In this document: positions 1 to 42,248 of the stretch, one piece after another
Layout: every line of letters starts with the position of its first letter
How positions within the stretch are numbered: position 1 is the first letter of the stretch
Source of the DNA: a virus
Virus record (IMG/VR): IMGVR_UViG_3300034683_000177
Coordinates: 1-42,248 of that record
Direction: 5' to 3' (one strand)
DNA length: 42,248 bases
Position numbers and translations under genes: made by a program
Notes under the pieces: model-generated
What the model saw: the letters and a program-made list of their open reading frames with translations, nothing else
Told to the model about the DNA's origin: nothing
Database searches by the model: none

Positions 1-1
1 T

Positions 2-97
2 GAGTATGTAAGAAATAACAACAAGAAAGAAACTGAAACTTATAATTTACTGAAAAATTATTTAAGAATTATTGGAACAGATTTAGTGGACAAATAA
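2..97 (+). CDS. C-terminal end of an unidentified protein (partial)
   Basis: An open frame enters from the left edge and ends with TAA at 95-97. The 31 visible residues end in LRIIGTDLVDK and are Lys/Asn-rich, as in the phage genes further right. No family can be recognised from so little. It lies on the same strand as the 1784-11635 cluster and was probably the preceding gene of that operon. The IscB element starts about 35 bases after its stop, so the element sits between genes and does not visibly break this one. Confidence 0.5.
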   Translation, partial: EYVRNNNKKETETYNLLKNYLRIIGTDLVDK

Positions 98-111
98 AAG
101 AACTAGTTCAC

Positions 112-395
112 TTGGTGTATGTATTAAGTCAACTACCCACCGCCTATAGAGGTGGGGGCTTGTAGAAAAACAAGCTTGGTTGATTAGCCTCAGCCACGAC
201 CGAAAGGTTACGGGGCTACGTTACAGTAGAATACATAGGCACCATGGAATGCTCCACAAGTTCCATGCTCTGCGGACAATGGTTAAACATCTCTGAGGGG
301 TAGGAGAAGTGCTGTTGTCATTAAAACCTACTGTAACATTGGCGAAGTGGACTTACAGGCTTTTTAGCCTGACTTACCTTTAAAGGAGGTTTAAA
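112..395 (+). ncRNA. IscB omega-RNA (HEARO) with 5' guide region
   Basis: This non-coding stretch directly upstream of iscB folds well by eye. Visible helices are: a GGTGGG hairpin (136-156); CTTGT/ACAAG (159-163 with 169-173); ACC-GAAA-GGT (about 219-228 region start); a perfect 9-bp long-range pairing TTACAGTAG (221-229) with CTACTGTAA (328-336); CATGGAA/TTCCATG (243-249 with 261-267); and CAGGCT-TTTT-AGCCTG (356-371). The region is also more GC-rich than its surroundings. HEARO/omega-RNA is known to lie just upstream of iscB and to carry its guide at the 5' end, copied from DNA flanking the element. The native guide should therefore be the bases immediately left of about position 131. The 5' boundary is inferred. 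Confidence 0.8.
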
Positions 396-1745
396 ATGGT
401 ATATGTAATATCAATTGATGGAAAATCTTTAATGCCTACCAAAAGGCATGGTAAAGTTAGAAGACTACTTAAGCAAGGACTTGCTAAAGTAGTTAAAGTT
501 AAACCTTTTACTATTCAGCTTTTATATGATACTACTACCTATACACAAGATATTACACTTGGTATAGATAGTGGGTATAACCATATAGGTTTTTCAGCTA
601 TAACTGAAAAGAAGGAACTTATATCTGGTGAAGTTAAACTAAGAAACGATATATCTGAACTTATCAAGAAAAGAAGGATGTATCGTAGAATTAGACGCAA
701 TAGGCTTAGATATAGAAAACCTAAGTTTAACAATAGAGTATCTTCTAAAAAAGAGGGTTGGTTAGCGCCCTCTATTAAACACAAGTTAGATTCTCATGTT
801 AGGTTTATTAATTATCTTAAAAAGATATTGCCTATAGCTAACATAGTTGTAGAAGTGGCAAATTTTGATACTCATAAACTTAAAAACCCAAACGTAGTTG
901 GTAAAGGTTATCAACAAGGTGAACAACAAGATTTTTGGAATGTAAGAGAATACGTTCTGTATAGGGATAATTACACTTGCCAACTATGTGGCAAGAAAAA
1001 CACCATACTTGAGGTACATCATATAGGCTATTGGAAACAAGATAGAACAGATAGACCAGGCAATCTAATAACATTATGCACCAAATGCCACAATCCTAAT
1101 AATCATAAAGAGGGAGGTAAATTGTATGGGATGAAGCCTGTTCAAAAACCATTAAAAGACGCAACATTTATGTCTACTATAAGATGGAAATTGGTCAATG
1201 CGCTGATGTGTGACTACACTTACGGTTATATTACAAAATCCAAAAGAGTAAGTCTTGGTTTGGAAAAAACACATTATAACGATGCATTTTGCATAGCAGG
1301 TGGTAATAACCAAGAAAGAATAGAACCTATATACTTTGAACAAATAAGAAGAAATAATCGTTCACTTGAGAAGTTCTACGATGCAAAATACACTGACATA
1401 AGAGATAATTCTACTAAAACAGGGCAAGAACTTTTCTGTGGTAGACGAACACGAAACAAAAACTCAAACGAAGAAAACCTTCGTAAGTATCGTGGAACTA
1501 AAAAGTCAAGTGGAAGAAGAAGTATCCGTAAGCAAAGATATTCTTATCAGCCTAAGGATATTGTTATATACCAAGGGGAAAAATATACTGTTAAAGGTAT
1601 ACAAAACAAGGGCGATTATATTAGATTAGTAGAATTAACTAAACCAGTTAAAACTAATTTAGTTAAGCCTTATATATTTAGGAAAGGATTATGTGTGCTA
1701 TAGGTGCAATTCATCCCCCACCTATAGAGGTGGGAGTCTTCTTGC
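131..1745 (+). mobile_element. IS200/IS605-type element carrying IscB, no transposase (ends approximate)
   Basis: The left part has a hairpin with stem CCCACC/GGTGGG (136-141 with 151-156). The right part has a hairpin CCCACCT-ATAG-AGGTGGG at 1717-1734. Both share the identical 14 bases CCTATAGAGGTGGG (143-156 and 1721-1734). Subterminal hairpins at both ends are the hallmark of single-strand-transposing IS200/IS605 elements, the usual vehicles of IscB. No TnpA Y1 transposase is present, so the element would depend on one supplied in trans. TCAA at 128-131 next to the left hairpin is a plausible target tetranucleotide. Exact ends are inferred. Confidence 0.7.
396..1703 (+). CDS. iscB: IscB RNA-guided HNH/RuvC endonuclease
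   Basis: This is a full-length 435-residue IscB, the transposon-encoded ancestor of Cas9 that cuts DNA guided by omega-RNA. The N-terminal PLMP domain carries SLMPT (11-15). The RuvC domain is split: RuvC-I LGIDSG with D58, the arginine-rich bridge helix (about 90-110), RuvC-II VVEVANFD with E153, and RuvC-III THYNDA with H293 and D296. The inserted HNH domain has C195/C198, VHH (H208, H209) and C228/C231-H232. The C-terminal 380-412 region resembles the target-adjacent-motif-interacting domain. All catalytic residues are present, so it looks active. The start has a strong AAAGGAGG ribosome site ending about 9 bases upstream. It lies between the omega-RNA and the right-end hairpin. Confidence 0.93.
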   Translation: MVYVISIDGKSLMPTKRHGKVRRLLKQGLAKVVKVKPFTIQLLYDTTTYTQDITLGIDSGYNHIGFSAITEKKELISGEVKLRNDISELIKKRRMYRRIRRNRLRYRKPKFNNRVSSKKEGWLAPSIKHKLDSHVRFINYLKKILPIANIVVEVANFDTHKLKNPNVVGKGYQQGEQQDFWNVREYVLYRDNYTCQLCGKKNTILEVHHIGYWKQDRTDRPGNLITLCTKCHNPNNHKEGGKLYGMKPVQKPLKDATFMSTIRWKLVNALMCDYTYGYITKSKRVSLGLEKTHYNDAFCIAGGNNQERIEPIYFEQIRRNNRSLEKFYDAKYTDIRDNSTKTGQELFCGRRTRNKNSNEENLRKYRGTKKSSGRRSIRKQRYSYQPKDIVIYQGEKYTVKGIQNKGDYIRLVELTKPVKTNLVKPYIFRKGLCVL

Positions 1746-1783
1746 TATATTAATAGATAAAAAGATTTATACGGAGGTATTTT

Positions 1784-1993
1784 ATGAGAATGGCATTAAG
1801 AGAATTAAGAATGGGTACAATTTATGATTTATCAGATATTGACTATGATATTATTGAAAACTTAAATGAACATGTAAAAGTTATCAAAAGAGGCAACCAT
1901 TCCGTGGTTGTCTCTACTATTGGGTTGGAAAATGGAAAAGTAAAAGTCATGAAACCATTATTAGAAGAAAATGATAGACAACCATTAAGATAA
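1784..1993 (+). CDS. Small hypothetical protein (69 aa)
   Basis: A short, mixed alpha/beta-looking protein beginning MRMALRELRMG, with acidic and basic stretches and no membrane segment or cysteine motif. I do not recognise a family. The start is supported by GGAGG at 1773-1777, 6 bases before ATG. It is the first gene after the IscB element and is followed closely by the next gene on the same strand, so it probably opens what remains of a long plus-strand operon. The YDLSDIDYDIIENLNEHVKV segment may form a helix-strand unit. Confidence 0.75.
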   Translation: MRMALRELRMGTIYDLSDIDYDIIENLNEHVKVIKRGNHSVVVSTIGLENGKVKVMKPLLEENDRQPLR

Positions 1994-2009
1994 TAGGAGG
2001 GTATGATAA

Positions 2010-2534
2010 ATGATTACAATTACCAGACAATTTAGTATATATAGAAATATATTTTTAACATTTTTAGAACTATATATTATAACAATATTTACAGTATTAA
2101 CGTATAATAATATGTCAGGTACATCAACTAAAATAATTTCAATCTTATTTATATTTCAATCAATTTTAAATATTATAGTATATTTTACAATGAGTGAAAA
2201 GTACATAATGATACAGATGACTGATAATAATGTGGGTCATAGTGATATAATTATAAACTTATTTGAGATAGTATTATTAGGTTTAGCCCAACTAGGATGT
2301 GCAACATTCTTATTAACTACCAAATTTTATTTTGAAGGTTGTACATTAGGAATATATGCAATAACAAATTTAGGATATCATGATAAGATAATTAATATAT
2401 TCCAAGAAAACAAAAATGTATATTTTGCAAGTGCAGAAACAGTAAAAGATTATTACAAAATTATGATAAGTGAAAATTACAATAGAATGATTGAAAAAGA
2501 AGATACAGATAAAAAAGGGGAAAATAATGAATGA
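2010..2534 (+). CDS. Multi-pass membrane protein of unknown function
   Basis: 174 residues. The first two thirds are strongly hydrophobic: predicted membrane helices lie around residues 10-32, 42-62, 80-105 and possibly 105-120, followed by a hydrophilic charged C-terminal tail. The ribosome site AGGAGGG precedes the ATG. It overlaps the start of the next gene by 8 bases, indicating translational coupling. No signature of a known holin, superinfection-exclusion or transport family is visible. Its position four genes before an endolysin makes a lysis or membrane role conceivable, but that is only context. Confidence 0.75.
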   Translation: MITITRQFSIYRNIFLTFLELYIITIFTVLTYNNMSGTSTKIISILFIFQSILNIIVYFTMSEKYIMIQMTDNNVGHSDIIINLFEIVLLGLAQLGCATFLLTTKFYFEGCTLGIYAITNLGYHDKIINIFQENKNVYFASAETVKDYYKIMISENYNRMIEKEDTDKKGENNE

Positions 2535-3003
2535 AACAAATCATATTGAAAAATTAAAATTGAGTTTATTTGATAAAATAACTTATCCTTTTTATAGACT
2601 TAAAATTAATATTAAAGATTGGATATGTTTCATAAAAGCTTCTTGGAAATTTAGAAAGATATTAAAAGGATATACTGAAGCATTTGATTTTGTAATACCA
2701 ATAATGTTCTTTTATGAATCATTATTTGATTTACAAAAAACTTTAAATTTAAATAAAGATTTAATTGAATATAATAAAGAAAGTATGTTAGTATTAAGTC
2801 AAACACTGAGGTCATTAAGAAGATTGACAAATGAAAACCATTTTAAAATAGCAGAATGGTTAATAGAGAGACAAAATAAACATACCGGAGATGAAACATT
2901 TAGCTATATATGTGAAATAGAAGATCGATTGATAACAAAAGATTTAACTAGAGTTTTCAACAATCCACAAGTTGCAAAACACTTACCATATTGGTGGTGC
3001 TAA
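2527..3003 (+). CDS. Hypothetical protein (158 aa)
   Basis: I chose the ATG at 2527 rather than the upstream in-frame ATG at 2491 because AGGGG sits 6 bases before it. The start overlaps the stop of the preceding membrane-protein gene. The product is mostly helical and charged, with a moderately hydrophobic patch near residues 50-65 (FVIPIMFFYES) and an unusual aromatic/Cys C-terminus (PYWWC). No family is recognised. The tight overlap suggests co-translation with, and perhaps function alongside, the membrane protein. Confidence 0.7.
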   Translation: MNETNHIEKLKLSLFDKITYPFYRLKINIKDWICFIKASWKFRKILKGYTEAFDFVIPIMFFYESLFDLQKTLNLNKDLIEYNKESMLVLSQTLRSLRRLTNENHFKIAEWLIERQNKHTGDETFSYICEIEDRLITKDLTRVFNNPQVAKHLPYWWC

Positions 3004-3036
3004 ATATTAAAAGAACAATTAAAAAAGGAGGATTTT

Positions 3037-3792
3037 ATGATGCTAAACCCAGGAGATAGATTTATAGGAGATCTAAGTAGAAAATTAATTGAGAATGATA
3101 CTAAAGAAATAAAAAATAATTACAAAGAAATCAATATAATTAATAATCCAGAGTTAACAACAAAAATTTTAAAAATTAATAATTATGATAAGATTACGAG
3201 ATTGAAACTAATTAATGAATCTACCAATAAACAAATAGACACTTCTGATATCTATATATTATTAGAAAATAAAAAGATTAAGCAAATGGAAAGTGATTCA
3301 ATCGTCATAGATTTTGATACCCCAGTAGAAAAAGAATATGGAAATAAAACAACTTTTGAACTGAGGTTTAAAATTAATGATAAGTTGATTATTGATGAAA
3401 TATTATCAAATAGGAGTGTTACTATATTTTCATCCTATATAGATAAAGATGTATTGATAACATTTGCCAAAACAAAAGAATTCACAATGAAAGAATTAAA
3501 GAAAACGTTGGGGAAAAATAGTTCCTTAAATTCAATATTAAAAATAGCATCAACAATTAAATATTCTGATAATTTGCAACTAACATCTAAAAGTAAGGAG
3601 TTGATAATAACAAATCAATATTTAAATTCAACAAAGTTTATGAATTGTGAGACTTATAAGGATGTATTTAAAGTAGCAAAAGAAATTTATGAAGCATCAA
3701 TTGATGTTAATTATATTAAGAGTATACTATTATTTACAAATGAAATGTATCAAATGATGCAACAGGATCTAGAAGACAAAAGAGAGGTTTAG
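3037..3792 (+). CDS. Hypothetical phage protein (251 aa)
   Basis: Begins with two consecutive ATG codons (3037 and 3040) behind a strong AAGGAGG site. The sequence is Asn/Lys/Ile-rich, with beta-strand-like segments in the middle (about 60-150, e.g. DSIVIDFDTPVEKEYGNKTT) and a helical C-terminal third. No catalytic motif, signal peptide or membrane helix is visible. The beta-rich centre and its place in a cluster leading into hub and wedge genes would fit a structural or assembly role. Gene size and place resemble baseplate hub assembly factors of T4-like phages, but I cannot show homology. Confidence 0.7.
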   Translation: MMLNPGDRFIGDLSRKLIENDTKEIKNNYKEINIINNPELTTKILKINNYDKITRLKLINESTNKQIDTSDIYILLENKKIKQMESDSIVIDFDTPVEKEYGNKTTFELRFKINDKLIIDEILSNRSVTIFSSYIDKDVLITFAKTKEFTMKELKKTLGKNSSLNSILKIASTIKYSDNLQLTSKSKELIITNQYLNSTKFMNCETYKDVFKVAKEIYEASIDVNYIKSILLFTNEMYQMMQQDLEDKREV

Positions 3793-3794
3793 GT

Positions 3795-4424
3795 ATGTTT
3801 CCTAAAATATTTTTCCCAGAGATAGATTATTATACATCTTCATCATTATTAGGTGGGATATATGATCAACCTGTTAACAATAATATTCAACTCATAAATG
3901 AGGAGGATATTGTTATTAAAAACTCTATATTTAGATTATTATTTTGTGAACAATATGAATATGATGATTATGTTATAACAGTTAAAAATGTGAGGGATGA
4001 TATCAGAAAAATATATTTTAAAAAGAGTTATAGTTTATTAAGACAGTTAGAATTATATCCACCAGATAAATCAAAGGTTTACATCACATATCCAGATGGT
4101 GAAGACTTATTTAATTTTCAAGAAGATATATTTATATTAGATATTTTAAAAGATTTCAAAAAAGGTATTAGTGTTGATTTATCACAAATCAATTACGCTG
4201 ATTTAAGTGATTTTCAAAAATGTATATACACATTTATGAAATCTAGAATGGATTATACAAATAGCAGTAATCCATTTTACTACGATTCAACTATAATTGA
4301 TAATTTTAATAACAACACAAAAAAATCACCAAAAGATTTATTAGGATTATTAATATATAATAACCACCTGATTAACCTAGTAAACAGAATAAAAACCAGA
4401 ACAGATTTTTTATTTAACACATAA
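3795..4424 (+). CDS. Hypothetical phage protein (209 aa)
   Basis: Starts 2 bases after the preceding stop, with an AGAGAGG ribosome site inside the upstream gene, so the two are co-translated. Tyr/Phe/Asp-rich, with no cysteine motif, signal peptide or membrane segment. The N-terminus FPKIFFPEIDYYTSSSLLGG and an aromatic-rich body look structural. The C-terminal half is helical. No family recognised. By context it belongs with the structural/assembly genes of this operon. Confidence 0.7.
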   Translation: MFPKIFFPEIDYYTSSSLLGGIYDQPVNNNIQLINEEDIVIKNSIFRLLFCEQYEYDDYVITVKNVRDDIRKIYFKKSYSLLRQLELYPPDKSKVYITYPDGEDLFNFQEDIFILDILKDFKKGISVDLSQINYADLSDFQKCIYTFMKSRMDYTNSSNPFYYDSTIIDNFNNNTKKSPKDLLGLLIYNNHLINLVNRIKTRTDFLFNT

Positions 4425-4441
4425 AAAATTGGAGGTAAATT

Positions 4442-4711
4442 ATGATAACTTTAAAATCAATAATTATAGGAAAACTAATTTCATCAATTTTAGTAGTATT
4501 ATGTATATTATATTCAATTTGTAGCCCATTAATAGTTAAGAGTAATAATCCAATTCTTATAACAATACTTATATTCACCAATTTAATTGTATATTCATAT
4601 GCACTAACAATATCTACAAAAACAATAATTAATATAATAAAAACCGAACAAACAAAGAAAGTAATAAACAATGATAATGTCAAAGTATTTAAAGGAAGAA
4701 AAATATACTGA
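4442..4711 (+). CDS. Small membrane protein, two transmembrane helices
   Basis: 89 residues with two clear hydrophobic helices (about 8-28 and 38-60) and a short, basic C-terminal tail (about 65-89). The ribosome site GGAGG lies 7 bases before the ATG. An overlapping minus-strand frame of the same length is also hydrophobic but has no comparable context and is rejected. The gene ends the first part of the operon, right before a strong terminator, and is next to the endolysin gene. Size and topology are compatible with a holin (two-helix class), but no specific holin motif is seen, so this is only a possibility. Confidence 0.7.
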   Translation: MITLKSIIIGKLISSILVVLCILYSICSPLIVKSNNPILITILIFTNLIVYSYALTISTKTIINIIKTEQTKKVINNDNVKVFKGRKIY

Positions 4712-4712
4712 C

Positions 4713-4757
4713 AAAAGGGGAGCCAAGTGCTCTCCTTTTATTTCTTCATTTTTTTTT
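4713..4757 (+). terminator. Rho-independent terminator
   Basis: Stem AAAGGGGAGC (4714-4723), loop CAAGT, and GCTCTCCTTT (4729-4738): 10 base pairs with one G-U pair. A T-rich tract to about 4758 follows. It ends the transcript from the upstream cluster. Confidence 0.85.
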
Positions 4758-4774
4758 GCAATTTTTCAATATTT

Positions 4775-4791
4775 GAACAAATAAAAAATAA
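4775..4791 (+). promoter_or_regulatory. Candidate phage promoter motif
   Basis: GAACAAATAAAAAATAA lies right after the terminator and ends 19 bases before the endolysin start. It matches the motif found before most other transcription units in this window, in the sense orientation. Confidence 0.55.
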
Positions 4792-4809
4792 CAAAATGGA
4801 GGGCATATT

Positions 4810-5301
4810 ATGAAAATTGAAGATTTTAAAAAACTTCCTTATGGTCATTTTAAACCAACAGAAAACTGGGGAGATATTGAAAAAGTATCATTCGATTTAG
4901 TTGTAACCCTGGATAAATTCAGAGAACTGTTAGGACATCCTGTTTATATATCACCAGCAGAAGGAGCCGTATATGCCCCTGGTACTGGTCATGCTAAAAA
5001 TAGTGTTCACTACTTAGGATTAGCAGCGGATATATTTCCTAAAAGTAGTTTGCTCCAAGCTTTTATAATAGCGAATCAGATACCAGAAATTGGTGGTATT
5101 GGTGTTTATCCTTATTGGAAATGGGAAGCTAAAAAATTATATGGTGGATTACATTTAGATATAAGAAAATACGATAAGAGAAGATCATTATGGTGGAGAG
5201 ATAAGAAAGGTAATTATAGAGGATTTTTTACAGAAGAAGATACTAAAGACTTCTTTGATGCAATGTACGAACTAAATGAAATTTTTCGTAGCCTTTCCTA
5301 A
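4810..5301 (+). CDS. M15-family (DD-/LD-peptidase-like) endolysin
   Basis: 163 residues resembling the M15A peptidase fold that cleaves cell-wall peptide cross-links. The zinc-binding signature is SVHYLGLAADIF, with H67 and D74, followed by GGLHLDIR with H115 and D117. This is the usual H-x6-D ... H-x-D layout of the family. The length is that of a single catalytic domain: no separate cell-wall-binding domain, signal peptide or membrane segment, so release would rely on a holin. It is first after a terminator and promoter motif, with GGAGGG before the ATG. It may act in lysis or, given the baseplate genes downstream, as a virion-associated wall hydrolase. Confidence 0.8.
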   Translation: MKIEDFKKLPYGHFKPTENWGDIEKVSFDLVVTLDKFRELLGHPVYISPAEGAVYAPGTGHAKNSVHYLGLAADIFPKSSLLQAFIIANQIPEIGGIGVYPYWKWEAKKLYGGLHLDIRKYDKRRSLWWRDKKGNYRGFFTEEDTKDFFDAMYELNEIFRSLS

Positions 5302-5327
5302 CAAACTAAAAATTGGAGAGGTAAAAT

Positions 5328-6080
5328 GTGTATAAACAATATTTTTACAATAATGTAAAACATAGGATATTCTATAATTGTTTTTACTATGATATCAGAG
5401 CATGTGCATTACAAATTTTAAAAACAATGGGATATCTTAAAATACATAATAGTTTATCCAAGTTACCTAAAAATGAAAGAAACAAAAGAATTGGAACATT
5501 GTTAAAAAATAAAAGTTTATCAAAAGAATTCAATGAAAGAATAGTCTTAACAATTAATCAATTCATAGAAGATCATCATATTGATAAAGATGATATTTTA
5601 TTTATACAAAAGGATGGGATACTATTAAGAACGTTTGTAAAAGTTAAAAATGATTCAACTAAAATATATCCAGAATTACGAAATTTTTTCTCTTATATAA
5701 TATTTGGATATAAAAATGATATGTATCTAGCAAAGGATACAAATACAAATGAAACAATAATTAAGGGTGTTCTAAATAAAACTATAGGTTTAGAAAAATT
5801 TTTTACACAAAAATTAATGGTACAAGATATTAATAATTTTAAGTATATAAATAAATTAATTAATGATTTTTATATGTCAAATGATATAGAACTATTCCTA
5901 ATTGATAATAAGAAACAAAATACGTATGATTTAATACTTAAAGATTCTGTTATATCAATAACATATGATCAATACCAAATGTTTAATTTCAACTCATTAA
6001 TGCAAAAAATAGACAGACACATTTATTTCATTAATTTAATTGAACCATTTATGAATACAATAATAAGAAATAACATTTAG
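5328..6080 (+). CDS. Conserved-looking phage protein with polymerase-like DI and KDG motifs (function unknown)
   Basis: The start is GTG at 5328. An overlapping ATG at 5326 leads only to an 11-codon frame, and GGAGAGG precedes. The 250-residue product has a segment FYYDIRACALQIL (about 19-31), then a helical region, then DILFIQKDGILLRTF (about 89-103). The spacing and hydrophobic context recall acidic palm motifs A and C of nucleic acid polymerases, but no diagnostic YPS or DTD motif is present, so this is speculation. The rest is Asn/Ile/Lys-rich without clear features. It lies between the endolysin and a hub-like protein. Confidence 0.65.
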   Translation: MYKQYFYNNVKHRIFYNCFYYDIRACALQILKTMGYLKIHNSLSKLPKNERNKRIGTLLKNKSLSKEFNERIVLTINQFIEDHHIDKDDILFIQKDGILLRTFVKVKNDSTKIYPELRNFFSYIIFGYKNDMYLAKDTNTNETIIKGVLNKTIGLEKFFTQKLMVQDINNFKYINKLINDFYMSNDIELFLIDNKKQNTYDLILKDSVISITYDQYQMFNFNSLMQKIDRHIYFINLIEPFMNTIIRNNI

Positions 6081-6093
6081 GAGGCAATAATTT

Positions 6094-6528
6094 ATGAACA
6101 AAGGTTTTCAAAAATTAAAAGAATTAAAAGAACAAAATAGAATAATAGATATTTTAGAAAATATTCGAATATCATTTTCTTTAAAGCTTCAAAATAATAC
6201 CATTAAAGATATAGAGTTTATCATTGATACTATGTTAGAAAGAGTAATATCATTTAAAGATTTTAATGTTGTTGTTACTATAAATGATTTTATAATCAAG
6301 TGTGTAACTGAGTTCCTAGAAAAACAAAAGAGTACCATAATAAAAAATAGCCTGGACAACGGTGGACATAGGGTATTACAAGAAGAAAATGGTAAAGGTA
6401 TAACTTTTATTATTAGTAATGAAATAAATGAATTTTACAATAGTAATTTGGAAACATTGCTAAATATTGTAAATAATAAAATTGATGAGAATTCAAATAA
6501 GAAAACTCAAATAAAACGTCTAATTTAA
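6094..6528 (+). CDS. Hypothetical helical protein (144 aa)
   Basis: Strong AGGAGG site before the ATG and a 13-base gap from the previous gene. The product is predicted largely alpha-helical, highly charged at the N-terminus (KLKELKEQNRIIDILENIR), with a short Gly-containing interruption (DNGGHRVLQEENGKG, about 89-103) before a last helix. No catalytic residues or membrane segments. Its place directly before the hub-like gene suggests a small tail or baseplate assembly factor, by context only. Confidence 0.65.
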   Translation: MNKGFQKLKELKEQNRIIDILENIRISFSLKLQNNTIKDIEFIIDTMLERVISFKDFNVVVTINDFIIKCVTEFLEKQKSTIIKNSLDNGGHRVLQEENGKGITFIISNEINEFYNSNLETLLNIVNNKIDENSNKKTQIKRLI

Positions 6529-6542
6529 ATGAGATTTGAAAT

Positions 6543-7790
6543 ATGCCTATAAATATCCAGAAAGAGCCACAATATCATATATCATGTAAAATAAATGATA
6601 TTGATATGACTTCTGAATTGATGGCAGTTAAAATATTAAGATTATTCGACTCCCCCTACTCTGTATATGTCCTAAAATTTAAAACAGATACAGACAAAAG
6701 AAAATTCTTTGATAATATAAACCCAGAAATGACAATAACTTTAAACATTCAAGTATTTTTAGAACAGCCTAATCCTAGTACAATATGGGAAGTAAAGCTA
6801 GCATATATTTTAGATGAATCAGAATTACCATATAAATACAATACTTATAACCAAGAATCTGATAAACAAATAGTTTGGTCTGAGTTAACAATCTTAGCAA
6901 TTCCATTACAAAGTTTAAAATCTTGTATCACTCCGTTACAAAACCAAATATTTTTTAACAAAACTCTTCAATCTATTATAGAAAATATCAAAACAGATAC
7001 AATTGATTATGTTACCCCAATAGAAAATAACAATACTATTGATCAATATATCATAGAAAAACAATCATTTATGAAAGAAATTGATAAATTAAATTTTTAC
7101 TATGGATTATATAAAGGTCCTTACTTTAAATTTCATAATGAATTCACAAATAGTTGGAAATTGGGAAGTTTGACTAAATCTTTTAATATACAACCATATA
7201 TAGAAATGGAATTTGTTAGTATTAACTCATTTAATAAAGAATATGATTCAAAAGTAATAGAGTCATTTGGCCAAGAAACAGGTGAATACTTTTACACAAC
7301 AGATAATATATCATTAGAAAACGCGACTGCTAAATATGTAACAAAGGAATCATTTAATATAAGATATGTTACATACCCAAAAGATAAATTATACAATGAA
7401 AATAAATTCAATTTACAAACAGATATCTTACAACAACATGCACCAATTGATAAAAGTCTTGATCTAAAAATAAATTCAATATTAAAACAAAAGTATAAAA
7501 ATTATTTTGATCATCTTGGTTTTGAATATGATAATACATTATTTACAAACTATATAACAAACAAAACAAAAGACTTAAGTTCTATTGTTATCTCATTAAA
7601 AAAATTAATAGATTTACAGTATATGTGGCCGGGCAGAATAGTAATGTTCAAAACAAAACATATGAGATATATAAAATTAACTGGTAAATATTTTATAAAT
7701 AATATAGATATTGAATTTACAAGAGCAGATACACAAACTTGGCAGAGTAGAACAAATTTAAAATTATCGAGAACTAATACAGAATTTTAA
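6543..7790 (+). CDS. Putative baseplate hub-like structural protein
   Basis: 415 residues, beta-rich, without enzymatic motifs. The C-terminal third has the pattern PGRIVMFKTKHMRYIKLTGK followed by beta-strands ending DIEFTRADTQTWQS. This resembles the end of gpD/gp27-like hub proteins, where a small beta-barrel precedes a domain boundary. It lies in the usual place upstream of a gp6-like wedge gene. The ribosome site is weak (GAGATTTG), unlike its neighbours, and the gene starts 14 bases after the previous stop, so coupling may help expression. The hub assignment rests on pattern and context and is not certain; a tail-spike-associated or other baseplate protein is the alternative. Confidence 0.5.
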   Translation: MPINIQKEPQYHISCKINDIDMTSELMAVKILRLFDSPYSVYVLKFKTDTDKRKFFDNINPEMTITLNIQVFLEQPNPSTIWEVKLAYILDESELPYKYNTYNQESDKQIVWSELTILAIPLQSLKSCITPLQNQIFFNKTLQSIIENIKTDTIDYVTPIENNNTIDQYIIEKQSFMKEIDKLNFYYGLYKGPYFKFHNEFTNSWKLGSLTKSFNIQPYIEMEFVSINSFNKEYDSKVIESFGQETGEYFYTTDNISLENATAKYVTKESFNIRYVTYPKDKLYNENKFNLQTDILQQHAPIDKSLDLKINSILKQKYKNYFDHLGFEYDNTLFTNYITNKTKDLSSIVISLKKLIDLQYMWPGRIVMFKTKHMRYIKLTGKYFINNIDIEFTRADTQTWQSRTNLKLSRTNTEF

Positions 7791-7805
7791 TAAGGAGTAG
7801 ATTTG

Positions 7806-8807
7806 ATGCAAGAAATGGAACTGAGATATTATCCTAATGTAGAATTGATAGAAGTATTAAATGAAGATTTTTTATCCTTTGGTGATATGGAGGTTGCTGC
7901 CAAATTTTCTGATATAGGTTTAACATTATATACTAGCCCACAACTAAAAGAAGATACGTACAATATATTAAAAAATGAACCACAAACTGCACCAATTTCA
8001 GACAAATTAAAAAAATATATTGATAATCAAGTTCTTATTCCTACTAGGTATAATAAAAGTTTAATTAGACATTTACTTTTTAGAACAAAAGTATTTTTTA
8101 TAGATGATTTATTAGGTATTACTAGTCCACAAACTTTTGAAAAAAGATCAATTGCTGGATTCTATGATCCAAGTTCCAATAAAATTTATTTGCTATTAGA
8201 TAACAATATTAATTTATTAAATTTTTCATATAATGACAAAATATCACAATTAGTAGTTCATGAATTTTCTCATTATTTATCCAAAAATAGATCTAAAGAA
8301 TATTTTTCATTATTCGAAAATGAATTAGTTCTGTTTTATTCTTATTTTTCAACAACTTATTTTGAATTAAATACAAAATATAATAAACAAATAATTGATA
8401 TATCAAAACAAATACTTGAATTTGCAAAAAATGCTGAATTAGATGGTTTAAAATCAATAACAACTGTGAAACAATTTAAAGAATTTGTTTATGATAAATA
8501 TATTCATTTATATAGACAATTCAAGCCATATTCTAAATTAACAGAAACAAAATTTGAAGGATATCTTGATTTACTGGCAGAATATATATTTCTAGCAAAT
8601 GTGAATACATTAGTAATGGTCAAAAATTTTAAGAAATATATGTACATATTTACAACAATATTGAAAACATATGTTAAAGGTTTGGATGCTAATTATGAAA
8701 AAATTAAGGATACATTATTTTTCCAAGAATTCTTAATACCAAGTGAAATTATTTGTGTTGCGAGTATAAGAACAGACTTAACTAAAAAATTAGGAAGTTT
8801 AATGTAA
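7806..8807 (+). CDS. HEXXH putative metalloprotease in the baseplate module
   Basis: 333 residues from the ATG at 7806. A TTG in frame one codon earlier is possible, but AAGGAG spacing (about 8 bases) favours ATG. The core is a zincin-type signature LVVHEFSHYLSKN, with H152, E153 and H156, preceded by a beta-strand SNKIYLLLDN. That is the typical edge-strand/active-helix layout. A third zinc ligand is not obvious; E260-E270-region acidic residues in a helical C-terminal half (YLDLLAEYIF) are candidates. It lies between hub-like and wedge genes with close spacing, so it is probably a virion or assembly protein. It could process tail proteins or act on the host surface. Confidence 0.65.
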   Translation: MQEMELRYYPNVELIEVLNEDFLSFGDMEVAAKFSDIGLTLYTSPQLKEDTYNILKNEPQTAPISDKLKKYIDNQVLIPTRYNKSLIRHLLFRTKVFFIDDLLGITSPQTFEKRSIAGFYDPSSNKIYLLLDNNINLLNFSYNDKISQLVVHEFSHYLSKNRSKEYFSLFENELVLFYSYFSTTYFELNTKYNKQIIDISKQILEFAKNAELDGLKSITTVKQFKEFVYDKYIHLYRQFKPYSKLTETKFEGYLDLLAEYIFLANVNTLVMVKNFKKYMYIFTTILKTYVKGLDANYEKIKDTLFFQEFLIPSEIICVASIRTDLTKKLGSLM

Positions 8808-8820
8808 GGAGATAAATAAT

Positions 8821-11424
8821 ATGTCCAACAATAAAAATTTACAAAACTACATAGCAACATCCCGTGATGAGCTAAGATACCAATTATCTGAATATCTAAA
8901 AGAATATTTACAATTATCAGATATAGAAATAAGAAGATCATCTGTATTAGGATATTTAATAGATGTATTGGCATATTTAACATCAAATGTTCTAATGTAT
9001 TCTACAATGGTTCATAAGGAGAGTAATTTAATTACAGCATCTTTACCAGAATCAATCTATGACTTATCTGCATATATTGGATATTCCCCCAAATTGGCCA
9101 CACCTTCTCAGGTTGATGCATTAATTCAATTTAAATTACAAGATATTAAAAACTCACAAATAGTTATACCAAAAGGATTTAAATGTGAAGCAGATTCAAT
9201 TTCTTTTATTTTGGAAAATGAATGTATAATAGATGTTGTTGGGAGTGTAATAAAAGTAATACTTAATACATCAGAGGGTAGAATTACATTACCTTACTAT
9301 TATGATCAAGATAATGATATTATATCAGTATCTTTGAATATGAAACAATATGATATATCCAATCATGAATTTAATATTCCATCAGATTTGAAACCATTTC
9401 AATTTTACAATCAAATAATTCCAATAACATCTGGAAAATATTTATATGATATTAAAGTAAGTATAAATGATGAAGAATGGACTTTTTTTAATAACTTATT
9501 TGAAATGAATTCAAGTGATAAAGGTTATACTTATAGATTTACAGATAATGGTATTATGCTATATTTTGGTAACGGATTATTTGGTAAACAACCAACACCA
9601 TCTGGTATAATGAAAGTGGAAATTAAGGAGATAGTTGGTAAAAGAGGAAATATTATACCAGGTAAATTGAATAAAGGACAACGATTATACAAGTATACAG
9701 GACAGACATTATTAGATATTAATTATGAAATAACAAATATAAATCCTGGTCATAGTGGAAATGATCAAGAAACTGTTGAAGAAACAAAAAGAAATGCTAT
9801 AATTAATCTTAGGGCATTAAACAGATTGGTTTCAGAAGATGATTATAGAAACATATCTAAAATAATAGATTTACCTATAAAAGATACCGTATCTGTACTC
9901 AAAAGAAGTGATGTTAAAATTAATGAAATATGTTTATACACATTATTACAATATTTTGAAGGAGAATATACTCCAACTATTACTCACTATTTAGAAATAG
10001 AACCAACAACAACAGTAATCAAACCATTTACAATATTCAATATTAATAATATTGATTATTATACATTATTCGAATTAGTTCCGGATTTTGATAGTCTAGA
10101 AACACAATACTATTATTATGCAAGAGATATAGATTTAAATTTAGTAGTCGATAAAATTGATATTGATGAATATCCTTTTAATATAAAAACATTTAATGTT
10201 AAAAGCGACTATGATAATAGAATATTTAAATGTTATTTAGAAGTAGATTATGATGAAACTGTTATAGATATTTCCCAAATACAAATAACCACCAAATTAA
10301 AACAAGGAGATTTTACAAAAGATTTGGAATTCCAATATATAAATGATACAGTTAATGATAAAAAATATTTCTACTATGAATTCTCATTTGATGATATCCC
10401 ATTTGCATATATTGATACTAAAATTTTAATATGGTACACACCAGCAAATGAATATATTGCACAATACACAACAAACCTCAATATAAAACTTGATCTATTT
10501 AATTTCAGCAGATCTCAAATGAAAGTAACTTGGGTAAATCCAAATGATGAAACAGATAAAAAATATACAATATATGATGTTCCACTTATAAAGAAGGAAT
10601 GGTTTGATGCTTTAAGTGAAGCAGAATCTAGTGGGATTGATTTAAGAAAACATTTTGAAATGGTTGTAATAAATAATTTTATTGAATCTATTGATACTAA
10701 ACAAATAAGGATGCTTAATACATATGTTAATAATAAATTTGTTAGCACAGAATGTGAGTTAACTAACATATTACTAAATGAATCTACATTTAAAGTCTAT
10801 GAGAGGGTAACAAGTAGAAGTGAAATAACCAAAGATACATTAGTTTATGGTGACATGTTTCTTTTAAATGGTCCACTATTAGAAGATGGTGAAACTACTG
10901 ATTATATAAGAATAGTTGATACAAATGATCCTTTCTATAGGAAAGAAACATATATAGCCAAATTTATAAAATATGATAATAATGGTGAAGAGGTATGGGA
11001 GTTTATTGAACCAATTGTATCACAATCTGTATTTATACAATCAGAGGATACATTATTGTACTATGATGGGAATGAGTGGTTTAAACCACATATACAAACA
11101 CCATTAGAAATAGAAGTTGTGGCATATTTGGAGAATTTCTCTTTATCTTATGCTGATTATATAAGAGAAAAAGTTTATAATTATTTTAAAGAAAATATGG
11201 AAGGAATTAATTCGAATGTTTATAGATCACAATTAATAAGATTTATTCAAGATCTTGATAATGTAGTTTATGTTAAATTACTAAAACCTAAAATAGATTT
11301 ACTTTTTGATTTCAACATAGATAAGATATTACCTGAACAAATGTTGACATATAGTCCACAATTAGTAACAACTTTATTAGATAAAATAAAAGTAAGAGTT
11401 GAATCTGCAAGAACAAGATTATAG
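8821..11424 (+). CDS. Baseplate wedge protein, gp6/J-like
   Basis: 867 residues. The N-terminus has the wedge-like pattern RRSSVLGYLIDVLAYLTSNV (39-58) and LPESIYDLSAYIGYSP, as in the T4 gp6 / baseplate J family that forms the inner ring of contractile tail baseplates. LYFGNGLFGKQP (247-258) is followed by ALNRLVSEDDYRNI (332-345), the most characteristic stretch of the J-like family. The long C-terminal half is beta-rich and ends with another J-like helical segment (YADYIREKVYNYFKENMEG). AAGGAGA precedes the ATG and the gap to the upstream gene is 13 bases. A confident contractile-tail marker, larger than typical J proteins and closer to gp6 of large myophages. Confidence 0.85.
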   Translation: MSNNKNLQNYIATSRDELRYQLSEYLKEYLQLSDIEIRRSSVLGYLIDVLAYLTSNVLMYSTMVHKESNLITASLPESIYDLSAYIGYSPKLATPSQVDALIQFKLQDIKNSQIVIPKGFKCEADSISFILENECIIDVVGSVIKVILNTSEGRITLPYYYDQDNDIISVSLNMKQYDISNHEFNIPSDLKPFQFYNQIIPITSGKYLYDIKVSINDEEWTFFNNLFEMNSSDKGYTYRFTDNGIMLYFGNGLFGKQPTPSGIMKVEIKEIVGKRGNIIPGKLNKGQRLYKYTGQTLLDINYEITNINPGHSGNDQETVEETKRNAIINLRALNRLVSEDDYRNISKIIDLPIKDTVSVLKRSDVKINEICLYTLLQYFEGEYTPTITHYLEIEPTTTVIKPFTIFNINNIDYYTLFELVPDFDSLETQYYYYARDIDLNLVVDKIDIDEYPFNIKTFNVKSDYDNRIFKCYLEVDYDETVIDISQIQITTKLKQGDFTKDLEFQYINDTVNDKKYFYYEFSFDDIPFAYIDTKILIWYTPANEYIAQYTTNLNIKLDLFNFSRSQMKVTWVNPNDETDKKYTIYDVPLIKKEWFDALSEAESSGIDLRKHFEMVVINNFIESIDTKQIRMLNTYVNNKFVSTECELTNILLNESTFKVYERVTSRSEITKDTLVYGDMFLLNGPLLEDGETTDYIRIVDTNDPFYRKETYIAKFIKYDNNGEEVWEFIEPIVSQSVFIQSEDTLLYYDGNEWFKPHIQTPLEIEVVAYLENFSLSYADYIREKVYNYFKENMEGINSNVYRSQLIRFIQDLDNVVYVKLLKPKIDLLFDFNIDKILPEQMLTYSPQLVTTLLDKIKVRVESARTRL

Positions 11425-11446
11425 ATGTAGAATCATGGAGGGTAAA

Positions 11447-11635
11447 ATGGCGGAAGAATTTTATTTTGATAATTTATTTACTGCTGAAAAATATCTACTA
11501 GAAAATATGATAGACCAGACGGATGTAGATAATTTATTTCAAACATATTATTACAATGATCCTTATCTAAATGCAGATTACAAAAACAAAATAGTTAAAC
11601 ACCAATTGTATACTATTAAAAATGATACAGATTAG
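11447..11635 (+). CDS. Small acidic protein after the wedge gene (62 aa)
   Basis: The start is taken at the ATG at 11447 behind GGAGGG, not at the upstream in-frame ATG at 11399 that overlaps the wedge gene. The product MAEEFYFDNLFTAEKYLLEN is acidic and aromatic-rich with no motif. It is the last gene of the plus-strand cluster; its stop lies 4 bases from the stop of the convergent minus-strand gene, with no terminator between. Role unknown; probably an accessory baseplate protein by context. Confidence 0.65.
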   Translation: MAEEFYFDNLFTAEKYLLENMIDQTDVDNLFQTYYYNDPYLNADYKNKIVKHQLYTIKNDTD

Positions 11636-11639
11636 AATT

Positions 11640-12800
11640 TTAGCTTAACAAATCTTTTACTATTTCTTCATCATCTGTTAACAGAGATTTTTTATTATTT
11701 CCAGGATACTGTGGTCTTATTATATCTTTGCTTTTATCTTTAGGTGTGGCGGGAGATTCATAACTTGTTAATCCAGCCACACTCATTTCTTTTAATTTAT
11801 TACATTCGACTAATAGTTTCAACCCAATTGCATTTCTAATAGGATTTAAAGATTTCAAAAACTTCGATAATAATACATCTTTACCTTTTAAGTATTTAGT
11901 TCTATCCAGAATTTCATAATCATCTGGATCATTTAATCTAACTGTTGCAATAATTGGTTGATAAAATATTATATTATCTATAGGTTCGAATTTACTTGTA
12001 TTAATTATTTCATCAGAGTTTCTTACTATTTTAATACCAAGAATATCATTTAAAATTTTAGACACAAAATCTACAGAATCCATCTCATTATTATATGATT
12101 TAATTATATCATTTTCTACCAATAAAACTTTAGTATTACCTTTTTCATCATTAGTATAAGGAACTATAAAATATGGTTCACTTTTTAATTGTACTAATGG
12201 TTGTTTAGTTTGTGTATTTCTTTTTATTATTAACATATCATTTTCATATTCTTCTTTAAACATTTCTTTACTTTCCTTTAATGGTGCAAATTGTTCATAT
12301 AAAGAATCTTTAAGTTTTTCTTTAAAATATTCAACATCAATAACTTTAATTGCAAATATATCCATATTTATATTCAACTCTTCATATAAATCTTTTTTAA
12401 TATAAGTTGTTGCACCAAGAATTCTTGTGAATTTAATAAAAGGTTCATTATTTCTATTAATACTAAATATTAAATATTCTAGCAGACTTCTTTTATCAAT
12501 AAGTTTGACAAGGACATGTTTAGCAATACCTTTATTTCTTTCTCTTGGATCTATCCAAATTTGACAAAAGTTCCAATTCAATGTTCCAAATATTTTCTTT
12601 TTCTTTGGTCTAAATAACCTTATTAACCCTATAGGTCTATTGTTAAAGGTTATTGTTAAATCTTCCAATATATAATCATTTCTATCAATTGGTTCTGTTA
12701 TGGTATTGTCACCATTTGTTTTATATAGTGCATAAACGGAATTATCAAAATTTTTCTTATATCCTATAGAATTATATAATTCTTTATCAAACCACATCAT
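11640..12800 (-). CDS. GNAT-family acetyltransferase-like protein with C-terminal extension
   Basis: 386 residues. The N-terminal 150 contain a GNAT-like core: strand GTLNWNFCQIWIDP, then the acetyl-CoA-binding motif A pattern RERNKGIAKHVLVKL (about 92-106), then SLLEYLIFSINRNNEPFIKFTRILGATTY, as in the conserved motif B region of N-acetyltransferases. The C-terminal half contains a beta-rich segment (about 205-300, PYFIVPYTNDEKGNTKVLLV) that looks Nudix-like in strand order but lacks the Nudix box, and then a disordered Pro/Lys-rich tail. Start ATG-ATG follows ATGAGGTGA. It is a single-gene minus-strand unit with its own promoter motif at 12822-12840. Substrate unknown. Confidence 0.65.
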   Translation of the reverse strand: MMWFDKELYNSIGYKKNFDNSVYALYKTNGDNTITEPIDRNDYILEDLTITFNNRPIGLIRLFRPKKKKIFGTLNWNFCQIWIDPRERNKGIAKHVLVKLIDKRSLLEYLIFSINRNNEPFIKFTRILGATTYIKKDLYEELNINMDIFAIKVIDVEYFKEKLKDSLYEQFAPLKESKEMFKEEYENDMLIIKRNTQTKQPLVQLKSEPYFIVPYTNDEKGNTKVLLVENDIIKSYNNEMDSVDFVSKILNDILGIKIVRNSDEIINTSKFEPIDNIIFYQPIIATVRLNDPDDYEILDRTKYLKGKDVLLSKFLKSLNPIRNAIGLKLLVECNKLKEMSVAGLTSYESPATPKDKSKDIIRPQYPGNNKKSLLTDDEEIVKDLLS

Positions 12801-12821
12801 AGAATTTTCACCTCATTATAA

Positions 12822-12840
12822 TATTATTTTTAATTTGTTC
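12822..12840 (-). promoter_or_regulatory. Candidate phage promoter motif (minus strand)
   Basis: Reads GAACAAATTAAAAATAATA on the minus strand and ends 21 bases before the acetyltransferase start. It is divergent from the tandem plus-strand copies that follow. Confidence 0.6.
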
Positions 12841-12860
12841 GCCATTTTTTTATTACTTAT

Positions 12861-13024
12861 TAAGAACAAATTAAAAATAAAGTTTGAAATTTTTAATTAC
12901 AGAATTTTATATAATTAAAGTAAGAACAAATTAAAAATAAAGTTTGAAATTTTTAATTACTTATTAAGAACAAATTAAAAATAAAGTTTGAAATTTTTAA
13001 TTACAGAATTTTATATAATTAAAG
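12861..13024 (+). repeat. Three tandem copies of a 40-60-base promoter repeat
   Basis: The 40 bases at 12861-12900 recur identically at 12921-12960 and 12965-13004. A further 20 bases (AGAATTTTATATAATTAAAG) follow copies 1 and 3 identically (12901-12920, 13005-13024), while copy 2 is followed only by TTAT. Each copy begins with the candidate phage promoter motif and also contains TTTGAAA. The 20-base part adds TATAAT, giving a sigma-70-like layout with a long spacer. The last copy runs into the ribosome site of the gene at 13034. Tandem promoter amplification suggests high expression. Confidence 0.85.
12864..12984 (+). promoter_or_regulatory. Three tandem candidate phage promoters
   Basis: Identical GAACAAATTAAAAATAA motifs stand at 12864-12880, 12924-12940 and 12968-12984, all in the direction of the gene at 13034. 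Confidence 0.65.
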
Positions 13025-13033
13025 GAGGAAATA

Positions 13034-13852
13034 ATGGAATTTGTATTATCAGAAAGACAAATTAATTTTGTTGCAAAAGTATTAAGAGAAGAAATTGAAA
13101 CTAAAAGAACTCTTAATGAAGGTGATTTGAGATATTATAATGAATTATCTAACAGAGCACTTGTAGAGAAGTTTTTTAGTTATGATGCTGGTATTAATTT
13201 AAATGAAGGAATAGGTGAATTTATTGAAGGTATTGTTGATAAAATAGTAGATGCTGTAAGTTCAGGTATAGAAGCTATTAAGAATGCTATATCAAGTTTA
13301 ATACCAAATAAAAATGATGGTGTATATGATAAACTCAAAGATAAAGCTGGAGATACAGTAGATAATATCAAAAATAAAACTAAAGATATAGTAGATAAAG
13401 CTGGAGATGTCATCGATAAAGCTAAAGGTGAAAGTTTATTTAGTAAAATTAAGGATCAAATCTCTGGTTTATTTCAAGCTTTTAATGGTGCAGTAGTAAG
13501 TGGTATAACAACAATTTTGACATTTGTAGGTGTTGATGCAGTAACAGCAAAATCTATTGCTGGAGCAATAGGCCCATATATAACTGGTGCAATAACTTTA
13601 CTAACTGTTGTTTTAGTTTATAAATTGATCAAATTAACAATTAAATTTGTTAAAAGTTTAGCATCAAAAGCAAAAAGAGGTAAAGAATCAAAAGATCAAG
13701 TTGAATCAGAAGCTAAAAAAGCTGCATCCATATCATTATCAATGCAAAAACAAATAGCTTCTAAGATTAAAGATCGTGAAAAGAAGGCTAAAGCTATGCA
13801 ACAAATTAATGCAAAAGAACAAAAGCTTAAAGCTGCTTTGGCTAAAAAATAA
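13034..13852 (+). CDS. Membrane-associated protein, paralogue A (272 aa)
   Basis: The N-terminus LSERQINFVAKVLREEIE-KRTLNE (5-29) is shared with the protein at 13963. Residues 96-132 form an amphipathic Lys/Asp helix with repeated DKAGD units. Two hydrophobic helices follow (about 152-168 and 174-200), then a basic Lys-rich helical tail. RTLNE-G (25-30) and NLNE-G (55-59) resemble prohead-protease cleavage sites of T4-like phages (hydrophobic-x-Glu), so it could be a processed virion protein; this is inference. Strong AAAGGAGG site; three tandem promoter motifs upstream and a terminator downstream make it the most strongly wired gene in the window. Function unknown. Confidence 0.75.
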   Translation: MEFVLSERQINFVAKVLREEIETKRTLNEGDLRYYNELSNRALVEKFFSYDAGINLNEGIGEFIEGIVDKIVDAVSSGIEAIKNAISSLIPNKNDGVYDKLKDKAGDTVDNIKNKTKDIVDKAGDVIDKAKGESLFSKIKDQISGLFQAFNGAVVSGITTILTFVGVDAVTAKSIAGAIGPYITGAITLLTVVLVYKLIKLTIKFVKSLASKAKRGKESKDQVESEAKKAASISLSMQKQIASKIKDREKKAKAMQQINAKEQKLKAALAKK

Positions 13853-13873
13853 ATTACTTCAAATAACGATTTT

Positions 13874-13905
13874 GGGGGGCAAATTAACTGCCCCATTATT
13901 TTATT
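13874..13905 (+). terminator. Rho-independent terminator
   Basis: Stem GGGGCA (13876-13881), 7-base loop, TGCCCC (13889-13894), then ATTATTTTATT. Closes the transcript of the protein at 13034. Confidence 0.8.
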
Positions 13906-13916
13906 AATTATTTAAA

Positions 13917-13933
13917 GAACAAATTAAAAATAA
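13917..13933 (+). promoter_or_regulatory. Candidate phage promoter motif
   Basis: GAACAAATTAAAAATAA is an exact match to the tandem copies. It lies after the terminator and 29 bases before the ATG of paralogue B. Confidence 0.6.
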
Positions 13934-13962
13934 CAACAATAGTAAGATAGCTGGGTGAATAT

Positions 13963-14706
13963 ATGTTTAGTTTATCAGAAAGACAAATTAATTTTATTGC
14001 TAATTTAATTAGAGAAGATATTGAAAGCAAAAGAACTTTAAATGAAAATTTATTGGGATATTATAATCAATTGTCTAACAAACAATTAGTAGAAAAATAC
14101 TTCTATGTTCCACAAAATATAAATGAGAATATCACAGAAAGTATCTATTCAAAAGTTGCTTCATTTTTCAATACATATAGCAAAAAGCTAGAATCTATTG
14201 TCAATAAAATTGGTGACCAATATGATAAATCAAAAATTAAAGAAATAAATCAAAATATGAAGGCAGATTTAAATCAACTTAAACAAACAAAAAGTATAAC
14301 TACAATAATTGGAATACATTTCATATTAAAGACTCTACAAGTGTATACATTCATCACTATATTTGCAATTTTAAAATTTGTTGGGATCGAAACAAATTTG
14401 GCACTTATAATATCATTTATATTTGCTCCAAAAATATTAATTTTTATAGGTGGTGCGCTAGTATATACTGCTATAAAAATACTAAAATTAGTCATAACAT
14501 CTATATTCAAAATATTTAAGTTTGCATTAACCCGTAATAAAACAGAGGCAACTAATGTAGCAACACAAACAGCACAAGTAACACTTAATATGGAAAAACA
14601 ATTAGCCGATAAAATAGAAGACCCAGACAAAAAACAGAAAGCTCTTAATATAATTAAAAAGAAGGAAGAAAAGTTCAAAATAATTCAACAAGAAACATAC
14701 GTATAA
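13963..14706 (+). CDS. Membrane-associated protein, paralogue B (247 aa)
   Basis: The N-terminus FSLSERQINFIANLIREDIE then KRTLNE aligns residue by residue with paralogue A, as do YYN-LSN, LVEKYF and the C-terminal pattern (L-MEKQLADKIEDPDKKQKALN versus SMQKQIASKIKDREKKAKAM). The middle is diverged and more hydrophobic, with helices at about 117-140 and 145-185. The ribosome site is weak (GGGTGA) although the gene has its own promoter motif. A duplication followed by divergence of a membrane-active or virion-internal protein is the simplest reading. Function unknown. Confidence 0.7.
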   Translation: MFSLSERQINFIANLIREDIESKRTLNENLLGYYNQLSNKQLVEKYFYVPQNINENITESIYSKVASFFNTYSKKLESIVNKIGDQYDKSKIKEINQNMKADLNQLKQTKSITTIIGIHFILKTLQVYTFITIFAILKFVGIETNLALIISFIFAPKILIFIGGALVYTAIKILKLVITSIFKIFKFALTRNKTEATNVATQTAQVTLNMEKQLADKIEDPDKKQKALNIIKKKEEKFKIIQQETYV

Positions 14707-14758
14707 GAAACAATTCAAATTAAAAAAGAAAAAATAATAAACTCAGGAGGATATAACA

Positions 14759-17700
14759 ATGTCCGAAACTAATAAACCTGTTAACCCATATAATCTTTTA
14801 TGGACATGGTTATTTGATAGAAATTTAAATAGTCCCATTCCAGAAGAATGTATACCATTATCATCCAAATATTTCCTACTGAATCTAATTAAAAATCCAA
14901 AAGTTTGTCACTTTATTAACACCCATTTAAATAATTTTTCAATACATGCTCTTGATAAAGAGGATACGTTAAAATTATTAAAAGAACTATGTTACCACTT
15001 CAATATTACAAAAAGAGATCTATTATACATACCTTATAAAAAAGTAGAAGATAAGCAAAATATTGATAAAGTAAGACAAAAATTGCCACACTTCAAAAGA
15101 GATGAAATTCGCTATATCTTAGATAATTTTTCTGATAATGATGAGGTAATTGAAGTTTTATATGTTACTGGTATAATTGATGAAAATGATAAAAAATCAT
15201 TAAAAGAAAGAGCAAAGAAAAGAAAAGAAGAAGAGAAGAACAAAAAGATGAAATTTGATGAAATTATAAATTATTTTAAAGATCTTTTAAAAAGTCAATC
15301 TAATGAAAAATGTAAAATATGCCCATTATTCAATAATGATTTAGTTTTATTTGATACGAATGTTAAAACTGATATAAGCAAAACTGATGTATTATTTATT
15401 GCAGAAGCACCTGGGGCAGATGAAGTCAAAAAAGGTATCCCATTAATTGGAAGATCTGGACAAAAATTAAGACAATTTATTTCAAAATATCTAACACCAA
15501 GAAAAGTTAAATGGTTTATGACTAATACATGCTTATGTCGCCCAGATAATAATGCTACTCCAAACGATTTAGCTATTGATTGTTGTAATAGTAATTTATT
15601 ATACACAATAGATAAAACAGATCCTAAGGTTATAGTTCTATTAGGTAGCACATCATTAAAAACCTTTGGGTTCAATGATTTAAAAATAAGTAAAATTGAT
15701 GGAACAGTTTTAGAATGGATTCATCCTCAAAATAATAGAAAATATAAAATAGTACCAATGTTACACCCATCAGCAATAATTAGGAATGCATTTCCAGAAT
15801 CTAGATATGATCTATCCTTTACTTCATTAGTCAATGTATTAGAAGATAAAGAGCCACCTATTACAATAAATAGTGATGATAACAAAAATACTGAAAATCT
15901 TGAAAATCTTAATATTAATTTAGAAATAAATGATCATTATAATAATGTAGAAGAATCTCAACCAAAAAATAATTGGTTTTTATTTAATTATCCTAAAGAA
16001 TATAATGATCTATATCTTGTAGATGTACACACCATTTATGGTGAACCATATTATATTTTTAGAGATCAAAATGGTAAAAAAATTATTAAAAAATATGATG
16101 ATTATAATAACTACTATTTTTGGGAAAATAAAAATGGTAAATTTATAGAAAACATAGATGAATCTAGGTTACATTTAGTTAATTATAATGATTATACTAA
16201 AAATAGAAATACTTATGATACAAAATATTTGTATGAAGGAGATTTATCATTAGCCAATAGACACACCATTGAATTCTTAAGTCAATTTAATCAACGATAT
16301 GATAATCCTAAAATAATGTTTTTTGATATTGAAGTTTATAGAAAAGGATATTTAGGTTTTCCAGATCCCAAAGAAGCTAAATATCCTATAAACGCTATAT
16401 CTTATTATTTTGATGGTAAATATTATTTGAACTTATTACTAAATTCAGATAATCCTGAAAATAAGAAAATATTAGATAGCCCACAAGACTTGTTTAATGA
16501 TTTAGATGATGATATAAAAGATCTTCATGATTATAAAAATAATTTACAAATTAATACTTTTACAGATGAAAAAGATCTTATTAAACATTTTATAAATATG
16601 ATAAATAATGTATTACAACCAGATGTAATTACTGCATGGAACATATCATTTGATATTGGGTATATTTATAATAGAATGTTAAAATTAGGATTAGATCCAA
16701 ATCATATTTCTCCATTAAAAACATCATATGTAGATATGAATAGACATTTCTTTGATTTCCCTGGTTTAATAATTTTAGATATGATGTCTTTATATAAAGG
16801 ATTTACATTTGAAGGTAGAGAATCATATTCCCTTTCATTTATAGCAAGATTAGAATTAAAAGATGATAAGATACAATACGAAGGAGATTTGGATAGACTA
16901 TATATAGAAAATATTAAAAAATTTATACTTTATAATATTAAAGATACAAATCTTATTGTTAGACTTAATAGTAAACTCAAACATATTGAACTATTAAACT
17001 CAATGAGACAGATTGCTAAATGTACTTGGACAAGTGGTTTAAGTGTATCAACAATGGTGGATACATTAGTTGTTTCATATCTAAAGACAGTAAACAAATG
17101 TGTTAGAAATTTTGTTAAAGAATATCAAACTGATGGTAACTTATTAGGGGCATATGTTAAAACACCTAAAGGTGGATTATTCCAATATGTTGTAGATTTT
17201 GACTTCACATCACTATATCCGAATTTAATTAGAACCTATAATATAGGTCCAGATACATATATTTCAAGAGTAGATGAGGACTATGCATTTAATTGGTTAT
17301 ATAGAAAAGATATTGTAAAGAATAAAGATGTTACTATGTACACAAATGTATTAGAAAATGAAATTGTAAATACTATTCCATATAATACATTTGAAGAATT
17401 TATGAAAGATAAAATAATGACAGTTAATGGGTGTATCTATTTATCCCACAAACAAAAGAAATCAATCTTACACAATATAGTTACTGAATTGTTGGAACAA
17501 AGAGTTATTTATAAGAACAAAATGAAAGATGCTACTAAAAATAAAGATACACAAAAAAGAGAAACATATAATAACTATCAGTTAGCTTTTAAAGTTCTTG
17601 CAAACTCAATATATGGAGCTTTAGGTTTTAATTTTAGTAGATATTTTAATATACATATGGCCAGATCAATTACTATATCAGGTAGAGAAGCTATTAAATG

Positions 17701-17779
17701 GTGTGCTATTAATATTGATGATGAAGTAATAAAACTAACTAATAATTTGGATATTCTTTTAACGGAGGTAAACAAATAA
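14759..17779 (+). CDS. Family-4-like uracil-DNA glycosylase fused to family B DNA polymerase (N-terminal and exonuclease to motif B part)
   Basis: 1006 residues. After a helical N-terminus comes a UDG domain (about 180-365): CKIC (C185, C188), EAPGADE (E216), TNTCLCRP (C258/C260) and C275/C276, the four-Cys spacing of Fe-S family 4 enzymes, plus LHPSAIIRN (H336). The polymerase follows: Exo I FFDIE (D523, E525), Exo II NISFD (N628, D632), Exo III YNIKD (Y725, D729), motif A DFTSLYPNLI (D815), motif B KVLANSIYG (K945-G953). Motif C is missing because the gene ends there; it is supplied by the next gene. AGGAGG precedes the start. The protein should replicate DNA with proofreading and may excise or sense uracil. 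The fusion of UDG to a B-type polymerase is unusual. Confidence 0.9.
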   Translation: MSETNKPVNPYNLLWTWLFDRNLNSPIPEECIPLSSKYFLLNLIKNPKVCHFINTHLNNFSIHALDKEDTLKLLKELCYHFNITKRDLLYIPYKKVEDKQNIDKVRQKLPHFKRDEIRYILDNFSDNDEVIEVLYVTGIIDENDKKSLKERAKKRKEEEKNKKMKFDEIINYFKDLLKSQSNEKCKICPLFNNDLVLFDTNVKTDISKTDVLFIAEAPGADEVKKGIPLIGRSGQKLRQFISKYLTPRKVKWFMTNTCLCRPDNNATPNDLAIDCCNSNLLYTIDKTDPKVIVLLGSTSLKTFGFNDLKISKIDGTVLEWIHPQNNRKYKIVPMLHPSAIIRNAFPESRYDLSFTSLVNVLEDKEPPITINSDDNKNTENLENLNINLEINDHYNNVEESQPKNNWFLFNYPKEYNDLYLVDVHTIYGEPYYIFRDQNGKKIIKKYDDYNNYYFWENKNGKFIENIDESRLHLVNYNDYTKNRNTYDTKYLYEGDLSLANRHTIEFLSQFNQRYDNPKIMFFDIEVYRKGYLGFPDPKEAKYPINAISYYFDGKYYLNLLLNSDNPENKKILDSPQDLFNDLDDDIKDLHDYKNNLQINTFTDEKDLIKHFINMINNVLQPDVITAWNISFDIGYIYNRMLKLGLDPNHISPLKTSYVDMNRHFFDFPGLIILDMMSLYKGFTFEGRESYSLSFIARLELKDDKIQYEGDLDRLYIENIKKFILYNIKDTNLIVRLNSKLKHIELLNSMRQIAKCTWTSGLSVSTMVDTLVVSYLKTVNKCVRNFVKEYQTDGNLLGAYVKTPKGGLFQYVVDFDFTSLYPNLIRTYNIGPDTYISRVDEDYAFNWLYRKDIVKNKDVTMYTNVLENEIVNTIPYNTFEEFMKDKIMTVNGCIYLSHKQKKSILHNIVTELLEQRVIYKNKMKDATKNKDTQKRETYNNYQLAFKVLANSIYGALGFNFSRYFNIHMARSITISGREAIKWCAINIDDEVIKLTNNLDILLTEVNK

Positions 17780-18735
17780 TGGATATTAAAAAACATAGTT
17801 ATGAAAAATTCGTAAAAGAATTTAATGAGAAAGATGTTGATACAACAAAAGTTATTTATATAGATACAGACTCTATTTTTATAGAGTTGAATGAAATAGT
17901 CAGTAAACTCGAAAATAAGGTAAATAAGGATAGGATAGATATAATCCTTAATATTATAGTTCCCAAGCTACAAAATCTATTAAACACGTATTTTATACCT
18001 CAGCTGGCTAATAAAATACATAACGTAGATTTAGATGAGATAACCTTAAACTTAAAACAAGAAGTTATTGCGAAAAGTGCATATTTTCTAGATAAAATTA
18101 AAAAGAAATATGCTTTGTATATTATAAATAAAGAAGGTGTTGAGGTTGATGAATATGATATAAAAGGATTGGAAATTAAAAGATCTGACTTCCCAAGAAT
18201 CACAAAAGAAAAATTGGAAGAGATGTTAGACATAATATTAAAATCTGATAAGATTGATATTTTTAAATTATTGGATTTTGTTGATAAAACAAAAAGAGAA
18301 CTTATGAATTTAATATTAGATGGAGATGTTAGAGTATCACGTCCTGTATCTTTTAGCAAAGATATGGATGATTATAAAACAATTCCACAACATATAAAAG
18401 GAATGGTTTGGTGGAATATATTAGAATACAATTATTTTCTACCTGGTACAAAAGGATATTTATTTAAAATAAAAGGTATAGATCCATCAAAAGCTCCTAA
18501 TAAGATAACAGAAAATTTTAATAAGGCTAAAAATGAAAATATTCCAGAATTGGGAAATAAAATGTTAGATGTTATTGTAATTCCTCAAGAATTGGATAAA
18601 TTACCAGATTACTTTGTAATAGATACACAGCATATGATTAATTATGCATGGGAAGATAGAGTTAGAAACTTATTAGGAAATTTTATAGAAATAAAAATGA
18701 GAGAAGTCCAAAAAAGAAGAATTGCTACATTTTAA
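17779..18735 (+). CDS. Family B DNA polymerase, C-terminal (motif C, thumb) subunit
   Basis: 318 residues beginning just before motif C, YIDTDSIF (Y27, D29, D31), which holds two catalytic aspartates of the polymerase palm. The remainder resembles the palm/thumb end of T4-type polymerases, e.g. KKKYALYIINKEG, DIKGLEIKRSDFP (about 130-142), and a C-terminus LGNFIEIKM. The ATG overlaps the TAA of the upstream gene (TAATG at 17777-17781), and GGAGG at 17764-17768 is correctly spaced inside the upstream gene. The split therefore has its own translation signals and is not merely a frameshift or sequencing error. The two products should assemble into one polymerase. Confidence 0.88.
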   Translation: MDIKKHSYEKFVKEFNEKDVDTTKVIYIDTDSIFIELNEIVSKLENKVNKDRIDIILNIIVPKLQNLLNTYFIPQLANKIHNVDLDEITLNLKQEVIAKSAYFLDKIKKKYALYIINKEGVEVDEYDIKGLEIKRSDFPRITKEKLEEMLDIILKSDKIDIFKLLDFVDKTKRELMNLILDGDVRVSRPVSFSKDMDDYKTIPQHIKGMVWWNILEYNYFLPGTKGYLFKIKGIDPSKAPNKITENFNKAKNENIPELGNKMLDVIVIPQELDKLPDYFVIDTQHMINYAWEDRVRNLLGNFIEIKMREVQKRRIATF

Positions 18736-18743
18736 AAAACAAA

Positions 18744-18770
18744 AGAGGGGCAATTGACCCCTCTATTTTT
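18744..18770 (+). terminator. Bidirectional rho-independent terminator
   Basis: Stem AGAGGGG (18744-18750), 7-base loop, CCCCTCT (18758-18764). T-rich follows on plus; A-rich before it gives TTTGTTTTTT on minus. It serves both the polymerase transcript and the convergent ferritin-like gene. Confidence 0.85.
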
Positions 18771-18809
18771 TAACTAATCTTTTTTACCAAATTGTGATAC
18801 AACCTTACC

Positions 18810-19322
18810 TTATGCCCCCAATTCTCTATGTTGTCCTAATTTATTTGCAAAATCATCAAAATGATCTTGTTCATCTTTCATTAATTCCATAAAAAATTGG
18901 TGAGTTTCAAGATCTTTAAATTTCATTGCCAAGCATGCCATCAATTTATAATCTTTGATTGCTTTCATTTCTAAATTTTGAACAAATTGTAATATTTGTG
19001 TATCATCGGAACAATCTGATGGATTGACAACATCATTATCAAAAACTATTATTAATTGATCACCAAAACCATGATTGTATGCAAATTCAATTAATTCTTG
19101 GTAATGTTCAAATTCTTCTTTTGCATGTTCCAATAATTCTTCTTGGTACTCTTTATCTTTTAAATTTTGTGCCAATCTAATATAAGATGTAGCAGCAGAT
19201 ATTTCATCTCTTAAAAATTTATTGAATGATTTTTTAACAAAAGCAGGATAGCAAAAATCATTCATTTGAAATTTTTCTTTCATTCTTTGTATTATTTGTT
19301 CAATCATTTCTTCTGTAGTCAT
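18810..19322 (-). CDS. Ferritin-like diiron protein
   Basis: 170 residues with the four-helix ferritin/bacterioferritin signature. E40 in RDEISAATSYIRLAQ is followed by HAKEEFEHYQELI with E70-x-x-H73, then E118 in NLEMKAIKDYK and DEQDHFDDF with E151-x-x-H154. The paired E-xx-H ligands predict a dinuclear iron site for iron oxidation/storage or peroxide removal. It has no signal peptide. It is a lone minus-strand gene between two plus-strand units, with its own promoter motif, AAGGAGA site and a shared terminator. Ferritin-like proteins in large phages are known; here it may handle iron or oxidative stress in an anaerobic host. A Dps-like DNA-binding role is an alternative. Confidence 0.8.
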   Translation of the reverse strand: MTTEEMIEQIIQRMKEKFQMNDFCYPAFVKKSFNKFLRDEISAATSYIRLAQNLKDKEYQEELLEHAKEEFEHYQELIEFAYNHGFGDQLIIVFDNDVVNPSDCSDDTQILQFVQNLEMKAIKDYKLMACLAMKFKDLETHQFFMELMKDEQDHFDDFANKLGQHRELGA

Positions 19323-19341
19323 AGCATATTCTCCTTATAAC

Positions 19342-19363
19342 AATAAATATTTTTAATTTGTTC
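19342..19363 (-). promoter_or_regulatory. Candidate phage promoter motif (minus strand)
   Basis: Reads GAACAAATTAAAAATATT on the minus strand, about 20 bases before the ferritin-like start. Confidence 0.6.
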
Positions 19364-19377
19364 ATAAACTTAAACAA

Positions 19378-19394
19378 GAACAAACATAAAATAG
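19378..19394 (+). promoter_or_regulatory. Candidate phage promoter motif
   Basis: GAACAAACATAAAATAG is a weaker match to the motif. It is divergent from the minus-strand copy 15 bases away and lies 25 bases before the gene at 19419. Confidence 0.45.
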
Positions 19395-19418
19395 ATAACA
19401 AGAGGTTGTTTATAAATT

Positions 19419-20039
19419 ATGATTACTGTAAGGCAAATGCTGAATAATGTTGCACCTGGTGTATCTGTTTCTGGTTATAGAGGTATACTACTAAGAAAAT
19501 ATGAAGAGTATAGACGAGCAACTCAGAAGACTCTGATTACAGCATCATATACACTACCTTACTCTAATAAATTTGAACAACCTTGTTTTTATGTACATTG
19601 GAAAATATTATCAGAAAATTTAAAGAAAGAAAAAGTTTGGTATGATGTAGTAATACAATTTAATACTGATAATGGTATAAAACCAGATACACAAATAAGA
19701 GTATATTGTAATTCACATCAATTTGTTTATACGTATGCTTATTGTTTTAATAAAAGTGGAGATTTATTATTTCCAAATATGTATCCAAAAATAGTATTAT
19801 CAGAACCACCAAAAATAAAAAATCCAAATTGTCAACTGGGAATGGACAAACATATATATGTTGCATTAAAAGAATCAATTGGGTTAAGATTAACATATGA
19901 TAAAATATCAAAATTAGGAAAAACTGAATGGACAGATATTCCTGGATTTGAAAAATTAAATGAGATTGTAATGAAAATACAATTACAAAATCGAAGACTC
20001 AATAAGAATAAATCAAAATCAATTAAGGGGAAGAAATAA
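19419..20039 (+). CDS. Hypothetical phage protein, possible virion component (206 aa)
   Basis: A beta-rich protein without membrane segments. Conserved-looking stretches are VWYDVVIQFNTDNGI, YCNSHQFVYTYAYCFNKSGDLL (about 95-116) and a basic Lys/Asn C-terminal tail. I have an impression of similarity to proteins found near structural genes of other large phages but cannot name a family. The ribosome site is weak (AGAGG). It forms a two-gene unit with the next gene, whose start lies 3 bases after its stop. Confidence 0.65.
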   Translation: MITVRQMLNNVAPGVSVSGYRGILLRKYEEYRRATQKTLITASYTLPYSNKFEQPCFYVHWKILSENLKKEKVWYDVVIQFNTDNGIKPDTQIRVYCNSHQFVYTYAYCFNKSGDLLFPNMYPKIVLSEPPKIKNPNCQLGMDKHIYVALKESIGLRLTYDKISKLGKTEWTDIPGFEKLNEIVMKIQLQNRRLNKNKSKSIKGKK

Positions 20040-20041
20040 TT

Positions 20042-21181
20042 ATGTCTACAGATACAAAAGACGTACTAATAAAGATACTCAACAATATAGATGTTTTAAA
20101 TGAAAAGATTAATAATCTAGATAAAAAATTATTAGTAGATATTTCTGAACCATGTAAATTTCCAAATGTGACTATTGAAATAGATAAATTAATAACTGAA
20201 ACACATTTAACCAAAAATGATATTAAAGGTGTTGTGGAAAAATTTAAATCAAAATTAGAAACTAATTCTAAAAAGTTATTATTAGCAAGTGATTATAGGA
20301 CACATTTCTTAATATTAGTTTGCTTAGTTAACCTTAGAAATAGTAAAGGTTCTAATTTAAAAGGATTCCAATATGCTATGTTGTTAATATTAATTAGAAA
20401 TTATTGTAACCTTATGAATAAATATTTCAAAACAGTATGTGTTCCAGAAAATTTTTTAGCTGCAACAGATTATTTAAGTAAAAAACATTTATTTGTTAAA
20501 TATAATGGTCCATCTAAAGCAATTGTCTATCTGACAACACAATTAAGTGATAAATATAGGCAAGCAATAATGAGTTATGATATAGATGGAATATTTAAAT
20601 TGATATATGAAGGCAGACATAGATTAAATCAAAGCATCAAATCATTCTATAATGCATACTTAAAAGCATATAAAGAAAGAAAAGCTATTAATGATACAGG
20701 TAATGTTGGTCCTACTACAAATTTAGATTTGAACACCAAAGATAGTGTAATAGATAAGGTAACTGACCAAATAATAACTTATAGAGTTAAAGATGTAACT
20801 CTAATTGATTTAATAAATAAAATGACATATACTAAAAGAAGTCAATTAGAAATGTTAATAAATGAAATACACAATAGATCAATTGATGAAATCAAAGAAG
20901 TTTATACAATTATGTTAAAGGATGTCAAAGATATATTTCCAATATTTTCGGATAAATTTGCAACTATAAAGTTTATAAGAAAATTAATGTCAATTAAATA
21001 TACAAAACAAGATATATATTTTAAGAAAGTGGCTATAGATTTAATAAGAAAAATTATAGATAGTAACCAAATATTAAAAAACTATTATGATAAATTAAAT
21101 ACTGGTGGTAAAACTAATTTTAATTTATCATTTGCATTGTATTTAGGGTTATATCTGCATAAATTTGTAACTACAAATTAA
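20042..21181 (+). CDS. Hypothetical helical protein (379 aa)
   Basis: Starts 3 bases after the upstream stop with AAGGGGA inside that gene. The product is almost entirely helical, with a coiled-coil-like N-terminus (about 1-35, heptad-like Leu/Ile) and many Lys/Ile/Leu-rich helices. No catalytic motif or membrane helix stands out, although LILVCLVNLR and YAMLLILIRNY are hydrophobic. Its TAA overlaps the stop codon of the convergent tail gene (21178-21181). Unknown function; possibly structural. Confidence 0.65.
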   Translation: MSTDTKDVLIKILNNIDVLNEKINNLDKKLLVDISEPCKFPNVTIEIDKLITETHLTKNDIKGVVEKFKSKLETNSKKLLLASDYRTHFLILVCLVNLRNSKGSNLKGFQYAMLLILIRNYCNLMNKYFKTVCVPENFLAATDYLSKKHLFVKYNGPSKAIVYLTTQLSDKYRQAIMSYDIDGIFKLIYEGRHRLNQSIKSFYNAYLKAYKERKAINDTGNVGPTTNLDLNTKDSVIDKVTDQIITYRVKDVTLIDLINKMTYTKRSQLEMLINEIHNRSIDEIKEVYTIMLKDVKDIFPIFSDKFATIKFIRKLMSIKYTKQDIYFKKVAIDLIRKIIDSNQILKNYYDKLNTGGKTNFNLSFALYLGLYLHKFVTTN

Positions 21182-22809
21182 GCAATTACTTTTACAGTAT
21201 AATCTGGATATTCCTTTTTGAATTTTTCAACCAATGGTTTGACCATATAATCTCCCTCTAGGTCATTCTTTGAAATTACAATCTTCTTATTGGCATGATC
21301 CATATAACTATTCTTACCAACTCTTGTTATACTATCATTTGGATTTGTGTCTTCATATTGTTTTGTTTTTTCTTGATTATCTATTGTTTCTTGTGCTTTC
21401 ACATCTAGTGTATCTGTTCTGGTTGGTGTTTGTGTAGTAGCATCTTGTGTTTGATTACTTTGTGCTTGTTTTATCTGAGCTAATTGTTCATCTGATATAC
21501 CATATGGGTTAGGTGAAGTTTTTGAAATGTAGTCTTTAACCCTCTTTTCTCTCTCCTCTGGAGTCTCTTGTTGTTGCTGTTTCTTTTTATAGTCCTTTAA
21601 TTGACTTACTGGAATACCATATATTTTTTCCTCTGTAACTTTTTCAATAGAAGGTGGTGTACTTGTTGTTGCTTTCTTTATTTGAGGTGTGGTATCAGCT
21701 GCAGCAGTGGCAACTCTTGTTTTGGGTCTTTGTTGATCAGTTGTTGGTGACTTCTTTAATTTAGCTAATGTAGCTAACTTTTCATCTTCAGCAAAACTTC
21801 CAGTCGCATAGTTATTTACATATTCTGGAGTATAGTGTCCATCTAATGAAGACATTTTAAATGATAATATATTATCAATATAATCTTTTAATGTGGGAAT
21901 ACCACTATCACTTGCACTACCATCTTCCATAACTAATCTAACATTGTGCAATTCACTAAATGTTAACTTGATATCTACTAAGGTAGGGCGCTGATCATAT
22001 GTAAAAGCCGCAGAATCACCACCTTTAGTAATTGACATATCTTTAATTGCTGCATATTTAAGAAAAAACATACCAGGTGCTTCTATCTTACAATAAAATG
22101 GCCATCTATAAGATACACCATCATTTGATCTTGGCATAACAAATAGTAGTAATGCTACTAATGGGCCTACTATGTACTTTTCAAACATCTCATCATTTCC
22201 GGGATATGGATTATATAATCTAATAGTCACACCATAATCCATTGATGCAGATGAACCTTTCCAGATAGATGGCATATCAATCTTATTACCAATTAAAACA
22301 TTTTTTAATGATCTAGTTAAACTATTGGATTCACCCATTTGTAATATTTTAGTAGCCCCTTCTCCCGCGGCTTTTACTAAATCTCCACCTACTGGTAATT
22401 TATCAGCCAATGTATTTAATCCATTTGTTATTTTCTTCTCCATATCCTGAACACTTCCAACTCCTAACAACTGCCTGGCATCTAAAAATTTATCACTTAC
22501 CGCGTTCGCCATACTTTCTACAAATGAATCACCAAAATCACTACTAAACGATTCACTTATAGAACCTTCATTTATAAATGCTAATTCTAAATATTGGAAA
22601 CCTGAATTTAAGTTATACCCATATTTATTTAGAATACTTTTAAATTGAGCCATTGATGGTTTCAATCTATATATTTGTAAGGCTTTACCAAAATCTGGTT
22701 CCATTGGATATACTCTCATTATAGGAAAAGATTGTTGTATTTTTGTTTTAGTTTTATCATCACCAGATTCAACAGGTGGAAGGCCTATAACTTTTGGTAA
22801 ATTTATCAT
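21178..22809 (-). CDS. Putative tail-tube/baseplate structural protein
   Basis: 543 residues. The central region (about 190-310) has a pattern typical of myophage tail-tube cap/initiator or similar proteins: YGVTIRLYNPYPGNDEMF, VMPRSNDG, WPFYCKIEAPGMFFL, then RPTLVDIKLTFSELH. N-terminal about 90-150 is Gly/Ala-rich and helical. Residues about 345-480 form a Thr/Gln/Pro-rich, probably flexible linker before a small C-terminal domain (VVISKNDLEGDY-like). It lies 20 bases downstream of the tape-measure gene with its own AGGAGG, matching tail gene order (tape measure, then tube/baseplate). The exact T4 equivalent (gp48 or gp54) cannot be fixed by eye. Confidence 0.55.
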   Translation of the reverse strand: MINLPKVIGLPPVESGDDKTKTKIQQSFPIMRVYPMEPDFGKALQIYRLKPSMAQFKSILNKYGYNLNSGFQYLELAFINEGSISESFSSDFGDSFVESMANAVSDKFLDARQLLGVGSVQDMEKKITNGLNTLADKLPVGGDLVKAAGEGATKILQMGESNSLTRSLKNVLIGNKIDMPSIWKGSSASMDYGVTIRLYNPYPGNDEMFEKYIVGPLVALLLFVMPRSNDGVSYRWPFYCKIEAPGMFFLKYAAIKDMSITKGGDSAAFTYDQRPTLVDIKLTFSELHNVRLVMEDGSASDSGIPTLKDYIDNILSFKMSSLDGHYTPEYVNNYATGSFAEDEKLATLAKLKKSPTTDQQRPKTRVATAAADTTPQIKKATTSTPPSIEKVTEEKIYGIPVSQLKDYKKKQQQQETPEEREKRVKDYISKTSPNPYGISDEQLAQIKQAQSNQTQDATTQTPTRTDTLDVKAQETIDNQEKTKQYEDTNPNDSITRVGKNSYMDHANKKIVISKNDLEGDYMVKPLVEKFKKEYPDYTVKVIA

Positions 22810-22829
22810 TTAAACAATTCCTCCTATTC

Positions 22830-25800
22830 TTAAATATTTCCTTTTGAAATATCATGTATTGTAGTATCAATCTTACCACCAGATTTAGTTGCACTTGCTA
22901 CACTATTTGCAATATTAGATGCAGTACTATTAAATGCATTTATAACAATAGTTGTATTATTTATTACAGCAGATTTTAACTCATCTAATTTTTTGGTTGT
23001 CTTATCACCTGCAGTCTTTAATTCGCCCGCAATTTTTGAAGTTTTTAAATTTTCTAATTTAGCAGTTTGTTCAGCCAATTCTTCTTTCATATCACTACTT
23101 AGTTCTTTAACTTTTCCTAAATATGGTTGAACTGTGCCTTTAGCAGTCATATATTTATTAGTTATCCAATCAGGTACCCCTGATTTCTCTAATTGCTTTT
23201 TAACTTCTTCTAATTTCTTCCCAACATCTTTAGTTGGAACTTTAGAGTTTAAATAATTTACACCTTTCTCCCCAAAATCATTTACATCATATAATAAATC
23301 ATAATATTTATCTGACATATAATTTTGAGCCTTAGCTACTTTTTCAGCTGAGGGTTCTAGTGCCCTTAAAGGATCTCTTGTAAACTTTTTAGTAGCAAAA
23401 AATGCCTTAGAAAAATTTTCTTCTACTGTCTTCTTCGCTTGCTCTTTTTTCTCGTTAAATATATTCACCACGTTATCAGTTATTACTCTTCCTTTTATTA
23501 AACTTTTCTTCTTTGTGGAATACTTATCTAAATCTTTATAGAATGATTCAAATTGTTTTTTATATATTCTATTATAATCAGCATTTGTAATTATGTCCAT
23601 CTTTCTATAAAATGGAACATACTTACCATCGACAACTTGACGATATATTTCACCAGCAGGATCTCCAAATGGAATATATAATTGTTTACCATTAGACAAC
23701 GCATTTAAGTACTTGAAGAAATAATCATAATAAGTTTCTGTTGCAACCAAACTATCAAAACCAATGTAATTATTTTTCTTCATTTCTTTTTCAATATAAT
23801 CAAAAGTAGATTTGGTTGCCAATTTTGATACAAGCAAAATATCATCTTTGTGCAATTGATAAAAGTCAGTATTATTTTTTCGTTCTTCTATAGTTCCATT
23901 ATAAAACTTGATACCATATTTACTCTGTTGCCATTCTATTAATTTTGTAAAAAACTCTCTTTCATCTCCCCATATACCCTTATAAGGAGATTGTAAAATA
24001 TCATCACCCACTTTCTTCTTATCATTACCTTTAAATTTATCTAAAATACCAGTCATATATTCTTTAGCTTTTACTAATTTCTCTTTTGAAACATCTTTAC
24101 CTTTATTTACTAACTTTTTCGCGTTATCATTAACATTATAAACACTGGAAACAACACTCTCTTTAGCGTTTACTAATTTCTCTTTTGAGACTTCTTTACC
24201 TTTTTGATACTTTTCTTTACCTAATAACTTTTCTCCTAATTGATCAATCTTTCTAGTAGCATTAATTAGTAACTTCTGTTTTGTAGTTGTTAAATGAAAT
24301 ACTCCAGTTTTAGGATCTCTATATGCTAAACCTTTCTTGACTAACTTGCTTACTATCATAGGTGCTTGTGAAGGATTTTTATCCATTTCGTCTTTATATT
24401 TTTCATATATGTCTTTACCAACTCTTTCTTTTACATATTTTCTCCATTTTGCAACTCTCTCTTTTTCTTGATTTTCATATTCTTTCTTTTCTTTATGCAT
24501 AAGAAATGCACCTTTAACAGAATGCACAATGTTTCTGCCCCATTGAGCGGGATTAAAAATATCATTTGCAGTTACACCTTCTTGGCCTTTCTTATTAATA
24601 TAATCACCAGTATCTTCTTTAATAGCTTTAATTCCACCTATTAATGTAGAACCCAATGATAAAATAGTTCCAGCCTTCGCTAAAATTGGACCAAATTTTG
24701 ATATAAGTGGAGTAAGTTGTCCAAATAACCCTTTAAAACTACTAAAGAAATTCATTATAGGTTGGATTAATCCTTTTTTAAAGATTGAACTCAAAGAACT
24801 TTTTCCAAACCACCCCAAAGCTTTTTTAAAGTTTGTAAATAATATAGCCCCAAGAGACCCTAATACACCACCTTTACCACCTAAAAATAATTTACCAATT
24901 GTTCCAAACAATGTTTTACCTAATAAATTAGGTATATTTTTAATAAAACCAAATATACTCATTCCTATTGTTAATATACTACCAAACCATCTTTTATATG
25001 ATCTTTGGTTTCTTTTACTCTCTAATACTTGCTTTTCACTTATTTTTAATTGTTTTGCCCCCACAGTCGACAATCTATTAGTGTTATCTTTTATCTCATT
25101 TAATGCTGATAATGTTTCTTTATATGTTTGTCCAACAACCATTATATTTTCATTGGCTTGATATTCCTTTGGAGTTTTTCTTTGTGGAAATTTTATCACA
25201 TTAGGATATTCGTCATTTGCTGGTTGATTAAATCCAATAGTTGGGGATTTTGTGGCACCTTTCTGCCCATATTCTATTGCAGTTAACATACCAGTTAATA
25301 TATCTTCTAAATGAGCAAAATTACCACCAAAACCTTCTCTAGTACCAATCTCGTATGGCTTAGCAAATAATTTAACTAAATTTGGATGTGTTAATATTCT
25401 AGACCATATATAAGTCCATTTTTGTGCTTCTAATTTCCATGATATTAATCTAGCTTTTCTTTCTTGACTAACTCTATTATATGCTTTATTTGTAAGAAAA
25501 TTTGTTAATTTCCACCAACCCTTTTTTAATATTCCAACTTCACCTTCTTCCATTTGTTTCTTTCTTTTATTAGCAATTTTTAAATCATGCTTTTTTATAA
25601 AACTCCAAATACTGCTACCTACATATTTTACAGCATTTTTAAGTGGATTTGTTACGAATGTCCTAGTTAGTGCCCCTAACCATGATCCTTTACTAGATAT
25701 ATCTTCTAAATCATTTCTATTCGTTAGAGCTTTACCTATATTGGCAATTGTTTTCTTAGTTTCTCTTAAAACAACGTATTGTTGAATACTAACATGTATT

Positions 25801-27587
25801 AAAGCTTCTAATGGTGATGCTGGTAATTTACCAAGATCTTTTACATATTTACTATTAGTCCCTTTAAACATTCTAGTTAAAAAGTATTTGACTGGTAATA
25901 ATGCAGTTTTAACTATACCAGATAGACCTTTATATAATGTAGAAACTACTAACATTAATTTTCTATGTTTTTCTGCAAAATCATCAAATTTATCTTTAAG
26001 TGTACCAAACCATTTAGACCACATTGATTCTCGTTCACCAGTAAATAGGAACCTCAACTGCCTTACATGCATTAACATTCTTGAAATCAGGTTTAGCATT
26101 AGTGGATCTGTTTCAATCATACCCTTTTCTTTAGGATAACTAATTCCAGCAACCTTTGTTCCAAGATCTGATTCTGTAACCAAACCTTTTAGTGTAGCAT
26201 TTTGGTTAACAATTGTGTTTACTACTTGTTTCAATTTACTAACAGCTAATTCTGCAAAATCTTCTATTATAACTCTATTAATAACATTCTGTTTCTCTGC
26301 TTGTATATTTATATATTCGTTTCTATTTATTGAACTAATTGTATCAGAAGAGATTGGTGTCTGATATGATCTATTTATTTTATTTGTAGTATAATCTTGA
26401 ATATTATTAATTCTTTGACCCAGTAATTTTGGCCCTTGTGTTGTTGTATTAGTTGTATTGGAAAGTGTTGTAATGTTATTACTTAATTGAGACAACTGTG
26501 TGTTTAACATTTTAACAGTATCATTCAATTTTAAAATATCAGATGAACTTTTTACAAATTGTTTATGTTCACCAAACTTATTATATTCTGATTCTTTAAC
26601 TAACTTATCAGTGGATTCTTTAATAGATTCTTTAACTGATTCTTTAATGGTTTCTTTAATTGATTTATCAGTGGATTGTTCAATAGATTCTTTAACCGTC
26701 TCACTTACCACTTCCTTAATAGACTCTTTTCTAGTATTGTCTATTTGATTAACTTCATTATTATTAGTTTTTGAAATTAATCTTGTATTATTTCCTTGTT
26801 GAGAATTATTAATATTCTTGACTTTTTTAGTTAAGTTATTTATATCATTTATTCTACTATTTAATTGAACATTTAGATTAGTTGCATTTATATTAGATAT
26901 ACCAACATCATCACCATCTATAATTAGAGTGTTAGCCTCTTTTAATACTGGTACTGGTTGAGCAGCACCGACTGTTTTTCCAGCAACTCTTTTAACACCT
27001 TTTTTAGGTCTACCCCTTTTTCTCTTTTCTGCAATTTCATTTAAAGTTTCCTTTACTTCTTGTTGCTCTATTTTCGTCTTTTGCTCATTTGCTTTAATTT
27101 TATCTTGTAAAGTTTTCTTTTTCTCAGTATCTTGTTTTTTAATCTCTTGTTTTAATTTATCCAATTCATCGTCTTCTTCCGTAAAATCTTCATCTTTTGT
27201 CAATTTTTGTGAAAGCTTATCTTTCAAACTAGAAAACATATCTTTTGCTTTATCTTTATAAGCTGTATATGCTTTACCTGCAATATATCCAAATACCGGA
27301 TTTATTCGGGATGCCATTAAACCAACAATATTTTGTGTATCAACTCTAAAATCTTCACCTAGTTCTCTTGCTAATGGTTCTATTGGTTCCTTTATTTTGC
27401 TAGCAGCAACTAATGTTTTAGATGCTAAAAATTTAGTAGTATTTAATGTACTGTACCCAACAGATTTAGTTAAATTAAAACTCTTTTGTACGAGATTTAA
27501 TGTATGGGTTTGTTTGCTTTTAAGCTCCTTGATTTCGTTTTCAAGCTTATTAATTTTATCAATATGCGAATCTTTTGGTTTGGGCAT
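22830..27587 (-). CDS. Tape measure protein
   Basis: 1585 residues, by far the longest gene here. The N-terminus is a coiled coil (DKINKLENEIKELKSKQ). Around 295-345 there are imperfect KESIKE/TDK repeats. Long helical stretches follow, then a hydrophobic Gly-rich block (about 860-1000; SILTIGMSIFGFIKNIPNLL and further similar segments), as in tape measure proteins that insert into the host membrane. KEVSKEKLVNAKES recurs as KDVSKEKLVKAKEY further on (about 1125-1185), and an AKE/helical C-terminus follows. At about 0.15 nm per residue it would set a tail near 240 nm. AGAGGTGA precedes the ATG; a promoter motif lies 60 bases upstream. It is followed immediately by a tail-tube-like gene. Confidence 0.75.
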   Translation of the reverse strand: MPKPKDSHIDKINKLENEIKELKSKQTHTLNLVQKSFNLTKSVGYSTLNTTKFLASKTLVAASKIKEPIEPLARELGEDFRVDTQNIVGLMASRINPVFGYIAGKAYTAYKDKAKDMFSSLKDKLSQKLTKDEDFTEEDDELDKLKQEIKKQDTEKKKTLQDKIKANEQKTKIEQQEVKETLNEIAEKRKRGRPKKGVKRVAGKTVGAAQPVPVLKEANTLIIDGDDVGISNINATNLNVQLNSRINDINNLTKKVKNINNSQQGNNTRLISKTNNNEVNQIDNTRKESIKEVVSETVKESIEQSTDKSIKETIKESVKESIKESTDKLVKESEYNKFGEHKQFVKSSSDILKLNDTVKMLNTQLSQLSNNITTLSNTTNTTTQGPKLLGQRINNIQDYTTNKINRSYQTPISSDTISSINRNEYINIQAEKQNVINRVIIEDFAELAVSKLKQVVNTIVNQNATLKGLVTESDLGTKVAGISYPKEKGMIETDPLMLNLISRMLMHVRQLRFLFTGERESMWSKWFGTLKDKFDDFAEKHRKLMLVVSTLYKGLSGIVKTALLPVKYFLTRMFKGTNSKYVKDLGKLPASPLEALIHVSIQQYVVLRETKKTIANIGKALTNRNDLEDISSKGSWLGALTRTFVTNPLKNAVKYVGSSIWSFIKKHDLKIANKRKKQMEEGEVGILKKGWWKLTNFLTNKAYNRVSQERKARLISWKLEAQKWTYIWSRILTHPNLVKLFAKPYEIGTREGFGGNFAHLEDILTGMLTAIEYGQKGATKSPTIGFNQPANDEYPNVIKFPQRKTPKEYQANENIMVVGQTYKETLSALNEIKDNTNRLSTVGAKQLKISEKQVLESKRNQRSYKRWFGSILTIGMSIFGFIKNIPNLLGKTLFGTIGKLFLGGKGGVLGSLGAILFTNFKKALGWFGKSSLSSIFKKGLIQPIMNFFSSFKGLFGQLTPLISKFGPILAKAGTILSLGSTLIGGIKAIKEDTGDYINKKGQEGVTANDIFNPAQWGRNIVHSVKGAFLMHKEKKEYENQEKERVAKWRKYVKERVGKDIYEKYKDEMDKNPSQAPMIVSKLVKKGLAYRDPKTGVFHLTTTKQKLLINATRKIDQLGEKLLGKEKYQKGKEVSKEKLVNAKESVVSSVYNVNDNAKKLVNKGKDVSKEKLVKAKEYMTGILDKFKGNDKKKVGDDILQSPYKGIWGDEREFFTKLIEWQQSKYGIKFYNGTIEERKNNTDFYQLHKDDILLVSKLATKSTFDYIEKEMKKNNYIGFDSLVATETYYDYFFKYLNALSNGKQLYIPFGDPAGEIYRQVVDGKYVPFYRKMDIITNADYNRIYKKQFESFYKDLDKYSTKKKSLIKGRVITDNVVNIFNEKKEQAKKTVEENFSKAFFATKKFTRDPLRALEPSAEKVAKAQNYMSDKYYDLLYDVNDFGEKGVNYLNSKVPTKDVGKKLEEVKKQLEKSGVPDWITNKYMTAKGTVQPYLGKVKELSSDMKEELAEQTAKLENLKTSKIAGELKTAGDKTTKKLDELKSAVINNTTIVINAFNSTASNIANSVASATKSGGKIDTTIHDISKGNI

Positions 27588-27649
27588 TGTAATTTCACCT
27601 CTAATATATATCTGTATTATGATTAGAAAATAATTGAATTGTTGCGGTT

Positions 27650-27666
27650 TTTTATTTGTTCTTCCA
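27650..27666 (-). promoter_or_regulatory. Candidate phage promoter motif (minus strand)
   Basis: Reads GAAGAACAAATAAAAAA on the minus strand, between the upstream terminator and the tape measure gene, about 62 bases before its start. Confidence 0.5.
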
Positions 27667-27679
27667 TTAGTAAAAGATT

Positions 27680-27720
27680 ATAAAAATAAAAAACGGAGAT
27701 GCCTATTTAAAGACATCTCC
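27680..27720 (-). terminator. Rho-independent terminator (minus strand)
   Basis: On the minus strand GGAGATG (27714-27720) pairs with CATCTCC (27695-27701) across a 12-base loop and is followed by GTTTTTTATTTTT. Ends the transcript of the gene at 27745-29805. Confidence 0.85.
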
Positions 27721-27744
27721 AAACATATATAAAAAGCTCTATGA

Positions 27745-29805
27745 TTAAGCATCTAACAAATCTAACAATACTTTTTTATCTAATTTTTCAATTCTTAAAT
27801 CATAATCAATATCAATATTTTCTGGAACTTCATCCTCACTATAATAAACATTGTTACCAAAATGTTCAAATAAATTATTAAATATTAAATAATTGTCATA
27901 CAAAGTTTTCAAAGAATCTATTAAGTTAATTGACAAATCATTAGCAAATGAAGTTATTGAGTGTGAAATACTTAATGATGTAAAATAAAATGAACAACTA
28001 TTAGTTAAATCTTTATCAAATATCCCAACAGTTAACTGTGGTTTATCATACTTGCCAAAATATAATGGTATTTCTATCATTACCTCTTCTTTATTTATTA
28101 ATTGTGAATTATTGATATTAAAACTACTACTTTTTTCAAATTCCTGTTTTTGTCCTAGTATAAATGAAAATTTATACAGTTCATCATCTTTTAACATATC
28201 ATATCTAATACTATCATTAAAAAAGTTAACATTAATAGAATATCTATTTTGTTTTTTAGATTGAATGTAAATATATTCTGTTGCTCCAAAAGGTTTTGGG
28301 GCACAAGTCATATCACCAGAGAATAAGTTATATTTGCCATCATCATCACTTTTTCTATAGTAATTATCCCATCCTAATTTTGTACCTTGTAAATCAATAT
28401 ACGAAAGATCAAGATCTATTCTATAATCATTATCGTTATCATATTGATCCATCCAATGTATCCCAACAATAGGATTATAATCTACCTGATATCTAAACTT
28501 AGAACCATAAGGGATATTGCCTATAAATTGTTTATCAGATATAGGTACAGCATATTCAAATCCTTTAGTCATTAAAATATTTTTACCTTTTATTTTTGGT
28601 CGTAATCTATCAACAATAACAGAAGAGGTAAATTTTAAAATATCCTCAATTCCCTGTAAATCTAATCCTCCCAAATTATATCCATTGGTATCCATATACA
28701 ATAAACCATTTCTAATAAAATACAAACCAGGAAAATCTTTTAAATTATTTTTAAGTATATGATATCTAATTCTGGCAGCATTATGAATTTTAATAAGTTT
28801 AAATATAGATGTGTCCCTAACTTCTTTATCAATAACATCAAATGTAACTGTAGTATTTCTAACAAATGTAAATAAATCATCCACTATTCTAGGTTTAATA
28901 GGTTTATGATATTTATATGCCAACTTTCTTATTTTATTTATATCACTTTTCAATTGAGGGACATGTTGTTTAATTGTTAAGAATATAGTTTTATATCTAT
29001 AAAAGATTTCAGCCCATCTTCTTTCTGGTATATGTCTAATCCATTTAATTACATCATTTGTCATATCAACACGAGTAGATAATACATTAATAATTCTGCG
29101 TAAAAACCTTTTGCTCTTAACAATTTGACTTTCTTTTGTTAAACCATATACAATATATCTTAACATATCTTCTGGTTCATTTGGTAATCTATTTAACTTT
29201 TTATCTATATATGTATTTAATTGTCTATTATTAGTCATATAGTCTTGTGATATTAAATTATATTCATAAAATAAATCAAATATATTTTTTAAATGATTTA
29301 ATGTATATGCATCTAAACCTATTCCTTTATTAACATAATCATTAAATATGTTAACTGCTTTTTCTTTATCAACAATATCAATATGTTTAACTATTATCTC
29401 ATTAATATCAGTATCTTTTAATTCTAATTTTTCTGTTGGGATATAAACCAATGATTCATCATATTTATAGCCTAATGATTCTAAACCATAAGTAGAAAAA
29501 TAATGTAATAGTTGTTCAACTACTAATTGAAAATATGGAGCACTTTGAATTTTTTTCCATGATTTATGAAATGTTGAATTTAACTGATATTTATTTAAAT
29601 TATGAAATGTGATGTGTTTATGTAATTCTTTAATAGTATCAATATGATAAGAATTATATAGTATATCATTTAAAACAATCCCATGCTCCAGTAAATTTGT
29701 TTTAACAGAATTTATCATATTAATATTATTTTCATAAACTTTGTCTTCTAAGATTGGTATGAGATTAAATAATTGATAAAATGATGATAATCCTTTTACT
29801 AACAT
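27745..29805 (-). CDS. Helical protein with TerD-like C-terminal domain (function unknown)
   Basis: 686 residues. Residues 1-380 are helical and resemble a repeat solenoid (e.g. MLRYIVYGLTKESQIVKSKR, WIRHIPERRWAEIFYRYK), with no catalytic motif. From about 430 the sequence is beta-rich. YRIDLDLSYIDL, then GWDNYYR, then LFSGDMTCAPKPFGATEYI, then RYSINVNFFN reproduce the motif order of TerD/TerZ calcium-binding domains (DIDLS, F/Y-N, SGD, DE-I, V/I strands); this is by-eye similarity only. AAGGAGT precedes the ATG. A 214-base upstream gap holds a promoter motif and a candidate small RNA. Alternatives are a tail-fibre or adsorption protein. Function is not assigned. Confidence 0.6.
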   Translation of the reverse strand: MLVKGLSSFYQLFNLIPILEDKVYENNINMINSVKTNLLEHGIVLNDILYNSYHIDTIKELHKHITFHNLNKYQLNSTFHKSWKKIQSAPYFQLVVEQLLHYFSTYGLESLGYKYDESLVYIPTEKLELKDTDINEIIVKHIDIVDKEKAVNIFNDYVNKGIGLDAYTLNHLKNIFDLFYEYNLISQDYMTNNRQLNTYIDKKLNRLPNEPEDMLRYIVYGLTKESQIVKSKRFLRRIINVLSTRVDMTNDVIKWIRHIPERRWAEIFYRYKTIFLTIKQHVPQLKSDINKIRKLAYKYHKPIKPRIVDDLFTFVRNTTVTFDVIDKEVRDTSIFKLIKIHNAARIRYHILKNNLKDFPGLYFIRNGLLYMDTNGYNLGGLDLQGIEDILKFTSSVIVDRLRPKIKGKNILMTKGFEYAVPISDKQFIGNIPYGSKFRYQVDYNPIVGIHWMDQYDNDNDYRIDLDLSYIDLQGTKLGWDNYYRKSDDDGKYNLFSGDMTCAPKPFGATEYIYIQSKKQNRYSINVNFFNDSIRYDMLKDDELYKFSFILGQKQEFEKSSSFNINNSQLINKEEVMIEIPLYFGKYDKPQLTVGIFDKDLTNSCSFYFTSLSISHSITSFANDLSINLIDSLKTLYDNYLIFNNLFEHFGNNVYYSEDEVPENIDIDYDLRIEKLDKKVLLDLLDA

Positions 29806-29837
29806 ATTTTAACACTCCTTCATATCATTATTTTAGT

Positions 29838-29979
29838 AAAAAAAAGAGGCCAGGAGTAACCTATATCCCAAAATATAATAATAAGGAACTCCATTAGCCT
29901 CACTCATAATAGATAGCGGACAGTAAACAATATTCACCCATTATTATGTTTATAAGGAACCATCTTTGCCATCATATTT
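29838..29979 (-). ncRNA. Candidate small RNA or attenuated leader
   Basis: A promoter-like motif at 29980-29997 (minus) faces a 140-base gap without a convincing gene. On the minus strand this region ends in a two-part stem, GAGGC (29901-29897) with GCCTC (29850-29846) and GGAGT (29892-29888) with ACTCC (29857-29853), directly followed by eight T residues (29845-29838). This would release an RNA of about 140 bases, or attenuate the gene at 29805. The short direct repeat TAAGGAAC (plus-strand reading, near 29882 and 29953) lies inside. It could instead be only the terminator of the phoH transcript. Confidence 0.4.
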
Positions 29980-29997
29980 TATTATTTTTATTTTGTT
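29980..29997 (-). promoter_or_regulatory. Candidate phage promoter motif (minus strand)
   Basis: Reads TAACAAAATAAAAATAAT on the minus strand, close to the consensus of the other copies. It lies just downstream of the phoH stop. Confidence 0.45.
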
Positions 29998-30019
29998 ACT
30001 ACATTATATGATCTAGTTC

Positions 30020-31420
30020 TTATAGTATATTCGCAACAAATGTTGCTAACTCAGATCTTTCACCTTTATCTAGATATATTGTACTATATTTTTTATAACC
30101 ACCTATCCTAAACTTTTCTGACATATAAGTTAATCCATTATCTTGTGGTGTCAAATATGGATTATCAATTTGATAAATATCACCTGTTAATATAATTTTT
30201 GAATTAAAACCAATTCTACTTATTAATGTTTTAACTTCATGTGGACTCAAGTTTTGAGCTTCATCAACTATAAATATACAATTAGTTAATGATCTACCTC
30301 TCATATATGCTAATGGTTGAATTTCTATCATTCCAGACTTTTCTAGATATTCTATAGTCAATTGTTTTGTATCAATATCTCCATCATATTTACCAGATTT
30401 GATACTTCTTAATATAAAATCTAAGTTGTCATATATTGGTTGTAACCACGGTCTTGTCTTTTCTAATGCATCACCAGGTAATGCACCAGGATCTTTTCCT
30501 AAAGGAATTATTGGTCTACCAATTATTAATTTTTCATATATACCATTTAGAACTAGTTCTAATGATGCAGCTAATGTAATCAATGTTTTACCAGACCCAG
30601 CAATACCCATTATAAAACAAATATCAATATCTGGATCTAAAACGGAATGTGTAACAAAATGTTGTTTATAATTCTTAGGATGTATACCAAAAACAGATTT
30701 AATATCATTTAATAATTCAAATGTTTTTACATTACCAACTTGTTTATAAATAACTAATGCAGATTTTTTATCATTTGTTTCACATTTAATCAAAAAATAC
30801 TCATTATTAAAAGGTTCTAATGGTTGATCATCTGATCTTATAAACAATTGTTTATCAAAATATATATACTTATCTTTATATAATTGATCTAGTGTTTGTT
30901 CGCTTGCTACTAAATAACTACCATTTATTTGTATAGAATTTTCTATTTTAGTATTCCTATAATCTTCCGCTTGTATTCCTAGGTAATTAGCCTTTATTCT
31001 CATATTAATATCTTTGGATATTAATATAGTATCATGATATTCTACCCCTTGTATTTTGGAGTTTTTAACTGTTAAGCATGTATTTAAAATAATATTATCA
31101 TTGACTCGTGATTCATTACTTGAACCTAATTGAAATTCTTTTGGTAAATTAATACTAGGATCATAAAATTGTATTTTTAATATTCCACCATTTTTTAATA
31201 ATATCCCATCATCTATGGTTGTGTCTGTCGTTTGAATATAGTTATCTAATTTTCTAGAAACTTGTCTTGCATTAAATCCTCTTAAATCGAAATATTTTTT
31301 AAAATTATCTAATTCTTCTAATACTACAGATGGAATAATTACAATATTATCTTCAAATTTTTCAAATGCAAATGGGTCATATAATAAAACATTAGTATCC
31401 AGAACATACGCCTTTCGCAT
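30020..31420 (-). CDS. phoH: PhoH-family ATPase with N-terminal PIN nuclease domain
   Basis: 466 residues with the two-domain PhoH2 architecture. The N-terminal PIN domain starts AYVLDTNVLLYDP (D8), with further acidic residues VVLEELD (E35/E36) and KDINMRIKA (D137), expected of a metal-dependent RNase. The C-terminal P-loop ATPase has Walker A GIAGSGKT (272-279), Walker B FIVDEAQN (D386, E387) and sensor-like LTGD (411-414). PhoH2 proteins unwind and cleave RNA. Phage copies are common, though their role in infection is not settled. AGAAGGAG precedes the ATG. It lies between the phosphoesterase and the candidate small RNA. Confidence 0.9.
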   Translation of the reverse strand: MRKAYVLDTNVLLYDPFAFEKFEDNIVIIPSVVLEELDNFKKYFDLRGFNARQVSRKLDNYIQTTDTTIDDGILLKNGGILKIQFYDPSINLPKEFQLGSSNESRVNDNIILNTCLTVKNSKIQGVEYHDTILISKDINMRIKANYLGIQAEDYRNTKIENSIQINGSYLVASEQTLDQLYKDKYIYFDKQLFIRSDDQPLEPFNNEYFLIKCETNDKKSALVIYKQVGNVKTFELLNDIKSVFGIHPKNYKQHFVTHSVLDPDIDICFIMGIAGSGKTLITLAASLELVLNGIYEKLIIGRPIIPLGKDPGALPGDALEKTRPWLQPIYDNLDFILRSIKSGKYDGDIDTKQLTIEYLEKSGMIEIQPLAYMRGRSLTNCIFIVDEAQNLSPHEVKTLISRIGFNSKIILTGDIYQIDNPYLTPQDNGLTYMSEKFRIGGYKKYSTIYLDKGERSELATFVANIL

Positions 31421-31517
31421 ATATATTCACTCCTTCTAAAACTCAGTAAAATTATTAGAGTTTAATTATTAACAAACTGTAAATTATATATCTATCCACA
31501 CTTCCACACCATCTCCT

Positions 31518-32750
31518 TTAGTTCATATCTACAAAAATATCCAACATCCAATTTACACCATATTCTTCATGAATAGAAAACATTGTTTGTTTTGGTTCTG
31601 TTCCTGTAAATATTGAACCCATTGAGTGTTCATTAGTACCACTTAAACATCCATTCATAATTATTTTACCGCCAACTTTTTCCAATGAGTTAGCCGTATG
31701 AAAATGACCCATTACTAAATAATGTGGATATATATCTTTCGTAGCTGTTAATAATTGTGTAATTTGAGAATCTGCTCTTCTTATACCATAAAATGGTATC
31801 CCAGCATAAGATCTTACTTTGGAATCACCATGTAATAATAAGAAATTATGTCCAAATTTCTGTACTATTAACATTGATGATTTTGGGATAATAAATTTAA
31901 CTCTATTATTATTCTCAAATTTAGTTTCTATAAATTTATATACTAAATAATCAAAGTTATTATACTTTTGTTTATAATATGGTTTCTTTTTCATTCTACC
32001 ATGGTTTCCAACTACACCAGCAACTTCAATTTCATCAAAATAATCCAATAGATTATAAATTATTTCAGCAAGTTTATTTGCCAATATAACAACCTCATCA
32101 ACTATTGAAGTACCTTGTAATAATTCTTCATGGATTATTCCAGAAACCATATCTCCTAACATCCAAATATTTAGCTTATAATACTTTTCAATATTGACTT
32201 TACTTAAAATGTCTACAATATGATAAAATAGATTATCCAATCTTTTTAACATGATATCTACATTATACTGATTAATACCTAATGTTTCTTCTAATGATAT
32301 CTCCTCACCAGCATGTATGTCTGATAATAATAATACCAATTCTTTCTGAATATTTGTTTGTTTCGTTTTACTATCATAGTTTATATTTTCTGGTACTTTA
32401 TTATCATACCTATTAAGAGAACTTTTAAATAAACTTATAATCCTTTCTTCAAATGTTCCCACTTTCCTCAATTCATTATATTTGTTTCTCCAATAATCTA
32501 ATTGATTCTCATAAAATTTAATTTTTGCTTCTTCTTCTGTTATTTTAACACTTTTGTCCTTTTGTTTAACTATTACTTTTTTTCTTTGGTCTTCAGGTAC
32601 ACCTTTAAACATTGAATTAATTTGTGCTAATCTGTTATAAACTGTTCTCTTTGTAACCCCTAATTGATTTGATATCTGATCTGGTGTTAATCCTTCTTCC
32701 TTTAATTTGTAGATTTTGTACTGTGTCTCTGTTAATTCAATAATATGCAT
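31518..32750 (-). CDS. Calcineurin-like metallophosphoesterase with N-terminal helix-turn-helix
   Basis: 410 residues. Residues 8-45 form a LuxR/sigma-70-region-4-like helix-turn-helix (LKEEGLTPDQISNQLGVTK, then RTVYNRL). A linker coiled coil (about 72-105) follows. The C-terminal metallophosphoesterase carries all five motifs: LLSDIH (D144, H146), LGDMVSG (D200), GNHGR (N249, H250), LLHGD (H307) and GHFHTA (H349, H351). It should be a two-metal phosphodiesterase or phosphatase; the HTH suggests it acts on or at DNA. Cousins in phages are often SbcD/Mre11-like or of unknown substrate. The promoter motif at 32794-32815 drives it, and it is followed by phoH about 100 bases on. Confidence 0.85.
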   Translation of the reverse strand: MHIIELTETQYKIYKLKEEGLTPDQISNQLGVTKRTVYNRLAQINSMFKGVPEDQRKKVIVKQKDKSVKITEEEAKIKFYENQLDYWRNKYNELRKVGTFEERIISLFKSSLNRYDNKVPENINYDSKTKQTNIQKELVLLLSDIHAGEEISLEETLGINQYNVDIMLKRLDNLFYHIVDILSKVNIEKYYKLNIWMLGDMVSGIIHEELLQGTSIVDEVVILANKLAEIIYNLLDYFDEIEVAGVVGNHGRMKKKPYYKQKYNNFDYLVYKFIETKFENNNRVKFIIPKSSMLIVQKFGHNFLLLHGDSKVRSYAGIPFYGIRRADSQITQLLTATKDIYPHYLVMGHFHTANSLEKVGGKIIMNGCLSGTNEHSMGSIFTGTEPKQTMFSIHEEYGVNWMLDIFVDMN

Positions 32751-32793
32751 AATAACTTCAACCCTTCCTATTTAAACATTAGAGTTTATATAA

Positions 32794-32815
32794 ATAAATA
32801 TTTTTTAATTGTTCT
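32794..32815 (-). promoter_or_regulatory. Candidate phage promoter motif (minus strand)
   Basis: Reads GAACAATTAAAAAATATTTA on the minus strand, about 43 bases before the HTH-phosphoesterase start. AAACTCTAAT, found between it and the start, recurs before phoH (near 31455) and may be an operator. Confidence 0.5.
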
Positions 32816-32884
32816 TAAAATTGGTTTAAACTCAAATTAACTATTTTAGAAACATTTCTAGATAGAAATTAATTATATATTAAC

Positions 32885-35599
32885 CTATCCACATTTACTA
32901 TACCCACAATCTAAACACTTATCACAACCAGATTCATATATTAAATTTACACTTTTACATACTGGACATTTTTTAACACTACTTAATTCATCAACATCAT
33001 CACTCCCATTAGACGAATCCCCATATTGAACATCAGAATAAGGTTCATCAATTTGGATATCTGATTCATCATCGATAAATTCTTTTAATGGATATTTACT
33101 TAATAATCTACTCAATATACCAGACAGATGTGTAATATTATATGATGATTTTTTCAACTGTTTAATTATTTCTTCCAATGGTAATCCATATCTCAATGCC
33201 AAACTTGTCAGTCTACATATACTATGCCAATAGGATAATCTTTCCAAAAATAACTCTTGTTTAAAAACATCATCACCATTAATTCCTGCCTCTTGTGGTA
33301 GCTGTGCAAATAATTCTAATGGGTTACCATTTTCATCATGGACAACATTAACATATATTTTAATACCTTTCCATCTAATTCTATATCTTCTAGCATCTTC
33401 TTCTTCTAATAAATCTTTTTCATAAAGTATATTAATTCCTAAAGATGTTGCAAGATCTATTACTTTTTGTCTTATATTAGTTGGTAGTAATGCTAATTCA
33501 ATATGATCTAATTCTTTTATCATATCTATAACATTAGAAACACCATTCTCTATTTGTTTAATTGTAGTTTCTATATTGTTACTATTATCAATGGATTTAT
33601 TAGCTACATTGTTTACTGGTTTTGTATTTTCAGGTTGAGTTGTGCTAATATTTTCAAGCCCAAACCATTTTCTAAATCTAGTATAAGCTTCTTGATGTGT
33701 TTCATCTTCATAAACAAAGAAATAATCTTTTATTTTCTCCTCACTAATAACAAATACACTACCAGTAACATCATTTGGTCTATATGTTGTGCAACCTTTT
33801 AACCCTAAATCATATGCTATCTCATAAACCTTTTTAAAGTCTTCAAAATCATAATCCTTAGGTATATTTATAGTTTTAGAAATTGATGTATCTATATACT
33901 TCTGACAAATGGCTTGCATCTTAATATGATCTTCTACCTTCAATGTATATGCTGTTTCAAAATATCTTGGAACTGGTGCATCTTCCCCATATTTTTGTGT
34001 AAATATTTCATAAGCATAATCTCTGACAATTTCTTCCTTTTTACTACCATCAGGTTGTGTAATTCTTCTTACATATTTTAAATTAAATATAGGTTCAATA
34101 CCACCTGAACAATTATTACCCATAGACAAAGATATTGTTCCAGTTGGTGCAATTGATAATACCCTACAATTTCGTATTCCATATTTCTCAATTTTCTCTT
34201 TTAATTCTAATGGTAATCTTTGTATAAATGGACTATTAATAAACTTTTCATAATTGAATAGTGGGAAAGATCCTTTTTCTTTAGCCAAATTTATTGATTC
34301 ATCATATGCAATATTTCTCAATTCTCTAAATATATTTTCAGAAAATAATCTACCCTCTTCACTTGAATATCTTAATCTCATCATTGCCAAACAATCAGCC
34401 AATCCTGTAAAACCTAAACCTATTGGTCTTTTTAGTTCAACTTCTATTTTTTGAGCGTCCAGTGGATAATAATTAATATCCAACACCCTGTCTAATCCTC
34501 TAACCATTAATCTGGTTGCTTTATCAAATTCATCCCAGTTAAATTCAGCATTTTCCTCAAATGGATTTTTTACAAATGTTGATAAATTAATAGACCCCAA
34601 ATTACAACTACCATATGCAAACAATGGTTGTTCACCACAGGGATTAGTTGATCTTATATCTTCTAAATAATATAAATTATTTTCAGTATTAATAGTATCA
34701 ACAAATAACACACCTGGTTCAGCATAATGATAATTACTTTCCATTATCATATCATATAGTTGTCTTGCTTTAATAGTTTGATATACTTTTACAGGATATC
34801 CCAATTCCATCCATTTATATATATTACCTTGTAAACTATTTTTACAAGCTTTTTTATATTTTTCGATAACTTCATCTTTACTTATATATGGATATTCTAT
34901 ATACCATTTATAAAATTCTTCTAATTGTTTAGCTCCCCATATATCATTATATTTAGGATGGGATGTATCTGGAAATATTAAATCCCAATCTTCATCATCT
35001 TTAACAGCTTTCATAAATTTATCATTTATAGCAACAGATATATTAAATTGAGTAAGTGTTTGACCATCTCTTTTTGCTTTAATAAAATTTATAATATCTG
35101 GATGCCAAACATCTAATGGTCCCATGTTAGCACCACGTCTATTTCCACCTGCTTTTATTGTTTTAGTTAATGCATCAAATATACCCATAAATGATACAGT
35201 ACCAGTAGATTCTTCTCCAGATGAATATATTTTAGCACCAGATGGTCTCAATACTGAAAATGATGCATAGCCCAATCCTCCTCCGGATTTCATAACTAAT
35301 GCAGCATTCTTGGCAGTATCCATTATATCAACCATAGAATCATGGAGTACAGGAATAACATAACAATTTGAAAATGTTACATTCTTTCTAGTTGATCCAA
35401 CACCATATAAAATTCTTCCAGCATAAAAACACTTACGATTATAAAATAGATTATAAAAATCTTCTCTATAATGATTATCAATTGTAGAATCAACAACTCT
35501 TCTACAAAATTCCTCATACGACTCATTTGGTTGAGCATATTTTAACTTCCACTGCTCCCTTGAAATATCAAATACAAAGTTATCATTAGTGGTGCTCAT
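32885..35599 (-). CDS. nrdJ: Class II (adenosylcobalamin-dependent) ribonucleotide reductase
   Basis: 904 residues. Makes deoxyribonucleotides for phage DNA synthesis. Key residues: C79 (SNCYV) and C332 (CNLGSINLS) as the redox pair, NPCGEQPL with radical Cys C321 and E323, GGGLGYASFSVLRPSG and the RRGANMG loop. After the barrel (to about 625) comes a variable linker, then a NrdJ-type C-terminal domain (KGIKIYVNV to ALRYGLPLEEIIKQL), and an acidic linker ending in a four-plus-cysteine zinc ribbon (CPVC ... CDKCLDC). There is no ATP-cone and no adjacent nrdB, nrdD or nrdG, which fits class II: it is oxygen-tolerant and uses host B12. No B12 riboswitch is seen upstream. GGAGG precedes the ATG. 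Confidence 0.92.
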   Translation of the reverse strand: MSTTNDNFVFDISREQWKLKYAQPNESYEEFCRRVVDSTIDNHYREDFYNLFYNRKCFYAGRILYGVGSTRKNVTFSNCYVIPVLHDSMVDIMDTAKNAALVMKSGGGLGYASFSVLRPSGAKIYSSGEESTGTVSFMGIFDALTKTIKAGGNRRGANMGPLDVWHPDIINFIKAKRDGQTLTQFNISVAINDKFMKAVKDDEDWDLIFPDTSHPKYNDIWGAKQLEEFYKWYIEYPYISKDEVIEKYKKACKNSLQGNIYKWMELGYPVKVYQTIKARQLYDMIMESNYHYAEPGVLFVDTINTENNLYYLEDIRSTNPCGEQPLFAYGSCNLGSINLSTFVKNPFEENAEFNWDEFDKATRLMVRGLDRVLDINYYPLDAQKIEVELKRPIGLGFTGLADCLAMMRLRYSSEEGRLFSENIFRELRNIAYDESINLAKEKGSFPLFNYEKFINSPFIQRLPLELKEKIEKYGIRNCRVLSIAPTGTISLSMGNNCSGGIEPIFNLKYVRRITQPDGSKKEEIVRDYAYEIFTQKYGEDAPVPRYFETAYTLKVEDHIKMQAICQKYIDTSISKTINIPKDYDFEDFKKVYEIAYDLGLKGCTTYRPNDVTGSVFVISEEKIKDYFFVYEDETHQEAYTRFRKWFGLENISTTQPENTKPVNNVANKSIDNSNNIETTIKQIENGVSNVIDMIKELDHIELALLPTNIRQKVIDLATSLGINILYEKDLLEEEDARRYRIRWKGIKIYVNVVHDENGNPLELFAQLPQEAGINGDDVFKQELFLERLSYWHSICRLTSLALRYGLPLEEIIKQLKKSSYNITHLSGILSRLLSKYPLKEFIDDESDIQIDEPYSDVQYGDSSNGSDDVDELSSVKKCPVCKSVNLIYESGCDKCLDCGYSKCG

Positions 35600-35629
35600 T
35601 GGTTATACCTCCAATTTTTTATTGTTTCA

Positions 35630-35755
35630 TTATTTTGTAAAAATATACATTGATATACATATTGAATATATTACTACAAAGGAAAATAAGAAATATGACA
35701 CAATTTTTAGATTATCCAAATTAGCCCCCTTAATTAGTATTCCAGGTGCATACAT
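35630..35755 (-). CDS. Possible tiny membrane protein (41 aa, doubtful)
   Basis: In the 187-base gap between two minus-strand genes an ATG frame encodes about 16 polar residues and then a single hydrophobic helix (SYFLFSFVVIYSICISMYIF). It lacks a ribosome site, and a plus-strand frame over the same bases is also hydrophobic, so coding is uncertain. It may be non-coding spacer or a decayed gene. Confidence 0.2.
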   Translation of the reverse strand: MYAPGILIKGANLDNLKIVSYFLFSFVVIYSICISMYIFTK

Positions 35756-35786
35756 ACTTTTATTTTTGTTAAATGGATACGAGAAA

Positions 35787-36473
35787 TTATTCTGAGGTAT
35801 TTGTTGCAGACCAAACTAATTGACAATCCTTTAGATGAATAGACTCATACAACTCTATCAATTCTAATACTTCTTCATCCAAAGGATAATTATCTATGAT
35901 ATATTTATAATCACCTTTAATTAATTCTATAGGAATATTTAAAAAACCATTATGAAATTTTTCGTGTAATGAAGTTATTAATGGAATAACACCAATTTTC
36001 ATTTTATAATGTAAATCAATTACTTCCCCAGCTATATCGAAAGAACAAAATGAAATACCATCTAATATATGTTTATTTAAAACAGCTGTTATTATATTTT
36101 CTAATGAAATTGGATGATGATGGATTTCTACTGTTAATTCATGCCCAGATTCATTAGTTAGTGCACAATTATTATATTGTAATATTTCTCTCAAGTATTT
36201 TGTCCACACACTATATTCATATGATCCTCTTACCAATCTTTTAACAGTGTTGATAAATTTCTTTTTATCTTTTTCATCTGCAAAATCAATTATTTTTAAT
36301 GATAAACTATATGGAAAATTTTCTGATTCTAATGTAGGATTATTTTCATCATCATTACTTTTTATTTTTATATCTGTTTTTGTAATATCCTCTAAGTATT
36401 TTGATTCATTATTATCAATAATATTTAAATTATTAAAATTAATATCATTAAGATTAACAAATTTTTCATCCAT
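35787..36473 (-). CDS. HNH-like metal-binding phage protein
   Basis: 228 residues. The first 50 are acidic and probably disordered. The core has CALTNESGHELTVEIHHHP (C103, H118-H120), a long helix, then PLITSLHEKFHNG (H170, H174, N175). The order Cys, EIHHH, then LH-x3-HNG matches an HNH/beta-beta-alpha-metal arrangement seen in a family of large-phage proteins. The canonical CxxC pairs are missing, so nuclease activity is uncertain. The start lies 4 bases from the stop of the upstream 903-residue gene with GAGGGG, so the two are co-translated. It may be a structural or nuclease partner of that protein. Confidence 0.55.
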   Translation of the reverse strand: MDEKFVNLNDINFNNLNIIDNNESKYLEDITKTDIKIKSNDDENNPTLESENFPYSLSLKIIDFADEKDKKKFINTVKRLVRGSYEYSVWTKYLREILQYNNCALTNESGHELTVEIHHHPISLENIITAVLNKHILDGISFCSFDIAGEVIDLHYKMKIGVIPLITSLHEKFHNGFLNIPIELIKGDYKYIIDNYPLDEEVLELIELYESIHLKDCQLVWSATNTSE

Positions 36474-36477
36474 ATTT

Positions 36478-39189
36478 CTAACCCCTCTTATTTAATGAAT
36501 CTTGAACTAATTTAGTAACATCTTTTAAACTATATGTTTTTCCAATATTTGTAATATTATCAAAATTATCTTTCATTAATTTAAACATATCTTTATCATA
36601 TCTTGATTTTGATACTCTTGGTAAACTTTGATAAGGTATAACTGTAATATAACCATCAGTTTTACCCGTACCAAAACCAACCCTCATAATACATATTAAT
36701 CTTTCATTATAATCATCAATAATAAATACATTACCCCAACCATATCTAAAGAAAAGATTTAATCTATTAACATCAAGTTCCCAATCTGGATTATCAAATT
36801 GATCTATTGATAATACAATAGCAGGTTTATGTTCACTATCATTTTCTAATATAGCTTCCTTAATTGATGAGTTCCAAACCTTAGATGAATATTTTTTTAA
36901 GTATAATTTATATAATGATAATGTCAGAACCGTTAATGCAAATTTAAGTAATGCTTTACCAAATTTCATAAATGTTCTTTTAACTTTTTTACCAAATTCT
37001 TTCGCAAAGGATACTAAAAGTGGGCTGTGTTCATTTTTATCTAATGCGGATATTATCATTTTAGCAATTTCTTCATCACTTTCTTTTGCTCTTATTGGTA
37101 TAGTTTTGACAACAATAGGTAACCCCTCTCCAAAATTTGTAATAAAACTTTGCAAAGATGTCCTTACTTTTATAGCTTCATTATAATCTGCTCTAGCATA
37201 TATTTTATTTAATTGAACATAATCTATTACTTCATGTGGGTTAACTAATCTTATAAGAGGTTGCAGCTTTTTCCAATCCCCACCAACTATTGCCCCTGTC
37301 CCAGAAGCAATTGAATTTAAACCTTTTGTTGCATCTTTGGCCATTGTATCTATATCTTTTTTACCTTTATCATATTCTTCTTGTTGTTGTAATATGTTTT
37401 TAATTTGTAAAACTACATTCAAATCTATACCAAAATCTACATATATATCATATGCTAAGTCTAGCTCTGCGAAAACAAATTTATTACTATCACCAACTTC
37501 AACATAATCAACATCAACACATTCTAAATTATTTATAGAATCAAAACCAACTACATAGTTATTTGTATTCGTGACTTTAAACAAAGATGGTTCTAACTTT
37601 CTTAACTTTTCAGTATCTGTCGCACTAACTAAATTGCTTTCTATTAAATTGGATTTATCTAATTCTTTTCTGATAAAAATAATTCTTGGATTATTCTCGC
37701 ACAAGTTTTTATATAAATCATTAATTGTTCTGTTATTATCTTTATTGGATAACCATTTATTAAATTCTTTTCTAATTTTATTTTTATCAATATTTCCTCT
37801 ATCTGATAATCTATATTCCGAAATATATTGTCTATAATCGTCAATTGGTGTTGGTGTTTTGTTTATAAGTATCTTATATAGTTTAGGATAATTTTGTCTA
37901 ACAAATAGTAAAAATACTTTGTCTAATAATTGTGTAATAATATCCTCTTGTCTATCTATAAACATATTGTAAAGTTTAGGAACAATTGTTTGATAATTAT
38001 TTTTGCTATCTAAAAATGAAGCTGTATCTACATTAGATTCAATTTTAAAATTTAAACTACCCAAACTAGTATTAGTATTAGTATTATTATTAGTATTATT
38101 ATTAGTATTATTATTAGTATTATTATTAGTATTAGCAGTATTTTTATTACTATCTTTTGACTGTGGTGATTCAACTGGAGCAGGAAGATTCTTAACAGAA
38201 GATGATATTCTTGCACCAATAAGTTGTAAATTTGGTACTTCAGCTTGAGTATATGGATAATATGTATAATTATCAAGTTTATCCAGATTTTTTAAATTTT
38301 TACCAATATATAAATAATCCACAAAATTTTTAATAGTTCTGGTGGTACTTAAAAAGTCCATTTTAAAAACATTCGTAATATCCATCTCCCCTATTGTTTG
38401 CAAAGTAAATGTAAATGGGAAACTCCCAAATGCCTTGGAATATGATAGAAGTGTATTACTCAATTCATCTAAAAATCTTTCAAGTTCATATTTAATACTT
38501 TTCTTTGCTGGTACTACCAGCTTGTGTAATAATGCTGGTCCCACCAATTTACCAGCTACTGTATACATACCACGTTTAGTAGATCTCAATATTTTATTAA
38601 TGTGTGGCACACGATAAATTGTTTTCTGAATATCATCCCAACTGAGTTTAACAATTGGACTAATCTTATTATTTCCTTTTATATACAATTTTTCATAAGT
38701 GGTATTAAATGATTTATCTATAATTTGATCTAATTGGGTTCTTTGACCAGGATTAAAATATTCCGGATAAGTTACGGTAACTTCTATATTGTTAAATATA
38801 AATATAGGAATATAAAGTTGTGGTATTTTATAAATTGGATTACTATTTACACTATTTTGTAAATATGCAATAGGGTTGTCAAATTGTGGATCATATATTT
38901 CAACATCCCTTATTTCTACAAAAAATGGAGTATATATCTTTTCATTTAATGGCTTCGATATTGAAGTTGAATTAGCAGACTCATTTAAATAATTTATTCT
39001 ATTTCTTACAAGATTGACCTTATATTCATTATATTTGTTATCAAAATACCATGTTTCATAAATATAGCTTAATGCATCATACACATCAAAAGGAATTGTT
39101 TTAGATCCTATATACAATGGAATTAAATTAGTATTACCTATTGAAAATGGAAATTCTTTATTTATAGGAATCTTAATATCATTTGCCAT
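36478..39189 (-). CDS. Large hypothetical phage protein with Asn/Thr repeat (903 aa)
   Basis: The N-terminal 150 residues are beta-rich with Pro/Tyr patterns (IPINKEFPFSIGNTNLIPLY). Residues about 352-382 are a low-complexity tract with several TNNN units, a likely flexible hinge. From there helical regions follow, with a short hydrophobic basic helix near 750-775 (FGKALLKFALTVLTLSLYKLY), then an alpha/beta segment (PAIVLSIDQFDNPDWELDVNR). No nuclease, ATPase or transposase motif. GAGAGGA before the ATG lies only about 20 bases from the right end of the TnpB element, so that insertion may have replaced part of its upstream region. Size and place suggest a virion protein. Confidence 0.65.
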   Translation of the reverse strand: MANDIKIPINKEFPFSIGNTNLIPLYIGSKTIPFDVYDALSYIYETWYFDNKYNEYKVNLVRNRINYLNESANSTSISKPLNEKIYTPFFVEIRDVEIYDPQFDNPIAYLQNSVNSNPIYKIPQLYIPIFIFNNIEVTVTYPEYFNPGQRTQLDQIIDKSFNTTYEKLYIKGNNKISPIVKLSWDDIQKTIYRVPHINKILRSTKRGMYTVAGKLVGPALLHKLVVPAKKSIKYELERFLDELSNTLLSYSKAFGSFPFTFTLQTIGEMDITNVFKMDFLSTTRTIKNFVDYLYIGKNLKNLDKLDNYTYYPYTQAEVPNLQLIGARISSSVKNLPAPVESPQSKDSNKNTANTNNNTNNNTNNNTNNNTNTNTSLGSLNFKIESNVDTASFLDSKNNYQTIVPKLYNMFIDRQEDIITQLLDKVFLLFVRQNYPKLYKILINKTPTPIDDYRQYISEYRLSDRGNIDKNKIRKEFNKWLSNKDNNRTINDLYKNLCENNPRIIFIRKELDKSNLIESNLVSATDTEKLRKLEPSLFKVTNTNNYVVGFDSINNLECVDVDYVEVGDSNKFVFAELDLAYDIYVDFGIDLNVVLQIKNILQQQEEYDKGKKDIDTMAKDATKGLNSIASGTGAIVGGDWKKLQPLIRLVNPHEVIDYVQLNKIYARADYNEAIKVRTSLQSFITNFGEGLPIVVKTIPIRAKESDEEIAKMIISALDKNEHSPLLVSFAKEFGKKVKRTFMKFGKALLKFALTVLTLSLYKLYLKKYSSKVWNSSIKEAILENDSEHKPAIVLSIDQFDNPDWELDVNRLNLFFRYGWGNVFIIDDYNERLICIMRVGFGTGKTDGYITVIPYQSLPRVSKSRYDKDMFKLMKDNFDNITNIGKTYSLKDVTKLVQDSLNKRG
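38066..38134 (-). repeat. 12-base in-frame microsatellite
   Basis: On the plus strand ATTATTAGTATT-type units repeat about five times. Each encodes Thr-Asn-Asn-Asn on the minus strand, so changes in copy number keep the frame. Confidence 0.75.
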
Positions 39190-39204
39190 ACACTATCCTC
39201 TCTC

Positions 39205-39300
39205 TAATTGTTCTAATTCCCTATGACGCTCACACAGGGCAAGCCCTGTGGATTCAAACGAAGGTTGATTACTCATTTGCAATCCTTATTCGTTTAGGGA
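39205..39300 (-). ncRNA. Candidate TnpB reRNA (omega-RNA) 3' end
   Basis: This is the 3' end of tnpB plus its right end, on the minus strand, with the 8-bp hairpin at 39232-39249. In IS605 elements the guide RNA is processed from this region. The native guide would be the minus-strand bases just past about 39215. Boundaries are not defined by sequence alone. Confidence 0.4.
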
Positions 39301-40150
39301 ACGCCACAATGCCCTTTATCATCTCAGGAGTAAACTCCATTGATGTTACTTTTGATTTACGGGCTATATTGATAGCACCATTTACATCAGAATTAATCAA
39401 TATTCCGTCTTTGGATTTAAACAAACCTCTTTTTACTCTTTTCCCTACATACTCATCATGATGTTTAATTTCTTCATTATCAATTGCTGAACATTTAGAA
39501 GTATGAGATTCTTGTATCTCAAGATATCTTAATCCATATTCTTGACACTTGGATTCCAACATTGACATCAAATATCCAAAAGGAACTTGTACAAAATTCT
39601 GATTGTTCTTTTTACCTATATTAATTTCCTGCTTCCATCCTTTGTTGTGTCCTACTACGATTGTTCCAATATCATTATCAATGCAATAGTCAAGAATATA
39701 TTTAGCTGTTTTTCTCATTACATCTTTAATACGATTCTCTCTTTTTCTCTTCAACAGGAATTGCTGTCTTGTGTAACCCTTGATATTTTGTTTGTCCTTA
39801 ATACTTTGCAACTTTGCGTTCTTTTTGTTCCAGTAATAGTTAATTGATTTGAGCTTTCTCCCGTCCATTATAAACGCCCTATTACTTGAAACATCGTAGC
39901 AAGTAGCAAGATTTGACAAACCAATATCAATACTTAAAACATTATCCTGATTAAGATTTAAATTTTGTTCTTCTACTTCATATACTACCTCCATTTTAAA
40001 AAATGTTGCTTTCTGTTGTGGAATTATTCTTATTTCTTGGACTGCTTCCCTTTCTATCTGTGTGGGAAAATCTAAAACGATATTCTTCAATCCAGTTTCT
40101 TTTTTAAGTTGCCTTGAAAATTCCCTATAACCATTCAATATCATTAATTT
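39205..40150 (-). mobile_element. Remnant IS605-family element with right end and truncated tnpB
   Basis: The right end is marked by a perfect hairpin CACAGGGC-AA-GCCCTGTG at 39232-39249, just downstream of tnpB. In complete elements the reRNA covers this end and its guide is copied from the flank beyond it (toward 39210 and lower). No left-end hairpin or tnpA is present; the left part has been lost and the gene now abuts and overlaps the Cas4-like gene. Ends are approximate. Confidence 0.65.
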
Positions 40151-40159
40151 TATGAACAT
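39269..40159 (-). CDS. tnpB: TnpB RNA-guided nuclease, N-terminally truncated
   Basis: 296 residues against about 370-410 for the family. The N-terminal HTH and most of the first wedge half are missing; a stop codon lies directly upstream of the ATG. The kept part has EIRIIPQQKATFFKMEVVYE, RuvC-I LSIDIGLSNLATC (D78), the IVVGHNKGWKQEINIGKKNN block (168-187), QESHTSKCS (E217) and RuvC-III INSDVNGAINI (D258). The usual RuvC-II Glu site is a Gly (G170), so E217 may replace it, as described for TnpBs with rearranged active sites. It overlaps the Cas4-like gene by 35 bases and has no good ribosome site. Probably a decaying remnant, possibly still an RNA-binding protein. Confidence 0.85.
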   Translation of the reverse strand: MFIKLMILNGYREFSRQLKKETGLKNIVLDFPTQIEREAVQEIRIIPQQKATFFKMEVVYEVEEQNLNLNQDNVLSIDIGLSNLATCYDVSSNRAFIMDGRKLKSINYYWNKKNAKLQSIKDKQNIKGYTRQQFLLKRKRENRIKDVMRKTAKYILDYCIDNDIGTIVVGHNKGWKQEINIGKKNNQNFVQVPFGYLMSMLESKCQEYGLRYLEIQESHTSKCSAIDNEEIKHHDEYVGKRVKRGLFKSKDGILINSDVNGAINIARKSKVTSMEFTPEMIKGIVAFPKRIRIANE

Positions 40160-41183
40160 CTATTTTTTTATTGCCCTCTATATTAGTTTGTTCTTTTAAA
40201 GGTTCTACTGGTGGATTATCATTATCAAATAATATTCCTACTAACTCATCTTCCTCATCTATTTGTTGATCATGTTCTTTTTTAACATTTTCTTGCTTAT
40301 TACTTAATTCTAATAAGTTAACATTATTCCCACATATTTTCTCAGCCACTTCAAACTCATCAAAATTTCCCGGAACATACATTTCACCTTCTTTATCACA
40401 GTGTAAATGATATTTACAAAAGAAACAATCACCTTTATTAACTATATTAGGCATTTGCTTATTTTTTATAAATTCATAAGTTTGATATGCTCTTTCAAGA
40501 TATGGTAATACAAAATTTTCTAATTCTGAAATATTATTTATAGGAAAAATATATTCATCATAATTTTTTAGATTTCTTTCAATATATATTAAATGACCTT
40601 CAGTTATTGGATAATTTTGTTTGATTGATAAATATATTAGTAACATCAATTGAATAAAATGAGCTTTGTCAAAAGTTTTAGGTAGTTGGTCCATTGTTTT
40701 TATTTCTATTAATATTCTATTATCTATTATACCGTCACATTTTCCTCTTACCTTATATTTATCCGATTGTAAATAAATAGACGTTGTATCATGAATTCCT
40801 AGTAATTTTGCTATATAATCATGGATAAAGCTACCTATTTCATTCATTAAAACTGTATATGGATATTGTTTAGATTTATTCTCATCTGGTTGATATTTCA
40901 TTCTATCAAACCAAACTAATCTAGGACAACTGTATACATTAGTCAATGCTAAAAATCTATCATATCTACCAACTGGTTTATCCATTTGAACTTTAATTTT
41001 TTCTAACTCTTTTAAAATTTTAGGTATAATATCCATATTTCTATATGGGCATAGTATCATATTATAATTATCTTCTTTTTGTTGAGTGAAGGGTTTCATT
41101 TGATCAGTCTGATTATTATTTTGTGTTGTATCCGTTAAATTAAGTTCTTTTAGGTATTTCTCCATGTAATTATATTGGTTCAT
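40125..41183 (-). CDS. Cas4/RecB-like PD-(D/E)XK nuclease with Fe-S cysteines
   Basis: 352 residues. The nuclease core has C86 in SCPRLVWFDR, H121 in GSFIHDYIAKLL, D150 in KVRGKCDGIID, then EIKTM with E160 and K162, and QLMLLIYLS with Q178. C253, C256 and C262 (CFFCKYHLHC) complete, with C86, the four ligands of the Cas4/AddB-type Fe-S cluster. Such enzymes are single-strand exonucleases used in recombination and end-processing. The N-terminus (1-50) and the acidic C-terminal 70 residues look disordered. There are no CRISPR genes nearby, so a replication/recombination role is likelier. AAAAGGAG precedes the start. The C-terminus overlaps truncated tnpB, so the last codons may be transposon-affected. 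Confidence 0.85.
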   Translation of the reverse strand: MNQYNYMEKYLKELNLTDTTQNNNQTDQMKPFTQQKEDNYNMILCPYRNMDIIPKILKELEKIKVQMDKPVGRYDRFLALTNVYSCPRLVWFDRMKYQPDENKSKQYPYTVLMNEIGSFIHDYIAKLLGIHDTTSIYLQSDKYKVRGKCDGIIDNRILIEIKTMDQLPKTFDKAHFIQLMLLIYLSIKQNYPITEGHLIYIERNLKNYDEYIFPINNISELENFVLPYLERAYQTYEFIKNKQMPNIVNKGDCFFCKYHLHCDKEGEMYVPGNFDEFEVAEKICGNNVNLLELSNKQENVKKEHDQQIDEEDELVGILFDNDNPPVEPLKEQTNIEGNKKIDVHKINDIEWL

Positions 41184-41210
41184 AGTTTAAACTCCTTTTA
41201 AAATGTTTAT

Positions 41211-41238
41211 TAAAAAAGTGGGTTCACATGGAACCCAC
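41211..41238 (-). terminator. Rho-independent terminator (minus strand)
   Basis: On the minus strand GTGGGTTC (41238-41231), a 5-base loop and GAACCCAC (41225-41218) are followed by TTTTTT (41217-41212). Ends the transcript of the gene at 41279. Confidence 0.9.
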
Positions 41239-41278
41239 AATCTATCATTAATGGAGGTGGTATGAAGAACATGTTCCA

Positions 41279-42007
41279 CTATTTCTTAGATTTAGACCCT
41301 TTATTTACAGATTTCTTTTTTGTACTAGCTGATTGTGAATTATTTCTTGTAGGTTTGGACTTTTGTTTTTCTTTGCTCTTATCATTATCCTTAGTCGTTT
41401 TATCTTTTTTTACATCCTTTTTAGCATTTTTATTTTTGTCTGTATTTTTACTCTTGGTAGATTTCTTTTCTCCAGCTTTTTTCTTCACGGCTTCATTAAT
41501 CATTTCTACTAATTCATTCTTAAAAAGATTATATGTTGATTGTGTAATCGTAAATGATACTTCATCAAAACTTTTGTTAGTTGTTGACTCTTGTAAAACT
41601 TTTGTTGGCTCATATAGGAATGTATTATCTACTAACAAAGACATAGATAATACCTTAACCTTTTCAGCTATTATATTATTCAAGTCTTCTTGGGAATTAT
41701 GCTTATATGATTCTACTATTGTTTCTTTTAAATTTTTCTTAAATTTGGGGGCAGTCAATAATTTTTCAGTAATAATTTTAGATTTATTTATAAGTTTATC
41801 CGGATTATAGTTTTCTGAGAATAACCATTTAGGATCAAAGTTAAGATGTTTATATAATTCCATCACTTCTGTTAATAAAGAAGTTTTCAATGTACAATAA
41901 TCATGATAATCTTCCATCTCAAAAAAATTTTTTGGTGATGTTTGACCAAAAAAGATTCTATCAAATGTTGTCCACATTCTTTCTATTACTTTCTTCTTGT
42001 CTACCAT
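41279..42007 (-). CDS. Hypothetical protein with Lys-rich C-terminal tail (242 aa)
   Basis: The first 170 residues are helical and acidic-neutral (FFEMEDYHDYCTLKTSLLTEV). The last 70 are almost only Lys, Ser, Thr, Asn and Asp, a strongly basic disordered tail typical of nucleic-acid-binding proteins. No domain is recognised. TGGAGGA precedes the ATG and a promoter motif lies 35 bases upstream; a terminator follows, so it forms a single-gene unit. A 182-residue plus-strand frame over it arises from the low-complexity tail and is not a gene. A DNA-condensing or internal head role is possible, but this is inference. Confidence 0.7.
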   Translation of the reverse strand: MVDKKKVIERMWTTFDRIFFGQTSPKNFFEMEDYHDYCTLKTSLLTEVMELYKHLNFDPKWLFSENYNPDKLINKSKIITEKLLTAPKFKKNLKETIVESYKHNSQEDLNNIIAEKVKVLSMSLLVDNTFLYEPTKVLQESTTNKSFDEVSFTITQSTYNLFKNELVEMINEAVKKKAGEKKSTKSKNTDKNKNAKKDVKKDKTTKDNDKSKEKQKSKPTRNNSQSASTKKKSVNKGSKSKK

Positions 42008-42038
42008 AAATAATCCTCCAGTTAAAAATATATTACTA

Positions 42039-42055
42039 TAATTTATTATTTGTTC
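42039..42055 (-). promoter_or_regulatory. Candidate phage promoter motif (minus strand)
   Basis: Reads GAACAAATAATAAATTA on the minus strand, between the tiny zinc-ribbon gene and the gene at 41279-42007, about 33 bases before that start. Confidence 0.5.
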
Positions 42056-42226
42056 TTATTTCTCAAATACTTTTTTACATTTTTGACACCAATATGTACT
42101 CTTAAAAAAATCATGTCTCACAACATCAATATTTTTTGTCTTGCAGTATGGACATTTAACATCATATAGATATGCACAAATAAGTAACAAAATAAACAAT
42201 AAAATAATTATAAGTATTCCATCCAT
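42056..42226 (-). CDS. Tiny membrane-anchored zinc-ribbon protein (56 aa)
   Basis: ATG at 42226 behind AGGAGG (42240-42233) to TAA at 42056. Residues 3-20 form one hydrophobic helix (GILIIILLFILLLICAYL). A zinc ribbon follows: CPYC (25-28), then CQKC (47-50) separated by about 18 residues, ending KKVFEK. This is a clean membrane-anchor plus zinc-binding layout, well supported by the ribosome site. It is too small for assignment. It may recruit a partner to the membrane. Confidence 0.75.
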   Translation of the reverse strand: MDGILIIILLFILLLICAYLYDVKCPYCKTKNIDVVRHDFFKSTYWCQKCKKVFEK

Positions 42227-42248
42227 CTATATATCCTCCTAATGTTAC

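Follow-up and report, generated by a model that had tools for sequence, protein, structure and literature searches.

The locus at 14759-18735 of the window, as we call the whole 42,248-nt stretch of viral DNA analysed here, raises the question whether a uracil-DNA glycosylase (UDG) has become part of a family B DNA polymerase (PolB) whose gene is split in two, and what such an enzyme might do. The reading that we favour, with some reservation, is that the two genes, A and B, encode the two-subunit replicative PolB of a T4-related phage lineage, with a family-4-type UDG at the N terminus of the large subunit. The locus was found to contain the following features, L106 being an unsplit relative described below:

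14746..14750 (+): ribosome-binding site GGAGG of gene A, 8 nt before the ATG
14759..17779 (+): gene A, 1006 aa, comprising an N-terminal region, a family-4-type UDG, and PolB exonuclease, palm and fingers through motif B
14759..15262 (+): N-terminal region, about 168 aa, predicted helical (shuffle test against L106; AF2)
15311..15841 (+): family-4-type UDG domain, aa 185-361 of A (Pfam, alignment, AF2)
15974..17728 (+): T4-type PolB N-terminal domain, exonuclease, palm (motif A) and fingers (motif B), aa 406-990 of A (phrog_262, RB69 gp43)
17591..17617 (+): motif B, KVLANSIYG
17711..17776 (+): C-terminal tail of A, the first half of the enlarged motif B-C loop
17764..17768 (+): ribosome-binding site GGAGG of gene B, within the end of gene A, 10 nt before the ATG
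17779..18735 (+): gene B, 318 aa, the rest of the palm with motif C, plus the thumb
17863..17874 (+): motif C, DTDS, unbroken, in gene B
18744..18764 (+): intrinsic-terminator-like hairpin 3' of gene B

Pfam searches identified both UDG (PF03167) and DNA_pol_B in gene A, in agreement with the fusion that the first-pass annotation had proposed. The DNA_pol_B match covered aa 773-989 (E 1.2e-29) and DNA_pol_A was absent, indicating that A is not a UDG-family A polymerase, and gene B matched divDNApol and DNA_pol_B. The exonuclease motifs FDIE (aa 522-525), N628/D632 and D729, motif A (DFTSLYP, aa 815-821) and motif B (aa 945-953) were located in A, and motif C at aa 29-32 of B, which places the break between motifs B and C, where it had been annotated. 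Against the T4-type polymerase profile phrog_262, A aligned to positions 20-567 of 856 (E 7.7e-106) and B to positions 558-764 of 856 (E 2.6e-22). On the solved structure of RB69 gp43 (E ~1e-44), A aligned up to about residue 603 and B from about residue 616, so that the break falls in the short stretch that connects the helix following motif B to the motif C strand. With exonuclease motifs I-III, motifs A, B and C and the T4-type profile match all present, the pair belongs, as had been annotated, to the proofreading B-type polymerases, here of T4 type, for which a single chain is usual but non-defining; two genes take its place here.

The UDG match (aa 208-345 of A, E 4e-21) passed the Pfam cut-off for the UDG superfamily. 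In an alignment of 81 viral UDGs, the metal-cluster cysteines (C185, C188, C260 and C276) lined up with those of family-4 UDGs, bearing out the four-Cys domain described earlier, and the majority residue was found at these four positions and at E216, E222, N256, H336 and P337. Motif A reads AEAPG (aa 215-219), compared with GE(A/G)PG in family-4 UDGs (PMC10359453), and motif B reads HPSAIIR (aa 336-342), which departs from the family-4 pattern HPS(S/A)(L/V)(L/V)R by conservative changes only. A215 replaces the first Gly of motif A, as in 9 of the 80 other viral UDGs, and L229 replaces the Phe of PFxG, as in 8 others of the same 81-UDG set; since both residues recur in this way, a loss of UDG activity would be neither shown nor excluded by them. 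The nearest solved structures were TM0511 (1vk2, E 5.8e-22), followed by other UDGs of that type, and in the AF2 model pLDDT was mostly above 90 over aa 211-360. The score against TIGR00758, the NCBIfam model for family-4 UDG, was 90.2 bits and thus below the cut-off of 125.3, so the domain is named family-4-type and is not placed as a member of family 4. UdgX was also considered and rejected, as GEQPG and the KRRIH loop are absent, the window having AEAPG, and CRPDNNATPND where the loop would be. No catalytic residue appears to be clearly lost, and the tethered UDG is probably active.

Ahead of the UDG lies a region of about 170 aa that the first-pass annotation did not mention. It matched no Pfam family beyond chance and had no named Foldseek match; its local alignment score with L106 was 61, versus a maximum of 56 in 500 shuffles, which points to a distant counterpart there. 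The AF2 model of A had a mean pLDDT of 68.8 and a pTM of 0.49, the UDG and much of the palm being good, and the N-terminal region (helical, low confidence) and the overall arrangement poor; in Foldseek, this model matched RB69 gp43 with low TM-scores.

The open reading frames A and B have one base in common, within TAATG, and this overlap and the GGAGG at 17764 were both present where they had been annotated. GGAGG followed by ATG after 5-12 nt was observed 19 times across the whole window, versus 2.84 expected, and is a window-wide start signal. Another IMG/VR contig, 3300034684_000235, which may derive from a related sample and is then not fully independent, had zero mismatches to the window over genes A and B; over 13 kb it differed by just 4 SNPs, which all fall at 21988-22051. 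In addition, the pairwise alignment of A plus B with L106 crosses the junction with no residues missing. A genuine coupled split is favoured by the TAATG overlap, the GGAGG 10 nt upstream, the terminator after B and the second, identical assembly, so that, with a junction residue-complete against L106, the earlier claim of an evolved coupled split stands, and a sequencing error is an unlikely source of it. As the window is a metagenome fragment, one might suspect such an error, a misassembly or a decaying pseudogene, but the identity of the second contig over both genes, the intactness of every polymerase and exonuclease motif and the presence of ribosome-binding site, overlap and terminator make this scarcely credible. 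Programmed frameshifting near 17770 could instead join the frames into one polypeptide, the split being only apparent; the open frames of A and B overlap by about 35 nt, and the tail of A plus the head of B add up to the unsplit loop length. We consider it very unlikely, however, as a strong GGAGG lies at start-codon spacing inside the end of A and no canonical slippery heptamer was seen by inspection at AACAAATAATGG. A minor A-B fused product may still be made. A split intein of the MIJ3 type was rejected, because the tail of A and the head of B follow the L106 loop with no additional domain at the junction. Read from the sequence, the domain order, the retention of active-site residues of the polymerase, the exonuclease and, for the most part, the glycosylase, and the coupled overlap are all evident.

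The unsplit relative was found on two near-identical (99.99%) contigs, IMGVR_UViG_3300005573_000054 (L106) and 3300002182_000013 (L107). L106 is a 159-kb phage contig with one 1311-aa ORF in the order N-terminal region, UDG and PolB, about 30% identical to the window's enzyme; gene A matched it over aa 13-980 (E 1.5e-76) and gene B matched its C-terminal part over aa 21-297 (E 5e-15). The L106 UDG has the canonical Gly (GEAPG) and Phe, and the metal-cluster Cys, Glu, Asn and His are kept in both. Window and L106 were sisters in the UDG tree (100/84, 100% bootstrap) and in the PolB tree (100/98, 100% bootstrap), where L106 formed a long branch. Since both trees pair them, the fusion appears to be old and the split secondary, and one ancestral UDG-PolB fusion seems the simplest reading. 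Also encoded on the L106 contig is a protein that corresponds, at 26% over about 850 aa, to the baseplate wedge protein of the window, and the protein at 35787-36473 (-), phrog_12252, has a counterpart in the L106 phage (E 1.7e-36), suggesting that the two phages are distant kin.

The distance from motif B to motif C is 81 aa (53+28) in the window and 83 aa in L106, whereas the span from motif B to DTDS in the intact T4-type PolBs read is nearly always 50-52 aa, with four at 60-61 and one at 216. These sequences indicate one origin of the fusion shared with L106 and a break within a lineage-specific enlarged loop, which appears to have been enlarged first and cut afterwards. T4-type PolBs have evidently been split repeatedly, also in the interval from motif B to motif C, loci with PolB_N only being counted as splits only where a separate C-terminal ORF was present. 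LR756508 and three further loci (L038, L051 and L060) are split between B and C, carry foreign tails or inserted genes, and lack a UDG; LR756508 was rejected as the fusion source, its PolB being split in the same interval but lacking the UDG. In this 484-kb phage (LR756508.1; L005, L017), about 3 kb of other genes separate PolB motifs B and C, and apparent inteins lie at both motifs.

A pattern taken from three split PolBs also retrieved 14 contigs, L206, L207, L208, L209, L212, L038, L051 and L060 among them, which represent at least five sequence types and all have split T4-type PolBs; an insertion of 5 nt inside motif C gives these the sequence GAY ACY TR ACY GAY TC. Their restart ORF begins with MKIK, a short basic leader, and reads ..YxDT followed by a stop, and a second Thr codon 5 nt past the first resumes DS. 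In four types, a 12-bp hairpin ends directly before the first Thr codon; 4 pairs are altered on both sides among four sequences, and the MFE is -11 to -21, whereas 84 intact relatives average -1.7. The matched Thr codons were part of the search pattern, whereas the hairpin and the basic leader were not. These loci have the appearance of a naturally occurring translational hop of 5 nt in motif C, perhaps connected with the insertion of homing endonucleases between motifs B and C; their matched codons, stop after take-off, hairpin and basic leader recall the bypassing in T4 gene 60, which is tied to a homing endonuclease split (PMC5009743). Unlike in these 14 loci, motif C of the window is uninterrupted.

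The domain search across phage polymerases that had been proposed with the annotation found UDG-PolB only in the window and L106/L107. Scanning IMG/VR with a UDG alignment, together with an HMM survey, turned up 56 UDG+PolA ORFs and 29 lone UDGs, and UDG+PolB only in the contig of the window, L106 and L107, and further scans added seven UDG+PolA and zero UDG+PolB; these counts refer to the best 80 loci per scan, so that fusions that are scarcer or more diverged may have escaped. A UDG was absent from all 80 T4-type PolB loci closest to the window (L025-L104), tblastn of phage records returned no UDG-PolB fusion (the fused matches opened were family A, and PolB matches were at about 30% identity or lower), and two scans of genome contigs found no relative. 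In the literature searched, UDG is described on phage PolA and beside poxvirus PolB and no phage UDG-PolB was found, an absence that does not prove novelty. The UDG-PolB fusion is known here from two lineages only, all others of the about 60 fused phage UDGs surveyed being on family A polymerases. The combination with a split PolB had been called unusual, and this holds for UDG-PolB as such, but the fusion is not confined to the split enzyme, as it is unsplit in L106.

Elsewhere in the window, at 128-1703 (+), a HEARO RNA (128-356) precedes an IscB-type RNA-guided endonuclease (396-1703, NF040563, E 3.2e-110), evidently a phage-borne IscB with its own guide RNA. A 296-aa TnpB-family protein at 39269-41183 (-) lacks the first ~150 positions of the profile and overlaps a Cas4-like nuclease. 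A ferritin/rubrerythrin-like protein (18810-19322, -) adjoins the polymerase genes, and a PhoH-like protein, a phage exonuclease (phrog_284) and the ribonucleotide reductase large subunit lie at 30020-35599 (-). No dUTPase was recognised within the window.

If A and B are the two subunits of a replicative T4-type PolB, they would be co-translated, B via re-initiation at 17779, and would assemble non-covalently, the palm being rebuilt from motif A of A and motif C of B. The tethered UDG would clear uracil near the fork, either misincorporated dUMP or deaminated cytosine, and thereby link uracil repair to synthesis; uracil exclusion or repair-synthesis coupling, as had been suggested, is a plausible function. 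The polymerase would, however, be blocked by AP sites that the UDG leaves in its template, and this makes the place where the UDG acts less certain. The D4 protein of vaccinia virus is a family 1 UDG, so any likeness to the UDG of the window would be convergent. It is a minor but real possibility that the latter is likewise mainly a DNA-binding or processivity module, excision being of little importance: D4/A20-E9 is a described UDG and PolB holoenzyme (PMC5682278), the fusion has been retained across deep divergence, and A215 and L229 are minority residues, but the cluster Cys, Glu, Asn and His kept in the window and L106 would be superfluous in a module that only binds. To the more specific proposal that the UDG serves the replisome as a structural or processivity component, by convergence with D4-A20-E9, and that the enzyme probably arose from a UDG-PolA by a swap to a T4-type PolB, we give little credence. 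In the UDG tree, modest bootstrap values (80-88%) placed the window/L106 pair among the branches of UDG-PolA, and this weakly supported position fits a polymerase swap behind a retained UDG; switching between PolA and PolB reported in crAss-like phages (PMC7886860) offers a parallel. UDG-replicase tethering recurs in phages and poxviruses, and the T4-type PolBs are the best-understood replicase family in which to study its purpose, while the window and L106, as a split/unsplit pair, show how a polymerase gets cut between two catalytic aspartates after loop growth.

Among known systems, the UDG on family A polymerases of SPO1-type phages, cited in the first-pass annotation, is a true parallel, found also in PaBG gp205 (PMC7412058) and in Thermus phage phiLo, where the fusion is annotated as DNA polymerase I; PDB chain 9qhs has a similar layout and name. 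Like gene A, these enzymes have an N-terminal UDG followed by exonuclease and polymerase, and theirs is the dominant fused-UDG arrangement, but the polymerase is of family A, is unsplit in those seen and mostly lacks a comparable ~170-aa N-terminal region. Vaccinia virus also has a UDG attached to a family B replicase, D4 with A20 being the processivity factor of E9 (PMC5682278), but D4 is a separate protein joined via A20, and the architecture is not homologous to the fusion in the window. The two-polypeptide PolB of Methanothermobacter (PMC7776575) resembles A and B in being encoded in two parts but is cellular and without a UDG. T4-type PolBs in two genes are found in Aeromonas phages 25 and 44RR and in Acinetobacter phage AB1I1M-1 (43A/43B), and 43A and 43B of phage 25 co-purify with polymerase activity (PMC2988022), which gives a precedent for activity of A plus B after splitting. 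In these, unlike in the window, the break lies after motif A and before motif B (43A of AB1I1M-1 ends at KVP40 ~491; 43A of phage 25 has 498 aa) and a UDG is absent, and an endonuclease gene or untranslated insert lies between the halves in phages 25 and 44RR. L106/L107 has the domain order of the window, the sister position in the trees and the enlarged motif B-C loop, but is a single 1311-aa chain.
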